Assembly (NCBI RefSeq): GCF_014192335.1
Contig: NZ_JACHXU010000001.1
Coordinates: forward strand, 62,001-126,000
DNA: 64,000 nucleotides
Reading direction: 5' to 3'
Source of the DNA: Aporhodopirellula rubra
GTDB lineage: Bacteria; Planctomycetota; Planctomycetia; Pirellulales; Pirellulaceae
In this document: positions 1-64,000 of the stretch, one piece after another
Layout of the letters: each line of letters begins with the position of its first letter
Numbering within the stretch: position 1 is the first letter of the stretch
Translations under genes and position numbers: made by a program
The notes under the pieces: model-generated
Seen by the model: the letters and a program-made list of their open reading frames with translations, nothing else
Database searches by the model: none
Told to the model about the DNA's origin: nothing

Positions 1-919
1 TTTTCCACAACACGAACCAAGGCAGCGTGGATGTCTTGAATCGAACCGACAACCCGCGTGCTCCTTTTGCATCGGCGATCATTGCATGCGCCATCCCCGA
101 TTCGTCAGCACACGGTTTGGCGAAATAAACTCGTTCTTGGTATCCCGATGTCGGACCGTCAAAGCGTTCCCAGCGGTCGATCTCTTCGGCCGCATGGTCG
201 TCACGTGGCGCGACTTCTTCAACGGCAACGTTCAATCGAGCGTCTTTGCCGAGCACGGGGCTGCCGAGGTTGATGTGATACAGCATTTGCATCGAGGCCG
301 GCGTCGACAGTTCGTTGGTTACGTCGTCGAGCAGTTCAACGTCATCGCGGTCGGCGTGGATCCGAACGCGGGTGCGCATTCGCAAGCGTTTGAAGAACAG
401 TTTGGCTTCGATCGTTTCGGCGACCAATTCGGCTCGCCCCGATGCCTCGTCGAATTCGACCGATATCGCGTCGGCGGGAGTGTTGGCGATATGACCGTGG
501 AGCGGATAAACCAACCGCCCCGACGCGTCGTGTTCGGGCGCACCGTTGCTCTCGAGTCCGCACCGGGCCACGAGTTCGTCGAAGCCCGACAGCCAACCCA
601 AACCGCTCGGCTCACTGACGTCGACGTAGTTCGGGTGAACCGGTCCAACGACAGGTGATTGCCACTGGTAGCGAATGCCTCCGGCCTGCATTCGCCAAAT
701 CGACATGCCGCGTGTCGGCAGGATGTCGACGTGCATGCGAGAGTTGGCCATGCGGATAATTTCGACGCCTTCGCTGACACCACCGCGGAAAACTCCGCTG
801 CGGATCGTCAGTTCTCCGACGCGGGTTTCGATTGTGAGATGCAGCGGGCTGGATTCGTCCCACTCAATTCGCTGTTCGCGGTCATCGGTCGTTCGCAGGA
901 CAATAGATTCAGTCGGCAT
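1..919 (-). CDS. DUF4432 family (aldose-epimerase-like) protein, 3' end cut by window edge
   Basis: This minus-strand frame is open from an ATG at 919 to the window's left edge, so the C-terminus is missing. About 306 residues are visible. The stretch reading RMHVDILPTRGMSIWRM, followed by GPVHPNYVD and later PLHGHIANTP, is typical of DUF4432. These proteins share the galactose-mutarotase/aldose-epimerase fold and are thought to act on sugars. I see no signal peptide, so it is probably cytoplasmic. An in-frame ATG at 1009 would add 30 residues of low-complexity character, so I prefer 919; neither start has a clear Shine-Dalgarno site. It is divergent from the cupin-type pseudogene at 1221, and the two may once have formed a small sugar-related locus. 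The exact substrate is unknown. Confidence 0.75.
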   Translation of the reverse strand, partial: MPTESIVLRTTDDREQRIEWDESSPLHLTIETRVGELTIRSGVFRGGVSEGVEIIRMANSRMHVDILPTRGMSIWRMQAGGIRYQWQSPVVGPVHPNYVDVSEPSGLGWLSGFDELVARCGLESNGAPEHDASGRLVYPLHGHIANTPADAISVEFDEASGRAELVAETIEAKLFFKRLRMRTRVRIHADRDDVELLDDVTNELSTPASMQMLYHINLGSPVLGKDARLNVAVEEVAPRDDHAAEEIDRWERFDGPTSGYQERVYFAKPCADESGMAHAMIADAKGARGLSVRFKTSTLPWFVLWK

Positions 920-1220
920 GACGGAAAAAGGGGTTAAGGGAGATGGCGTATGATTGGAAAACCGCTCGGAAATCCGGCGGGAATTTTGGTGGTCGGAATC
1001 GACGTCCATGCGATGTCGCGGAGGTCGAATTGATTCGTCGTGAGATAAGTCAGATAGCGTCGAGGTCGAGTTAGGCAGCTCTAGGTGAATTCGTTTCGCG
1101 TAAGGCGTTGGGGTCAGGTGCGATCGGTGCCAAACGGGGTATCCTATAGACTGAGGCTGTGAATGCCGCCCCCCCCCGATTTTCCCGCTTTTATGCAAAT
1201 CTGTAAGCGGGGCCGCCCTG
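920..1220. other. intergenic region between divergent genes
   Basis: No gene is apparent. It separates the DUF4432 gene from the cupin-type pseudogene and should hold both promoters. It contains a run of nine C residues near 1171. I could not assign promoter boxes. Confidence 0.4.
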
Positions 1221-2527
1221 ATGAGCAACGTGAAATTAGATGAAGGCCTCCTAAAAGGCGACAGTGTCACCAAGTTACTCGATTAGGCAATGGATGCGGG
1301 TGACGGACTTTTGCGTCTGACGCCTACCTGGGTGCCTCGCTCGTTCTTGCACCCCGGACGCCGGATCAAATTGCATCCTGGTGATTATTACCGCTTTGGA
1401 GCCGATCGGGGCGGAATCGGCAAACGATGGTTCGGCAGCACGACTGAGGCTGCTAACGATGGGCGTGTTTGGCACGATGGCCTCAGTTTTGCCTTTTCGA
1501 AGGAAAAAAATTCTTGCTCAAAGATGCCGTCGCCGAACGAGGTGTTGATCTCGTCGGAAAATCGGTCTTCAAAAAGTATGATCGATGGCCAGTGTATTCG
1601 AAATTCTTCGACAACATGGGGCCGATTCCGCATCACATGCACCAGTCGTTCGAGGACACGAAACTGGTCGGGCAAGAGGGCAAGCCGGAGAGTTATTATT
1701 TCCCGCCACAGATCAACAATATCGATAACAACTTTGCCCACACGTTCATGGGGCTCGAGCTCAGGCTCAAGCCCGGCACGGAACCCGCCGATGTTCGGCG
1801 ATGTTTGGAAAACTGGAACGCGGGCGACAATGGCATCCTCGACCTCAGCCGCGCGTACCGCCTCAAGCGGGGGACCGGTTGGTTGATCCCACCGAGAGTC
1901 CTGCACGCACCAGGTTTACTCTGCACGTAAGAACCCCAATGGGGCAGCGGCGTGTTCGGCATGTATCAATCGGTCGTCGACGGCCGCTACGTGCCTTGGT
2001 CACTGTTGGTCAAAGACATGCCTGAAGAGAAACACCAGGACCTGGACTTCATCGTCGGCCAGTTGGAATGGGACAAGAACGTGGACACCCACTTCAAGAA
2101 CAGCAACTATCTCGAACCCGTCCGCGACAAAAAACGCAGTGGCGACGGATACGATGACCTTTGGATCGTCTACAGAACCGTCGATGGACAGCAGTTCTTC
2201 AGTGCCAAAGAGTTGACATCGCAACCGGGTGCGAAGTGCACCTTGCAAGACGGTGCAACGAGCAGTTGGATCACGGTGCAGGGACGCGGACGAATGGGAT
2301 CACTCGATCTGCAAACGCCAGCCATGATTCGTTTCGGCGAAAACACGACTGACGAGGTCTTCATCTCACACGTCGCGGCAACCAAGGATGTTGAGATCGA
2401 AAACCTCGGCAGCGAACCGCTCGTGAGGCTTCGTTACTTTGGCCCCGACGCCCACTCTGATTTGCCCAAAGCGGGGTTTCGAGAAAATTGCGTCGGCTCA
2501 CGTTACATGCTGAGCCCGACTCGTTGA
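1221..2527 (+). pseudogene. cupin-type protein, disrupted by two in-frame stops and one frameshift
   Basis: Read together, the pieces form one ~435-residue protein starting MSNVKLDEGLLKGDSVTK at 1221. Codon 22 is TAG (1284-1286), where the context LLD-x-AMDAGDG suggests an ancestral Gln. The frame continues through TPTWVPRSFLHPGRRIKLHP to about 1485-1500, where a one-base deletion moves the reading into the next frame (FEGKKFLLKDAVAERG). A TAA at 1928-1930 (GLLCT-stop-EPQWGSG) then interrupts it, most simply a former Tyr codon. The frame runs on in phase to 2527 (DLWIVYRTVDGQQFF, TTDEVFISHVAA). The two halves look like a bicupin, judging by the GTGWLIPPRVLHAPG and AMIRFGENTTDEVFIS segments. 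The function of the ancestor is unknown. Three lesions in about 700 bases make a genuine pseudogene more likely than sequencing error. Confidence 0.7.
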
Positions 2528-2626
2528 CCTACCGATCGCTCCGTCGACCGGTAACTCCAACTTGAGCAGACTTCGATCACGCTGGCGATCGGTATGCTCT
2601 TTCTAAATCTCGTAACCGGGGTCGGC

Positions 2627-3349
2627 TTAGTACAAGCGGAACTCGATCGATCCGTTCAGCACGACCGCGTCTTCGGTGTCGACCTGTCCAGCTCGCCACA
2701 CGGCGAAGTCGTCGAAGTAGTTCAGTCCGAAGATCGCACGGGCTGGGATGCCACAGCAGTCGAATTCGGTTTTGATGTCGAACCCGTACGTGGTCGTGAA
2801 TCCACCGGTCGTTCCCGTGTTGAATCCACCGGCTCCGTCATCGCCGACGTAGGCCCCGTCGAGGTCGTACAGACCCAACGTCAGGTCGAGCCATACGGGC
2901 GTGCGGCCGAAACAGGTTTCCCATCCGGTGACGACTTTGGCACCTTGGTAGTTCGACTCGATGTCGTGTCCCACGGTGTCTTGGTCCCAATCCATCATGC
3001 TGTAGCCGAAGCCGGCCGACAGGTGATGTTTGCCAAAGTCCCACGTGTCACGAAGCAACACGTCCACGCCGACCATTTCGGCCGAGTCGGAGATGCCGTA
3101 CGTAACTCCCGATTCGATGCTCGTCCGGTAACCATCAAAACGATGGTGTCCCGAAAGCCCAAGAACCGTGCCAACCGAATCACCCGAGTCGTTGGCGAGG
3201 TCCGGCAACAGCGGAGCCCAAAGGCCAACGGACGAATTCAGTTCGGTGCCTTCAATGGCAGATGCCGAGTTGGCACCGAGGGTGAGCCACCCGGTGAGCG
3301 TCATGACGACGACACCGCTGAGGCTCCAAAGTGATCTATTGCAACGCAT
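2627..3349 (-). CDS. Small secreted protein, outer-membrane beta-barrel-like
   Basis: The 240-aa product starts MRCNRSLWSLSG and has a clear signal peptide: basic start, hydrophobic core, cleavage probably after ANSASA near residue 31. The mature part alternates short polar and aromatic strands (HHLSAGFGYSMMDWD, VWLDLTLGLYDLDGAY, ARAIFGLNYFDDF) and ends SIEFRLY. A terminal aromatic residue is typical of outer-membrane barrel proteins. I do not recognise a named family; planctomycetes carry many such proteins. An upstream in-frame ATG at 3406 would add 19 residues before the signal peptide and is less likely. The opposite strand has a long open frame (2594-3334) without such features. The gene is convergent with the cupin pseudogene and divergent from the kinase. 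Confidence 0.65.
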   Translation of the reverse strand: MRCNRSLWSLSGVVVMTLTGWLTLGANSASAIEGTELNSSVGLWAPLLPDLANDSGDSVGTVLGLSGHHRFDGYRTSIESGVTYGISDSAEMVGVDVLLRDTWDFGKHHLSAGFGYSMMDWDQDTVGHDIESNYQGAKVVTGWETCFGRTPVWLDLTLGLYDLDGAYVGDDGAGGFNTGTTGGFTTTYGFDIKTEFDCCGIPARAIFGLNYFDDFAVWRAGQVDTEDAVVLNGSIEFRLY

Positions 3350-3583
3350 GGCCGGAGAGTTCCACGGTGAATATTGGTTTGGGTGCAAAGCCAGCCTCGG
3401 CACCATCTATCGCTCCGGTTGTATCGGAGCCTGCGTCGGCATCCCTCGATCGGACCATGAAGTTTTCACGTCGCGAATCGCAAAATGTGTGGCGTTGCTC
3501 GACGTAGTGAAACCTTGCAAAGGGAAGTGTTTTTGCTCAAGTCACTGGTCGATCCGGACGGGGGATGGGTTATAACGACAATC

Positions 3584-5878
3584 ATGGACGTGACACCCGA
3601 GCCCGCCGCCGATGACCGAGACTCTGCCACCAGAAGTGCTTCCGCGGACGCCTGCGCAGCCGGTGACGACAACGCGTCGCTCGATGAAATCATGCTCGAA
3701 TGCCTGCAGGCGTTCTCCGATGCCGAGAATACCGATGCGCCCGAATGTCTGGTCGCGTATCTGCCTGACGCTGACGACGACACCCGGCATTTCGTTCTTG
3801 TCGAGTTAATCAAACTGCAGATGGCAATGGCGGTGGAATCGGGATGCCCACGTCCGCTCGAGCACTATTACACGGCGTTGCCCGACCTGATCACTCCCGA
3901 GTCGACGCCGCTTGACCTCGTCATGGAAGACATCCAGTTGCAGCGTGAATGCGGGCTGGAACCCGGATATGCCGAGTTTGCCGCTCGCTATCCTCAATAC
4001 GCTGACTCGCTCGCCCCCTTGCTCGGCGTTTGCGAAACTGCCATGCCTCGCGAGCAAACTCAGCCACCCGACCCGATCGATCCGGGGGCCACTGTCGATG
4101 ATTTCGAGATCCTCCAACTACTCGGTAAAGGTGCCTTCGCGCACGTCTATCTCGCTCGCCAAATCTCGATGTCACGTCTTGTTGCGGTCAAAGTTTCGCG
4201 AGCGAAAAAATGTCTTGTTAACGAGGACGGGGAATCACGGGCGCTCGCGCAGTTCGATCATCCCAACATCATCCGCGTCTTCGATCAGCGGTTCCTGGAT
4301 GACCCGCCACTGCATTTGCTGTACATGCAGTTTCATCCTGGTGGCACTTTGGCGGACGTGATCGCGAAAGCCAAAACAACCCACCGCATGCGACGTCGCG
4401 GAAGTCTGTTGCTGCAGTCGGTCGATGAGAATCTGTTGGCTGCCGCGCAAGTCGTTCCCGAACGTTCGGCTGTTCGCGAGTGGATCCGCGATGTCGAGTG
4501 GCCCAAACTCGTGGCTTGGATCGGTATCCAAATCGCTCACGCGTTGCAGACCGCTCATGACACCGGTGTGTTGCATCGCGATGTGAAACCCGCCAACGTT
4601 CTGCTCACTGCGGAGGGCATTCCGCAACTCGCTGATTTCAACGTCAGCCTCGCGGGAGCGGCCGGACGAGCCGGCGCCGCCTGTTCGCTCGGCGGGTCCG
4701 TCGGTTACATGTCACCCGAACACCTCCGCGCGATCACGGCCAATGTGATGGCACCGAAAGAAGACGTGCGGGAGCGGGCTGATTTGTATTCGTTGGCGGT
4801 CTTGCTCTGGGAGTTATGGCAGGGCACGCGACCGTTCGATTGTGCCGCCAACGCCGACTCGTGGACGCAAGCGGTGTCGAACCAACTCGATGGCAGGTTG
4901 AAAGAATTGCGACCGCCTGATCGAGACGATACGGCGTCTCAGCGTGTGCTCGAATCGGTGCTCCGCAAAGCCCTCTCAGCCGACCCCGATTCGCGACCAT
5001 GGAGCGGGTCTGAATTTGCAGGAAGTCTGCGTTTAGCCGTGCATCCCGAGGCCGCCGAACTGTTTGAACCCAACCCGAACTCATGGACGGCTTGGTTGAT
5101 GCGCCGCTCCCCTTGGTGGGTCACGATCGTGGTCATCCTCCTGCCCAACATGGCGGCCGGTCGATTTCACTATCTGTACAACTTCAACGAGATCATGACC
5201 GAGACCACGCAGAACGGTCTCGATGCACTCTCGTATCAAATTAACCTGACGTTTTTTCCCATTTGTGCACTGTTGGTGATCGCTTTCACGCGAGCACCGA
5301 TGCGGGCGTTGCAGGCCGCGTCCGCAGGTCACGCAGTGAATCACTCTGACGTGAAGGCGACCTTGCAACTCGGGCATCTCGCCGCGTTGATCGGTGGCGG
5401 TTGTTGGATTTTCGCCGGCGTCTTGATGCCGTATTTGTTGGCGAGACGGTTTCCTGAATTCACGACCAGCCAATCGATTCATCTTTTCGTCTCATCGCTG
5501 GTTTGTGGTGGCGTGGCGATGATCTATCCGTTCTTCTCGCTCGGTTTGATTTGCGCCGGTGCGTACTACCCCAAAATGATCCGCCCCACCATGCAGGATC
5601 CGGAGTTCGAGCGGAACGCGGGACGAGTGATCGGGCAAAGTGAATCCTACTTGTTGATCGCCGCGTTGATCCCACTCGTCGGTGCGGCACTGTTGATTTT
5701 CAGCGAAAGCCAATCGCGGCATTTCATGTTGATCGCGATTATCGCCGGAATGATCGGGCTACTGGGGTCGTTCATCGCCTATCGAAAAATGGTCCAGATG
5801 TGGGGACGGCTCGGCGAAGTTCTCTCGGTTTCGGGGGCGACCGTTCCCGGCGATAGTCGAGGTAACCGCGGCGTCTAA
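3584..5878 (+). CDS. Membrane-bound Ser/Thr protein kinase (planctomycete type)
   Basis: The 764-aa protein has an acidic N-terminal region of ~175 residues, a protein kinase domain (~175-470) and six predicted membrane segments (~508-750). The kinase shows the glycine loop LGKGAFAHVYLA (~180), the VAVK lysine (~203), HRDVKPANVLL (~331) and MSPEHL (APE-like). The metal-binding DFG is instead DFN (LADFNVS, ~351). This Gly-to-Asn change could alter activation, although HRD, the VAVK lysine and the DFx Asp are all present. The C-terminal multi-pass membrane tail places it in the cytoplasmic membrane with the kinase domain inside. An upstream in-frame ATG at 3485 would add 33 residues; I prefer 3584 because the acidic N-terminal region begins there. 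The substrate is unknown, and neighbours do not suggest an operon. Confidence 0.85.
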   Translation: MDVTPEPAADDRDSATRSASADACAAGDDNASLDEIMLECLQAFSDAENTDAPECLVAYLPDADDDTRHFVLVELIKLQMAMAVESGCPRPLEHYYTALPDLITPESTPLDLVMEDIQLQRECGLEPGYAEFAARYPQYADSLAPLLGVCETAMPREQTQPPDPIDPGATVDDFEILQLLGKGAFAHVYLARQISMSRLVAVKVSRAKKCLVNEDGESRALAQFDHPNIIRVFDQRFLDDPPLHLLYMQFHPGGTLADVIAKAKTTHRMRRRGSLLLQSVDENLLAAAQVVPERSAVREWIRDVEWPKLVAWIGIQIAHALQTAHDTGVLHRDVKPANVLLTAEGIPQLADFNVSLAGAAGRAGAACSLGGSVGYMSPEHLRAITANVMAPKEDVRERADLYSLAVLLWELWQGTRPFDCAANADSWTQAVSNQLDGRLKELRPPDRDDTASQRVLESVLRKALSADPDSRPWSGSEFAGSLRLAVHPEAAELFEPNPNSWTAWLMRRSPWWVTIVVILLPNMAAGRFHYLYNFNEIMTETTQNGLDALSYQINLTFFPICALLVIAFTRAPMRALQAASAGHAVNHSDVKATLQLGHLAALIGGGCWIFAGVLMPYLLARRFPEFTTSQSIHLFVSSLVCGGVAMIYPFFSLGLICAGAYYPKMIRPTMQDPEFERNAGRVIGQSESYLLIAALIPLVGAALLIFSESQSRHFMLIAIIAGMIGLLGSFIAYRKMVQMWGRLGEVLSVSGATVPGDSRGNRGV

Positions 5879-5955
5879 CGAGTGCCCACGGCTCGATGTG
5901 GTGTCCGGCGTGGCGTCCAACGTGGAGGGTGTCACGGCGTGAGGTGTGTTCCCTG

Positions 5956-7839
5956 TTATTGCAGGTGCGGTAGCAGTTCGTCGACGAGAGTCTCGTCAAG
6001 ATTCTCGAGGCTTGTCATGACTTTCTTGCGTTCGTCCGCCGTGAACAGCTCGATCGCTTTCGCGAGCCAGTGCACGTTAGGGAAATAGTGATAACCCTTG
6101 CGTTTCTTGATTCGAACCCGTTCTTCGCTGAGTCCGCCGAGAAGTGCGAGAATCGTGTCGCACCGTTTGCGATAATTGCATGCCGACAACTTGTAGGCGA
6201 TCAATTGATCGTCGAACGTGATCGCCTTTTTGTTGACCTGATGCGATAAGTGTTCGGCTAAGAATTCCAGCGCGGCCCGATCTTTCGCCGAAACACTATG
6301 CACCAACAGTTCCAGGTCGCGAGCTTCCACGAAATCGTCGAGCCAGCGTGAATCGAGGCGAACGCCGTTCTTCTTTTGGCTCGCCTGCATTTCGCCTTCG
6401 CCCGCGTCCCAACTCCATTCGCCGAACAAACTGTCACGGCCGAGGTTCTCGATCGCTGATCGGAACTCAACGTATTTGTGAGCTTCCTGTTTGGCTTGCG
6501 CGGTTTGTTTGCCCCGCTTCTTGGGCTTGGGGTCGCCTGAATACACGCGGTAGAGTGGAGAGAACGTGTCGTAAAAGGTTGCCGCTGGATAGCTCTGCAG
6601 CGCCGCACGCAGGCACGACCCGATCAATTCTTCAGGAGCATCGACGTGATGACTGGCAATCAATCCGATCTGTGCGGGTTTCCCGTGATCAAGGCTCCAG
6701 TTCACGATCGCCTGCAAGATGTCGCTGCCGGTTGAGTACTTTCCACGCACGCTCAGAAGATCGTCCCAGCGATCGAGTATTTCTTTGGCAAACTTTTGCA
6801 ATGCCGCGTCGTTGCGGAGCGTGAAGCACGCCCATCCCGCTTGAAAACGGTTGATCAATTCATCGGCTTGTGTCTTTTCAGCGCTGCTGAGTTTGGGCTT
6901 GTCAAGCAAAGGTTGCAATTCGACGAGCGTGCCCCTGAGTAACTCCAAAACGAGTTTCAAACGCGACTTGCTGTATTGCTCGCGGATTGCCGACGCGACC
7001 CTCCATGATTCCTCGCCTTTCAATCGTGAGACGAGGAGTTCGTTGACTTCTGGTTTGTCGAATAAAGCGAGTCGCGAATAGGTCGCTTCGCGCACTTCAC
7101 GCTGTTTCGAAACCGCCTGCTGCATTAGCAGTTCCAGGTCGCTGGGGTCGTCGCCGAGGCACGCGACCGCGGCGAGCTTCATTTCTTTTGATCCATTCTC
7201 GAATGCATCCAGAACCATCGGTCTGGCTTTTGGGGGAACCAACCGATGAAGGATTCGCAATCGCCGTCCATCACCGCTCTTGCCTTTAATCGTGATCGCA
7301 TCTTCGATCAACGGCACGATCGAAGGCCCATAATCGCCGACGATCTTTTCCATGAGTTCCGCCATTTCGGAGTACCGGTCATCCAGTCCCGCGACCGCGT
7401 GATTGACGAGGCGGGGATCCTGAAACACGCCTTGCTGATACGCTTTTCGAACCGTTTCCAAACGTCCCGACCCGCCACTCGAGAGAGCTTCGATGACCGG
7501 TTTGAGCAAACGAGCGGGGGTTTGAGTTTGCGTTAGAGGTATGCCAATACTCTTGATCGGTTTGATTCGTCCCTTGCCGCCGAGTTCGCCTTGCGTGTAC
7601 AGGATCGCCATCACGAGAGAACTGAGATCGAGTAGCGCCGCCGCGGACTCCTTTGGCGCCGCTTTGACCAGTCGCTCGACGCTTTGAGCAACCTTTGCAA
7701 ACACCGGAGCCTTCTGGCCACTTTTATTGAGAACAGGGATGAGTTTTTTCAGTCGGAAATCATCGGCAGCGAGGTTGCTGCCCGCGATCGCTAACCGACG
7801 GGTCTCATCGAACACTTGATGCAATGCGGCAATCGACAT
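5956..7839 (-). CDS. HEAT/ARM-like alpha-solenoid protein of the retron locus
   Basis: This 627-aa protein has no signal peptide or membrane segment. It is built of short amphipathic helix pairs, clearest in the middle: ALSSGGSGRLETVRKAYQQG, PSIVPLIEDAITIKG, EMKLAAVACLGDDPSDLELL and REVREATYSRLALFDKPEV. This is the spacing of HEAT/ARM repeats. I see no nuclease, TIR, ATPase or zinc-binding motif; in particular no CxC...CxH SWIM motif. An AGGA about 10 bases before the ATG supports the start. It is the last gene of a minus-strand run, 32 bases after the 203-aa gene that overlaps the reverse transcriptase. From memory of the published retron classification, type XIII retrons encode an ARM/HEAT-repeat protein, so this is the best candidate effector or effector scaffold. 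That role is inference. Confidence 0.7.
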   Translation of the reverse strand: MSIAALHQVFDETRRLAIAGSNLAADDFRLKKLIPVLNKSGQKAPVFAKVAQSVERLVKAAPKESAAALLDLSSLVMAILYTQGELGGKGRIKPIKSIGIPLTQTQTPARLLKPVIEALSSGGSGRLETVRKAYQQGVFQDPRLVNHAVAGLDDRYSEMAELMEKIVGDYGPSIVPLIEDAITIKGKSGDGRRLRILHRLVPPKARPMVLDAFENGSKEMKLAAVACLGDDPSDLELLMQQAVSKQREVREATYSRLALFDKPEVNELLVSRLKGEESWRVASAIREQYSKSRLKLVLELLRGTLVELQPLLDKPKLSSAEKTQADELINRFQAGWACFTLRNDAALQKFAKEILDRWDDLLSVRGKYSTGSDILQAIVNWSLDHGKPAQIGLIASHHVDAPEELIGSCLRAALQSYPAATFYDTFSPLYRVYSGDPKPKKRGKQTAQAKQEAHKYVEFRSAIENLGRDSLFGEWSWDAGEGEMQASQKKNGVRLDSRWLDDFVEARDLELLVHSVSAKDRAALEFLAEHLSHQVNKKAITFDDQLIAYKLSACNYRKRCDTILALLGGLSEERVRIKKRKGYHYFPNVHWLAKAIELFTADERKKVMTSLENLDETLVDELLPHLQ

Positions 7840-7871
7840 CAGTACGTTTCCTGGGAAGGAGCATTGGGGAA

Positions 7872-8483
7872 TCAGAGTTGGGGAATTTTGGTTGGCGTTG
7901 CGGCGGCAATCTCATCGGCAACGCACGGTAGGTTCGCTCGATCGGCGTCGCCGCGTGCCACGATGCGATCGACCAGGATGCGGCGCAGTGTGGGGTGCGA
8001 CAACACGACCGACATTGATTTCGGAGAGAGGTCCGTTTGAATGCCGATCGCCGAGAGTGGCCAACGGGCGGCCAGTTCGCGGATCGTCGTTCGTAGTGGA
8101 TCGAGTTGATTGGCGCCCGCACACCGACGGTCAATATCAGCGAGCACACGCAACACGAGGTCGACGGACCAGTGTTCGCTAGCGGACGTTCCCGACGGCC
8201 GGTTCGCCGCGAGGTCCGCCGGCAATTCCGTCGCGACGTCAATTCGGTCGAGCAAAGTACGGCAGAGAAAGTGCATCGTCTGTGCCGCCCAGCACGCACT
8301 ACGAAGGCACAGCGGTGGTGCGTCGCCGGGCGCATCGGAGCGAGCCAATCGGTCGGTCTCTCGAATGAAGGTGCGCAGTCGATCTTCATCCGCAGGCGAG
8401 ATCGCGTGCGTGTCAAATGAACCCACCACGACCACGCCGCCTTGGTTGATCGCGTCAAACACATCGCTGATCGGAGTCGTCAT
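7872..8483 (-). CDS. Uncharacterised 203-aa protein coupled to the retron RT
   Basis: The ATG at 8483 overlaps the reverse transcriptase stop (ATGA), and an AGGAG lies 7 bases upstream inside the RT gene, so it is translationally coupled. The product is soluble and mostly helical. Landmarks are GGVVVVGSFDTHA near the N-terminus, APPLCLRSACWAAQTMHFLC in the middle, and a C-terminal segment ARWPLSAIGIQT then HPTLRRILVDRIVARGDA. I cannot name the family. The C-terminal pattern reminds me of small helical proteins encoded beside MoxR-ATPase/vWA gene clusters, but this is memory only. An in-frame upstream start at 8582 would lie inside the RT gene and lacks support. Its position between RT and the solenoid gene makes it a likely retron component. 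Confidence 0.6.
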   Translation of the reverse strand: MTTPISDVFDAINQGGVVVVGSFDTHAISPADEDRLRTFIRETDRLARSDAPGDAPPLCLRSACWAAQTMHFLCRTLLDRIDVATELPADLAANRPSGTSASEHWSVDLVLRVLADIDRRCAGANQLDPLRTTIRELAARWPLSAIGIQTDLSPKSMSVVLSHPTLRRILVDRIVARGDADRANLPCVADEIAAATPTKIPQL

Positions 8484-9769
8484 GTCGTCTCCTGCTTTAA
8501 TACTTGGTCGAGCTGGGAACGCAATCGTTCTCCTTTTGCGGGGTCGACGAAGCCAACGTATCCGATCATGCCGGTCACCCATCCCAGGAAATCAGCGTGC
8601 CCCTCACGGTTCTGTGCTTCGAGCCCTTCCGTTTTGGCATGGTGCAGAATCGAACGCAGTTGGCGAACGGTTTCTCGCGGGACGCCGATGCGATCGTTCA
8701 CCACCAGCCCCGTGACGGTTTGTCGTCCGCTGCGACGCTGCACTCTCGTCTTGGAGTCGTTGATCGCAAACCGTTCGTCTCGAACGATGCCGCCGACTCG
8801 ATGCATCAAATACCCGATTTGCGAATCATCCTTGCCGCTCGTAGAGAACGAAAGGTCATCGGCGTAACGCGTGTACGTCCATCCCAATTTTTCGCACAAT
8901 CCCGTCAGTCGCCTGTCCATCGATCGGCAGACTAGATTGCTGATCGCGGGACTGGTGCACGCACCCTGTGGTAACTGCCTGGGACCCGTCGCAAGCCATA
9001 ACCGCGAATGGTTCACCGTGTCGATGCTACTCGCATTGACGTTGCTGGTATCCATGTCGATTGGCGTTCGAGGCGACTCGGTACACAGAAGCGCCAGCAC
9101 GGTCGCCGTTTGGCGACTGTATCCGAGCGACGCGAACCATCCCCGCACGCGTGGGAAGGTGATCGTCGGAAAGAAGTCCGAAAGATCCATGTTCACGATC
9201 ACGTCTTGGCCAACATGAGGTTGTGCCGCCGTTGTCGTGCTACGTCCAAGCACGAATCCGTGAGCAGCGTCATGCGGAGGAATCAATCGCAGAATCTCGC
9301 GGTCGATCCATCGACAGCATGCCGCAATCTGGGGACGTGGGGCGGCGATCGAACGCACTCCCCCGCTTTTCTTTTCTACGATGAAATGGATGTAATGGCA
9401 CGACGCCTGAGCGTCTCGATGATAAGCCAGCCATCGCAGCCTCCGAGCGGAAAATCCAATCGCTTCGGCGAGTTGTTCCGGTGTTTTGAGAACGGGCAGT
9501 CCGGCCGATGACAATCGTTCGACGTCCGTCACTCGTTGCCCGAGTTCGTAAGAAACACCATCACCGAGATAACCAAACGGTTCCGCCGCAGGGGCCGTTC
9601 GCCGGCGAGCCAACCATGACAAATCGAGTTGCTCTTTCAAGCGAACCGCAGGCAACGGTCGCTTCCGATGCAGGTTGAACGATTCGGCCATCGCGTGCCG
9701 ATCGGCCTCCGAAGTTTTCGGCAATTTCGGTGGCGCGATCAAGCGTCGGAGCGAATCCCACACGGACAT
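8480..9769 (-). CDS. Retron-type reverse transcriptase
   Basis: The 429-aa enzyme should copy the msd part of its own ncRNA into a branched, multicopy single-stranded DNA. An N-terminal extension (1-115) precedes the RT fingers and palm: KKSGGVRSI (~133), DLSDFFPTI with the first catalytic Asp (195), QGACTSPAISN (268-278) and the catalytic YADD (302-305). VTG follows at 352-354, a triplet characteristic of retron RTs and used to recognise the msr. There is no maturase or endonuclease domain, as a group II intron enzyme would have. GAGGAAGGG about 8 bases before ATG 9769 supports the start. The ncRNA ends 36 bases upstream, the classical arrangement. The phrases HDAAHGFVLGRS and LALLCTE resemble, from memory, the myxobacterial Mx162-type RTs placed in retron type XIII. 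Confidence 0.93.
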   Translation of the reverse strand: MSVWDSLRRLIAPPKLPKTSEADRHAMAESFNLHRKRPLPAVRLKEQLDLSWLARRRTAPAAEPFGYLGDGVSYELGQRVTDVERLSSAGLPVLKTPEQLAEAIGFSARRLRWLAYHRDAQASCHYIHFIVEKKSGGVRSIAAPRPQIAACCRWIDREILRLIPPHDAAHGFVLGRSTTTAAQPHVGQDVIVNMDLSDFFPTITFPRVRGWFASLGYSRQTATVLALLCTESPRTPIDMDTSNVNASSIDTVNHSRLWLATGPRQLPQGACTSPAISNLVCRSMDRRLTGLCEKLGWTYTRYADDLSFSTSGKDDSQIGYLMHRVGGIVRDERFAINDSKTRVQRRSGRQTVTGLVVNDRIGVPRETVRQLRSILHHAKTEGLEAQNREGHADFLGWVTGMIGYVGFVDPAKGERLRSQLDQVLKQETT

Positions 9770-9805
9770 TCGTTTAGCCCTTCCTCGTCACGGAGGAAAA
9801 TAAAA

Positions 9806-10037
9806 GGGAAAGGAAGCGGTGAACCGACTGAAGCCAACTTCGCGTCTGAGGCCCGATTCGTCGGGTCCCCTCTCCATCGGTGAGATGGTCACGTACGTGA
9901 TATTGTCCCATCTCACCGATGGAGAGGGGACAATACCGGCGATTCGAGGAAGCGAATGCTTCTCGAATTTCAACCACGGCGGAACACCGCAGCAATTCAG
10001 GTCTTCGCGTCGTCGGAACGAATCCGCTTCCTTTCCC
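9806..10037 (-). ncRNA. msr-msd: Retron msr-msd noncoding RNA
   Basis: Read on the minus strand, the RNA starts with a1 (GGGAAAGGAAGCGG, 10037-10024) and ends with a2 (9819-9806), its perfect 14-nt complement. Inside a1/a2 the msr part has a small hairpin GCGG-TGTT-CCGC (9990-9979) and a longer one (9968-9942: 7 bp, one bulge, 4 bp, 4-nt loop). The msd part follows with a perfect 24-bp stem (9931-9908 pairing with 9888-9865) and a 19-nt loop. The G of AGC near the inner end of a1 is the natural candidate for the branching guanosine, by analogy with known retrons. Exact msr/msd boundaries and the DNA length cannot be fixed from sequence. The whole unit sits directly upstream of the RT, as in all classical retrons. 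Confidence 0.9.
9865..9931 (-). repeat. Perfect 24-bp inverted repeat forming the msd stem
   Basis: Arms 9865-9888 and 9908-9931 are perfectly complementary; the loop 9889-9907 contains the 12-nt palindrome TCACGTACGTGA. A second, competing repeat pairs TATTGTCCC (9901-9909) with GGGACAATA (9927-9935). Confidence 0.95.
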
Positions 10038-10139
10038 AAGTCTTGGTTGTCTTAAGGCATTTCCATCTTTGTTGTAGCCACCGTCGCCCGACGGTCGACC
10101 ACGTTCTGGCAACATCTTTTGAGAGTGCGCACTAAGATA

Positions 10140-11021
10140 TCAAATTTTGTTGAGCCGGTTGGTGTACCCGCTGAACTGCGTGACGCGGACCGCCTCGGCC
10201 CATGTTTGTACGAACGGTGAAGCCGCCTGCGATGCGACGCGTTCCATTTCACGTCGCCCCAACTCGGACGCCCACAACGATGCGTAGGGTGGCGTCGCAT
10301 CGTCGTCAATCAAGTCCCGCAAATCAGCATTGCCGGCCAAGCGAACTTTACGGGAACTGAATTCGAGTCCGGGGTGTTTGCCGAAACACGCTTTCATCAA
10401 ACACCACGCGTCCAGTAATTGAGCACCATCTTTGGGAAACGACTGCGGGTACCAACGCAACGCCTTGCCCATCGTTTTGACGAAATCGCTGGGAGTCTCT
10501 TTTGCGAACTCTCGTATCGATCTCCAGACGAACCGGCGAACGTATTGACGCGTCGCCAGCGAGAATAAACGTTTCTGATGCGTTGCTCCGCGAGCGAACC
10601 AGATTCGTCGTTCGCGTTGATCGTGACCGATCGGCAACACCGGCATGACGCGGTCGTATGGACGGTCCAATCGGACTCCGTCAACCCAACCACGCTGCAC
10701 GTAGTCCCAAACCCGGACGTGACGAAGATCGTGGACCACCAATTGATCCGCCATCACCATCGCCGCAGCGAGCACGCCGCCCCGGCGTTGTTCATCCGCC
10801 GCGACGATCAATCGCCTCACGACAACCTCATGCCCCGGTGAAGCGGGGATGCCGAGCAAGTATCGCTGTGCCTCTTCGGCCTCCCATTGCCGCCGACTGA
10901 GCACCCACTCGTCGACGACGTCCGCCAGCACTTCCGGCCGCGACTCCGCGATCAATTCCGGCACGAAACGCGGGTCTCGATCACGCAGGAGTTGCAGCAA
11001 TAAGCGAGCGTCATCATTCAT
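10140..11021 (-). CDS. Uncharacterised 293-aa protein upstream of the retron
   Basis: The product is soluble, helical and rich in Arg and Trp. It begins MNDDARLLLQLLRDRDPRFV. The central part reads RQYVRRFVWRSIREFAKETP, then QLLDAWCLMKACFGKHPGLEF, and later ASLWASELGRREMERVA. I cannot name it. The pattern x-W-R-x-hh-R-E-hA, then LLDxWxLMxxxF, then LW recalls a repeated region of large planctomycete and myxobacterial proteins of unknown function, from memory only. It is on the same strand as the retron, ending 102 bases before the ncRNA, so it could be its first gene or an older neighbour. A 6-bp hairpin (10080-10095) lies between them, without a T-run. Membership in the retron system is unproven. 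Confidence 0.6.
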   Translation of the reverse strand: MNDDARLLLQLLRDRDPRFVPELIAESRPEVLADVVDEWVLSRRQWEAEEAQRYLLGIPASPGHEVVVRRLIVAADEQRRGGVLAAAMVMADQLVVHDLRHVRVWDYVQRGWVDGVRLDRPYDRVMPVLPIGHDQRERRIWFARGATHQKRLFSLATRQYVRRFVWRSIREFAKETPSDFVKTMGKALRWYPQSFPKDGAQLLDAWCLMKACFGKHPGLEFSSRKVRLAGNADLRDLIDDDATPPYASLWASELGRREMERVASQAASPFVQTWAEAVRVTQFSGYTNRLNKI

Positions 11022-11347
11022 GTCGCGACGAATTCTTTGTGCCTTAGCGAACCCAACGTGTTGGCAAACCCATTCCTGTGACCGACAGTCTAGAGCATTC
11101 CTCGGATGGCGTTGTTCGGTCAGCTTGTCGAAAAAGCCTGCCTGTCAAAAAAGTCGTGAGCGTTCAACGTCTCGAGCCAACCGGTCTGGGAGGCACCGAG
11201 CCGTTTACATCGATACGCAAAAGACGATGTCGTTTGACAAGCGGACTTGATCCTGAGGCCCGTTCTCGCACGCTTGCGAAAAAAACAGGGAAAAGTTATT
11301 TTAACGCCCCGCCACCGGGCACTCGCTTTCGAGCGACCCCCAAAGCC
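11022..11347. other. intergenic region, retron-side gene to tRNA
   Basis: I see no gene. It should carry the promoter of the 293-aa gene (minus strand) and that of the tRNA (plus strand); the AT-rich stretch near 11283-11302 precedes the tRNA. Confidence 0.4.
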
Positions 11348-11421
11348 GGGCGATTAGCTCAGTTGGTTAGAGCGCTGCTTTCACACGGCAGAGGTCACAG
11401 ATTCGAGTTCTGTATCGCCCA
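11348..11421 (+). tRNA. tRNA-Val (anticodon CAC)
   Basis: The 74-nt cloverleaf is complete: acceptor GGGCGAT pairs with ATCGCCC, the D stem is GCTC/GAGC, and the anticodon stem CTGCT/GGCAG encloses the loop TTCACAC with anticodon CAC, reading GUG. The T arm is ACAGA-TTCGAGT-TCTGT and the discriminator is A. The CCA end is not encoded. The antisense strand carries the end of an integrase-like reading frame, which suggests use as an integration site. Confidence 0.95.
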
Positions 11422-11632
11422 TCGTTAGAAACCCCAGGAAACCAAATGTTTTCTGGGGTTTTTTCGTTGTTGGAGGCCGTTGAGACGGGCTGGTCAGAAG
11501 GTGACTCAGACGGCCTGTTTGGACTGTGTTCGGGGCAACAGTTGGGGCAACGCGAATCTGAGACGCTTCCGATGGAGGTTGGATCGTTAGTTCTGGAAGG
11601 AGTTCGACTGCGGCGGACGTTTCGAGTAAAGA
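11381..11632 (-). pseudogene. Probable tyrosine-integrase C-terminal remnant ending in the tRNA
   Basis: The frame reads ETSAAVELLPELTIQPPSE, then RVAPTVAPNTVQTG, and ends MGDTELESVTSAV inside the antisense tRNA. This low-complexity tail resembles the C-termini of planctomycete phage-type integrases, and GDTxLExVTS-like ends are common in frames overlapping an antisense tRNA. No catalytic domain remains; upstream the frame joins unrelated restriction-subunit sequence. Identification is tentative and based on remembered sequences. Confidence 0.35.
11429..11466 (+). terminator. Rho-independent terminator after tRNA-Val
   Basis: AACCCCAG near 11430 pairs with CTGGGGTT ending at 11460, with extra A-T pairs toward the loop, followed by a T-run (11459-11464). 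It lies directly downstream of the tRNA. Confidence 0.8.
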
Positions 11633-11765
11633 ACAAGCCAGTCGAGTCTTCGTAAGTTGGTGTTCCATGGAGGCCATCACCGATTCGGTTTGAGAGCCAA
11701 AAGAGCTTTTGAACATCTCAATGCTCCGGCACTTCGCCCAACCACTCGATGCCGGAATCTCGCAT
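11633..11765 (-). pseudogene. hsdS: Type I restriction specificity subunit (HsdS) 5' remnant
   Basis: Starting from ATG 11765 the frame reads MRDSGIEWLGEVPEH, a stop, then DVQKLFWLSNRIGDGLHGTP and TYEDSTGLFF. DSGIEWLGEVPEHW is the hallmark N-terminus of HsdS subunits, and RIGDGLHGTP fits the first target-recognition domain. The expected Trp codon TGG is TGA (11718-11720). After about 45 codons the similarity stops and an integrase-like tail begins in another frame. Only a fragment is present; no HsdM or HsdR gene lies nearby. Confidence 0.65.
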
Positions 11766-11864
11766 GGGGGCCGAGGCAATTACGCTGACGCCGCGTTGTC
11801 GTTCGCGGCCATGGTCCCTATGGCTGGTTCATCAGCCACGGTAGCGAAGTGAGGTACCCATACG

Positions 11865-12311
11865 ATGCGATATCATGCTCACTACCACACGAGCGGTCTT
11901 GGGCATGTTTACCAACAACGATACAAAAGCTTTCCGATCCAAGATGACGATCACTTCATCGTTGCCTGCCGTTATGTCGAACGCAATGCGTTGCGAGCGG
12001 GCTTGGTCAAGCGGGCGGAGAACTGGCGTTGGGGATCGTTGTGGCGTTGGTTGCAGGGATCAGACCCCAACCCGAAACTACTTTCACCTTGGCCGATACC
12101 GAGACAGCCACGATGGGTACAGCGAGTCAACGAGCCTCTCGACCATCGCGAACTCAATGCTGTGCAATTGTCAGCCCAGCGTGGACGTCCGTTCGGTGAG
12201 GAAGGATGGGTGGAAACCATCGCCCGAAGACTCAACCTGGAGTCCACCATGTGACCGAGAGGTAGGCAAAAAGTGCGAGCCGAGCAGCCGTAGCAGATCA
12301 AAGAGGCCTGA
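11865..12311 (+). pseudogene. REP-associated tyrosine transposase (Y1/IS200-like), N-terminally truncated
   Basis: The frame starts RYHAHYHTSGLGHVYQQRYK and continues with FIVACRYVERNALRAGLV and ENWRWGSLWRWLQ, the conserved C-terminal half of RAYT transposases. The N-terminal half is absent, including the HUH metal site, so the protein cannot be active. After residue 129 a TGA (12252-12254) stands where the family usually has Arg; the tail then continues PRGRQKVRAEQP and meets a second stop. It belongs to the cluster of mobile-element debris next to the tRNA. Confidence 0.75.
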
Positions 12312-13151
12312 CCCATTTGGCTTCATCCCCAGCGGTAAAGCGGGTTCGTTCCGGAGATCCCCGGACGCTAAACAATCGAATTCACTGAGTGTCCATCGAG
12401 CAGCATGGCAACTGGATCGCGTTTGGATTCGTCCCTATAAGTACGGTGTTTAGGTTTGACTGAAGGCTTGGTCGTTTGTGGCATCTGAGTTTACTTGATT
12501 TTCTTTCACTTTAAGGGCTCACGTGGCTCCCAAAAACCAGGCCACCTCAGACGACTCCGAACGCCGTTTGGAGTTTCGCGATGTCGCGATCCCAAAGTGC
12601 CCAGCCCGGTTGCCAGTACCTCGTCTGCATTCCGGCTGAGGTCCGGGTGGGACGGCAGACTTTCTATCGAGGCAGGCACGGTCACCGGAACGCGAGGTCC
12701 GGGATAGCTCGTTGTCGGCTGAGTACAACGCGAATATCCAGGCAGGTCGAATCATCGAATACAGGTTGTCGCGTGAGTTGATCGGACTTGAGCAGGTCGT
12801 TGCATTGCGATCGTTGCTTGCGCTCAGGCCTGCTGATGGTGGGTGTGGTTGCTAGTCGGAATTGCTAGGCGGCCCGGAACGGCGTGAGGCGTCCGGTGGC
12901 GAGACGCAAGGCCTTTCCTTCCCCAAGTTTGCTTGAATTGTGGGTTGTTGCGTTACTTCGATTGGCTGTTTCTCGTCGCCAAAAGGTGTTCCTTAAGGCG
13001 GCTAAAGGCCTTGGGGAATTTTTTGAATTTTTCCCTGTTTAGAAAGTCACCGTCTGCCGCATCTAATCCGCCGAATGGAGAGCGTGGCAGGGTCACTGAC
13101 CAGTTTTTCATTCCTTTCTTTTCCCTAGTCAAACAATCTTTGGATACGCGA
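12312..13151. other. intergenic region without a recognisable gene
   Basis: Short open frames exist on both strands (for example around 12495-12781), but none has a recognisable motif, ribosome site or consistent frame. It probably holds further decayed sequence. The last part should contain the promoter of the first DUF1559 gene. Confidence 0.4.
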
Positions 13152-14369
13152 ATGAACAAACGTCAAAATGATGGCTTCACCCTAGTTGAGTTATTAGTGG
13201 TCATTGCCATCATCGGGGTCCTCGTTGGCTTGTTGCTGCCGGCTGTTCAGGCGGCTCGAGAAGCTGCACGCCGAATGAGCTGCAGTAACAACTTCAAACA
13301 AATCGGGTTGGCGGTCCACAACTACCACAGTGCCTATAATAAAAACAACAAGTATATGGGTGGGACGTACCAACTGAATTCGGGTAACAGCAGTGCTGGC
13401 CCGACGGCGAATAACCTCAATTGGCTGAGCCATTGGCCGGGACTCTTGCCGTTTATGGAGCAGCAAGCGGTTTGGGAGCAGTACGCGAACCCCTATCAAG
13501 CGACGGGAGGCACGATCCCGCCTATGGGGCCAATGGTTGATCTTTCATTGACCAATCACACATCCATCGGAAACTACGACCCCTTCTTAACTAACGTCCC
13601 CACGTTGCGGTGCCCGAGTGATCCGGGGGTGGGGCTGCCAGCTCAAGGACGCACCAACTACGCGGCTTGTCTTGGAGACTCCTATATGCTGGGAGACGGC
13701 AGCGCGATCGGGCGAGACGGGGTCGAAAGCAGCGGTGTTGCTAATTTGAGGAAATGGCAGCGAGGTTTCTATGTAGCACGTGTCGAGACCGGTTTTCGAG
13801 ACATTCTCGACGGTTTGTCGAATACGATTTGCATGGGCGAAATAATCACGGATCTGGGTGACCAGGATAAACGGTCGCACTTCGCAGGGAACAATGCCGG
13901 ACCTGCCAGTAGGCGAAACGGAGCTAACCTTAACACTGCTCAAACGGGCGGTTTGAGGTCGACATGGTGCCGGCAGGCGGTTGACGCTACTCGTCCACTT
14001 TTTTGGAATTTTAGTGGAGGGACCGTTACCAGTTTCGGCGGCGGCGAGATCAACCGAGGCATGAAATACGCAGCAGGGCTTCCAAGCTACACCGCGTTCA
14101 CAACTATCCTGCCACCGAATACAGAGGTCTGTCTCTCCCAGGGCAGGCTGGGTGCGGGGGTGCTGTCTGCATCGAGCCGTCACCAAGGTGGTGCTCATGT
14201 TTTGATGGGCGATGGAGCGGTCAAGTTTATTACTGATTCCATCGAAGCCGGTGATTCATTGTCCGTCGTTGCCGGGGACGGACTGGCCGACGGTAGTGCC
14301 AGCCCCTTCGGTCTTTGGGGAGCACTTGGGACAAGGGCTTCAAGAGAAATCATCAACGCGGATTTCTAA
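13152..14369 (+). CDS. DUF1559 pseudopilin-like protein 1
   Basis: The 405-aa protein begins MNKRQNDG followed by [18 protein letters not shown], a type IV pilin/type II secretion pseudopilin signal: cleavage after Gly, Phe at +1, Glu at +5, then a long hydrophobic helix. The helix leads into [18 protein letters not shown], the signature of planctomycete DUF1559 proteins. The C-terminal motif [19 protein letters not shown] is the H-x9-DG motif of the family. Such proteins are abundant in planctomycetes and probably form surface or periplasmic assemblies; their exact role is unknown. A longer frame to 12933 exists, but the pilin-like leader fixes the start at 13152. A hairpin and a 59-aa lipoprotein gene follow. 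Confidence 0.92.
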   Translation: MNKRQNDGFTLVELLVVIAIIGVLVGLLLPAVQAAREAARRMSCSNNFKQIGLAVHNYHSAYNKNNKYMGGTYQLNSGNSSAGPTANNLNWLSHWPGLLPFMEQQAVWEQYANPYQATGGTIPPMGPMVDLSLTNHTSIGNYDPFLTNVPTLRCPSDPGVGLPAQGRTNYAACLGDSYMLGDGSAIGRDGVESSGVANLRKWQRGFYVARVETGFRDILDGLSNTICMGEIITDLGDQDKRSHFAGNNAGPASRRNGANLNTAQTGGLRSTWCRQAVDATRPLFWNFSGGTVTSFGGGEINRGMKYAAGLPSYTAFTTILPPNTEVCLSQGRLGAGVLSASSRHQGGAHVLMGDGAVKFITDSIEAGDSLSVVAGDGLADGSASPFGLWGALGTRASREIINADF

Positions 14370-14411
14370 GGCTACTCTTGGGTCCGCCGTCCTTCCCTGT
14401 CACAGCTACAT

Positions 14412-14438
14412 GCCTCGTTCGCCGGAAACCTACGAGGC
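14412..14438 (+). other. Hairpin between DUF1559 gene and lipoprotein gene
   Basis: GCCTCGT (14412-14418) pairs with ACGAGGC (14432-14438) across a 13-nt loop. No T-run follows, so it may be a stability or attenuation element rather than a full terminator. A comparable hairpin follows two other DUF1559 genes here. Confidence 0.5.
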
Positions 14439-14493
14439 GTGCTGGCTGGATACAACGTTTCTTCTGCACTCAATCCTCACCCTGTAGGTAATC

Positions 14494-14673
14494 ATGAAAT
14501 CTTTGGCCTCTGTTCTATTTGCCATCGCACTCTTCACCGTAGTAGGATGCGGTGGGAATTCGAAGCCGCCGACTCCAGACGAAATCACCAACTTCCTGGA
14601 AGATAATCCCGAGGTTGTCGATGCAACTGCTCGTGCCAATGCAGCAGAAAAATTTCAAGACGACCGATTTTAG
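14494..14673 (+). CDS. Small lipoprotein, 59 aa
   Basis: It begins MKSLASVLFAIALFTVVGC, a lipoprotein signal with the lipobox VVGC giving Cys at residue 19. The mature peptide is only ~41 residues: GGNSKPPTPDE, then an acidic helix ITNFLEDNPEVVDATARANA. AGG lies upstream of the ATG. It follows the DUF1559 gene by 124 bases, and similar tiny lipoproteins follow other DUF1559 genes in this window, which suggests a working pair. No function is known to me. Confidence 0.75.
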   Translation: MKSLASVLFAIALFTVVGCGGNSKPPTPDEITNFLEDNPEVVDATARANAAEKFQDDRF

Positions 14674-14820
14674 TAAGTTGTTAGCCGCGAACTCCGCAGG
14701 ATGAAAAGCATCCGCTGGCGTCCACTTTCACATACGACAGTAAGCGGGACGCCAGCGAGGATGCCAAGCATTACCCAGTAGTAACTCACCGCGTCCGGTA
14801 ACGTGCTGATACAAAGCAAT

Positions 14821-15981
14821 GATGGTGGCTGTGGTTTTTACCACGAAATGGACGAACGACACGAAAGCGGTGGGTGGGTTTCTTTCGTATGGTTTGCGTG
14901 TTTCGTGGTTTCTGATCGCTGTTGCTTTGCTAGCGGCAGGGTGCGAGCTGTCCGTTGCCACGTGGGTAAAAGCGTATCGTCATAGAAGGTGCTTGCCGAT
15001 GTCCTTGCTCCGTGTGATAGCCGTCGCGGAAGTGATGGTCGGTGTTTTTTCTACCACGAAATGAACGAAAGACTCGAAAGTGGTGGGTGGGTTTCCTTTC
15101 GTTTTGTTCGCGTGTTTCGTGGTTTCTGATCGCTGTTGCTTTGCTAGCGGCAGGGTGCGAGCTGTCCGTTGCCACGTGGGTAAAAGCGTGTCGTCATAGA
15201 AGGTGCTTGCCGATGTCCTTGCTCCGTGTGATAGCCGTCGCGGAAGTGATGGTCGGTGTTTTTTCTACCACGAAATGGACGAACGACACGAAAGCGGTGG
15301 GTGGGTTTCCTTTCGTTTTGTTCGCGTGTTTCGCGGTTGCTGATCGCTGTTGCTTTGCTAGCGGCAGGGTGCGAGCTGTCCGTTGCCACGTGGGTAAAAG
15401 CGTATCGTCATAGAAGGTGCTTGCCGATGTCCTTGCTCCGTGTGATAGCCGTCGCGGAAGTGATGGTCGGTGTTTTTTCTACCACGAAATGAACGAAAGA
15501 CTCGAAAGTGGTGGGTGGGTTTCCTTTCGTTTTGTTCGCGTGTTTCGTGGTTGCTGATCGCTGTTGCTTTGCTAGCGGCAGGGTGCGAGCTGTCCGTTGC
15601 CACGTGGGTAAAAGCGTGTCGTCATAGAAGGTGCTTGCCGATGTCCTTGCTCCGTGTGATAGCCGTCGCGGAAGTGATGGTCGGTGTTTTTTCTACCACG
15701 AAATGGACGAACGACACGAAAGCGGTGGGTGGGTTTCCTTTCGTTTTGTTCGCGTGTTTCGCGGTTGCTGATCGCTGTTGCTTTGCTAGCGGCAGGGTGC
15801 GACCTGTCCGGTGTCACGTGGGAAAGTGCGTGTAGGCGAAGAAGGTGCTTGCCGATGTCCTTCCTCCGTGGAATAGCCTTCGCGGAAGTGATGGTGGGTG
15901 TGTTTTTTTACCGCGAAATGAACGAAAGACACGAAAGTGGCGGGTGGGTTTCCTTTCGTTTGGTTCGCGTGTTTCGTGGTT
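14821..15981. repeat. Tandem array of a ~214-bp repeat, six copies
   Basis: Copies are marked by the ACCACGAAATG box (ACCGCGAAATG in the last copy) at 14840, 15053, 15267, 15481, 15695 and 15910, so the period is 213-215 bases. Two variants alternate strictly: GAAATGGACGAACGAC and GAAATGAACGAAAGAC, so the array is really a ~428-bp dimer repeated three times. Within each unit ACCACGAAA and CGAAAG are inverted as CTTTCG and TTTCGTGGT about 40 bases later, giving an imperfect ~28-bp hairpin. Each unit has open frames on both strands, one resembling a signal peptide, but they carry no consistent start or ribosome site. The first and last copies are diverged. Confidence 0.9.
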
Positions 15982-16065
15982 GCTAATCGCTAATCGCTAA
16001 TCGCTAATCGCTAATTGCTAATCGCTAACCGCTAACCGCTAACCGCTAACCGCTAACCGCTAACC
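15982..16065. repeat. Heptanucleotide microsatellite, 12 units
   Basis: Six units of GCTAATC (one GCTAATT) are followed directly by six units of GCTAACC. The array starts where the last 214-bp repeat's GTGGTTGCTGATCGCTG would continue, so it probably grew from that repeat's own sequence. Confidence 0.95.
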
Positions 16066-16501
16066 GTCCGGTATCGCGTCGGGAAAAAGTGTGTCGCCGT
16101 AGATGGCGTTGGTCCCTTTTCCTTCCTAGCGGATGATCGAGCACGCGTGCAGTTGCGTTGGTCGATGCCGGTGAATTGACTGTGGGGATACAGACTGCCG
16201 GAGATGGACGCGTGTTTACTTCAGGGGCGTTGCGACCCGTGTGGATCGATGTTCATAGGTGGCCAAGGACGCCGTGAACGGGCGGGCCGCGAGTCTTGGC
16301 GGCTGATTCTGCCCAAAAATAAGATCGTCGGGGCTCTCGATTTCCAGTCTCGAGGCAACTTTCAGTGACTGAATGCGAGAATTACGCAAAAAACTTTTTT
16401 GTTGTGTAAAGATTCGTGCCCTTCGCTTCGCTTAACGGGTGTGGGGAGAAATGTCGTCCACCCGTTCCGAATCGGTTCTGTTCATCATTGGAGTTAAATA
16501 C
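16066..16501. other. intergenic region upstream of DUF1559 gene 2
   Basis: I find no gene here. It should hold the promoter of the DUF1559 gene at 16502. Confidence 0.4.
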
Positions 16502-17746
16502 ATGTCTCATTTCAATCGTTCCCCACACAATTCGCGGGGGTTCACCCTCGTCGAGTTGCTCGTTGTGATCGCCATCATCGGCGTGCTCGTTGGGCTGTTG
16601 CTCCCCGCGGTTCAGGCCGCGCGCGAGGCAGCACGTCGGATGAGCTGCAGCAACAACTTCAAGCAAATGGGCCTGGGGCTGCACAACTACCACAGCGCAT
16701 TCAATCAGCTCCCGATTCACGGTACCGGGCCGATCAACGAAGCACACAGGGCTCTTGGTGGGTCTGCTGCCCGCTGGAACAAGGACCCAGCACATCAATA
16801 TAGCCGAATCGGTGCATTGGTCGGGTTGCTTCCGTTCATGGAGCAACAGGCCATTTGGGAGCGGGTCAGTAATCCACTGGTCGTTGGGACGACCCAATTT
16901 ACAGAATTCGGAACCGTTCCCTACACGGAAATGCAAGGGACGACGACCCAGTTCACAAGCGATGGAGTTTCTTACGACCCGTGGTTCACCGAAATCAACA
17001 CGTATCGCTGCCCCAGCGATCCTGGAGTCGGCCTCCCCGCAGGAGGACGGACGAATTACGGAGTTTGTATCGGTGATTCAATCTCGCTAAATCTCGGCGC
17101 GGGGATGTTCAACGACAGCAATCTCATCAGGACCGATAGCACCAGCGTGGCAAATTTCCGAGCTTCCGATCGCGGTGTCTTTGATGTGTACGACATAAAC
17201 AGGTTTCGAGATATTCTCGACGGATTGTCAAACACCATCGCGATGGGAGAGATGAACACTGACCTTGGGGACAGTCACATCACAACGGAAGTGAGAGGTG
17301 GCGGAACGAATGTTCAAAACAGGCCAGACCGATGCCAGCCCCAGATTGATCCCAATCGCCCACAGTTTTGGTCGACCACGGTCAGCCACTCCTTTACTCC
17401 ACTCGCATCGCGTGGAGCATGCTGGGCAGCAACAGCGCCTGGATTCACCATCGTCAATACCGTCCTTCCGCCAAACCGTGAATACTGTAACGACGCCAAC
17501 CAAGACTTCGTTTCCGCCAACGGAACGTTGACGGTCAGTAGCCGTCACCAAGGCGGGGCTCATGTGTTGATGGCGGACGGTGCTGTCAAATTCATCACTG
17601 ATTCCATTGAAGCTGGGAACAGTTCAGCGGCCGATGTTCGCAACGGCGGCACTGGTGCGTCGGCCCCTGGTTCGCAGAGCCCGTACGGTCTTTGGGGAGC
17701 ACTGGGGACTCGGGCAGCCAAGGAAGTGATTGATCAAGAGTTCTAA
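16502..17746 (+). CDS. DUF1559 pseudopilin-like protein 2
   Basis: The 414-aa protein has the leader [13 protein letters not shown] followed by [14 protein letters not shown] and the family run [18 protein letters not shown]. The central [20 protein letters not shown] and [11 protein letters not shown] segments and the C-terminal H-x9-DG ([19 protein letters not shown]) are all intact. GGAG about 9 bases before ATG 16502 supports this start over the longer open frame. It is likely exported and processed by a prepilin peptidase. The gene pair it forms with the lipoprotein at 17956 sits between two arrays of the same repeat, as if the segment had been moved or duplicated with them. Confidence 0.92.
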
Positions 17747-17749
17747 TGC

Positions 17750-17773
17750 GCCTGCTTCTCTAGATAAGCAGGC
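17750..17773 (+). other. Strong hairpin right after DUF1559 gene 2
   Basis: GCCTGCTT (17750-17757) pairs perfectly with AAGCAGGC (17766-17773), with an 8-nt loop. No T-run follows. It lies four bases after the stop codon, in the same relative place as other hairpins after DUF1559 genes. Confidence 0.6.
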
Positions 17774-17955
17774 CGGCGCATGCCCGATGGGCGCATGCTG
17801 AGCAATCGGAGGCACACCCATGGCCATTTTTTGATGGCGTGGTTGTGCTTCGCTCTTTGCCAAACATGGTGTCCGCCAGAACTGATTCAGCCCCTGACGC
17901 GAAAACAAGCGTCTTCAACTATTCAAACCGTTTCGATAGCGAAAGTTGTCCCAAG

Positions 17956-18123
17956 ATGAAACTCGTTACTGCCATCCTTTTTTCTCTACCCTTGTTTCTG
18001 TTTACCACCGGTTGCTCGGAGCCAAAAACAGAGGTGATCGACACGTCCCAACGCCCGCAAAGAACTCCCGAAGAGATCGCAATTCTCACCGGGGCGATGG
18101 ATGAAATGGAAGACGAGCAATAA
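17956..18123 (+). CDS. Small lipoprotein, 55 aa
   Basis: The peptide starts MKLVTAILFSLPLFLFTTGC, a clear lipoprotein signal with lipobox TTGC and Cys at residue 20. The mature part is ~36 residues, SEPKTEVIDTSQRPQRTPEE then an acidic end with MDEMEDEQ. Longer in-frame starts up to 17839 would put non-hydrophobic sequence before the signal, so 17956 is chosen. It follows the DUF1559 gene by 209 bases. Function is unknown. Confidence 0.7.
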   Translation: MKLVTAILFSLPLFLFTTGCSEPKTEVIDTSQRPQRTPEEIAILTGAMDEMEDEQ

Positions 18124-18436
18124 CGAATGAGAACAGGATCGAGGTAAATGAAAGGTGGCAAGAATCTTTTCTTTGCCTCGGTGCATGTTTCTCGGTTTCG
18201 CGGGGCAGAGGGCGGATTCGATGTCGCGTCGACGTGTGATCGGTTCAAGCCAACTTAATTTTCCGAGCGGGCTGCCTCGGCGAGTCGATCATTGGATGTG
18301 ATCGAGTTCCTGATCGTCATGTCGCTCATTGACTCGCTTGAGCTAATTCAACGAACGCGGGATCGGCAATGGTGCCTGTGACCGCGACGGTGGTTTGCCG
18401 ATGCGGAACCCGCGATGAGCAATCTCCAACGCTTGA
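18124..18436. other. intergenic region before repeat array 2
   Basis: I see no gene. The sequence ends at the first copy of the second repeat array. Confidence 0.4.
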
Positions 18437-18957
18437 GTGATGGTGGGTGTGTTTTTTTACCACGAAATGAACGAAAGACTCGAAAGTGGTGGGTGGTTTT
18501 CTTTCGTTTGGTTCGCGTGTTTCGTGGTTGCTGATCGCTGTTGCTTTGCTAGCGGTTGGGTGCGAGCTGTCCGTTGCCACGTGGGTAAAAGCGTGTCGTC
18601 ATAGAAGGTGCTTGCCGATGTCCTTGCTCCGTGTGATAGCCGTCGCGGAAGTGATGGTCGGTGTTTTTTCTACCACGAAATGAACGAAAGACTCGAAAGT
18701 GGTGGGTGGGTTTCTTTCGTTTGGTTCGCGTGTTTCGTGGTTGCTGATCGCTGTTGCTTTGCTAGCGGAAGGACGCGATCTGTCCGGTGTCACGTGGGTA
18801 AAAGCGTGTCGTCACAGAAGATGCTGGTTCTTATCCTTCCTCCCTGGGATAGCCTTCGCGGAAGTGATGGTGGGTGTGTTTTTTTACCACGAAATGAACG
18901 AAAGACTCGAAAGTGGTGGGTGGTTTTCTTTCGTTTGGTTCGCGTGTTTCGGGGTTG
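18437..18957. repeat. Second array of the ~214-bp repeat, three copies
   Basis: The ACCACGAAATG box recurs at 18459, 18672 and 18886. All three copies are the AACGAAAGACTCGAAAG variant, so the alternation seen in array 1 is missing. The middle unit shares long identical stretches with array 1, including the GTCATAGAAGGTGCTTGCCG segment. The last unit is truncated after the hairpin, at GTTTCGGGGTTG. Confidence 0.9.
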
Positions 18958-19597
18958 GCTGAAATCAGAGTTCAATAGCTCTTCTGGTTCCGTGGTAAGA
19001 CGGAACGTTCGTGTGTCGGTTGCAAGTCAAGATCGGGCATCGACGTCGGGGAGTTGGCACGAAGCTCACGCGTCGCATCCTCACCGGACAGGGTGGGCGG
19101 CTATGGGGGTGGGGATGGTTGGGACGCCGCAACGTTTGAGTTGCCTTGTGGTGATGTGGGTGTCATGTTCGGAGGCACGCGTTCAGTCGTTGCATCGCGT
19201 GATGCGCAGCGGTTGCTGGCGAAGTGTTGTTGCCTCATCATGGAGTCCATCGTGTTCGCCGGTGAGGCGCTCTGTGGCACTTGCACCATGCGGTGCTCGT
19301 TTACTCGGTCGAATTTCTTGTGGCAGCTCCGTTCGATCGTATCGCGATTGCGGTAGCGTGCGTTCACTGAGAATGAGGTTGGATGGGCGTGCGTGCCGTA
19401 CGAGATGCCCGCTCAATAAGCTCGGCGGTGGGCGATGAACGCTAGTTTGGGTGCAACGAAATAGACCCAGAAGGCTCGTCAGACTGACGCTTGAGAATCG
19501 CGGCGACGCTTTGATCAAAAACAGCCGCTTTTACTGGATTTCTTTCGGCAAATGCGCGAACTTGGTGGAGCGTAAGGTCGGCGGAGCATATTGATCG
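18958..19597. other. intergenic region upstream of the ECF operon
   Basis: No gene is recognisable; open frames on both strands lack family motifs. It should contain the promoter of the sigma-factor operon, possibly one recognised by the sigma factor itself. Confidence 0.4.
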
Positions 19598-20131
19598 ATG
19601 GAAAAATTGGATCGCGAACAACATGACCAGTTTCTACGGCTCTTTATGGAGCATGAAGAGATGCTACGTCTGTTCGTTCGGTCGCTTCTGTTCAGTATGG
19701 AAGAGTCGCGAGAGGTCATGCAGGAAGTGGCCATCGTGTTATGGCGGAAGTTTGACGGCTCGTTGGACAGCACGTCATTCCGGCGGTGGGCTTTCGGCGT
19801 GGCAAGGATGGAGGCGTTGGCGTTCCGGCGAGATCGTGCTCGGGATCGACATCTTTTCGGAGATGACGTCGCGGAGTTGCTCGGTCACACCATTCAAGAC
19901 GAATCCGCTGGGCTGGAGTGCGAACGGAATGCGCTGGAAACGTGCGTTCGGAAGCTTCGCCCCGACCAACGGGAGTTGCTGCAGTCGGCCTATCAACCGG
20001 GGGCAAATTTGAAAGACTTGGCTCAGAAGCTCGGATGGACATCGATGACACTTTACAAAAAACTCCACCGCATCCGCTTGCAGTTGATGGAGTGCGCGCA
20101 GCGCGAATTAGCGGCAGAGGAATATTCATGA
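19598..20131 (+). CDS. ECF-type RNA polymerase sigma factor
   Basis: The 177-aa protein has sigma region 2 near residues 8-75 (EEMLRLFVRSLLFSMEESRE, then VAIVLWRKFD) and region 4 near 115-170 (LRPDQRELLQSAY, then the helix-turn-helix LKDLAQKLGWTSMTLYKKLHRIR). It fits the planctomycete/verrucomicrobial ECF subfamily whose genes precede a FecR-like protein. GGCGGAG lies just upstream of the ATG. Its stop overlaps the next start (ATGA), so the FecR/LamG protein is co-translated and is the obvious partner controlling it. Confidence 0.9.
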   Translation: MEKLDREQHDQFLRLFMEHEEMLRLFVRSLLFSMEESREVMQEVAIVLWRKFDGSLDSTSFRRWAFGVARMEALAFRRDRARDRHLFGDDVAELLGHTIQDESAGLECERNALETCVRKLRPDQRELLQSAYQPGANLKDLAQKLGWTSMTLYKKLHRIRLQLMECAQRELAAEEYS

Positions 20132-21759
20132 ATGATCGCAACGAACGACTCGAATTGATACGGCGATGCCTTGATGGCGAGGCCACCAATGAGGAGATCG
20201 CTCAATTGGAAGAATTGCTCCAGGCTGACTCCGGGGTTCGCATGGAATACTTGCGTTACCTGAATGTTGACTCGGTGCTCGCCGCTTTGCCAAACAAACG
20301 TGAATCGGCAGCTGAGCGTCGTGTTGACGCCGCGCCGCAATTGCAGTCATGCGAGTCGAGGTGGCCGCGATTTTTCGGGCCGGCCGGTTGGTTAACCGCT
20401 GCGGCCATGCTGTTGTTTTCGTCTGCGTTGACGCTCCAGTCGGTCAAACGAGATCAGAGCCAAGTCCAATCTCAAAGGACTCAGGGAATCGTCGCCAAGC
20501 CGACTGCGGTCAGGGACAGAGGCGTTGCTGTCTTGACGCGTACGGCCGGTCTTCAAGGCGCCGCATCGACCAATTGGCGAATTGGGGGAACCATGCCGCC
20601 GGGGTTGATGAAGTGGGACTCGGGGCTTTTGCAGTTGGAGTTCTATGGTGGGGCGACCGTGGTTGCAGAAGGTCCGGCGGAAATCGAAATCCTCGACGAG
20701 TCTCGCGTCGTCTGTAGGGCGGGGCGGCTTCGTGCACGCGTTCCGGAGCCTGCGAGAGGGTTTGCTGTCCTTGCTCCGAACGTTGAGCTGGTCGATCTCG
20801 GGACGGACTTTGGGCTTGATATCCTGGACAACGGTTCGGTCGAAGTGCATGTGTTTGATGGGGCGGTCGAGCTCTTTGATGTCGAATCGAACCGGGATCT
20901 AACCACGCGGCGTCAGCTCAACGCGGGTGATGCGGTCTCTGTCGATCGCGACGGGACGTCGAAACCGGTCGCCTCCCGTAGCGCCGACTTCGTCACACCG
21001 AGTCGGCTCAATCGCATGTCCAATTTTCAGCATCAGCAGACGCATCGCGATTGGCAATCTTTTCGTGACTCGTTACGAGGCGATCCACGCGTTGTCGCGT
21101 ATTTTTCGTTTGAGAAAAATTCCTCGGACGATCGTGTCCTGACCGGCTATGGCAGCAATGGCACTGTCATTGAGGGTGCTATCGTCGGATGTGAATGGAC
21201 ACATGGGCGATGGTCGAGCAAGTCGTCGCTGCAGTTTAAGAGGCCCGGTGACCGCGTGCGACTTACCGTGCCAGGCGAGTTTGAATCGATGACGTATTCG
21301 ACGTGGGTGCGAGTGGACGGGCTCGACCGAATGCATAGCTCGCTGTTGCTGACCGACGGGTTCCGGGAAAACGCCCCTCACTGGCAGATTCGCCGCGACG
21401 GGAATCTTGTTCTCGGTGTGAAGCATCCGGGTAACAACGCTATTAACTACCAAGCCCGATCGATTTTTAATGCCTTTCGGCTTGGCCAGTGGACGCACTT
21501 GGCTACGGTCTACGACTCTGAGCGGTCGCTCGTTAAGCACTACGTCAATGGAGAACTCGTCAAGAAACATCGGTTGAAATCGATTGCCAGCGGTCTCCTT
21601 GAGATCGGCAACGCAACGATCGGCAATTGGAGTGAGCCGGAGTCGCATCATCAACCAGGTATCCGCAATCTCAATGGATGCATGGATGAGTTGATCGTTT
21701 TCGGCGAAGCTCTCGATGGCAAAGAGGTGCGGCGCATTCACGAGGTTGGACGACCATGA
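20128..21759 (+). CDS. FecR-like anti-sigma/LamG membrane protein
   Basis: The 543-aa protein has a short cytoplasmic N-terminus (LIRRCLDGEATNEEIAQLEE), one membrane helix (~83-105, GWLTAAAMLLFSSALTLQ), and a FecR-type domain (~140-275; LLQLEFYGGATVVAEGPAE, APNVELVDLGTDFGL). A LamG/concanavalin-like domain follows (~320-540; VAYFSFEKNSSDD, WTHLATVYDSERSLVKHYVN, MDELIVFGEALDGKEV). This layout is that of planctomycete anti-sigma sensors, with a cytoplasmic sigma-binding part and an outside ligand-binding part. The ligand is unknown; LamG domains often bind carbohydrate. The start overlaps the sigma-factor stop, and its own stop overlaps the start of the DUF1592 gene. Confidence 0.88.
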   Translation: MNDRNERLELIRRCLDGEATNEEIAQLEELLQADSGVRMEYLRYLNVDSVLAALPNKRESAAERRVDAAPQLQSCESRWPRFFGPAGWLTAAAMLLFSSALTLQSVKRDQSQVQSQRTQGIVAKPTAVRDRGVAVLTRTAGLQGAASTNWRIGGTMPPGLMKWDSGLLQLEFYGGATVVAEGPAEIEILDESRVVCRAGRLRARVPEPARGFAVLAPNVELVDLGTDFGLDILDNGSVEVHVFDGAVELFDVESNRDLTTRRQLNAGDAVSVDRDGTSKPVASRSADFVTPSRLNRMSNFQHQQTHRDWQSFRDSLRGDPRVVAYFSFEKNSSDDRVLTGYGSNGTVIEGAIVGCEWTHGRWSSKSSLQFKRPGDRVRLTVPGEFESMTYSTWVRVDGLDRMHSSLLLTDGFRENAPHWQIRRDGNLVLGVKHPGNNAINYQARSIFNAFRLGQWTHLATVYDSERSLVKHYVNGELVKKHRLKSIASGLLEIGNATIGNWSEPESHHQPGIRNLNGCMDELIVFGEALDGKEVRRIHEVGRP

Positions 21760-24533
21760 AAATCCGTCTATCGATCTTTCGAACGATGATGTCACCTTCA
21801 ACACTCGTTGCGTTTTTGCTGGTCGTGTCGGTAGTGAATTCACTTTCGCCAAGCCGTGCGAAAGCGGAGGAGTTCGTAACAACCGACAGGCTTTCGCTCG
21901 AAGAAGTGAAGTTGGCAGGAACGCTGGCGTCGAGCCTCCGCAAACCGATCCCAAATGAGGTCACGTTTGAAACGCCGCAAGCAGATCTGGAAGCATTTCG
22001 TGCCGAGATCGAGCCCGCGTTTCGCGATGCCTGTTACGGGTGTCACGGACCTGAAATCGCTGAAGCTGACATTCGCATCGACACGTTGGATCCAGATATT
22101 TTGCACGGGGATGATGTCAGTTGGTGGCTGGAGATTTCCTCGGCTGTTAGCAACTGCGAGATGCCTCCCGAAGACGCCCCTGATCTAGCTGACGAAGATC
22201 GAAAGATGATCATCGAATGGCTTTCTTCGGAACTCCAAAAGGCTTCGCAGGTGCGACGGTCGGAGCACGGGCGGTCGTCGTTTCGCCGAATGACTCGATA
22301 CGAATACAACTACGCATTGCAGGATCTGCTGGGGCTGAAACTTGATATCACAAAGGATCTGCCGCCGGATCCCATCTCGCCCGATGGGTTCATGAACAGT
22401 TCCGATATGCTGCAAATGACCGGCAAGCAATATGCAGAGTATCTGGAAGTCAATCGGAGTGCGCTGAATCACGTTACGGTGAGTGGTGAGCGTCCCGGGG
22501 TGTTGTATTGGGGCGTTTCGGCGGAGCAGGCGTCAGCGAGCCAGTTTACTGAACTCGAAACGACGAACCAGCGAGCGGGGCGTCAAAGGCAGGGAACGCA
22601 ATCACGAACGGGGCAGCGAAACGACCAGCGAGCGGGGCCGGAACGTGTTCAACGACGCGGTGGAAGTGAGAACAACACCGCGCGTGGCGGACCGGCTTAC
22701 TACAAGAACACCCAAACCGGCCAAACGGTTCCCGCGACTTGGTCTTACGCCGGGGCCGTGCATGCGTGGGCACCGACGACGTCGAGTCCTGAAGTGCCTG
22801 ATCCTTCCGACTTCATCGCCGTGCTGCCATCGAGGCAACGGCTGGTTGTCGAGCTCGGAAACCGTTTGCCTGACAAGGGGACCATGCGGGTTCGTGTCCG
22901 TGCCTCGCGAACATCTGCCGGCCAAACGCCTGCTCCCAAACTCGCACTGGAGTTCGGCTGGCAAGGCGACAAAGACCAACGATCGTTGTTCAGGATCAGC
23001 AAGCGTGACCTCGTTGTCGACGCTTCTCCCGATGAGCCGGTGTTCTATCAATGGGACATCCCGTTGAGTGAAGTGATCCCTCGCAACCCGGTTCGCAAAA
23101 CGGTGGAGTTGGGGGCGATTGGCGAAACCAATCCGTCTGAATTCATCCGATTGTTCAATGCCTCCACGGGCCCATCGTCAGACATTCAATTCGACTATGT
23201 CGAGGTGTCGGCTCCCGTCTATGACAAATGGCCACCAGAGACGCATTCGGCAATTTTTATTGAAAGCGAAAACAGCGATGACGAAGGAATCTACGCGAGA
23301 GAAATTGTGTCGCGTTTCATGCGTCGGGCTTGGCGACGTGAAGTTACTGAATCGGAAATCAATCTGCAAATGAAACTGTTTGATCGTGTTCGCCCGATCT
23401 GCAGCGATTTTGAGCAAGCCGTGGTGGAGACGCTTGCCGCGGTGCTGTCCTCTCCGCGTTTTTTGTATCTCGTTCCGTCTGATTGTTCGTCCGCGGAAGC
23501 ATCACGCACGGTAAATGATTTCGAACTGGCGACTCGTCTATCCATCTTCCTTTGGTGCAGCACGCCAGACGATGAACTGCTCGACCTCGCGGCTGAGGGG
23601 GCGCTGCGTCGTCCGGACAACCTAATCCGTCAGACGTATCGCATGCTCGCCGATCCGCGACATGAACGCTTCACCAAGCATTTCGTGCAGCAATGGTTGA
23701 ACATGGCGCCCCTGGAATTCGTGAGGATCGACAGGAGGGCATATCCCCAGTTCGACGAAGTGTTGAAGGATGCGATGCAGCAAGAGCCGATCGCGTTGTT
23801 TGAAGAGATGTTGCAAAGCGATAGCAGCGTGATGGATTTGATTCACGCCGACTACGCGGTGATCAACGAGCGACTCGCACAACACTACGAAATCGAGGGA
23901 GTCCGCGGTAATGAATTCCAGAAAGTGTCGCTGGAGCCGAAAGACAGTCGTGGCGGGTTACTGACCCAAGCTGGATTGATGGCAATGAATTCAGATGGCA
24001 AGGATTCACATCCGCTCAAACGCGGCATGTGGTTGCTCGAAAGCATTTTGAACGACCCACCTCCACCGCCGCCACCTGCCGTTCCTGAGATCGATCTAGC
24101 CGATCCGGAGATCATGAAGATGACGCCCAAGCAGCAGATGGAAGACCATCGCAACCAGGCTGCATGTATGTCGTGTCATGTGAAAATCGATCCCTGGGGT
24201 ATCGCTTTTGAGAACTTGGACGCCCTCGGGATTTGGAGAACGCAGAGCTCGGGAAAAGACATCGACGCGTCGAGCCTGTTGTACAACGAATACGAGCTTG
24301 AGGGCGTTGACGGGGTAAAGCGTTTCCTGCTCGCGAATCGCCAAGATCAGTTCGCACGGGCCATCGTTCACAAAATGACCACCTTCGCACTGGGGCGTCC
24401 GCTGACCTTCGGTGATCGAGCGGACGTTGAGCGTATTGCGGCACAACTTCGGCAAAACGGCGATGGCCTCCAAACCTTGGTTCGACTGATCGTCGAGAGC
24501 AATGTGTTTCAGAGAACCGGTGCACCTGAATAG
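21756..24533 (+). CDS. DUF1592 family planctomycete cytochrome-type protein
   Basis: The 925-aa exported protein has an N-terminal hydrophobic signal (~15-38), then a haem-binding CYGCH (93-97) in the planctomycete cytochrome domain (DIRIDTLDPDILHGDD, CEMPPEDAPDL). DUF1587/1592/1588/1585-type segments follow: FRRMTRYEYNYALQDLLGL, SIFLWCSTPDDELLDLAAEG, HPLKRGMWLLESILNDPPPP and RAIVHKMTTFALGRPLTFGD. A second motif CMSCHVKIDPWG lies near 803. A basic Gln/Arg/Gly-rich insert lies near 270-315. Such proteins are paired with DUF1552 proteins in planctomycetes and may be extracytoplasmic redox enzymes acting on polymers; activity is unproven. ATGA overlap with the FecR gene makes a three-gene coupled unit. 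Confidence 0.9.
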   Translation: MKIRLSIFRTMMSPSTLVAFLLVVSVVNSLSPSRAKAEEFVTTDRLSLEEVKLAGTLASSLRKPIPNEVTFETPQADLEAFRAEIEPAFRDACYGCHGPEIAEADIRIDTLDPDILHGDDVSWWLEISSAVSNCEMPPEDAPDLADEDRKMIIEWLSSELQKASQVRRSEHGRSSFRRMTRYEYNYALQDLLGLKLDITKDLPPDPISPDGFMNSSDMLQMTGKQYAEYLEVNRSALNHVTVSGERPGVLYWGVSAEQASASQFTELETTNQRAGRQRQGTQSRTGQRNDQRAGPERVQRRGGSENNTARGGPAYYKNTQTGQTVPATWSYAGAVHAWAPTTSSPEVPDPSDFIAVLPSRQRLVVELGNRLPDKGTMRVRVRASRTSAGQTPAPKLALEFGWQGDKDQRSLFRISKRDLVVDASPDEPVFYQWDIPLSEVIPRNPVRKTVELGAIGETNPSEFIRLFNASTGPSSDIQFDYVEVSAPVYDKWPPETHSAIFIESENSDDEGIYAREIVSRFMRRAWRREVTESEINLQMKLFDRVRPICSDFEQAVVETLAAVLSSPRFLYLVPSDCSSAEASRTVNDFELATRLSIFLWCSTPDDELLDLAAEGALRRPDNLIRQTYRMLADPRHERFTKHFVQQWLNMAPLEFVRIDRRAYPQFDEVLKDAMQQEPIALFEEMLQSDSSVMDLIHADYAVINERLAQHYEIEGVRGNEFQKVSLEPKDSRGGLLTQAGLMAMNSDGKDSHPLKRGMWLLESILNDPPPPPPPAVPEIDLADPEIMKMTPKQQMEDHRNQAACMSCHVKIDPWGIAFENLDALGIWRTQSSGKDIDASSLLYNEYELEGVDGVKRFLLANRQDQFARAIVHKMTTFALGRPLTFGDRADVERIAAQLRQNGDGLQTLVRLIVESNVFQRTGAPE

Positions 24534-24703
24534 AAGTGTTTGAAGCAGAATCAAATGCATTCTTGTGTTGTTTGCGGAATGGTTGGACACACTCACGCTC
24601 GGGGAGAGTTCTCTCTGTTGCGATTGAGAGTCTGATTCTTCTGTGAACCGGAGAGTGAGATGACGTTGTTGTCTCAAATCACCCCCATCCGTTGGAAAAA
24701 GAC

Positions 24704-26101
24704 ATGAATTTCAGCGCTCTTGATCGTCGCCGTTTTCTTCGTGGAGCGAGCGGGTTCGCTCTCGCCCTTCCCGCTTTTGAAACGTTTTCCGCAAATGCGG
24801 GAGCCCCTGAGAACGCCATGCCCCCTCGGCGACTCGCCTGCTTTTATCTACCCAACGGTGTTCCCATGCCGCTTCCGGAGGATCCGGCTTACCAAGATTG
24901 GTCGTGGTTTCCTCACGGTGAGGGAAAGGATTATCGGTTCAGCAAATGTCTCGATCCGTTGGAGCCCCTGCGAGACGATGTGACGGTACTCTCAGGTTTG
25001 TCACACCCGGCGTCACGCGATAACCATGGTCACCACAATGCCGACCAGTTCCTCACCGGGGCACCGATCGGCGGCAGAGGACAATATCGAAATTCGATTT
25101 CGCTCGACCAAGTTTATGCCGCACATGTTGCCGAGCAGACCCGTTTTTCATCGCTCGTCATGTCGACCGACGGAGGCACCGGCCCGGAGCGAAAGGCACA
25201 CACCATTTCGTTTAACAGCCAGGGGCGACCCATCCCGGCCGAGAATAAACCGAAACGGATCTTCGACATGCTGTTCGCTAAAAAGAACGAAGATGCCGCA
25301 CGACGACTGGCACTCAGCCAAAGCGTGTTGGATCATCTCATAGAAGACGCGAGTTCGTTGCAAAGACAACTTTCCAAGCAAGATCAGGCAGTCTTTGAAG
25401 AATTCCTTAGTTCCGTGCGAGATACCGAAATCAATGTCACGAAGTCCGCCCGATGGATCAATCTTCCGCTTCCTACCGTCGACGTCGACCATCTGAATCT
25501 CGAAATCACGGCGGAGGATCCGAGAGAGTACATGCAAACGATGTACGAACTGATTTATCTGGCATTTAAAACAGATTCGACACGCGTGGCGACCTACCAA
25601 TTCGGAAAGGAGGTCAGCAAAGGGATCAGCGATTATCTCGCTCGGGCAGTCGGGCTTCCGTTGACCCACCAACTCTCGCATCAAACCAAAAAGCCTGGTG
25701 GCTGGAAGAACTTCGGCACCTTTTGCCGGTTCATCAGTGAGGAATTCGGGCGTTTTGCGGCCAGGCTGAAAGCGACTCCAGAGCCTGCCGGTGAAGGCAC
25801 AATGCTCGACAACACGCTGCTCCTGATTGGCTCTGCATCCAGTGCCTTTCACCTTTCGAGAAACTATCCGCTGGTTTTGGCGGGTGGTAAAGCAATGGGA
25901 TTTCAACATGGGCAATACTTGGACTACGCCGGAGAGAGTGCCTACCGAGGCGGATGGATAAAAGGGCAGCCAGAGCCTTATAAGATGAAGTCATCCCACA
26001 ACGATCTTCCTTTGTCGAATCTATTCGTCACGATGCTGCAAAGACTAGGCGTGGAGACTGAAACGTTCGCGGACAATACCGGCACGATCTCAGAAGTCTA
26101 A
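24704..26101 (+). CDS. DUF1552 family exported protein
   Basis: The 465-aa protein starts with a twin-arginine-like signal (LDRRRFLRGASGFALALPAF). DUF1552 landmarks are CFYLPNGVPMPLPED, SGLSHPASRDNHGHHNAD, RMLFAKK-like FDMLFAKKNEDAARR, and the C-terminal LLIGSASSAFHLSRNYPLVLAGG and LPLSNLFVTMLQRLGVE. DUF1552 proteins belong to the sulfatase/alkaline-phosphatase-like fold group by structure prediction, as far as I recall, with no proven activity. They are almost always encoded next to DUF1592 proteins, as here, 170 bases upstream. A TTG at 24692 would add four residues; ATG 24704 is preferred. It completes the sigma, sensor, DUF1592 and DUF1552 series. Confidence 0.9.
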   Translation: MNFSALDRRRFLRGASGFALALPAFETFSANAGAPENAMPPRRLACFYLPNGVPMPLPEDPAYQDWSWFPHGEGKDYRFSKCLDPLEPLRDDVTVLSGLSHPASRDNHGHHNADQFLTGAPIGGRGQYRNSISLDQVYAAHVAEQTRFSSLVMSTDGGTGPERKAHTISFNSQGRPIPAENKPKRIFDMLFAKKNEDAARRLALSQSVLDHLIEDASSLQRQLSKQDQAVFEEFLSSVRDTEINVTKSARWINLPLPTVDVDHLNLEITAEDPREYMQTMYELIYLAFKTDSTRVATYQFGKEVSKGISDYLARAVGLPLTHQLSHQTKKPGGWKNFGTFCRFISEEFGRFAARLKATPEPAGEGTMLDNTLLLIGSASSAFHLSRNYPLVLAGGKAMGFQHGQYLDYAGESAYRGGWIKGQPEPYKMKSSHNDLPLSNLFVTMLQRLGVETETFADNTGTISEV

Positions 26102-26359
26102 AGCCGACAAAGAGCCCGTCATTAGTACGAACAAGATCGAACACCATTGCACGCACTCGTCCACGCAAGGGATATCGTGGCATTCCGTTTAGGCTGCGAC
26201 AAATGCCTGCGCGGCAACGCGAAAACAGAATGAGTGAGCAGTTAATTTAGAAACACTCCATTAGCTCACGTAGTCGAGCCTCACTGAGGTTTCGCTAGAG
26301 GGCATCTGTCTTGAACCGACCGCACATCATGCGTCGAACGAATACCTAACGCATCCATC

Positions 26360-28209
26360 ATGAAACCGCAAACAGCGAATCTCCTTTCGGTAGCACTGAC
26401 CCCCGTTCTGCTTTGCGTCTTGTCTCTCTCTTCATTAGCGGCGGTTGTTGAAGGTGAGAGAAACTCAGACGGAAGTTTGAAAAAATGGCATCGCATTGAA
26501 GTCGTGTTCGACGGTCCTCAGGCCAACGAATCATCGGCAACGTTCAGGAACTTTCGTCTGGACGTGACGTTCACCTCACCTAGTGGCAGGCAATACCGAG
26601 TCCCCGGCTTCTTTGATGCCGATGGAAATCCGGCCCACACTTCGGCGACCAGCGGAAACAAATGGAAGGCACGTTTCGCTGCAGGAGAAGAGGGCGAGTG
26701 GACCTACAGCACACGCTTTGTGACGGGCCAAAACGTGGCAGCGAGCCTTTCGAGGGGAGAAGCCGGGACTGCTCCGGATGGTGAGACAGGGAAATTTCAA
26801 GTTGGCCCTCAGGATAAAACAGGGAAAGACTTCCGGGCGAAAGGAAAACTTGAATATGTTGGCAAACGATATCTCCGATTTGCCGACGGTGACCACTTCA
26901 TCAAACTGGGGGCCAACAGTCCGGAAGTGCTATTGGAGTATGGTGAATTTGACGGAACCCCTGGACACGCCAAGGACGTCTACGCCCCAAGCATCGGCAA
27001 TTGGAACCAGGGCGATCCGACGTGGGGAGAAGGCAAAGGGAAGGGAATCATAGGCCTGGTGAACTATCTCTCTTCGTTTGGCATCAATTCGCACTACTTC
27101 CTGTGCATGAATGCCTATGGTGATGGCAAAGAGGCCTGGCCTTGGACCGGTGCCGACGACATCGATGTTTATGATGTGTCGAAGCTGGGGCAATGGGAGG
27201 TGCTTTTACCCATTTCGACCGAATGGGATTGATGGTCCATTTTCAGCTTTCCGAATCTGAAAATACCAATTACCTCGAAGCTAGAGACGGACAAGGGACG
27301 TTCTCCGATGCCCGGAAAATCCTCTACCGAGAACTCGTTGCTCGTTTCGGGCATCATATGGCCATCACCTGGAACATCGGTGAAGAAAATCAAGCTGCGG
27401 GTTCTGGGATTCAAACGCCTAACAATGATGTGCAAAGGCGAGCATTCGCAACTCGAGTTAGGACGTTGACTCCCTATCGAGACCACATTTCCGTTCACAA
27501 TGGTCCTGCAGGAAAGTTCGCCGATATCTTTCCTCAGCTGATTGGGTTTAAAGACATTACGGGCCCAAGTCTGCAGACGTACCTGACCAAGCCAAATCGA
27601 GCGAGAAAAGGTGTTAGCGCGCTGAGTAACCACGATGAGGTTGCGAGGTGGGTTGAAGAGAGCAAGAAGAGCGGGCATCCATGGGTCGTTTCAATCGATG
27701 AACCCTGGTGGGGACGTCGAACGAATAGACTGACTGACACTTTGCGCAAAGAAGTCGTCTGGGGAGCAATCCTTGCCGGCGGGCAGATGGAGTTTTATGC
27801 CGGCGGTGACGATGTGAAACACATCGACTATCGCACCTACGAAGACTGTTGGCGATCGATCGGGTATGCCGCCAAGTTTTGCAATGAAAACCTGGCAAAC
27901 GAGATCGCGGACATGGAACCGAATGATGCTCTGGCTATCGGAGACGAAAACTGGGCGATGGGAAACGAGAAAAGCACTTACCTGCTCTATTTCAAAAATG
28001 GGGGAGAATTCGCTGCGGACCTATCCACTGCCAAAGGCCAAGAATTTTCGGTGCAATGGTACAACCCACGCACAGGCGGAAAAATGACTCATGGCACGTA
28101 TGAGACCGTGCAGGGAGGATCTGAGTATGTCTTGCTCGGAAGTCCTCCTGGCACAACCGCGCAAGACTGGGTTGTCCTTCTTAGAAATGCCGCGACGCTT
28201 TCGCCGTAG
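26360..28209 (+). pseudogene. DUF5060-type glycoside hydrolase, broken by one frameshift
   Basis: Two overlapping frames form one protein. The first (26360-27232) has a signal peptide (cleavage near SSLAA), a DUF5060 beta-sandwich (WHRIEVVFDGPQANESSAT, WTYSTRFVTGQNVA) and the start of a TIM barrel (HFIKLGANSPEVLLEYGEFD). The second (27193-28209) continues after a -1 shift near 27196-27212 (QWEV, then FTHFDRMGLMVHFQLSE). It carries ITWNIGEENQ and WVVSIDEPWWG, the likely acid/base and nucleophile Glu segments, and ends with a collagen-binding-like domain (EFSVQWYNPRTGGKM). All domains look conserved, so this is a recent mutation or a single-base sequencing error. The intact protein would be a secreted polysaccharide hydrolase of ~617 residues; the substrate is unknown. 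Confidence 0.75.
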
Positions 28210-28991
28210 CATCATAAATCTGCATACGGGCTGTTTATTGCATTGGTGATCGCATTATCTAATTCACTCTTTTTTACATGTGCAGTGGCTTTGCCTCCGC
28301 TGCGGTGTAGTTATACGTTCACTGATGAGGTTGAGCGTTTTTGTTCTTGCTATTCCCGGCTTATTGTCAATAAGCGTTTTGTAAGACCGCGAGTCGTCAG
28401 ACGCGCGTTTAAGGGTTCGAGAGCGTCCGTACCGCCACAATGACTCTTTCGGAAGAACGATATGGCGCTCTTGGAAACAGTTGCTCACATCTGTTCTCCC
28501 ACGACAAATTCTCCGCACTGTAGTTTCGTGATTTTCCATGCCACTATGTTCTTAGCGCAGCCTTGAAGGATTTAAGATTTAATAAATCTATAATGCATAG
28601 ATTTTTTTCGGCAACTATTGAGTACTTGTGGAGCCTATCCAACACGGCGGAGCAGATCTCCAGCGTTAGATGCGTTTTCGCCATCGTGTTCATCCCATCT
28701 AGTCTCGTGCGTGCTCACAGGTCATGCGGGAATATGTCGTCTTCCTGCGAGAAGGACTCGTTCTTTTCGACGGGATGGATGCCGCATTCATAACGTGGTG
28801 TCATTTTATCAGAACTCGAACAGTGTACCTCAGGGAACATTGCTTACCCGGAGGCGGCAGCATTGGATTTTCCGGCGGTCTATCAACTCGCTGTCACCTA
28901 TAGCCTGTCCAATTTTATTCATGCAGAGAGCAGTTCAGCGATGGGTGCATGACATAGTCTTCTTTCCGTGTTTCTTATGAGGAATTTTCGA
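28210..28991. other. intergenic region between hydrolase and DUF1559 gene 3
   Basis: I find no recognisable gene in about 780 bases. The sequence is more AT-rich than its surroundings around 28240-28340 and 28560-28630. The promoter of the DUF1559 gene should lie near its right end. Confidence 0.4.
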
Positions 28992-30224
28992 ATGAAACCG
29001 CTACGTTTAAGAATAGGGTTCACTCTTGTTGAGCTATTGGTGGTGATTGCCATCATTGGCGTTCTTGTCGGGCTCTTGTTGCCCGCCGTGCAAGCTGCTC
29101 GGGAAGCCGCGAGACGAATGAGTTGTAGTAACAACTTCAAACAGCTTGGGCTCGGAGTGCATAATTATCACTCTGCCTTTAATCGGCTCCCGATGCAATC
29201 TGGTGGGACGACGAATGCCGCTAATGCGAACACTCCCAGTCCTGAATCCGATGTGGCTGGGGGCCACAATCGTTTCCGGTTGAGCTGGTTAGTAGGGCTG
29301 ACGCCCTATATCGAGCAGCAGGCATTGTGGGAGCAGATCTCCAATCCGCTTGATCCCGATGAAGACGGTGTCGCACCTTTCTTTCAAGCGATGGGCCCTT
29401 CGCCCGCTAGAACGTTAGCTGACCACGCTGCAAGCCCGTACCAGCCATGGCTGACCAACATTCCCACGCTGAGGTGTCCCAGTGATCCGGGGGTGGGGCT
29501 GCCGGCGCAAGGCCGAACCAACTATGCCGCTTCATTAGGCGATAGTTTGCACCACTCTCACTACGGTCACATCCGAGACGATGATGGACTATTGGAAGGA
29601 TCCTCGAACTGGGAAAGGAATGCGGGGGCGGCTTGTCGTGGTTTCTTCCGCTCCCGAACCGTGCGAACGTTTTCTGACATCACAGATGGATTATCTAACA
29701 CGTTTTGCGCAGGCGAAATCGTGACCGATCTCGGCGATAACGATGCGCGAACACGACCAGTGCAGGCGGTCGGTGAGAACTTGCTCAACATTGCCGGTTT
29801 TAGCCAGGCTTGCGATCAGTATCTGGATCCCGAGCGGCCTCAGTTCTGGGGGGATGCGACAGCACTCGGGACATTCACCGATGCTGAAAATCGTCGCGGA
29901 TACAAATGGGCATACGGCAGGCCATTGTTCACTGCGATCATGATTTGTAGTCCGCCAAACAAAGTGGTCTGCATGGGAGCCGATGATCCAGGGGAATATG
30001 GAGTACTTCCTCCTGGCAGTCGTCACCAAGGCGGTTGCCACATGCTGATGGGAGATGGGGCGGTGAAGTTCATCACCGACTCAATTGAGGCTGGTAACCA
30101 GCAGCAGGCCCGTTGCATCGTCTTCAATCGTGCGGGCGCTTCTCATGGAGACGACAGCCCATTTGGACTGTGGGGAGCCCTCGGCACCGCCAGTATTGGT
30201 GAAGTGATTGATGGGGACTTCTAA
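28992..30224 (+). CDS. DUF1559 pseudopilin-like protein 3
   Basis: The 410-aa protein has an unusually short leader, MKPLRLRIG, followed by [14 protein letters not shown] and [18 protein letters not shown]. The core shows [20 protein letters not shown] and [18 protein letters not shown], and the C-terminus has the H-x9-DG motif [24 protein letters not shown] with an 8-base spacer favours ATG 28992 over ATG 28977. Unlike its three relatives here, no small lipoprotein gene follows; the next gene, 146 bases on, is another DUF1559 gene, so the two are tandem paralogues. Confidence 0.92.
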
Positions 30225-30233
30225 CCCGCGTCG

Positions 30234-30264
30234 GCCTCCATCGAGGCAATCACTTTGAGTTTTT
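30234..30264 (+). terminator. Possible weak terminator after DUF1559 gene 3
   Basis: GCCTC (30234-30238) and GAGGC (30243-30247) form a 5-bp hairpin with a 4-nt loop; a T-run lies ten bases further (30258-30266). The gap makes it weak. Confidence 0.3.
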
Positions 30265-30370
30265 TTGATCTGAGCAAAGCACGTGGGTGCGTGTTCGGAC
30301 GATATCTGCCCATGAATGATCGCGGGCGGTTTGAATTGGCATTAATTCTTTTCCATAGTTGAGGTTTGAA

Positions 30371-31603
30371 ATGTGTAAAACAGGAAGGCGACGCGGTTTC
30401 ACGTTAGTGGAATTGCTGGTCGTGATCGCCATCATCGGTGTTTTGGTTGGGCTGTTGTTGCCCGCAGTTCAGGCGGCCCGTGAGGCGGCCAGACGCATGA
30501 GTTGCAGTAATAACTTCAAGCAGATTGGTTTGGCGATTCACAACTATCATGCTGCCTATCAGAAACTGCCCAAGCAAGGCAGTGGCACTGGCAATGGTGG
30601 CGCAGGGCTAAACGCTTGGAGTGATTCGAACAACTTCAATAATTACCGGTTAAGCATGTTGGTCGGCGTTCTTCCCTTTGTGGAGCAACAGGCCACTTGG
30701 GAGCGGATCAGTAACCCCAGTGCGGAACGAACCGACGGCAATACCGGAGCCGGGATCGGAACTCCAGCTGCGCCTTGGCCTCCGATGGGACCCACGCCTC
30801 AGAATGCACAGTACATTCCTTGGGTAACCGAGTTCCCTACTTTCCGCTGCCCAAGCGATCAAGGAAAAGGTCGGCCTGCTTTGGCACGCACTAACTATGC
30901 CGCTTGCTTGGGTGATGCCAGCTACAACGTCATGTACGGGACGTGGGATCAGAAGCGAACCGACCCTTCAGTCCGATCTGAAGACTCCCGGTCGACTCAC
31001 CGTGGATTCTTCAAGCCGTTCGCGTTGAGGGCTTCGGCGTTTCGAGACGTTTTGGATGGTCTCTCAAACACAATCGCCATGGGCGAGATCGCCACATACG
31101 TCCAAGACAAAGACAAACGAACTGTGCTGCCCGGCGGCAATTTAACCGGCGGAAATCTAGACACAACCAATGTCAACATTCGCCAGAACCCCAACATTTG
31201 CGAAGAGCATCCGAACGGTCTCAATCCCGAGAAACCTATGAAGTGGCAGACTGATTCGCGCCAGGACAGAGGACGTGGGTACCGATGGGCATGCGCGAAA
31301 CCGATTCACTCTGCCTGCATGACCATCCTGCCGCCGAATAGAGGATTCTGCTCTCGCGGCAATGGGGACGACCTGGACTCGATCGCAACCGTATCGAGCC
31401 GTCACCCAGGTGGCGCTCATGTACTCATGGGAGATGGTGCCGTCAAATTCGTTACCGACTCGATTGAGGCAGGCAATCCAAATAGTCCTCAAGTCTGGTC
31501 GGGTGGAACGGGGACTCAAGCACCGGGTAGTAAGAGCCCTTATGGTCTTTGGGGAGCTCTTGGAACTCGTGCAAACCAGGAAGTGATCAACGCGGAGTTT
31601 TAA
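30371..31603 (+). CDS. DUF1559 pseudopilin-like protein 4
   Basis: The 410-aa protein has the leader MCKTGRRRG followed by [14 protein letters not shown] and the family run [58 protein letters not shown] and the C-terminal H-x9-DG ([19 protein letters not shown]) are present; one Gln of the motif context is Pro. GAGG with a 6-base spacer supports ATG 30371. A strong hairpin and two tiny lipoprotein genes follow, repeating the arrangement seen at 13-18 kb. Confidence 0.92.
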   Translation: MCKTGRRRGFTLVELLVVIAIIGVLVGLLLPAVQAAREAARRMSCSNNFKQIGLAIHNYHAAYQKLPKQGSGTGNGGAGLNAWSDSNNFNNYRLSMLVGVLPFVEQQATWERISNPSAERTDGNTGAGIGTPAAPWPPMGPTPQNAQYIPWVTEFPTFRCPSDQGKGRPALARTNYAACLGDASYNVMYGTWDQKRTDPSVRSEDSRSTHRGFFKPFALRASAFRDVLDGLSNTIAMGEIATYVQDKDKRTVLPGGNLTGGNLDTTNVNIRQNPNICEEHPNGLNPEKPMKWQTDSRQDRGRGYRWACAKPIHSACMTILPPNRGFCSRGNGDDLDSIATVSSRHPGGAHVLMGDGAVKFVTDSIEAGNPNSPQVWSGGTGTQAPGSKSPYGLWGALGTRANQEVINAEF

Positions 31604-31691
31604 AAGGCTTGTCGCCGAATAGTCAGTGCATACCACCTAAGAGGTTGCCTTGATGGCGGTCTGTGCGATGGGGCTCTCAACCTTGGTTATC

Positions 31692-31714
31692 GTCACCGAC
31701 ATGCGATCGGTGAC
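31692..31714 (+). other. Hairpin between DUF1559 gene 4 and lipoprotein gene
   Basis: GTCACCGA (31692-31699) pairs perfectly with TCGGTGAC (31707-31714) across a 7-nt loop; a G-run follows instead of a T-run. Same relative position as the hairpins at 14412 and 17750. Confidence 0.6.
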
Positions 31715-31816
31715 GGGGGGCTTTGCGCGCTCCGCAGCAAAAACAGCGCAAGATTTTGGTGTTCTTTGTCTCAGTATTTGTAATTTGATTCCGCCTTCGA
31801 CATTGTTGGAGAAGTG

Positions 31817-32005
31817 ATGCTTCGTTTCTATACGCCGTTCTTGTTGTGTGTCTTTTCTGGATTCATTATCGCGGGCTGTAGCGGCCCAAGTGACCTGTCG
31901 GGAACGAACACATTCGCAGACATGACCCCCGAAGATTGGGAGGAATATAACGCGGAGCAAGCGTTGTTGGCCAAAGAAGCTGAACAAGCCATGAAAGAGA
32001 AGTAA
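31817..32005 (+). CDS. Small lipoprotein, 62 aa
   Basis: It starts MLRFYTPFLLCVFSGFIIAGC, a lipoprotein signal with lipobox IAGC and Cys at residue 21. The mature part is ~42 residues, ending in a charged helix (EEYNAEQALLAKEAEQAMKE). GGAG lies 5-6 bases before the ATG. It follows DUF1559 gene 4 and its hairpin. The acidic helical tail resembles those of the other small lipoproteins here. Function unknown. Confidence 0.75.
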   Translation: MLRFYTPFLLCVFSGFIIAGCSGPSDLSGTNTFADMTPEDWEEYNAEQALLAKEAEQAMKEK

Positions 32006-32201
32006 GGGGGTAGCTCACACTCGCGTGGAGCAAAATCGAATGACGTGCTGGCCGCTGAAGCGATGAGAAAAAAGTGATTGATGCCTTTTTTGCGCATCGG
32101 TCAACATCGCGGTGATCATCGGCATGAAGTTCGAACTCGCTCGGCGCACTCCGTTGCTTTTGTTGTTTGCAGTAATTTTTCTATTTCAATAAGTGCCAGT
32201 G

Positions 32202-32390
32202 ATGAATTTTCGAGTTTTGATGATCATGCCCGTTTGGCTTGCTGCCGCTTTCTGCATCGGCTGCGGTTCGGGATCAACATCCCAAGGTGGTATCGAAAAA
32301 AGTGAGTTGGAGGAGTATGCAAGTAAGCTTCCGCCCGACTACGAGCCAGCTCCTATTAGGAGTTCGGCGGACGATCCAATCACGAAGTGA
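32202..32390 (+). CDS. Small lipoprotein, 62 aa
   Basis: The start MNFRVLMIMPVWLAAAFCIGC gives a lipoprotein signal with lipobox CIGC, Cys at residue 21. The mature part reads GSGSTSQGGIEKSELEEYAS and ends with a Pro-rich tail (KLPPDYEPAPIRSS). An in-frame GTG at 32193 would add three residues. It lies 196 bases after the previous small lipoprotein gene, so DUF1559 gene 4 has two such companions. Function unknown. Confidence 0.65.
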   Translation: MNFRVLMIMPVWLAAAFCIGCGSGSTSQGGIEKSELEEYASKLPPDYEPAPIRSSADDPITK

Positions 32391-32834
32391 TGCCAATAGG
32401 GGCCTGGCCAGCGAGTCAGCCTGCCCAGCCGACCTAAGCCAGGGATCCTCGACGACGCCTTCCCGAGTGACGCCCGTTCAGTTCAGACGGGACGTTTGGC
32501 GGCGTGATGATGCGGAACCACTTTTTTCCCCACCATGCCTCAATTGCATTGGTCGTCATGGCAACGTGCCATTGCAGCGTTGAGAAGCCGTGTCGCGAGA
32601 CAAGTTCCTTCCACGTCACGGTTAGGGACTTATCGCGGGATGTTTGGTTGATTTTCCCACTCTCTGAGCACGCTGAGCAGTCTCGTTCGTTGATCGCGAT
32701 GCTGAGCAACCGCTGCCAAATTTTGCATCTCATCTGGGGCAGACTGGAGATCGCAAAGCTCTATTGTTGGAACCTTGCGGCCCCTGCATTGTCTGTCGCC
32801 CGTCTCGAGCACGATTTGTTCATTTAAACCATCC
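32391..32834. other. intergenic region without a recognisable gene
   Basis: Open frames exist on both strands, such as 32630-32899 on the minus strand, but no family motif was recognised. It borders a transposase-like remnant. Confidence 0.35.
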
Positions 32835-33080
32835 GTTAACGCATGGTCGCATTGCATTGACGCTATTGGCCCATGTTGAGTGCATCTCGTGGAGGTCACT
32901 CAGTATCTCTGATGCGACGAGCGGACAAATACTGACGCGTCATCGGTTAATTCCACAATCGGCGATATTGAGCTGACCGCTGTGCTCGGATGCGAAGACA
33001 AACTCGAGCCGTTTGGAACCCTCGCGGTAATCGGTTTCTAACGCTTCGTAGAAATCATCGCGATATTTCTCACCGACGGA
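32835..33080 (-). pseudogene. Degraded IS630-like transposase C-terminal remnant
   Basis: The minus strand reads FYEALETDYREGSKRLEFVF, then ASEHSGQLNIADCGINR, a stop at 32940-32942, then in the same frame SEILSDLHEMHSTWANSVNA ending near MRPCVNG. This follows the IS630 pattern YEAF..A..RLEFxYTPKHGSWLNxAExEIN and the tail ..W...RN....VNW. The TPKHGSW core is damaged and the catalytic residues upstream are missing. No terminal repeats were found. The match is by eye and moderate. Confidence 0.4.
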
Positions 33081-33312
33081 TTGATATTCGCCGTCGTTCT
33101 CAGGCGTGCAACGACCGAAACTGTCGAGACTCGGTAATGGTGTACAAAAGTTTTTGGCGAACTGGAACTTTTTCACGCGTCATGTCTTCGTGTACACTTC
33201 CTCACCTCCAAATTCAATCGCCTAAGTTTGCGTGAAAATCGATGGGCTATACAACTTTGCTCTACCGTTGTGATGCCCTTGGCGAAGTTCCTTTTCGTAA
33301 TATCAAGTTTCT

Positions 33313-34104
33313 ATGGAATTCTCGCCCGTCGTCGTCAACAAGCTCGTGCAGTTGTGGGACGAGCTGGAGGCATTTCCAGTCGAGCAAGCAACGGAAGCCA
33401 ATGTTCACCTGATGAAGACATTGGCCACGTGGTTGGACTCGGATTACGCCTATTGGTGTGGACTTTTGCGGGTTGTTGATGGGAATGCCGCCGAAGAGGA
33501 CCCGCTCGGTGGATGGCGGGTGCGAGTCAGCGAGCCCTATAAACTGCCCCAGATTTACGAGGACCATCGGGAGGAAATACTGGAGAATCAGCATCTGGCG
33601 GATACCGTTGGAGCCGCCTCGATTGCAATCATGAGAGAGGCAGGCAACTTCCGAGTTCGTCGGCTTCGAGAACTCGTGGATCTTTCGGAGTACGAAAAAT
33701 CAGCGCACTTCCAAAAGCTTCAAATGCCCTACGGTTTAACTGATCGAGTGTACATTGTTACGCCGGTTAATGAAGACACGGAGTCTTGTTTTTGTTTTGA
33801 ATTGGCGGGCGACGACGGCAAGCGTTTTGATTCAGAGCTGACAGATTTTGTAGGAACCGCTCTGCGTAGCGTGCGCTGGTTTCAACGTCGTTTGTTTTTA
33901 AGCCACGGCCTGGTGGTGGGCGACGAAATTTTTAGCGAAATGGAACGTCGCATCGTTCTCTTGCTGCTGACGGACAAGTCAGAGAAGGAGATTGCGATCG
34001 AAATCGGACGTGCCACCTCGACGACGCACAACTACGTCACGGGGATCTATCGCAAGTTCGGCGTCAACAATCGAGCCGGATTGATGGCGATTTGGCTCGG
34101 CTGA
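33313..34104 (+). CDS. LuxR-type helix-turn-helix transcription regulator
   Basis: The 263-aa protein has an N-terminal region of ~190 residues without an obvious receiver Asp. The C-terminal LuxR/GerE-like helix-turn-helix (~210-263) reads MERRIVLLLLTDKSEKEIAIE, then GRATSTTHNYVTGIYRKFGV and NNRAGLMAIWLG. The usual S-xx-TV-xx-H-xx-IYxKLGV core is recognisable as T-STTHNYVTGIYRKFGV. The N-terminal region may be a GAF/PAS-like sensor (FCFELAGDDGKRFDSELTDF), but this is unsure. No ribosome site is evident before ATG 33313. It lies 291 bases upstream of the giant surface-protein gene on the same strand and could regulate it. Confidence 0.75.
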   Translation: MEFSPVVVNKLVQLWDELEAFPVEQATEANVHLMKTLATWLDSDYAYWCGLLRVVDGNAAEEDPLGGWRVRVSEPYKLPQIYEDHREEILENQHLADTVGAASIAIMREAGNFRVRRLRELVDLSEYEKSAHFQKLQMPYGLTDRVYIVTPVNEDTESCFCFELAGDDGKRFDSELTDFVGTALRSVRWFQRRLFLSHGLVVGDEIFSEMERRIVLLLLTDKSEKEIAIEIGRATSTTHNYVTGIYRKFGVNNRAGLMAIWLG

Positions 34105-34395
34105 GGCAGCCGAGCAGTCTGATTAGACCGTTGCATCCGGCATCCCCCCACTTACAGTGGTCGCGGAATGCGTCCGGCGTGATCGGCATTGGCCCAGGTC
34201 CAGTTCTTGGATGCTTTGCTTGTCGTCGACGAGCCCACTTTCCGGTGATCGTTGGCGCGTTCCCAAAAGAGCTGCAGTGAGGGTGCTGGGGAGCGACTTG
34301 TCGGCGATGACGACATCCGTCTTGCCCCGTCATTCACTTGAGTACCGGCGGCAGGATGTAAATGCACTTTCGCTTCAACATTGAACGACACAACG
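34105..34395 (+). other. intergenic leader of the giant gene
   Basis: No coding signal is apparent. It should contain the promoter and leader of the 28-kb gene. I could not define promoter boxes. Confidence 0.4.
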
Positions 34396-37300
34396 ATGAA
34401 TCAAACCAAGCCCCGACGTACGCGTCGTAAGCCGCGTATCGGCCATTCCGTTCGTTCTTCTGCGCGGACTCTACTGGCAGAGCGTTTGGAAGCTCGGCAA
34501 ATGCTGGCCGGTGACAGTGGAGCAAGCACCAATGTCAGTTTGAGTTCGCTTCAAGCCGAGCAACTTGCTGACGGGTTGGCTGATTTGAATCTTGTTGGGG
34601 ATCGCATCGCGGGGATCGCTGAACTTGGGACGCCGATCAGCGGAACGAACATCACTCTGGGAGATTTGTTTCCGGTCGCCAACTCGTTTCAACTTGCCGA
34701 TGCAGCGACCCCGTTGTTGAATTCAGGCTCTGCGACCACGGACGATCTATTGGCGGTGATTTCCGATCACTTCACCAGCATCATTGGTGGTGGGTCAGGA
34801 AACACCATTTCGATCACTGGCGGCCAGCTCAGTCCCGAAGAAGGGTTGCGATTCGATGTCAATCTGAGTCTGGATCAAGACTTCAACAATGCTTTTTCAA
34901 TCAATCCGACCAATGATGAGCTTGGAATTGAATTCGATGTTGCTTTGGATGTCAGTGGTCAATATGAACTTTCGATGACGTTCGGAATCGATCCATCACA
35001 GCCGACTCCGTTCTTCATCGAAGTCGATCCCGTGGTGGTTACCGCTTCGGCAAACGTGGATGACTTGGATGTTGATCTGGACATCGGTAACGCGGGTGCG
35101 CAGATCATTGATGGAGACTTCGCACTGGCGGGTGAAGTGACGTTGGACTTTGGATCCGATCGGATCCAGGCGGCTTCACTGGACAACTTCGGAATTTCTG
35201 TGGAACCCACAGGTTCGCTACGTGCGAGTTTGCCGCTCGCAGGCCATCTTGGCGACTTTGACACGGGGGCGTTTGCGACACCCGTGATTTCGATCGTCAG
35301 CGAGAATGTGTTTGCGGGTTCTTTTCCCAATGTCAGCGTCGATGTCGCGGTTGGGCCGGAGATGCAACAGTCGATCGAGAATGCGCTGGGCGAGGTGCAC
35401 CGATTGGCAGAGAGTTTGCAGACGAACGAAGTGTTGCAGACACCCGTTCCTGTGCTGGAACGATCTGTCGCTGAGTTGATGGTGGAGGTACTGAACTCAT
35501 CTTCGGTTTCTCAGCCCTCGGATCTATTGGATCTTCAACAACCGGTTCGCGACTATTTCCAGACCGCAACGACCGCATCACTCTCAGGACTGAGTGATCA
35601 CATCGCCGCGACGATCCAGCAACGCCTGGGACTTTCCACGCAGGGATCGCTTTCCCGAGGTCCCATCACCGTCAACGGTGGTTACTATCCGGAGTCCGAT
35701 GAATTGCGTTTGGACGTGTTGATTGACGCGAACGTTGGCGATGTGTCGACGCTTACGTTGAACTCGGATGGCTTGCCGCTTGAATTGGACGGGCTGGCGA
35801 TCGAGCGACATGCCGGAATCGAGACAGGGTTCGGAATCGCGATCGACCTTTCGCCGCTGCTTACAAACGCCGATATCGATGCGTCGCATGTTTCGGTGAG
35901 GATCGATCCTATCGAGTTGTCCGCGAAGGCTTTCGCCGACAACTTTGATCTTGCGGCCACCTTCGAATCGGTCAGTGTTGGCATCGAAGATGGTCAGTTT
36001 GATCTTGCAGTCCGTGGTCAAGTCTCTTTGGAAGGAGGCGACGGCGATGCGTCGTACACGCTGAGCGAATTGCAAACGATTGGGCCTGGCGGGATCGTGG
36101 ACGATTTGCGTGCTGAGGCGAGCGGGAGCCTGGAAGCTGAGTTGCCGCTCGATGCGGCGTTTGGGAACTTTCGGAGCGAAGACTTCGGTACGGGCGTGGT
36201 GCTGCTGAGTGCCGATCCGCTGTTCGAAGTTTCCAGCGAGCAATTGACGGTTAGCACGCCCAGCGTCGCGTTGGATCTGCGAATCACCGAGAATCTAAAG
36301 GATGCCTTGATCGAGTTGATTGGCAAGATCGATCAAGCGGCCAGCAACGCGATCGGCCAAGACTCGATTCTCGACACGACGATTCCGATCTTGAATCAAA
36401 GCCTCAACGATTTGATCCTCGATCAAATTCCAGGTGAAGACACGGCGGGGCTGAGCAGCGTTTTTAGATTGGAATCGGTTGCCGCGACATTCTTCAATCG
36501 CTTTGCATTCGATCCCGATTTGCCTGACAGTTTTCCTACCGTCCGTGGGTTCATCGATGCGATCAGTGAACGTGTCAAACGGGTGACCAGTCGAGGCATC
36601 GATGCGGAGTCTCGTGATTCGGCGGGCGGCAGCTTTGCTTTTCGGCTTCCGTCGATCGATGATCTCAGCGGGTTCGATTTCAGCGGCGCGGATCTGCGTG
36701 GGTTGGACTTCTCGGCGCACTCGGCGTTGCTGGATGGACTCGATGTTGACTTTCCGCTCGTGCGGATGCGCGGTGTTGATTTTTCCGGGGCTGATCTGCG
36801 CGGTGTCAATTTCAGCGGCGTCGACTTGCGAGGATCGAGCTTTGCGGGTGCCGATTTACGGGGAGCCAGTTTTGTCGGCGCGTCGCTGATTGATGTCAAC
36901 TTCGATGGAGCACGGATCGGGACGAGCGCTGGTGGACTGGCGACCAACCTGGCGGGTTCGTTCTACGGGATCGGAACCATTTGGCCTGACGGCAGTCTTG
37001 GCGGCAGGTTCGGTTTACCGAGTTTGTCATGGTCGGGAAGCGATTCGGCACGCAAGATCGCGGCGGATGAAGATTTGTCGGACGTGGCCGCGGACAACGC
37101 TTCCGCACTACGGGGTTTTGATCTTTCGGAGCTTGACTTGTCCGGGATCAACTTCACCGGTTTGGATCTAACGGGCGTTTCCTTCCGCGATACCAACTTG
37201 TTCGGATCGAATCTCGATGGCGTCAACTTGGACGACGTTTTCGCGATCGGAACAAACTTTGAAGCGGCAAGCCTCAGTGGGCTCATTGGAATTCGCGGAC

Positions 37301-40300
37301 TGCTGTTTTCGGCGTCGACCGTTTTTGCGGATGGATCGACCGAGTCGAGCGTTGATCGAGATGGCTCCCGATCTTTTGGTTCGCTCAGCCTTCCTTTTGC
37401 GACGTTTGTCGGACTCGATTCACTGGGCAATCCGATTGACTTCCCAAGTTTGGCGACTGCGGGAACGATCCGTTTTGACTTAAGCGGTTTTGACTTTTCG
37501 GATTTGAATTTGACGGGTGTCGATTTTACTGGCTTTCGTCTGCGAAACGTCTCGTTCGTTGGTTCGCTGCTCGATGGTGTCAAGTTTGGTGGTGGAAGCG
37601 GATCAGGTGGATCGGGAGGTTCGTCGTTTGTGCTGCCATCGCTCTCGGGGGTCAACTTTCGCGGTGCGACCTTGTCGGGTGTCGAGTTTTTGCCCATCGC
37701 ACTGCCAGGCGGGCTGACTCAAAATCTCAGCTTGCGATCGGCCGATTTTCGCGACGTCGACTTTGCGGGAAGTCTTCCAAGCTGGCCTGGCATCGACTTG
37801 TCAGGTGCGAACTTGAGTGGTCTCGACTTGAGCGGATTTTCATTGCCGGGTGTTGATCTGAGCGGGGCTCATTTGGATGGCACGATTTTGGACAACGTGA
37901 ATTTGTCCGGTGCGATCTTGCGTGGCGTCGACTTGGGACGAAGTTTGTTCAGCGAGTTATCGTTGCCGAGCTTGGATGGATCGTTCATCGATTCCTTCAC
38001 GCGATTGCCGTCAAGCATTCCGCGAGGTGAATTGGTTGACGTGACGTTGCCGGATGTGCTCGGCGAAGACGTTGACGAAGCGCCCACGTTCACGTTCGAC
38101 GGTGGATTCGCGGACAACAAGCTTGGCTTCCGATTAACCATCGATCTGGAGAATCAGCAGACGATCGAATTTGATGCCAGCACGCCGGCCGGTTTCTCCG
38201 TTTCGGCATCGGGGCGAGGCAAGGCGTTGATCGGTGCGGAGCTGGACTTGGATCTGGAGGCGTCACTGGACCTTTCGGAGTTCATCGACGCATTGCCAAA
38301 CATTCCCACAGGTGGGCCGTTCCCGGACATCAATGGTGATCTGGTCACGGTTCAGGTGCATGAGTTTGCAGCGGGCGTTGGTGCCGCAGTGGTTGATCTC
38401 ACCGCGACGGCGGGCATCGAAGGCTTCGCAAATTTGGGTGTGGAGGACGCAAGGATCGTCGCCGAAGCGGGCGGGGTGATTGAGTTCGCAGGTGGTGAAG
38501 CGATCACGCTGAGCGAGCTGCGAAACGCATCGCCACGAGACCTGTTTGAATTGAATGTCGAAGGGCGAGCGGGAGCGTCGTTGCCAATTGTTGGTGATGC
38601 GTTCGGTTTGAACGTGACCGATTTTGGGCAGCCCATCGTTCAAGTCATCAGCGATTCGTTGTTCCGCCGCAGCCTACCTGATGTGGTGGTCGATGTGCTG
38701 CTCAACGATGAAGTGCAACAACGCGTGCTTTCGGCGCTCGAAGAATTGGCGTTGATCGGCGATTCGGTTTCGGAGAATGCCGTGCTGAACACGTCGGTTC
38801 CTGTGTTGGACCAGTCGTTGAACGATCTGTTCGCGGATGCGGCCACGCATGTAGATGTCAATCGAGTTGGCGATGTTTTGAACCTCCGCGATCGGGCTCA
38901 AGCGTACTTCGATCGCGAGACATCGCCGAGCGCGTTCGGGTTGGCGGAAGCTTTGATCGACGAGATCAGGCAGCGAGTCGATTTAGGGAGCGTTCAAATT
39001 GTCGGCGGGTTCATCCCGGATGAAGACTTGCTGCAATTCAATCTGACGATCGACGCCGAACCGACGCGTCAGGTGACGTTGGATCTGAATGATGCTCTTC
39101 CAGGTGCGAATGCGGGGATCTCGTTTGGTGATCCATTGGTGTTCGACGTGATCTCGAACCTTCACTCGTCGTTGACGTTTGGTGTGAATCTGGCTGATTT
39201 GTTGGATTCGGATGCATCGACAAACTTAGATCTCGATGATGTGTTTGTGGATTTTGAAGGCATTCAGGCTGGAGTCTCGATCGAAGCGGTTGACTTGGAT
39301 TTTGGAGTCGATTTTGGTGCGCAGGCCATCGGCGTGGCAGATGGGACCTTGTACCTGGATGCGGGAGCCACTGTCGAGTTGGTGGGGCCTGATGGGGCTG
39401 GTCGATTTTCTGTTGTCGAACTGAGAGACCTGGGCGTCAGCGGGATCCGTGATTCACTCGAATTCAAAGCGACCGGTTTCCTCGACGCGGCCTTCCCGCT
39501 GACTGCTTCGATTGGTGATTTTAATTCCGATGATTTCGGCACTGCGGTCATCCTGATTCAGTCTGATCCATTGTTTGCCGTGTCTGATGGTGTCCTGGTG
39601 GTGACGTCGCCGGATGTGACGCTGGACATGCAGATTTCAGAATCGATCAAAGTCACTTTGTTGGAACTGATCAAGCGTCTTGATACCAAGGCCGGTGAGT
39701 TGATCGGCACCGATTCGCCTCTGAATACAAAGATTCCCCTGATCGAACAAAGCATCAACGATTTGGTGCTCGATTCCATTCCGGGTGAAAATCTCGCCGG
39801 TGTGGGTGGTGTGTTCAAGTTGCACGACGCAGTGGATCATTACTTCAAAGGCTTCAGTTTCACAGGCATTGACTTTCCATCCATCCGAGGATTCATCGAC
39901 ACGATTCAAGCCCGTTTGAAACAGATCACTGGTCGGGCGATCGATGCGGACCAACCGAACTCATCTGGCAAATCGTTCTCGCGACTTGGCTTGGGCGTGA
40001 GTGACCTGAGCGGTTTTGATTTCAGCTATGCGGATCTACGTGGAATCGATCTGTCAGGTTTGCGGATGCGTGGTGTCGATTTCACGGGCGCGGATCTGCG
40101 TGGAGTGAACTTTTCAGGAGTTGATTTGCGAGGCAGTCGATTCAGTGGAGCGGACTTGCGTGGCGTCAGCTTCGCGGGTGCATCGCTTTTGGATGTTGAT
40201 TTGAGTGGCGCAAAGGTCGGTAGGTTGCCGTCCGTCGGACTGACTGATTTGACAGGGGCTCTGTTTCATTTTGGAACGATCTGGCCGGATGGCAGTTCGG

Positions 40301-43300
40301 GAGGCGCGTTCGATTTGCCAAGACTTCAGTGGACCGGGGACGATCAAACTCATCGAGTTGATGCCGGCGAAGATCTATCGGCAAGCAAGATTGGCAGCAG
40401 CACCGCGTTTGCAGGTTTTGATTTCTCCGGTTTGCAACTGCCGGATGTGAGCTTCGCGGGGATGGATTTGAACGGCGTTTCGCTACGTGGCACAGACTTG
40501 TCGGGGGCTGATTTGAGTGGCGTTGCGCTAAGTGGTGCATGGGCGATTGGTACCAATTTCTCGGGCATTCGTTTTGATGCTTCGCTTCCCGATTTCACGG
40601 GAATGTTCTTTAGTCGCACGACGACGTTACCGGGTGATCAATCATTGACGGAGTCGGATGGATCGATCGCATCGTTTGTGTTGCGTGGCGGCTCGTTGGA
40701 TCTAGGTGGATTCAGCGTGAGCTTTGATGGGCTAATGGGACCGGACTCGAACGGAGTGAACATTGACTTCCCGTCGCTTGGAATCAGCGACCTGAGCGGT
40801 TACGACTTCGCGGGTCTGGAGCTAGACGGAGTTGATTTCTCTGGCATCAACCTTCGAGGCGTTTCGTTCGCTGGTTTGAATCTGAGTGGCGTGACGTTTG
40901 GTGGCGGCGATGGCAGCGAAGATCCGTCGTCGGGACTGAACTTCAATCCCGCCTCGCTATTTGGCGTCAACTTCCGCGGTGCTGATTTGACGGGGATCCA
41001 ATTCGGCAGTGTCGGGCCATCGAGCGGTGATTCGACAGGACTGGATCTTCGGTTCGTGGATCTAACTGGAGTTACTTTTGGGACCGGTTCGCTTTCATGG
41101 CCTGAGGTGAACCTAGCCGGTGCGAACTTGAGTGGGATCGACTTGAGTGGTTTTCAATTGCCGGGTGCCAATCTGGATGGCGTGCGGCTCGATGGCACCC
41201 TATTGGATGGGATTGATCTCAGCGGTGCAGTGCTGCGTGGTGTGGATTTGACACGATCTCGGTTTGATCTTTCTTTACCGAATCTCAGCGGCGCCTCGAT
41301 TGATCTGTCCAGCGTATTGCCACCACAGATTCCACGCGGTGAATTGATTGAAGTGACGCTTCCCGATGTGCTGGGGCCGGACTTGGATGAAGGTCCGACG
41401 TTCACGTTCGATGGTGGCTTCGATGCCGAAGAGCAATCACTCGGATTCCGTTTGCAAGTCGACCTGGAAAACCAACAAACGATTGCGTTTGATGTCCAGA
41501 CGCCAGCGGATTTGCCTTTCCAAGCCAGCGGTAGTGGCGAGGTGCTGGTTGGGGCCGAACTGGATCTGGATTTGGAGTTGAAACTCGAACTGGCTGATTT
41601 CATCAGTGCACTCGAAGGCGTGGTCACCGGCGGTGCATTGCCTTCGATTGGTACCGAGCATGCTTCGATCCAAATCCGTGACTTCCATGCGGGCGTGGGC
41701 GTCGCCGTGGTCGATCTTACGGCGGAGGCCAGTATCGGTGGCTTTGTGAATGCGGGGGTGGAGAGCGCCAATCTGACCGCCAGTGCCGGCGCTGAGATTT
41801 CGTTCGGCGATGGTGAAGCGATCACGCTGGCACAACTGCAAGCCGACGGCGTGGGTAAACTATTCTCGTTCCAGGCCAATGGGGCGGCCGCCGCATCCCT
41901 GCCGTTAACCGCAAGACTTGGCAGTTTTGACGTCAACCGCTTCGGCACCCCGATCGTTCAGCTTTCGACGACATCGCTGTTCAGCGGTCAACAGCCGGAC
42001 ATCGTGGTTGATGTTCTGATCGAAGACGAGTTGCGTGATCGCTTATTGGGGGCACTCGATCAGCTTCGTGAATTTGGCGAGGACGTTTCCAGCAATCGCA
42101 TTTTGGAAACCAACATTCCTGTGCTTGAGCGAACACTGAACCAAATTGTTGCTTCGTCTTCGGGTGCCGATGACATCGATTCGGTCGGTGACTTTCTTGA
42201 TTTTCACGGGGTTAGCCAAGGGTACTTCGACAACACGGATCAGCCGACCGTGCTGGAACTGGTTGATGTTTTGAATGAGGCGCTGCAGAGTCGTCTGGGT
42301 TTCACCACGCAGGGTGGATTGTCGCGTGGGCCGTTCTCGATCACAGGCGGATTGGATTCGCAGAATGAGCGGATTGAGTTCGATTTTGTCATCGATGCGG
42401 CTGCCGATTTGCAGCTGCCGCTTGATCTTGAGGCGTCCAGCGGCGGCATCGAATTGGCGGTCAACGTCGAACCTGCGACTCGCGCGAAGATCGATGCGGA
42501 CTTTGGATTCGGTGTCGACTATTCGGATTTGGTGGACGGCGATTCTGGCACCACTTTCGGAGACGAAGATGCTTTCGTTCGCTTGGACGGTTTCAGCGCA
42601 TCGGCATCTTTGGATGCTAGCGGGGTCTCGGCATCGTTTCGACTTGGGATGCTAGAAGGCTCCGTTGGAGGCGGCACCAGCACTGTCAAACTAGAGACTG
42701 CGTTTGACGTCGGTTTTCACTCTGACGCGGATACAGACAACGATGGAATCGTCACGCTTGAAGACTTTCGCAACCGTTCCGGCAGCCTGATTGATGTCGG
42801 TGTCTCGGGACCAGTCGACGGAAGCAGCATGCTGGATATCTTCCTGCCGTTGTCGGCGAAGCTGGGCGGCTTGGATCTCGGGGCGGTGTCGCCGAGCATC
42901 TCGGTGACAGATCAAAATCTGTTCGACGATATTGCACCGGACGTTAATGTCACCGGATTGGACGGATTTGCGGATCTGTCGAATCTGCGCCCTGCCGACG
43001 TCGTCATGATGCTGGTCCGACTGGGCGATCAATTGCAAGAGGTGGCGTCAGAGTTGAATCCTGAGAGTGGCATCCCCTTTGTAGACACGGCAATCGAAGA
43101 AGTCGTTGATCTAAGCGGGACTGTGACTGACTTGGCAAGAAAACTCTACAAGATTCCACGCGTCACGGCTTCGTTTCCGGCCGAACGCCTTGATGGGGTT
43201 TTAACTGAAGACGCCCAGTTCCAGATTCAGGTTGATGGCGGCGGCATCGTATCCGTGCTTGTCCCGAGCAGCATGACGCGTAGCAATCGCTCGCTAGATG

Positions 43301-46300
43301 ATTTGGCTTCGGACATCAACGTCGTGATCGCCAACACGCCATTGAGCGGCTTGGTCGTCGCGTCTCGCGACGGTGGACGATTGCAGCTAAGTGGTGCCAC
43401 GGACGGTTCGGTACTGTCGTTGATTGTTTCAACGGTGACGTTAACGAGCCAAGGTGGGCTACCAGCCGGTGGCCAACTGAGCGATGACTTGACGCTCGAA
43501 CTCGAGCTCAATGGCGAACTGCACGATTCGGTTGTCACGTTGCCTGCCTCCCTAACAGCAGACAATCGCGATGCTGAAGATCTAGTCGATGACCTCAATT
43601 TGGCACTGGCCGATGCAAAGCTTGCCGGGAATCTTGAATTCGTCTTCGAAGCTGGCTCCCTTGTACTCAGGTCAAAGACCGACACGGTCGAATCATTGCT
43701 CGTCCGAGGCGGGCAAGCGATCGGATTTGACGAGGACCAAACACAGGATGCCAATGCCGCGATCGATGCACTCGGTTTTGACGGTGGTGGTCGAACTGCG
43801 GCAGCTTTAAAGTTCAACACTCTGGAAGAGTTCGCGGGTGTGTTGAGTGACACTCTTTTGGATAGTGTTTCCGGAACTCCTTTCGATGTCGGACTGACCT
43901 ACAACAAAGACGCGAGAACCGTTTCGTTCAACCTCGGTTTGAACGCCAACTTTAAGAAAGCGATTTCGCTCGATTTTGGTAGCGGATTGGATCTGGGGAT
44001 TGGAAACCTGGAAGTGATCGCCGGAGCCGACGCTCGATTCATTGCCGATGCCAGTATTCAGCTTGGCGTGGGAATTGATCTGAGTTCGATCGGCAGCAAC
44101 GCCAGTCTATCTCGCCAGACACGACTCACGGAATTGCTCGATGGCGGAACTGAAGCGACCACGTTCAACGTTGGCTTGGTTGCTGAGTCCGCTATTCCGA
44201 TCGAGGGCATGCCGGGCAGTGACGTGGCCTTCACGATCATCACGACCGACCAAGACGGTGTCGAAGCGTCGCACGCGCTAACGCTACCGCTGACTGAAAC
44301 CAACGATAACTTTGATGCGTTCGATCTGGCTGCTGATTTGAATGCCTTGTTCGCAGCGGAAGGTTTGGCAGCGATCGAAACGGGTGTGCTGTCGGAAGCC
44401 AACGGTGACCGACTGACGTTGCGAGCCATTGATGGATCGATCATTTCGATTGAAATCGAAGCGGCCGATCCTCTTGGGTTTGACGCGGCGGGCCAATCGA
44501 GCGCAGCGGATGCGGGCTTTGACGATTTAACGATCCTGCTTCGTGACACCACAGAATTCGGAGTGAACCTGGATGGTGCCGTGACATTGGGCGACGTGAT
44601 CGATCGAATCAATGCCGCCGCCACGGAGGCATCGGCCAATGTCGAAGCGGCATTTGAAGTGGACCGCTTGGTGCTGACCGATCGATCCAGTGGCCAAGCT
44701 GAATTCCGCGTGCGGGCGGTTTCGGATATCCAGTCCATCGTTTCACCGGCGGCTCAGTTGTTGGGGATCGCGGCGGTCGGTGAAGACAACGACGTAACAT
44801 CGGTGATCGAAGGCCGGGCACTGCATGGCGATTCGATCCTCAATCACTTCTTTATCGACACCAGCTTCCAAGGTGACTCGGGGAGCAACATCGTCCTCTC
44901 GGCGAGAATCGAAGCGGATGATATCGACCTGCAGGCCGCACTTGGCATCTTGGATATCGGCATCGTTGATGGCTCGGCCGAGATCAACCTGGGCACGTCG
45001 ATCGGTTTTGTCGACCCCGATGGTCGTTTGACGCTCGATGACCTGCGGACTCAGGACTTTTCGGAAATCATCCAGCGTGACGCGTTGACGCTGAACGGAT
45101 CGGCCGAGCTACCGATTCGTAGCAGCGTGTTGGATGCGATCGGCGGCAACTTGGACCGCCCCCAAATTGACGTGACTTTGTTTGCCGATGAGGCCAACCC
45201 GGTTCCTGAGATCACTTTCACTCGGAACGAAGCGTTCGATGAATTGTTATCAGGATTCAGCGAGTTTTCGATCGAGTCCGTCGTTCTGGCACTGCAAGCG
45301 TTCGTTGGTGTGCTGCAAAATAGCGATCTCGAAATTCTCAATGAACAGATCCCGCTCATCGATGTCAGTTTGGGCGACACATTGGCGGTGGCGGATGACT
45401 TGCTCGCGGTAGCACGCGACCTGGCGGCCGGTCCAGACCTCAATCTCTTGGCGACACTCCAGGAGGATTTGGACTCGGCGATCGGTCGCTTATTGGTCAT
45501 CGATGCAGAAAAGGAACTGCTGCGAACGGCGAGTAGCAAACTGGCATCCGTCGTGGCGACGCGGCCTGTTGAATTGGTTTCCACCTTGGTCAGCGTGGTG
45601 GGAACGCTACGCAGCGAAGTGGCGTCGATTCCATCGGGAACGCCCGGTTTGTCTGATGTGCAGGGTGCGGTTGACGCGGTGGATTCGCTGATCGCCAGCG
45701 TGTCGTCGATTGGTGATCTGATCGAAGACGCATTGGTGCAACAGCTTGGCATCACCGATCCCAATCTGCTGAACCTGACGGTCGACTTCGTTGATGGCAA
45801 TAGTTTGCTCGAAGGTTCGCAAACGATTCTGGTGTTGGGCATCGAGATTCAGAAAGAGGTGCAACAGTCACTTGACCTGTCGGTTGAACTCCCCAACATC
45901 GGACCGTTGTCGATCGAGTCAGGCAGTCAGGTGGACTTTGGCGTGGGTGGATCCATCGCGATCGCCCTGGGTATCGATGTATCCAATGCCTTTGGCGGTC
46001 TGTCGTCACCGCTGCTGCTGATTCAGCCTGGCGCGATTGCCGGAGTGCCTCACACGTCGATTAACTTGAACGCGGAAATCAATGCACCGATTCAGGTCGA
46101 TGTGGGCATTGGTGGCTTGAGTGCAAGTCTGACGGGTGAAGCGGTCCTCGGCGCGTCGGTTCGTCAAACCTTGCCAGGCAACGGACCGTTTAGCGCGGTC
46201 ACGCTCAATCGCGTTCCCATCACCAGCGAACTGGTGATCGTCAGCGTCGATGGCAATGTGCTGGATACCGATGCTTACACGGTCAATGGGCGATCACTGG

Positions 46301-49300
46301 TTTTGGCCAATCCGGTTTCCGGTGAGGTGGTCATTGAATATCCAAGCGAGTCGGTCCAGGGTCCCGCGTCCGTCAGCCTTGGTTTTGATGAGACCTTGAT
46401 TCCAACCGATCGGCCTGCACGCGGGTTCAATACGATCGGCGGCGTGCCAATCAGCACGATCTTACGTCAGGGCTTCAGCGGTGTAGATGCCAACGTTCAA
46501 GGCATGATCTACACGACGTTGGAATTGGATGCCCCTGGGTTTTCAACATCCGGTTCGATCAGCATCGCGAGTGGTCTGAGCAACTTGGATCCTGTCATTC
46601 ACGCCGACGCGGCTAGCAGCCTGTTTGATGGACCACTGGACCTGAGTCAACTGAGTTTGAATCAGATTGTTGGTGGTTTGTCGAGCTTTGTGGACGGACT
46701 GAAGAATGGCTTGGAGAGCGACGTCCTGACTTCGCTTCCCATCATCGGCGATGGGCTCGATTTGACTGGATCGTTCATCGGACGAATTCAAGATTCGGTG
46801 ATCACGCCGATTGAGGACGCATTGACGACGACCTCCACGGTCAGCGAACAATTCCGCGTTGACCTGCAACAAACGCTGGTGGATGCGTTGGGCGTGCAGC
46901 CCGGTGATGTGATCGTGACGCTGTCGGATCCAGCAGCCACGGCGTTTGCCGATATGGAGTTTGCGATCGAAGTCAGTTTGTCTGGTCGTGATGAGATCGT
47001 TGCCCCGTTCGATTTGGGCCTGGACGCGTTGGCGTTCGAGGTCGAGGCCAACGGCGGGGTGATCTTGGGCCTGGACTATGACTTCACGCTTGGATTTGGT
47101 GTCAATGCGACCGATGGGTTTTTTGTCAGTTTGAACGACAACAGCTCCGAGCCTGAACTGAACTTTGGCGTCGATGTTTCGCTGACACCGGGCACGGAGT
47201 TGACGACTCGCTTGTTCGCACTGGAGTTTACGGCCGCCGACAATGGCACCACGGGCCTGTCAGGCGATCTGTTCTTTGACCTGATCGATCCGGACAATCG
47301 CGACGGCAAAAATCGGTTGACGTTTGCTGAATTATCAGGGCCGGGCGGATTCTCGTCCTTGTTTGACGCTGGCATCAGCACTCAAGCTCGCGTCGATATG
47401 AACTTGATGGCGGACATCAATCCGTCGGTGCCATCGATCAGTGCCGATCTCATCGTTGATTGGCCGATCTCGTTCACCAAGAATGCTGGTTTTGTGGGTG
47501 AGCTGCCTGTCGTCACACTCGCGGATGTTTCGCTGGATGTCGGTAGCTTTTTTGAAACCGTGCTTGGACCGGTCGTCAGTGAGGTGAATGACAAGATCGA
47601 ACCGGTGCGGGATGTGGTGGATCTGATCACGCAGGAGATTCCGGGCATCTCGGATCTTTCGATCCTCGCGGGCAATGGACCTGTTGATTTTCTAACGCTG
47701 GCTTCGTTCCAGTTTCCCAAAGAGGCAAAGCTGGCGCGACAGGCCGCAGGCGTGGTCAAGCAAATCGGCGAAGTGATCGACCTGGTCGACGAGGCTTCGC
47801 AAACCGGTGGAAAAATCAACTTTGGCTCGGTCACGCTGGGGGCGGGGGATGGTGTTGACTTGACCAGTCCGACGCAAGGCTTCAGCATCGATCCATCACA
47901 AATCACTGGCGGCGTCAGCAGCGTTGCCGACGCGATTAGTCGCAGTGGTGGCGATCGACGCGCCAAGTCGACTCTGAATCGGTTTGCGCGCACGCCAAAC
48001 AGCCAGGGCGAAGGCGGGATGGGCGTGAAGTTCCCGTTGTTCGAAGATCCGTCGAATATCTTCAAGCTGATTACCGGCGAGACGGTCGACTTGATTCAGT
48101 GGGATATTCCGAAGGTGGAGCTCGGATTCTCGTATGACCAAACGTTCTATCCGATTCCCGGCATTCCATTGGGAGTGACCGTCGGTGCGGGCGTCGACTT
48201 CTTTGCCGATTTCCAAATTGGTTTTGACACTCGGGGTTTGTTTGGCGGTGAAGCTCCATCGTTGGATGCGTTCAAGACGTTGGCGCCGGCGTCGTTCCTG
48301 GATGGCTTGCACTTCATTGATCTGCGCGATGGCGTGGACATCGACGAGTTGGGCTTTGGGATTGAAGCCTCGGTGGGTGCGTCGCTCGAGATCCCCGGCA
48401 TCGCATCGGCGGGAATCGAAGGCGGCATCCGCGCGGACGTTTACGCGAACTGGTTTGACCCTAACGAAGACGGCAAGATCTACTTGGATGAACTGGCCAA
48501 GATCGTCGACCGCATCGGTGTTTCGTGTGTGTTTGATATCCGTGGTGAAGTCTCTGCCTTCCTGCGTGCGTATTACGAATTCTTGATCTTTAGCGGCGAA
48601 ATTGACATCGTCGACATCACCCTGTTTGAATTCAGCAACACGTGCCCGCCACCGCCCGAGCCGGCAACCCTGGGTGCCGAAGGGATTCTGCTTTTGAACA
48701 TGGGCCCATATGCCGAAGACTTTCAAAACGGTTTTTCGGAAGATGGCGCAGAAGACTTTTCCGTGATTCAAATTTCACCGGGGGTGGTCGAAGTCACGGG
48801 GATCAATGGCACGTCCGCGACCAAACGCTATTCGGGCGTGACTCGGATTGTGGCTGATGGTGGCCAGGGCGACGACCGAATCACAATCGATGCCTCAGTG
48901 ACAGTACCAACTGTGATTCGCGGTGGCGCGGGCAACGACATCCTGATTGGCGGCAGCGGCATGAACCGCATCGACGGGGAAGAGGGCGACGATGAACTCA
49001 TTGGCGGTGCGGGCGGCAATCTGATCATCGGTGGCGTGGGCAACGACGTGCTGACCGGTTCAGGTTCGGTTGATACGTTGCAAGGTGGCGTGGGTGACGA
49101 CGAACTGTTTGGATTGGGTGGGGATGATTTACTTGATGGCGGACTGGGCAATGACATGCTCGATGGCGGTGTGGGCGATGATGTCTACACGTTCTCCGGT
49201 GCGTTCGGCTTGGACATCGTCTCCGAGGCCAATGATGCGGGAACCGATACGATCTCGTTTGCCAGCGTCACGGATTCGCTGGTCGTGTCGCTACCGAGCT

Positions 49301-52300
49301 TGCAGGTCACTCAAACAGCAACGTCCAACCGAGTTGACTTCAGTGGGGTGACGCTGGAATCGATTGTTGGTGGGCTGGGTGTCGACACGATTGAAGGTAA
49401 CTCCATCGCGACGACTTGGAATGTGACCGGCGATGGAATTGGCAACGTGATCGACGCAGCGAATGCATTGGCATTTGCGTCGTTCGAGTCTTTGATCGCG
49501 GGTGCGGATCGCGATGACTTCATCTTTGAAAATGCGGGCAACTTAGTTGGCGAGATCGACGGCGGAGGCGGTTTCAACACGCTTGATTATTCTCGCCGCC
49601 GCCGTGGTGTGACGGTTGCTTTGGCATCGAACAGCGCAACCGCGATCGGTTCGGTTCGCAATTTACAGCGTGTGATCGGCACTTCGGACAATGACACCAT
49701 CTCAGGCGGAAACGAATTCGCGATCGAGATTTTTGGCGGTGTTGGCGACGATACGCTCACGGGATCTCCGTTTGGCGATGTGATTCATGCTGGATTGGGC
49801 AACGACGTGTTGGTTGGTTTGGCGGGCGACGATGAGTTGTTCGGCGAAGAAGGCAACGACACGATGTCGGGCAGCGACGGTGATGATCTGTTGGACGGCG
49901 GGGCGGGCAATGACCAGATCATGGGCCAAGAAGGCAACGACGAACTTGTCGGCGGTGCCGGAAACGATGTACTCCGTGGTGGCGACGGTCGTGATTGGAT
50001 TGTCGGCGGGATCGGGAACGATGAGTTGTTCGGCGATGCAGGCGAGGATGTTTTATGGGGCGGCGAAGCGCTATTGCAACCTAATCAGTTGGACTTGAAC
50101 CTTCCAACCAATTTCGTTTTGCCCCCGCGTTTCAATGAACTCGGTTTCGATGCCATCGATCCATTCGCAGCGAACATCACACCGTTGGCTACCAACGGTC
50201 TCTCGCTGGCCGGTGGCTTCGATGGACGTGATATTCTGTCCGGCGGTGACGACACGGATTGGTTGTTCGGCGGCGGTGAGCAGGATCAATTACAGGGCGA
50301 CGCGGGTGCGGATTACCTCGACGGTGGATTGGGGGATGATGAGATCCAGGGAGGCGATGGTAACGACATCGCTCGAGGCGGTTTCGGACGTGACATGATT
50401 CACGGCGGAGTTGGCATCGACTTGGTCTATGGTGATCAAGGCGACGATCGACTGTTCGGCGACGCTGGATTGGCAGGTTCGCAAGTCGGCCAACGTCTGT
50501 TCGGTGGCGATGGCAATGATCAACTCTTTGCGTTCTCCGAGAGTTCACCGGTCGAGTCAATCGGAGACGAACTTCGCGGTGACGCGGGCAACGACCAATT
50601 GTTCGGGAACCTTCGACGCGAACTGTTGATCGGGGGTTCAGGCAATGACTTCCTGCATGGCGATTACTTGGCGGGACCTGATTATCAAGTCAACTCTGCC
50701 GCCGATTCATCGGGTGATGCGGACGAACTGTTCGGCGGCACCGGCGAAGATCAACTCTTCGGTGGCGGTGGTGATGACCTGATGTTTGGCGGTGCCGATA
50801 GCGATCAACTTGACGGTCAGCTCGGCAGTGACACGCAGTACGGCGGTTCAGGGATCGACTTGTTCTTCCTGCCGCGAGACGAACAGGCCTACTCACCGGC
50901 TGATCGAGATACCATCGACGGGCATTTCGGCAACGAAAGCGAAGGTGATGTCACGGACGACAATGCGACGGATATCGTGGCGGTTACGGGCACCACCGGT
51001 GCTGATGTGATCGTGATTAGTCAGGAGACAGTTGCGGGTGAGGCGAATCCGCTGCTTCACATCACACACACGATCGGCGATTTTAGAGTCCGTATGCTGT
51101 CGGAATCGGGCGAATTATTGGTCGAACAAATTCAAGTGGCAGGGTTGGGTGGCAACGATGCCATCGGATTCGCGGTGGCTTCGTTGCCCGCTGCTTTCGA
51201 TTCGACGTTCGACGCGTTCGACCTATCCAAGCAAAATGACGGCCGCGAACCTCTTGACCTATCGGCCCTTGCGGAACGTTCCCGCGATTTTGTCGGAGTC
51301 TTTGACGGCAACGGTGACAACGACTTGTTGTTTGGGGGAGCTGGCCGTGATCGATTGGACGGTGGTCTGGGAAGCGACGAATTGTTCGGCTTCGGTGGCG
51401 ACGACCGGCTGTGGGGAGACCTGGGCGATGGAAGTTCGCAGGATCACGACGTTTTGTTCGCTGGTCAAGACAATGATGATTTGGTCGGTGGACAGGGCAC
51501 GAATGATCTTTACGCCTGGTCGTTTGATCCCTCCGACGCAGGTGACTTCGGGGTCTTTGTTGACGCTGACGGAAACTTGGTTGGCGGAAATCCTGATGGT
51601 AGCTTGAACCAGGAATCGACCGGACTGAATCGAATCCTTGGTGGCCCAGACGATGACCGACTCTTTGGCGGAACGGGAGTCGATTTCCTGTATGGCAACG
51701 GTGGCAACGACACGCTGTTCCGTAGTGACGGCAGCACGTTTGAATCGCTGGATGAAGGATTGGCCGGCGACGAGTGGAAAGAGTACGCACGCGACACCGG
51801 CCAAGTTTGGTATGTCGGCGGCTCCAACGCCAATGACGAAATTGCCGTTGACTTTGTGACCGAACCAGGCCTCCTGACCGACCATCACCTGATCACTCGG
51901 TTGACCGACAATAACGGCAACTTCAGCTTCGCTGCCCAAGTGCGGCTGGACTTTGCGGCACTCGATGGCGATGGCAATCGGATTTGGGACGCATCAGATA
52001 TTGTCACCAACGCCAACGCCTTGGCGGCAATCAATCAGCGACTCAGCGATGAAGGAAGCGAACCAGCGGACGATCAAGCCCGTGCTCAATTACTGTCCCA
52101 GGTCGAACAAACCGAGACGCAACTCGTCAATGCGTTGCTGCCACCCGAAGGCGATTTCCTGGCCATCATCGTCGATGCGCTCGGCGGAAATGATCGGGTG
52201 ACTGTCGGTCCGACTGTGCAGAAGTCGGTTTGGATCGACGGAGGCACCGGTGACGACACGATCACGATCCGCAGCGGCAATACGATCCTGGTCGACCGAG

Positions 52301-55300
52301 CGGAACGAGCAGTGGGTGTCAACGGATTGGTCGCGCGGAACGATTCGCCCGAGTTTGCGTTTGAACTGTTCGATGAATCAATGGTCAGGAGCGACTTGCA
52401 GTTCACGGGACTCTCGATGGACAGCCCAACGGATCAAGACTGGCTTGCCTTCCGTGTCCCCGATGGCACCACGGGCGATCTATTCTTGGCCAGCGGGTCA
52501 CCGATCGACCAACTTGGTCTGGAGATCTACCTGCCCGCCCCAGAAACGCCTGCCGGACGGACGTTGGTAGCTAGCAGCGATACGGGTTCCGTTTCACTTG
52601 CCAGCCTGCAAGGTCAGACAACGTATTGGCTCGTCGTCACCAACCCAAACCAAGTGCCCACTCCTTACGACTTACGTTTTGATTTCGGTTTTGGCGACAT
52701 GCAGACGACGTCGCTTGCGATTCGCATTGACTCGGTTCGCCGTGATGTGATTCTGGGTGGTGAAGGCGACGACATTCTGCAAGGCGGTGGCGGTGAAGAT
52801 TGGATCTTTGGTGGCGACGGCAACGACGCCCTGAGCGGCGGTTTGGATCGCGGCGCCAGTGACCTGCTGTTCGCCGGTCCGGGCGACGATACGTTCCAGA
52901 TTATTCCCGATGCTCTACCGCTGCTCGGTAATCAACCCAACACGCAATTCGATCCCGCGACAGAGACTTACTTACCGACTTTTAACGATCAGTTCATTGG
53001 TGGCGATGGCGAAGACCGCGTCTTGTTTTTAGGTGGCGATCTGGATCGGCGAGGCTTTGAAGTACCCGACTTTGCAACAATTCGCTACAACACGCTACTG
53101 CACCGCTACGAGTTCGCGAGTCTACAGTGGGACATCGGCAAGCAAGAATTTGTTACCGATTCCGCAGACAACCCAGTTCGGCAATATCTTTTCTATCAAA
53201 CGCGTGACGCGGAAACGACGCAGATCGACTTGCGATCTGGCAACGACGTCTTTCATGCGGACGAGTTCTCGTTTGCAGGATCACCGGATACCTTTGGCAT
53301 CGACCTAGGTGATTTCCAACAAGGTGCCACTGAATCAAACCTATTGATCAATGGCGGACTCGGGGACGATGAGTTGTTTGGTGGCGTTGGCGATGACAAC
53401 ATCAACGGCAACGGTGGAGACGACCTGATTGTCGGTGGTCTTGGTGACGACACGGTTGTTGCGGGGGCTGGCGATGATCGCCTATTTGGAGGCGTGGTTT
53501 CCTCGAATACGGTTGGTGCAAGCTTGCCGGCCGAGATCGCCGACGCGACCGCGACAATCAATTCGCAGGTGCCCGGCGATGCGGATTCCGAAACGTATCG
53601 ATTTGAATTGGCGGCGCCTTTCCAGTCCGACTCGGTTGACACTCGACCTGGCGTCTTGCTTGACGACATCACATCACTTGATGACGACTCAACGGACATC
53701 CTCAATGCGCAATCGGCTTTGCTGGTAGGCCACGAGCCGGATAACGTCGTTAACGAAGTTCGATTGGTGGGTGACGTCAATGACGACAACCAAGATGACT
53801 TCCTGATTGTGACGGATACCGAGAGCTTGCTCGTGTTCGGTCCAGTCGACATCGAGGGTCTGGCGACGACACGCGATCTCGGCGACGTGATCATTGATCA
53901 CACCGAAATGGGCAAACCGGCGACCGGGTTTGGGGATGTGACGGGCGATTTCATCGATGACCTGGTCCTTGTCCACTACGCTCAGGGCGTCACGACGATC
54001 CGTATCTTCCCAGGCGGGACTTCGGTTTGGAATGAACGAACCCTCGTGACGCGCGGTGATACGCTACAGATTCAACTCAACGACGCGCAAATCAATGGCA
54101 GTGGTGTCGCCGTCGGCGTGATCCAAAGCGACGCTGACGCGTACGCGGATCTTTTGATCACTTCAACCACCACCGATGGCACCAGCGTCTCTGATCTTCC
54201 TGCAGGTTTATCCGAAGAAAGAGCGTTCAACTCGGAATTTAATGCAGTGATTGATGGAACGCTTTACCTTCAGTCGGACGGCAAGATCCTGCGAACCAAT
54301 CAGCAAGGTGATTTCGAAGTCTATCTTGATAATGCAACAACAAGATTAAAAGGGCTGGTTGGAGCGAGTGGGCCGTGGCTGATCTTTGATAGTTCCTCTG
54401 CATTCAATGTAGAAACAGAAATTCAAATCGAAGGTTCGGTGAATGTTTCAGATACTCCCAATCCGATCTCGCTGGGAGATGCCATCCTTTTCAACGGAAA
54501 CTTCGGTCGGCCTTATCGGTGGGATACCGGTAGTGAAACTGCGGTGCAGTTGTTAACCGAAGGCGCGATCAAAGAGTCCATCATATTCGGTGACGAAGCA
54601 ATTCTCGCATTCGATACGGATGCCAACGGGACGGTTCTTTATCGCTGGGACGGAATTGGAGAGCCGACACCATTGGAGGATCTAAGCGGCCCCGGCCCGA
54701 TCAATCCTCGGGATTTTGCGATCCTCGACGGCCAGCTCTATTTTACGGCTGAAAACAGAACGGGGGCGAATCAAGGACGTGAGCTGTGGCGTTATGACGG
54801 ACTGACCACAGAGCTCGCCGGTCCCGTCCGACCGGGGCCCGAAGGTGTCAATCCACAGCAAAAGATTGCCTTTGATGGTTCGCTGTATTTCCGGGGCGAC
54901 TTGGGTGTGGAGGGTTCCGAGCTCTATCGGTTCACGCCTGGTTTGGGAATAGAGCTGGTTGCCGATTTGAATCCAGTCGATGGCCAGTCCGCCAGTCCCA
55001 GGGACTTCACCGTGGCCGGAGACTATCTCTACTTCAACGCTGCCATCCCTGTCGACGATTCGGGGCAGACTGGTCAACGTCTGATGCGATTTGACGGCTC
55101 AAGCGTGGTTCTCGCCTCAAGTCGCAGTATTGGATTCTCGGGAGCGTTGGTGGGTGTCGATGACTTCATCTTCCACTCCTTTGCCAGCGATGATTTGGGG
55201 TTGTCTGAAGGTCAAGCTGGTCGCATCAGCCTTAACCACACCGCTGGTTTCATTCTGCCGGGCGATCGAGTTGCAGATTTCCAACTTGATGCATTTCAGC

Positions 55301-58300
55301 GTGCCGACGGAACTATCGATGACACTGAATTGACTCGTATTACGTTCACCGAACCGTGGGCAAACCCCGACGATCAATCGTTGATCAAGGCGGTCGGTGA
55401 CGTAAATGGTGATGGTTTGACTGACTTGACCGTGCAGGTCGCCCAAACTTTGCCTGCAGTCATTCAAAATGCAACGTTCTCCGGTACGATTGACTTTCCG
55501 ATCGAAGAACGTGTTCTCGTTGAGATTGAATCCTCGGGGCAAACCGAAGCGTTTAATCTTGAGGCATCGAATTTGGACCAACTGCAAGTAGCAGTTCAAA
55601 CCGCAATCGGACTATCGCCCATCGCTGGCGAAATCGAGCTTCGGCAACAGGCTGGCGAACTTGTCTTTGCTAATAGTTTTGCAGGCGACAGCCTCGATGC
55701 GGCCGGGCGGTTTGAAGTTCGACAGGCCGACACCGCAACCGCACCGATCCTGAGCAACCCACACTCGCTTCATTTTGATGGCAGTGACGTGGTCGAAGCA
55801 GAACCGATTGCTGAGATCAACGTAGAAAGCTCAGAAATATTTACGACAGTTGAAGCTTGGGTGCGAGCGGAGTTCGACGACGACTCGCCGAGAACGATTT
55901 TTGCGACCGGTTCGTCAGCGAACAGCGATGACTTGGCCCGTGGCTTCGAATTGCAAGCGGGCGGTAATTGGCAGGTTAAGATCGCCAAAAGCGGCAACGA
56001 CTTTGAAGTGGTTCAAGGCCCCGATGTGATCCCAGGTCGTTGGACCCACATCGCCGTAACCATTTTTTGGGGATCTGGTCCCACCGCCCCGTCGGTGAAA
56101 TTGTATATCGATGGCGAGGAAGTGCAAAGTTTTACGTACCCCTTCAACGTAAGTGCGTTTCGTCCCAAAGCCCCGGCCGACTCGATGAGCGGTGTGGTCA
56201 CCTCTATCGGCAGCGGATCCATCACCGGCGCGGCACCCTGGTTGGGTGGGATTGATGAAGTTCGAGTTTGGTCACGTGGCGGGACAGCGCATTCAGGTAA
56301 TGCTGTTGCTCGATCAGCGGAACAAATTCGGGAGAACTATCTAAAAAGTGTCGCCCATGACGATACCGGCTTAGTCGCCTACTGGAAGTTCGACGATGGC
56401 AACGGTAACGGCGCGGACGATTCAGCGGGTAACCACAATGCCGCGATCCTCGGAGCGGACTGGAACACAAGGCAATTTCGAGTTGTCGGTGGAACCGATG
56501 TCGAAGTCCAGCGTGGCCTCCTTTACGGCAATCACTTTGATGGCGGACGTGTCACTGTCGACTTAGGCAGTTCCGCTGGTAACATTGAAGACATCGTTTC
56601 CTTAGGCGATGTCAACGGTGATGGACGAGACGACGTGGGCATCATCGGGGACTTTGGTGTTAAAGTTCACTTCGGTAGCCAATCCGCCGTAGACTTTCTT
56701 GCGGATGCCGATTTGCAGTCGCAGAGCGATACGGTGGACTCGATCGCTTCAGGCGATTTCAATGGTGACGATCAAATGGATCTCGCTTTGGGTGATTCGA
56801 CCACTTCGCAGTTGATGCTGTATTACTCCGTCAGCTCATCGTCCACCTTGCTTGATCCCGCTCAAGCCGATCGTACACATCGGATTGGCGATCTTCCTCC
56901 TGCATCGCTGATCCTCACCTCTGGTGTCAGTTTGGATGGTGATCACCGTGACGACTTGATCGTTCAGACGACGCCAGTTGATTCGGTCAATGGGACGGTC
57001 CGGCAGCAATCACTGATACTGCAAGGAAGCAATCGTGGTGGCGTGGTCGATTCCGAGCTTGTGCTCGAGAACCGAAGTGTCCCGGGAAGTGGTTCATTCG
57101 TGGTGGATCGTGGCACGGGTCGACCGGAGGTCTTTGGTGATGGCTCGGAGCCGTTTGTGCTTCCGGAAATCTCTCTGGAACAGTTCTTCCGATTCACAAC
57201 GTTGGGCGACGGCAGCGAAGGTGATTTCATTGGTCTAATAGCCGATGACTCAACTTTACGGTTGCAATTGTTCGATTCGGTCCTGGCCCCGATCAGTCCC
57301 CGGGTTGGTTCAGTGGATCTTCGTGGAGTGGATGTTGGAACCTATTTTGTGCGTGTTGACGGGGCGATTCCCGCGTCCTTCCGTTTGGAGATGCAAGCTC
57401 CCATTGCGGGCCAAGTTTCCAGTGCCTCGACGTTGCAAGACCGTGACGTGCTCCGTGGCGGAGAGGGCAGCGATTTCATTGCCGGCAACACACAAATTGA
57501 CCGAATCTATGGTGGTAGCGGCAGCGATCAAGTTGAGGCGGAGTCCATCGAGGTTCGCGACTTCAATTCTTTGGTCGACGTGTTCGCGAGCGTTCCAATC
57601 GAGCAGCAAATTGGTCAGAACATTCCCGGCGAAATCGATCCGGTCGTTGAGATCGCAGATGCTGGAATCCGCAGTGCGATCGCCGAGCAGCTTGGAATAG
57701 CAATCACCATCGGTTTCGACGGCAATCCTCGTCTGGCAGAAGTGTTGCGTGAGTCCCGCCTGTCTTCGATTTCAAGTCTGGATGCGAGTGGGCGATCGAT
57801 TAGTGATATCACTGACCTGGCCAAGCTGGCCAATCTGGTCAGTCTCGACCTGTCAGACAATCCCGCGATCGGCAATTTCGATGCGCTCGCGTCAATTCCG
57901 CGATTGAAGCACCTTGATTTGGAACAAACGTTTGGGCCAGCAGGAAGATTGTCCTTCGATTGGCGAGAACTATCACATCTCGATTTGCTTCGCATGTCGT
58001 CTCTTCTTGCGACGCTGCCTCCGAACCTCGTGATCGATGAAGGATCGACGCTTACTTTTGAGATGACGGGTGCCAGTTTCCAGATTGTCGACCAGTCAGG
58101 AACGATTATCGACGAGTGTCTATCGTGTACATCCTTCGTGTTTTCACCATCGAATGATGGCGTGTTTTACTTGGAGCAAAAACGTAGCGATCAACAGGCT
58201 TTTATTGATCCTCCGGTTGCTCCGATCATCGTTCGTAATGTTGCTCCATCCATCGCGGGCTTGCCGTCTGAAATTCGACTCAATGAAGGTGAATCGCGAT

Positions 58301-61300
58301 CCGTCGCTGAGCTGTTGACGGGCGTTACTTTCACTGATCCCGTCGATGTGGTGACTCGCCAAGTGACGGTGACGGATTCGGCCGGCCGTGTCACGGATCT
58401 CACCAGCGGTTCGCTGGAATTCAGTGATGACATTGTTGCTTTGGATGGATCCATCATTGATGGGGCAACGGATTTGACGACCGCATTCTGGTTGAAGACG
58501 ACCAAGACCGGACAGCAGGCAATCATCAGCGGTGCTTTGACGGATGATCGGGACAACGAATACCTGGTGTTCTTTTCCAACGACCAGACGTTGCAATTCT
58601 TCAATGGCCCGTCGGTCAGTTTTACCGGGCTTGCATCGATCGCCGATGGCACTTGGCATCATGTTGCGCTGGTCGCCAATGCTGCTGCTGACACGGTCGA
58701 ACTTTACATGGACGGGGTGTCACAGGGTACACAGAGCATTGCGTTGGATGGTTTTGAAGTTGCCGACGGTGGACTGTTCTTGGGGCAAGAGCAAGATGAT
58801 CTGGCGGATGGATTCAATCCCGCTCAAGCGTTGGATGGGAACCTGAGCGAGTTGGGGATTTGGCGACGAGCGTTGACCGCGGATCAGGTTCGCGAAGTCT
58901 TCAATACAGGCGTTGCGTCGTTGCCAGCTGACCTGGCTGCACACTACCCACTCAGCGACGTCAGCGGCACGGTCGCCAAGGATCACAGTTTGTTCGGTCG
59001 AGACGGAGTGGTAGCCAAACGTTCCGGAGCGTTCCTGCCCGGCGACGGTGCGAAACCTGGCTGGACCCCGGACAGCCCGCTTGCGGAACCTCGTTTTGAT
59101 GCAATCAATGAAGGACGCTACACGCTCGAAGTGACGGCTCACGACGGCGATGGAGGCGTCACCAAGGCTCGCTCGACGATCGTCGTTTCGAACTTAGCAC
59201 CCACAGCCATGTTTGATGCGAGTGCTGACTTCTCTTCCGCTGGCCAACCCGTCTTCTTTGACGCGTCCGGTTCGACCGATCCAGGTCCCTTGGACCAAGC
59301 CAATTTGAGCTATCGATGGGAGATCACGTCGCCCGGTTTGTTCTCACCGCTCGTGTTCGATACGCAAGCGATTGAGTTCACCCCCGAATTCGCTGGAATC
59401 TACAACGTCACCTTGACCGTTACCGACTCGGGATTGCTGTCGGATCAGACAACGCAAACCCTAGAGGTTGTTCCGCAAGCCAATCTTGGTGTCCTTTCCG
59501 GTGCAATTGACAGTCTCGTCTTTCCCGAAGGCGGCGAGGTCACTCTGGACAGTCGAGGATCGTCACCGCTGGCTCCGTTTGGTAATTCGTCACGTCGCTA
59601 TGAATGGCGAGTGTTTGATACGGACTCTGGCACGTTACTTCCCGAGGGCGACTCGTCCTCCACTTCATTCACGGCCGGGTCGCGGGGTCTGTTGACGGTC
59701 GGCTTGTCAGTGGTCGATACCGTGGCGGGTGTTGAATACAAAAGCGCGTCCGTCACCCAGTTTTTGACCATCGAAAACGTGGCACCGATCATCGATCTCG
59801 GTGACGACATCGTCACGACCGAGGGAACCTCCTTCACGATCGACCCGAGCATCTTTGACCCTGGTCAGGATGAAGAGTTTTTCCTGGACTGGATTGTCCC
59901 GGATGGCATCGTCCAGCAAAGCTTCGAAGCGCCGTATGAGTTCGTTGCGTTGGACAACGGTGTTTACGAAATTGGATTGTTGGTTTCCGATGGAAGTGTG
60001 TTCCTAAACAACTTTGGAAATTTCCTGACCAGCGAATTGGCAACGCTAACGGTTCAAGTGAGTAACTTGGCTCCCGTCGTAACCGGCATCTCGGTCGCCG
60101 ACAATCTGATCGAATCGGACAGCGGAAACGTGGTCTCTCTAACGGCGCTATTCGACGATCCCGCTAACGTCGCGGGGGGAGACGACGCAATCGAGCGGAA
60201 TAGCGGTGATCGATCCTTCGATTTCGTTTGGACGTTTGGCGACGGTTCGGAGCCATTGCTGACGACATCGCCCAGCGTCAGCCACCGGTTCCCCGATAGC
60301 GGCGAGTATGACGTTCGTGTCACAGTGACCGACAAGGACGGAGACACGGGCGAGATCACTCGCAGTGTCGTCATCAACAATGCGGCTCCCCGTGAACTGA
60401 CGCTTAGTGTCCCGTCAGTGGTGCTGGAAGATGAGTTCGTCACCGTCTCTGGCAGTTTCCGCGATCTCGATGGCCGGCAAACGGAAACCGATGCCGAACC
60501 TGTGACGGCGGACATCGATTTTGGTGACGGGACTAAGAAGACGGTTGCCCTGACGAGCGTCGTCGATAACGGCGTCCGTTCTTACACGTTTACTTCCAGT
60601 CATACCTATCGTCGCGGTGGAACCTACTCGATTCTGCTGACCGCACGCGATGACGACGGTGGCGAGTCCACTTTGACAGCGTCGTTGTCGGTGACCGAGG
60701 TCAATGACAACCCCTCGGCGAAGACGGATCGCTTCAGCGTTCTTTCCGGAACGGTTGACTTTGCCATCGATGTTTTGGCGAATGATTCGTTCGCTCCCGA
60801 TCCTGCGGAAACACTGACCGTCACTTCGGTGACGCAGAGTGTTCACGGTGGCACGACGTCGATCGACGTCGATACTGGTCGCGTTCTCTACACACCACGT
60901 CCGGACTTCGTGGGAAGCGATCGATTCACCTACACCATCAGTGACGGCAATGGAGGAACCGCGGAAGGCAGCGTGGTTGTGAATGTAACTCCCACGAACA
61001 GTGCCCTATTGAGATTGGATACTTCGTCGCGTGACACCGCGGCCTACCGATTGCGGCTTTCCGGTTCGCTAGTCGAAATTCGCGATGCGGATTCGGGCGA
61101 ATTGCTCGAAACACGAAACATTTTGGCGCTGCAACGGATTGAGATCGTTGGTCGTGACGACCTGGATCAAACCTTTGATTTGATTTTCGACAGCAGTGTC
61201 GGATTGGATTTGTCTGGTGGGATGCAGATCGTCGCGGGGGCATCATCCAATGATCAACTTTCGATTTCCGGCTCGGCGGGCTTGACGATCGAAATCGAGA

Positions 61301-62568
61301 CGCCTGATTCAACCTCGGACACTCGGCGGATCACGCTGGGCGATGGCAATGCGATTCTCAGCATCGATACCACGGGAATCGAAAACATCGTCACTTCCTT
61401 TCCACCTCGTCGTTTGTTGAACAACGAATTGCGGGTCGGCACGGATACGCTTCGCCTGACTCAGCCAATGATTCTCGGATCCTTTGAAACGTTGACGATC
61501 GGTGATGCGACCGGCGACGGGACGGTCGATTTTGGCGGTGGTCTCGAAATTGATTTTGGCAGCTCCGTTTCAGGACGCGGAACCCTCTCGGGAACGATCG
61601 TCAATCAAGGCATGATCGTTGGACCGCCGGTTGGTAGCGGCCAGCAACTCGTGATCGATGGCGAGGTCTCCGGAGCGGGATCATTCGTTGGGAATGTCGT
61701 CGTCACAGGCGTCTTCCGTCCCGGCAACAGTCCGGCTGAAGTCGCAATCGATGGAAATCTCACGTTCCTTCCGACGAGCCGCTTGGAAGTGGAAGTGGAA
61801 GTGGAAGAAGAAGGCGTGCCTTCGAATGACCGTCTGACAATCAGCGGGGAATTTTTCGCGTCGGGGACTTTAGATATTCGCAACAACACCGCTACCGGAA
61901 GTCTGCAGCGTTTCGAACGCCGCACCATCATCACTGCGGACTCCATTCAGGGGCAGTTCGATACGATCTTGGGAAGCGAAAACACTTTTGCAGACGACCG
62001 ACTCTATTTGGACGTGTACCAATCGCCGAGTGGAATTGAATTGGTCGTCATGCCCACTACTTATCACAACACGGAAAACCCTTTTGATGTCAATCAAGAC
62101 GGCAATGTCACGGCACTCGATGCATTGCTAATCATCAACGAACTCAATCGAAATGGGCCTGGTCAACGCTCGCGTCCAAGAGCCACGGAAGAAACGCGAA
62201 TCGACCTGTTTGATTCCTCTGATGACGGATTGATCACTTCGTTGGATGCACTGCAAGTCATTAACGAACTCAATCGAGCATCAACCGAAGTGGATGGCGA
62301 AGCATTGCCGTCGTATGTATCTCCGGTCGAGGATTCTCCAGTCGCAGGACTGTTGAATTCCTCTCTCAATGTGCAACGTTACTATATTGAAGGCGAGCAC
62401 TCGCCGTTCGCTCTAACCGATTTCGTTCCATCTGAGCGAATTGATCATACGATCGATTTATTGGCTCAGGATTCCAATCGTAAGGAGCGTGTATCGAATG
62501 ACGATTTGAACGAAAATACGGTAATTGAAACAGAACACCTAGCTTCGAGCATTAAGTTTTTTGAGTGA
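34396..62568 (+). CDS. Giant (~9,390 aa) multidomain surface protein with dockerin
   Basis: One frame is open for 28.2 kb. The basic N-terminus leads to LLAERLEARQMLAGD (~25-40), a LEPR-XLL-type motif of planctomycete surface giants. Two ~1,104-aa super-repeats (~425-2650) each contain a pentapeptide block (FSGADLRGVNFSGVDLRG type). Hook-like repeats follow (~2930-3480), then an Asp-rich beta region. RTX-type GGxGxDxLxGG repeats occur at ~4820-5490, with further groups to ~6370. Then come an ELWxxDG-like region (~6615-6910), FG-GAP-like VNGDGxxD motifs, LamG domains (~7120-7360 and ~8010-8190), a short leucine-rich stretch (~7790-7850), PKD-like domains (~8260-8760) and a cadherin-like domain (~8770-8870). 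A type I dockerin pair (VNQDGNVTALDALLIINELN; SDDGLITSLDALQVINELN, ~9230-9295) stands near the end. It is presumably exported, calcium-binding and adhesive. An in-frame TTG at 34381 is possible. Confidence 0.93.
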   Translation: MNQTKPRRTRRKPRIGHSVRSSARTLLAERLEARQMLAGDSGASTNVSLSSLQAEQLADGLADLNLVGDRIAGIAELGTPISGTNITLGDLFPVANSFQLADAATPLLNSGSATTDDLLAVISDHFTSIIGGGSGNTISITGGQLSPEEGLRFDVNLSLDQDFNNAFSINPTNDELGIEFDVALDVSGQYELSMTFGIDPSQPTPFFIEVDPVVVTASANVDDLDVDLDIGNAGAQIIDGDFALAGEVTLDFGSDRIQAASLDNFGISVEPTGSLRASLPLAGHLGDFDTGAFATPVISIVSENVFAGSFPNVSVDVAVGPEMQQSIENALGEVHRLAESLQTNEVLQTPVPVLERSVAELMVEVLNSSSVSQPSDLLDLQQPVRDYFQTATTASLSGLSDHIAATIQQRLGLSTQGSLSRGPITVNGGYYPESDELRLDVLIDANVGDVSTLTLNSDGLPLELDGLAIERHAGIETGFGIAIDLSPLLTNADIDASHVSVRIDPIELSAKAFADNFDLAATFESVSVGIEDGQFDLAVRGQVSLEGGDGDASYTLSELQTIGPGGIVDDLRAEASGSLEAELPLDAAFGNFRSEDFGTGVVLLSADPLFEVSSEQLTVSTPSVALDLRITENLKDALIELIGKIDQAASNAIGQDSILDTTIPILNQSLNDLILDQIPGEDTAGLSSVFRLESVAATFFNRFAFDPDLPDSFPTVRGFIDAISERVKRVTSRGIDAESRDSAGGSFAFRLPSIDDLSGFDFSGADLRGLDFSAHSALLDGLDVDFPLVRMRGVDFSGADLRGVNFSGVDLRGSSFAGADLRGASFVGASLIDVNFDGARIGTSAGGLATNLAGSFYGIGTIWPDGSLGGRFGLPSLSWSGSDSARKIAADEDLSDVAADNASALRGFDLSELDLSGINFTGLDLTGVSFRDTNLFGSNLDGVNLDDVFAIGTNFEAASLSGLIGIRGLLFSASTVFADGSTESSVDRDGSRSFGSLSLPFATFVGLDSLGNPIDFPSLATAGTIRFDLSGFDFSDLNLTGVDFTGFRLRNVSFVGSLLDGVKFGGGSGSGGSGGSSFVLPSLSGVNFRGATLSGVEFLPIALPGGLTQNLSLRSADFRDVDFAGSLPSWPGIDLSGANLSGLDLSGFSLPGVDLSGAHLDGTILDNVNLSGAILRGVDLGRSLFSELSLPSLDGSFIDSFTRLPSSIPRGELVDVTLPDVLGEDVDEAPTFTFDGGFADNKLGFRLTIDLENQQTIEFDASTPAGFSVSASGRGKALIGAELDLDLEASLDLSEFIDALPNIPTGGPFPDINGDLVTVQVHEFAAGVGAAVVDLTATAGIEGFANLGVEDARIVAEAGGVIEFAGGEAITLSELRNASPRDLFELNVEGRAGASLPIVGDAFGLNVTDFGQPIVQVISDSLFRRSLPDVVVDVLLNDEVQQRVLSALEELALIGDSVSENAVLNTSVPVLDQSLNDLFADAATHVDVNRVGDVLNLRDRAQAYFDRETSPSAFGLAEALIDEIRQRVDLGSVQIVGGFIPDEDLLQFNLTIDAEPTRQVTLDLNDALPGANAGISFGDPLVFDVISNLHSSLTFGVNLADLLDSDASTNLDLDDVFVDFEGIQAGVSIEAVDLDFGVDFGAQAIGVADGTLYLDAGATVELVGPDGAGRFSVVELRDLGVSGIRDSLEFKATGFLDAAFPLTASIGDFNSDDFGTAVILIQSDPLFAVSDGVLVVTSPDVTLDMQISESIKVTLLELIKRLDTKAGELIGTDSPLNTKIPLIEQSINDLVLDSIPGENLAGVGGVFKLHDAVDHYFKGFSFTGIDFPSIRGFIDTIQARLKQITGRAIDADQPNSSGKSFSRLGLGVSDLSGFDFSYADLRGIDLSGLRMRGVDFTGADLRGVNFSGVDLRGSRFSGADLRGVSFAGASLLDVDLSGAKVGRLPSVGLTDLTGALFHFGTIWPDGSSGGAFDLPRLQWTGDDQTHRVDAGEDLSASKIGSSTAFAGFDFSGLQLPDVSFAGMDLNGVSLRGTDLSGADLSGVALSGAWAIGTNFSGIRFDASLPDFTGMFFSRTTTLPGDQSLTESDGSIASFVLRGGSLDLGGFSVSFDGLMGPDSNGVNIDFPSLGISDLSGYDFAGLELDGVDFSGINLRGVSFAGLNLSGVTFGGGDGSEDPSSGLNFNPASLFGVNFRGADLTGIQFGSVGPSSGDSTGLDLRFVDLTGVTFGTGSLSWPEVNLAGANLSGIDLSGFQLPGANLDGVRLDGTLLDGIDLSGAVLRGVDLTRSRFDLSLPNLSGASIDLSSVLPPQIPRGELIEVTLPDVLGPDLDEGPTFTFDGGFDAEEQSLGFRLQVDLENQQTIAFDVQTPADLPFQASGSGEVLVGAELDLDLELKLELADFISALEGVVTGGALPSIGTEHASIQIRDFHAGVGVAVVDLTAEASIGGFVNAGVESANLTASAGAEISFGDGEAITLAQLQADGVGKLFSFQANGAAAASLPLTARLGSFDVNRFGTPIVQLSTTSLFSGQQPDIVVDVLIEDELRDRLLGALDQLREFGEDVSSNRILETNIPVLERTLNQIVASSSGADDIDSVGDFLDFHGVSQGYFDNTDQPTVLELVDVLNEALQSRLGFTTQGGLSRGPFSITGGLDSQNERIEFDFVIDAAADLQLPLDLEASSGGIELAVNVEPATRAKIDADFGFGVDYSDLVDGDSGTTFGDEDAFVRLDGFSASASLDASGVSASFRLGMLEGSVGGGTSTVKLETAFDVGFHSDADTDNDGIVTLEDFRNRSGSLIDVGVSGPVDGSSMLDIFLPLSAKLGGLDLGAVSPSISVTDQNLFDDIAPDVNVTGLDGFADLSNLRPADVVMMLVRLGDQLQEVASELNPESGIPFVDTAIEEVVDLSGTVTDLARKLYKIPRVTASFPAERLDGVLTEDAQFQIQVDGGGIVSVLVPSSMTRSNRSLDDLASDINVVIANTPLSGLVVASRDGGRLQLSGATDGSVLSLIVSTVTLTSQGGLPAGGQLSDDLTLELELNGELHDSVVTLPASLTADNRDAEDLVDDLNLALADAKLAGNLEFVFEAGSLVLRSKTDTVESLLVRGGQAIGFDEDQTQDANAAIDALGFDGGGRTAAALKFNTLEEFAGVLSDTLLDSVSGTPFDVGLTYNKDARTVSFNLGLNANFKKAISLDFGSGLDLGIGNLEVIAGADARFIADASIQLGVGIDLSSIGSNASLSRQTRLTELLDGGTEATTFNVGLVAESAIPIEGMPGSDVAFTIITTDQDGVEASHALTLPLTETNDNFDAFDLAADLNALFAAEGLAAIETGVLSEANGDRLTLRAIDGSIISIEIEAADPLGFDAAGQSSAADAGFDDLTILLRDTTEFGVNLDGAVTLGDVIDRINAAATEASANVEAAFEVDRLVLTDRSSGQAEFRVRAVSDIQSIVSPAAQLLGIAAVGEDNDVTSVIEGRALHGDSILNHFFIDTSFQGDSGSNIVLSARIEADDIDLQAALGILDIGIVDGSAEINLGTSIGFVDPDGRLTLDDLRTQDFSEIIQRDALTLNGSAELPIRSSVLDAIGGNLDRPQIDVTLFADEANPVPEITFTRNEAFDELLSGFSEFSIESVVLALQAFVGVLQNSDLEILNEQIPLIDVSLGDTLAVADDLLAVARDLAAGPDLNLLATLQEDLDSAIGRLLVIDAEKELLRTASSKLASVVATRPVELVSTLVSVVGTLRSEVASIPSGTPGLSDVQGAVDAVDSLIASVSSIGDLIEDALVQQLGITDPNLLNLTVDFVDGNSLLEGSQTILVLGIEIQKEVQQSLDLSVELPNIGPLSIESGSQVDFGVGGSIAIALGIDVSNAFGGLSSPLLLIQPGAIAGVPHTSINLNAEINAPIQVDVGIGGLSASLTGEAVLGASVRQTLPGNGPFSAVTLNRVPITSELVIVSVDGNVLDTDAYTVNGRSLVLANPVSGEVVIEYPSESVQGPASVSLGFDETLIPTDRPARGFNTIGGVPISTILRQGFSGVDANVQGMIYTTLELDAPGFSTSGSISIASGLSNLDPVIHADAASSLFDGPLDLSQLSLNQIVGGLSSFVDGLKNGLESDVLTSLPIIGDGLDLTGSFIGRIQDSVITPIEDALTTTSTVSEQFRVDLQQTLVDALGVQPGDVIVTLSDPAATAFADMEFAIEVSLSGRDEIVAPFDLGLDALAFEVEANGGVILGLDYDFTLGFGVNATDGFFVSLNDNSSEPELNFGVDVSLTPGTELTTRLFALEFTAADNGTTGLSGDLFFDLIDPDNRDGKNRLTFAELSGPGGFSSLFDAGISTQARVDMNLMADINPSVPSISADLIVDWPISFTKNAGFVGELPVVTLADVSLDVGSFFETVLGPVVSEVNDKIEPVRDVVDLITQEIPGISDLSILAGNGPVDFLTLASFQFPKEAKLARQAAGVVKQIGEVIDLVDEASQTGGKINFGSVTLGAGDGVDLTSPTQGFSIDPSQITGGVSSVADAISRSGGDRRAKSTLNRFARTPNSQGEGGMGVKFPLFEDPSNIFKLITGETVDLIQWDIPKVELGFSYDQTFYPIPGIPLGVTVGAGVDFFADFQIGFDTRGLFGGEAPSLDAFKTLAPASFLDGLHFIDLRDGVDIDELGFGIEASVGASLEIPGIASAGIEGGIRADVYANWFDPNEDGKIYLDELAKIVDRIGVSCVFDIRGEVSAFLRAYYEFLIFSGEIDIVDITLFEFSNTCPPPPEPATLGAEGILLLNMGPYAEDFQNGFSEDGAEDFSVIQISPGVVEVTGINGTSATKRYSGVTRIVADGGQGDDRITIDASVTVPTVIRGGAGNDILIGGSGMNRIDGEEGDDELIGGAGGNLIIGGVGNDVLTGSGSVDTLQGGVGDDELFGLGGDDLLDGGLGNDMLDGGVGDDVYTFSGAFGLDIVSEANDAGTDTISFASVTDSLVVSLPSLQVTQTATSNRVDFSGVTLESIVGGLGVDTIEGNSIATTWNVTGDGIGNVIDAANALAFASFESLIAGADRDDFIFENAGNLVGEIDGGGGFNTLDYSRRRRGVTVALASNSATAIGSVRNLQRVIGTSDNDTISGGNEFAIEIFGGVGDDTLTGSPFGDVIHAGLGNDVLVGLAGDDELFGEEGNDTMSGSDGDDLLDGGAGNDQIMGQEGNDELVGGAGNDVLRGGDGRDWIVGGIGNDELFGDAGEDVLWGGEALLQPNQLDLNLPTNFVLPPRFNELGFDAIDPFAANITPLATNGLSLAGGFDGRDILSGGDDTDWLFGGGEQDQLQGDAGADYLDGGLGDDEIQGGDGNDIARGGFGRDMIHGGVGIDLVYGDQGDDRLFGDAGLAGSQVGQRLFGGDGNDQLFAFSESSPVESIGDELRGDAGNDQLFGNLRRELLIGGSGNDFLHGDYLAGPDYQVNSAADSSGDADELFGGTGEDQLFGGGGDDLMFGGADSDQLDGQLGSDTQYGGSGIDLFFLPRDEQAYSPADRDTIDGHFGNESEGDVTDDNATDIVAVTGTTGADVIVISQETVAGEANPLLHITHTIGDFRVRMLSESGELLVEQIQVAGLGGNDAIGFAVASLPAAFDSTFDAFDLSKQNDGREPLDLSALAERSRDFVGVFDGNGDNDLLFGGAGRDRLDGGLGSDELFGFGGDDRLWGDLGDGSSQDHDVLFAGQDNDDLVGGQGTNDLYAWSFDPSDAGDFGVFVDADGNLVGGNPDGSLNQESTGLNRILGGPDDDRLFGGTGVDFLYGNGGNDTLFRSDGSTFESLDEGLAGDEWKEYARDTGQVWYVGGSNANDEIAVDFVTEPGLLTDHHLITRLTDNNGNFSFAAQVRLDFAALDGDGNRIWDASDIVTNANALAAINQRLSDEGSEPADDQARAQLLSQVEQTETQLVNALLPPEGDFLAIIVDALGGNDRVTVGPTVQKSVWIDGGTGDDTITIRSGNTILVDRAERAVGVNGLVARNDSPEFAFELFDESMVRSDLQFTGLSMDSPTDQDWLAFRVPDGTTGDLFLASGSPIDQLGLEIYLPAPETPAGRTLVASSDTGSVSLASLQGQTTYWLVVTNPNQVPTPYDLRFDFGFGDMQTTSLAIRIDSVRRDVILGGEGDDILQGGGGEDWIFGGDGNDALSGGLDRGASDLLFAGPGDDTFQIIPDALPLLGNQPNTQFDPATETYLPTFNDQFIGGDGEDRVLFLGGDLDRRGFEVPDFATIRYNTLLHRYEFASLQWDIGKQEFVTDSADNPVRQYLFYQTRDAETTQIDLRSGNDVFHADEFSFAGSPDTFGIDLGDFQQGATESNLLINGGLGDDELFGGVGDDNINGNGGDDLIVGGLGDDTVVAGAGDDRLFGGVVSSNTVGASLPAEIADATATINSQVPGDADSETYRFELAAPFQSDSVDTRPGVLLDDITSLDDDSTDILNAQSALLVGHEPDNVVNEVRLVGDVNDDNQDDFLIVTDTESLLVFGPVDIEGLATTRDLGDVIIDHTEMGKPATGFGDVTGDFIDDLVLVHYAQGVTTIRIFPGGTSVWNERTLVTRGDTLQIQLNDAQINGSGVAVGVIQSDADAYADLLITSTTTDGTSVSDLPAGLSEERAFNSEFNAVIDGTLYLQSDGKILRTNQQGDFEVYLDNATTRLKGLVGASGPWLIFDSSSAFNVETEIQIEGSVNVSDTPNPISLGDAILFNGNFGRPYRWDTGSETAVQLLTEGAIKESIIFGDEAILAFDTDANGTVLYRWDGIGEPTPLEDLSGPGPINPRDFAILDGQLYFTAENRTGANQGRELWRYDGLTTELAGPVRPGPEGVNPQQKIAFDGSLYFRGDLGVEGSELYRFTPGLGIELVADLNPVDGQSASPRDFTVAGDYLYFNAAIPVDDSGQTGQRLMRFDGSSVVLASSRSIGFSGALVGVDDFIFHSFASDDLGLSEGQAGRISLNHTAGFILPGDRVADFQLDAFQRADGTIDDTELTRITFTEPWANPDDQSLIKAVGDVNGDGLTDLTVQVAQTLPAVIQNATFSGTIDFPIEERVLVEIESSGQTEAFNLEASNLDQLQVAVQTAIGLSPIAGEIELRQQAGELVFANSFAGDSLDAAGRFEVRQADTATAPILSNPHSLHFDGSDVVEAEPIAEINVESSEIFTTVEAWVRAEFDDDSPRTIFATGSSANSDDLARGFELQAGGNWQVKIAKSGNDFEVVQGPDVIPGRWTHIAVTIFWGSGPTAPSVKLYIDGEEVQSFTYPFNVSAFRPKAPADSMSGVVTSIGSGSITGAAPWLGGIDEVRVWSRGGTAHSGNAVARSAEQIRENYLKSVAHDDTGLVAYWKFDDGNGNGADDSAGNHNAAILGADWNTRQFRVVGGTDVEVQRGLLYGNHFDGGRVTVDLGSSAGNIEDIVSLGDVNGDGRDDVGIIGDFGVKVHFGSQSAVDFLADADLQSQSDTVDSIASGDFNGDDQMDLALGDSTTSQLMLYYSVSSSSTLLDPAQADRTHRIGDLPPASLILTSGVSLDGDHRDDLIVQTTPVDSVNGTVRQQSLILQGSNRGGVVDSELVLENRSVPGSGSFVVDRGTGRPEVFGDGSEPFVLPEISLEQFFRFTTLGDGSEGDFIGLIADDSTLRLQLFDSVLAPISPRVGSVDLRGVDVGTYFVRVDGAIPASFRLEMQAPIAGQVSSASTLQDRDVLRGGEGSDFIAGNTQIDRIYGGSGSDQVEAESIEVRDFNSLVDVFASVPIEQQIGQNIPGEIDPVVEIADAGIRSAIAEQLGIAITIGFDGNPRLAEVLRESRLSSISSLDASGRSISDITDLAKLANLVSLDLSDNPAIGNFDALASIPRLKHLDLEQTFGPAGRLSFDWRELSHLDLLRMSSLLATLPPNLVIDEGSTLTFEMTGASFQIVDQSGTIIDECLSCTSFVFSPSNDGVFYLEQKRSDQQAFIDPPVAPIIVRNVAPSIAGLPSEIRLNEGESRSVAELLTGVTFTDPVDVVTRQVTVTDSAGRVTDLTSGSLEFSDDIVALDGSIIDGATDLTTAFWLKTTKTGQQAIISGALTDDRDNEYLVFFSNDQTLQFFNGPSVSFTGLASIADGTWHHVALVANAAADTVELYMDGVSQGTQSIALDGFEVADGGLFLGQEQDDLADGFNPAQALDGNLSELGIWRRALTADQVREVFNTGVASLPADLAAHYPLSDVSGTVAKDHSLFGRDGVVAKRSGAFLPGDGAKPGWTPDSPLAEPRFDAINEGRYTLEVTAHDGDGGVTKARSTIVVSNLAPTAMFDASADFSSAGQPVFFDASGSTDPGPLDQANLSYRWEITSPGLFSPLVFDTQAIEFTPEFAGIYNVTLTVTDSGLLSDQTTQTLEVVPQANLGVLSGAIDSLVFPEGGEVTLDSRGSSPLAPFGNSSRRYEWRVFDTDSGTLLPEGDSSSTSFTAGSRGLLTVGLSVVDTVAGVEYKSASVTQFLTIENVAPIIDLGDDIVTTEGTSFTIDPSIFDPGQDEEFFLDWIVPDGIVQQSFEAPYEFVALDNGVYEIGLLVSDGSVFLNNFGNFLTSELATLTVQVSNLAPVVTGISVADNLIESDSGNVVSLTALFDDPANVAGGDDAIERNSGDRSFDFVWTFGDGSEPLLTTSPSVSHRFPDSGEYDVRVTVTDKDGDTGEITRSVVINNAAPRELTLSVPSVVLEDEFVTVSGSFRDLDGRQTETDAEPVTADIDFGDGTKKTVALTSVVDNGVRSYTFTSSHTYRRGGTYSILLTARDDDGGESTLTASLSVTEVNDNPSAKTDRFSVLSGTVDFAIDVLANDSFAPDPAETLTVTSVTQSVHGGTTSIDVDTGRVLYTPRPDFVGSDRFTYTISDGNGGTAEGSVVVNVTPTNSALLRLDTSSRDTAAYRLRLSGSLVEIRDADSGELLETRNILALQRIEIVGRDDLDQTFDLIFDSSVGLDLSGGMQIVAGASSNDQLSISGSAGLTIEIETPDSTSDTRRITLGDGNAILSIDTTGIENIVTSFPPRRLLNNELRVGTDTLRLTQPMILGSFETLTIGDATGDGTVDFGGGLEIDFGSSVSGRGTLSGTIVNQGMIVGPPVGSGQQLVIDGEVSGAGSFVGNVVVTGVFRPGNSPAEVAIDGNLTFLPTSRLEVEVEVEEEGVPSNDRLTISGEFFASGTLDIRNNTATGSLQRFERRTIITADSIQGQFDTILGSENTFADDRLYLDVYQSPSGIELVVMPTTYHNTENPFDVNQDGNVTALDALLIINELNRNGPGQRSRPRATEETRIDLFDSSDDGLITSLDALQVINELNRASTEVDGEALPSYVSPVEDSPVAGLLNSSLNVQRYYIEGEHSPFALTDFVPSERIDHTIDLLAQDSNRKERVSNDDLNENTVIETEHLASSIKFFE
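36655..37980 (+). repeat. Pentapeptide-repeat block 1
   Basis: Runs such as FSGADLRG, VNFSGVDLRGSSFAGADLRG and VDLSGAHLDGTILDNVNL show the A(D/N)LxG five-residue period that folds as a right-handed quadrilateral beta helix. It is interrupted by short spacers (near 36960-37080 and 37320-37460). Confidence 0.9.
40000..41310 (+). repeat. Pentapeptide-repeat block 2
   Basis: Same five-residue period as block 1 (FSYADLRGIDLSGLRMRG, GADLRGVNFSGVDLRGSRF, VNLAGANLSGIDLSGFQL), with spacers in the equivalent positions. It is the duplicate carried by the second super-repeat. Confidence 0.9.
48850..50870 (+). repeat. RTX-type calcium-binding nonapeptide repeats
   Basis: Repeats of GGxGxDxhx type (GGAGNDILIGGSG, GGLGNDMLDGGVGDD, GGAGNDVLRGGDGRDWIVGG) occupy three stretches: 48900-49190, 49730-50070 and 50220-50870. 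Further groups lie at 51310-51730, 52750-52900, 53340-53500 and 57450-57530. They should fold as calcium-loaded beta rolls outside the cell. Confidence 0.9.
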
Positions 62569-63114
62569 TGACCATATTGGGCAGGTCTGCCGCTGTGGCA
62601 GCGAGGTTGTGACACGCGGGGCAGTCTTGGGGGCTTGGTAAGGCTCTTTGTAAGACGTTGTTCGAGAAACAACAGAGCGTACGTCTTTTACTGGGGTCAT
62701 CGCATGGGACGTTCTGCCAGTTCACGGAGCATCTCGACAAAGTCACGTACCCGCTCTCGTTGGCGTGGTCTCAATGCGATCGGGATGTCCATCAACAATA
62801 CGACCCGATGAAAGGTCGAATCAGCATGCACAGCCGGACCGTGCTGATCTTTTTCAAGCAGGAGAAGCCTGCCAAATGTGAAGTCAAGAACGAGCAACTC
62901 AAATCTGGTCGTGGCGATGACTACTTAGCAAAAGTCGTGTTCGCAGCATGACTTGCGGCGCAAACGCACTGCCTGCTCTTGGCTGATCAGAGCTGACTAT
63001 TGTGGCGTTGCGGCCGACGGAAGCGGCCGGAAAAGCTTCGCGAAGCGGTCACGCATGAATGGATGCCAGTTGCATCGGTATGAGTCTGTGACTGATGTTT
63101 TACGGGCTTGTTAT
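62569..63114. other. intergenic region between giant gene and GH43 gene
   Basis: Frames of ~65-97 codons exist on both strands (62658-62951 plus, 62697-62897 minus), but none resembles a family I know. No clear terminator with a T-run was seen after the giant gene. Confidence 0.35.
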
Positions 63115-64000
63115 CTATTGCGCCGAAACACCTTCGGTGGTTTGAATGACACGTTTCATCGTGCCGTCATCATTGTAATGGAGTAGATCCAGACAAACCG
63201 TGCGGCGGTAACTTCCGCCGACGTTGGGGTGCTGGTTCATACCGCTGTGATAAAAGAGGTAGTCGTTTCCCTGGAACGTGATAATCGCTTGGTGGATCGT
63301 ATTACTGTTCTGTGCGCCCTCAGCGAGTCGCCCGCGCGGTGTCCACGGTCCGGTGATTTTGTCCGCCGTTGAATACGACAGTTTTTCTGGGAATCCGGTT
63401 GCGTAACTGAGGTAGTACGTCGCACCGCGTTTATGAATCCATGGCGCTTCTGTGAATTCCCGGACCTGATCATCGGCAATCACGTGAATCTCACCATCGA
63501 GTTCGGTCATGCTACGTTTCAGTTTCGCCCAATAGCACTTTTGGTTTCCCCAGAACAGGTACGCTTGGCCATCGTCATCGATCCACACGGTCGGATCAAT
63601 GTCGTCCCATCCGATGTCCGTGGCCTTGGTCATATCGTTGGAAACAAGTGCTGAACCGCGTGCGTCTTTGAACGGACCGATAGGGCTGTCTGACACGGCG
63701 ACGCCAATCGCTTTGCCTCGTTCGGAATGCTCGACGGATACATACCAATAGAATTTTCCGTCTCGCTGGATCACTTGGCTGGCCCACGCATCCGCCTTCG
63801 CCCAAGAGAAGTCCTTTACTGATAAGGGGGATCCGTGCTCTTCCCAGTCAACCATGTTGGTCGAGGAGAAGCATAGCCAGTCATGCATGCGGTAGCTGGA
63901 GTCGTTGTCTGGGGCAACGTCGTGGCCAGTGTAAAGATAGACACGTTCATTATGAACTAACGCCGCGGGGTCTGCCGTGAAATGACTGGTAATAATGGGA
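63115..64000 (-). CDS. Glycoside hydrolase family 43-type enzyme, 5' end cut by window edge
   Basis: The minus-strand frame is open to the right edge, so the N-terminus is missing; ~294 residues are visible. Upstream of the internal Met at 63888 the frame continues as HFTADPAALVHNERVYLYTG. It holds the GH43 catalytic triad segments: general-base Asp in TADPAAL, the pKa-modulating Asp in WDDIDPTVWIDDDGQAYLFW, and the acid Glu in FTEAPWIHKRGATYYLSY. This is a five-bladed propeller enzyme acting on arabinan, xylan or related glycans; the substrate cannot be fixed. The C-terminus ends with YNDDGTMKRVIQTTEGVSAQ. It faces the giant surface-protein gene across a 546-base gap. Confidence 0.88.
   Translation of the reverse strand, partial: PIITSHFTADPAALVHNERVYLYTGHDVAPDNDSSYRMHDWLCFSSTNMVDWEEHGSPLSVKDFSWAKADAWASQVIQRDGKFYWYVSVEHSERGKAIGVAVSDSPIGPFKDARGSALVSNDMTKATDIGWDDIDPTVWIDDDGQAYLFWGNQKCYWAKLKRSMTELDGEIHVIADDQVREFTEAPWIHKRGATYYLSYATGFPEKLSYSTADKITGPWTPRGRLAEGAQNSNTIHQAIITFQGNDYLFYHSGMNQHPNVGGSYRRTVCLDLLHYNDDGTMKRVIQTTEGVSAQ

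What the first reader, a model, noticed from the sequence alone, without database searches (positions are those of the whole stretch)
9806..10037. Complete retron ncRNA directly upstream of a retron-type RT
The sequence shows a perfect 14-nt inverted repeat pair (a1 10024-10037, a2 9806-9819) bracketing two small hairpins and a perfect 24-bp stem-loop, ending 36 bases before an RT with YADD and VTG. That is the full set of retron hallmarks and is rarely annotated automatically, especially in planctomycetes. The RT wording recalls myxobacterial Mx162-type enzymes (type XIII), which is from memory.
Basis: partly seen in the sequence, partly recalled or inferred. Interest (0 to 1): 0.92.

Follow-up and report, generated by a model that had tools for sequence, protein, structure and literature searches.

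The report
Pared-down type XIII retron in planctomycetes
A planctomycete bacterium carries a real but stripped-down version of a retron, a bacterial element usually linked to defence against viruses, which lacks several parts that its relatives keep and has a gene from a different conflict system directly behind it.

Summary
A 232-nt minus-strand ncRNA (10037-9806) with a perfect 14-nt outer repeat and a perfect 24-bp hairpin ends 36 nt before a 429-aa RT (9769-8480). The RT is type XIII (PADLOC RT_XIII, 472 bits; next model 362) and sits in a type XIII clade (97/97). In Aporhodopirellula aestuarii the same ncRNA is 124/130 identical in its 5' part and 78/79 in its 3' part, while synonymous sites of its neighbours are strongly diverged. 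It lacks the SWIM gene, the C-terminal half of HEAT-ARM, the covarying msd basal stem seen in 11 of 11 relatives' ncRNAs, and an RT N-terminal segment seen in 11 of 11 relatives. A stand-alone bpX4 protein (MoxR-vWA-beta-propeller ternary-system family) starts in an ATGA overlap with the RT stop. On one unbroken contig of a distant family (G434), a retron-type RT with a strongly structured upstream region is likewise followed by bpX4 and then MoxR, so the link is not confined to two sister species. New variant of a known kind; msDNA and defence untested.

The parts
10140..11021 (-). Short HEAT-ARM protein, 293 aa: N-terminal half of the type XIII HEAT-ARM family
   Evidence: PADLOC HEAT-ARM_XIII E 7e-97, profile 4-263 of 564; same end point and 219/292 identical in A. 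aestuarii, dN/dS 0.15; full-length relatives are 555-629 aa ORFs
9806..10037 (-). Retron ncRNA (msr-msd), 232 nt
   Evidence: nearly unchanged in A. aestuarii
10024..10037 (-). a1 repeat
   Evidence: perfect complement of a2
9806..9819 (-). a2 repeat
   Evidence: perfect complement of a1
10001..10006 (-). GAAGAC, proposed to hold the priming G (10003)
   Evidence: RAGAC is seen by eye in all 12 aligned ncRNAs, before the msr hairpin; assignment as branch site is inference
9974..9993 (-). msr hairpin GCTGCGGTGTTCCGCCGTGG, family signature
9943..9967 (-). second small hairpin (approximate bounds)
   Evidence: minimum-energy folds
9865..9931 (-). msd hairpin, 24-bp perfect stem with 19-nt loop
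   Evidence: a 21-nt stretch of its stem occurs nowhere else in the genome at up to 3 mismatches, its two own arms apart
9838..9841 (-). GAAG, conserved template end beside a2; proposed start of reverse transcription
   Evidence: GAAGT is invariant in the 12 aligned ncRNAs; role is inference
8480..9769 (-). Retron reverse transcriptase, 429 aa, type XIII
   Evidence: PADLOC RT_XIII E 4.8e-142, 472 bits against 362 for the next model; tree; YADD, VTG, AAQPH
7872..8483 (-). bpX4 protein, 203 aa from the ATG that overlaps the RT stop (ATGA)
   Evidence: Pfam PF19920 E 1.3e-34 (scanned from an earlier in-frame start at 8582); overlap and dN/dS 0.13
5956..7839 (-). HEAT-repeat protein, 627 aa: probably a host neighbour and not part of the cassette
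   Evidence: present without RT or bpX4 beside it in same-genus G012

Best explanation
This is a working, streamlined type XIII retron. The ncRNA folds through a1/a2. The RT primes on the 2'-OH of a G in GAAGAC (about 10003) and copies the msd from about 9838 through the perfect hairpin, giving a branched msDNA that stays bound to the RT (inferred from retron biochemistry). In the usual type XIII system the RT-msDNA complex most likely holds a HEAT-ARM plus SWIM pair in check and releases or activates it on phage attack (inferred). Here that interface is pared down: SWIM, the HEAT-ARM C-half, the conserved msd basal stem and an RT N-terminal segment are absent. The short HEAT-ARM stays as a partner, and the translationally coupled bpX4 most likely replaces the lost output side, as an adaptor shared with MoxR-vWA-beta-propeller conflict operons. 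Shown: anatomy, homology, joint absence, purifying selection, and a second retron-type RT in front of bpX4-MoxR in a distant family. Inferred: msDNA, defence, the role of bpX4.
For: RT type and placement. ncRNA structure, homology and conservation. Of the 12 other RTs in its clade, 9 have full HEAT-ARM and SWIM genes beside them, one (L041) has both elsewhere in its genome, and two (L118, L122) are cut by contig ends. SWIM_XIII has no match at E 0.001 in G000 or A. aestuarii G008. The msd basal stem is in 11 of 11 relatives' ncRNAs, with both-side changes at two pairs, and gapped in the window. The EIHEVG-like RT segment is in 11 of 11 relatives and 0 of 2 short-type RTs (by alignment). dN/dS: RT 0.05, HEAT-ARM 0.15, bpX4 0.13. 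Among 40 distinct bpX4 places checked with their flanks, an RT lies directly in front of bpX4 on the same strand in three: G000, G008 and G434. In G434 one contig carries RT (RT_XIII best, 264 bits), 29 nt, bpX4, then bpMoxR; the region before the RT has a perfect 19-bp hairpin (0 of 200 shuffles) and z -6.7. G022 has an RT remnant sister to the window RT (95/91, bootstrap not settled) behind a HEAT-ARM start, and on another contig a bpX4 whose ATG overlaps the stop of an RT-like end.
Against: Only two intact short-type examples are known and they are close relatives, so the joint losses count as one lineage. The ncRNA profile hit covers only model positions 6-57 of 185, so homology of the msd half is not shown. 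G434's RT is only 14 bits closer to RT_XIII than to RT_II-A (264 against 250), and no perfect outer repeat of 8 nt or more was found there. The G022 join rests on two contig ends that do not overlap; the C-terminal match is weak against the window RT (103 of 2000 shuffles as good) and better against one relative (8 of 2000). Of 40 bpX4 places, 30 have no RT within the flank held, several cut by contig ends. dS is high and partly saturated, so the ratios are rough. No sigma-70-like promoter was found, though planctomycete promoters may differ. AlphaFold models of short HEAT-ARM and bpX4 matched nothing in the PDB at E 0.001.
Confidence: 0.74

Rival explanations
1. The retron works with short HEAT-ARM alone, and bpX4 and the HEAT protein are neighbours without a role.
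For: HEAT2 occurs without the retron in G012; bpX4 normally starts its own operon with MoxR and other genes; 30 of 40 bpX4 places have no RT in the flank held.
Against: RT and bpX4 share an ATGA overlap in both short-type species; in distant G434 a retron-type RT again lies directly before bpX4 on one contig; a similar overlap is seen at the G022 contig start.
Confidence: 0.23
2. An ordinary type XIII retron that has decayed: effector genes were lost and the RT and ncRNA are a remnant beside an unrelated bpX4.
For: SWIM and half of HEAT-ARM are gone; G022 shows a clearly broken relative.
Against: Short HEAT-ARM ends at the same point in two species with dN/dS 0.15; RT dN/dS 0.05; the ncRNA is nearly unchanged while the spacers on either side differ. 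A dead locus would not keep these.
Confidence: 0.14
3. The hairpin is a transcription terminator or mobile-element repeat rather than msd.
For: Long perfect inverted repeats are common in such elements (general knowledge, no call).
Against: A 21-nt stretch of the stem is found only in its own two arms in the genome; the msr hairpin and GAAGT are shared with 11 ncRNAs beside related RTs; the whole element is conserved in A. aestuarii.
Confidence: 0.03

Closest known systems
Type XIII retrons (PADLOC RT_XIII with HEAT-ARM_XIII or WGR_XIII plus SWIM_XIII)
   Same: RT family and clade, HEAT-ARM homologue, msr hairpin, ncRNA in front of the RT
   Different: No SWIM; HEAT-ARM halved; msd basal stem and an RT N-terminal segment absent; bpX4 coupled behind the RT
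Retron-Mxa1 (Mx162)
   Same: Long ncRNA (241-nt transcript by PMC6868368, passages seen; 232 nt here); RT with an N-terminal extension
   Different: Relationship not tested, no Mx162 sequence held; priming context is CAGC there and AAGA here
MoxR-vWA-beta-propeller ternary systems (Pfam bpX families)
   Same: bpX4 family, in a clade with bpX4 of G022, G037 and G040 (97/96)
   Different: No MoxR, bpX2 or large bpX genes beside it; one bpX4 match in the genome

Membership tests
Retron | RT of the retron clade with YADD and VTG | tested here: met
   YADD, VTG and NAxxH as described in PMC6868368 passages; region X reads AAQPH instead of NAxxH
Retron | msr-msd RNA with complementary a1/a2 ends of about 8-30 nt | tested here: met
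   14 nt perfect; range from PMC6868368
Retron | Branched msDNA | not testable with these tools
   needs nucleic acid extraction
Type XIII retron | RT assigned to RT_XIII | tested here: met
   472 bits against 362 for the next model
Type XIII retron | HEAT-ARM or WGR protein | tested here: inconclusive
   family met, only profile 4-263 of 564 present
Type XIII retron | SWIM protein | tested here: not met
   no match in the whole genome, nor in A. aestuarii
Type XIII retron (this subclade) | ncRNA with msr hairpin and covarying msd basal stem | tested here: inconclusive
   msr hairpin present; basal stem absent
Mx162-like retron | RT groups with Mx162 | not tested
   no Mx162 sequence held
MoxR-vWA-beta-propeller ternary system | bpX, MoxR and beta-propeller genes together | tested here: not met
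   only bpX4 found at the locus

The most novel reading that the evidence does not exclude
A new retron type: the RT-msDNA complex has changed its output partner from the HEAT-ARM/SWIM pair to bpX4, so that a retron feeds into the MoxR-vWA-beta-propeller conflict machinery; G434, with RT, bpX4 and MoxR in one row, would be the fuller form. The four parts absent together here (SWIM, HEAT-ARM C-half, msd basal stem, RT N-terminal segment) mark the physical interface of the ordinary type XIII complex.
Probability: 0.43. Interest if true: 0.74.

Novelty: new variant of a known kind. Interest (0 to 1): 0.55.

Why it matters
If the joint loss is functional, it points to which msd and protein pieces contact each other in type XIII retrons; my paper searches turned up no mechanism for them, though the classification paper itself was not held. 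It also suggests that retrons can be rewired to a different conflict system through one gene. The alignment gives a planctomycete msr-msd family; the window member matches no Rfam 15 retron family.

Tried and rejected
Rfam at gathering score and at E up to 5: no retron family matched; microRNA matches rejected as hairpin artefacts. HEAT2 (5956-7839) was first counted as part of the system and rejected, because G012 carries it directly beside tRNA-Val with no retron. Other copies of the msd stem in the genome were sought and not found. The viral-contig collection has no exact match to the msr motif. Structure comparison of short HEAT-ARM and bpX4 gave nothing usable. A divergent RT beside ternary operons in family f43 was considered as independent support and set aside: the one such RT that I scanned fits PADLOC RT_other best, and the pairs may simply be inherited neighbours. 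My reading of MSVWDSLRRL as an N-terminal anchor helix was dropped after the alignment, where it lines up with an internal segment of the relatives. A search for bpX4 among 99 genomes around G434 found a match in 7, G434 itself included, and in none of the 15 other members of its family f52, so the G434 arrangement stands alone in its family.

Numerical slips: one identity count (38 of 125) came from a wrong offset and is not used; the BLAST value (95.4% over 130) is. In one search the first shuffle test used the wrong 35 residues; one search repeats it on the right segment (0 of 5000). Rows left out: L124, L125, L110, L113 and L042 have related hairpin motifs near their RTs but were not put in the ncRNA alignment; L118 and L122 are cut by contig ends; L122 was left out. 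In one search the motif search missed L038, whose segment is seen in the alignment, so 11 of 11 is by alignment; an N-terminal hydrophobic or proline-rich lead is plain in 9 of the 11 (L118 cut, L040 start unsure). The 11 ncRNAs come from 10 loci.

Literature: searches. The type XIII classification paper was not held, so the definition of type XIII rests on PADLOC model names and my recall of that paper. Passages only were seen of PMC6868368, PMC12548924, PMC7159879 and PMC8867640; all other papers were seen only as search listings.

Full report
What is there. On the minus strand the order is a 293-aa protein (11021-10140), an ncRNA (10037-9806), an RT (9769-8480), a bpX4 protein (8483-7872) and a HEAT-repeat protein (7839-5956). 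The outer repeat and the hairpin were reached by 0 of 300 shuffles and the fold is 8.3 standard deviations below shuffles.

What it is. PADLOC assigns the RT to RT_XIII at 472 bits, 110 bits above the next model. In a tree of 41 RTs it falls, with A. aestuarii, inside a 14-row clade (97/97). Of the other 12 members, nine have a full HEAT-ARM gene and a SWIM gene beside them by my own profiles; L041 has both on other contigs of its genome; L118 and L122 are cut by contig ends. PADLOC names were checked on three of these loci: HEAT-ARM and SWIM of L037 and L040, and SWIM of L038. A WGR/SWIM/RT version also lies on a Methylobacterium bullatum plasmid, by my own profiles.

The ncRNA is conserved. 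The A. aestuarii contig NZ_JAMQBK010000045.1 is letter for letter the G008 contig C106 over the 7,376 bases held, so G008 is taken as that species. Two G008 contigs end inside the msd hairpin: C64 carries the short HEAT-ARM and the 5' part, C106 the 3' part and the RT. The 5' match is 95.4% over 130 nt and the 3' part is 78 of 79. The spacer between HEAT-ARM and a1 differs in length (102 against about 22 nt) and the spacer before the RT is not conserved, so conservation stops near the a1/a2 bounds. Synonymous sites are strongly diverged over the same stretch (pS 0.73 for RT, 0.68 for bpX4, 0.57 for HEAT-ARM). Eleven ncRNAs from ten relatives align to it. A profile built from those 11 alone finds one place in the 64-kb window, 10001-9948, E 7.8e-7; the match covers the msr part only, model positions 6-57 of 185.

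What is missing. The 11 relatives share a basal msd stem with changes on both sides at two pairs (A-U 8 / G-C 3; G-C 9 / A-U 2), and the window ncRNA has a gap there; 3 of 18 predicted consensus pairs in all show both-side changes. All 11 relatives' RTs carry a GL-TPEELAEIHEVGAEMD-like segment, and 9 of 11 plainly carry a hydrophobic or proline-rich lead before it; the two short-type RTs lack the segment and begin further in. SWIM_XIII has no match in the whole genome, nor in G008 and G012, but has in G010 and G068. The HEAT-ARM protein covers only profile positions 4-263 of 564 and ends at the same point in both species. Four parts of one system absent together suggest, but do not prove, that they work as one interface; both short-type species share the losses by descent, so this is one case.

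What is added. The bpX4 ATG overlaps the RT stop (ATGA) in both species. Elsewhere bpX4 commonly starts a row with MoxR, bpX2 and two large proteins. The window bpX4 groups with those of G022, G037 and G040 (97/96). I checked the 40 distinct bpX4 places for an RT in the flank held, up to about 1.5 kb. Ten have one: G000, G008 and G434 on the same strand directly before bpX4, and seven genomes of family f43 divergently. The other 30 have none, several being cut by contig ends.

G434. On one 15.6-kb contig, a 346-aa ORF with YADD, VTG and NAIPH lies 29 nt before bpX4 (PF19920, E 8e-47), which overlaps a bpMoxR gene (PF20030, E 3e-98) that runs off the contig; upstream lies a LacI-type gene. PADLOC scores this RT best with RT_XIII, 264 bits, but RT_II-A follows at 250. 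The stretch before the RT holds a perfect 19-bp hairpin, 0 of 200 shuffles as long, and folds at z -6.7, 0 of 100 as stable; no perfect outer repeat of 8 nt or more was found. I read it as a probable retron in front of a ternary operon. Fifteen other members of its family searched have no bpX4 match.

G022. One contig ends in an ORF that starts like HEAT-ARM (0 of 5000 shuffles as good) and continues as the C-terminal part of an RT sister to the window RT (95/91, bootstrap not settled); another contig begins with 15 residues that resemble an RT end and overlap by ATGA a bpX4, followed by MoxR and bpX2. The two contigs do not overlap, so the join is inferred.

Where it sits. In same-genus G012 the tRNA-Val lies about 450 bp from the HEAT2 gene with no retron between, against about 3.5 kb in the window. 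HEAT2 is thus probably an older neighbour, and the cassette is short HEAT-ARM, ncRNA, RT and bpX4.

How it probably works. Priming at G10003 and copying from about 9838 are inferred from the usual retron rules (PMC6868368 passages) and the conserved RAGAC and GAAGT. That the RT-msDNA complex guards a toxic or signalling partner is inferred from other retrons. Which of short HEAT-ARM and bpX4 is the effector is unknown; I favour bpX4 as an adaptor and short HEAT-ARM as the retained docking partner. Neither AlphaFold model (mean pLDDT 82.7 and 82.0) matched a solved structure at E 0.001.

Verdict. A real retron by sequence, type XIII by RT, failing the SWIM criterion, best called a reduced and possibly rewired variant. 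Interest is moderate: the retron itself is of a known kind, while the concerted reduction and the bpX4 coupling are unexpected and testable. The odds of the bpX4 reading were raised and those of the bystander rival lowered after one search showed G434.

Noticed in passing
L169 (G434), 1-2870, minus strand: Retron-type RT, bpX4 and bpMoxR in one row behind a strongly structured region, in a distant family.
   Followed up: partly
L039 (G064), minus strand, about 10270-9655: Two tandem ncRNAs with nearly identical scaffolds but different msd hairpin sequences in front of one RT.
   Followed up: partly
L040 (G010), 5345-5615: The ncRNA lies between HEAT-ARM and SWIM instead of directly before the RT.
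   Followed up: partly
L112 and L115 RT N-termini; L107, L042 and L108 RT C-termini: Some type XIII RTs start with a hydrophobic helix that looks membrane-spanning, others with MGFFDWL-like helices; L107 and L042 end in PWWKIW and L108 in PWWMFWARWFN.
   Followed up: partly
L160-L164, L168 and L158 (family f43): An RT lies divergently beside bpX4 in 7 of the 12 f43 genomes with a bpX4; one scanned RT fits PADLOC RT_other best.
   Followed up: partly
L101 (G055) and L102 (G030): HEAT2 relatives lie in a row with similar-sized neighbours; in G055 a SWIM gene precedes and a MoxR-type AAA gene follows.
   Followed up: partly
L124 (G241), 5000-5380: An RT with the same msr hairpin motif but no HEAT-ARM or SWIM match within the fetched stretch.
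   Followed up: partly
window 34381-62568: One open reading frame of 9395 aa on the + strand.
   Followed up: no
window 14819-15986: Near-identical ORFs repeated about every 214 bases, so a repeat array.
   Followed up: no
G000 C6:170751-171797: A second RT in the same genome, PADLOC RT_other.
   Followed up: partly
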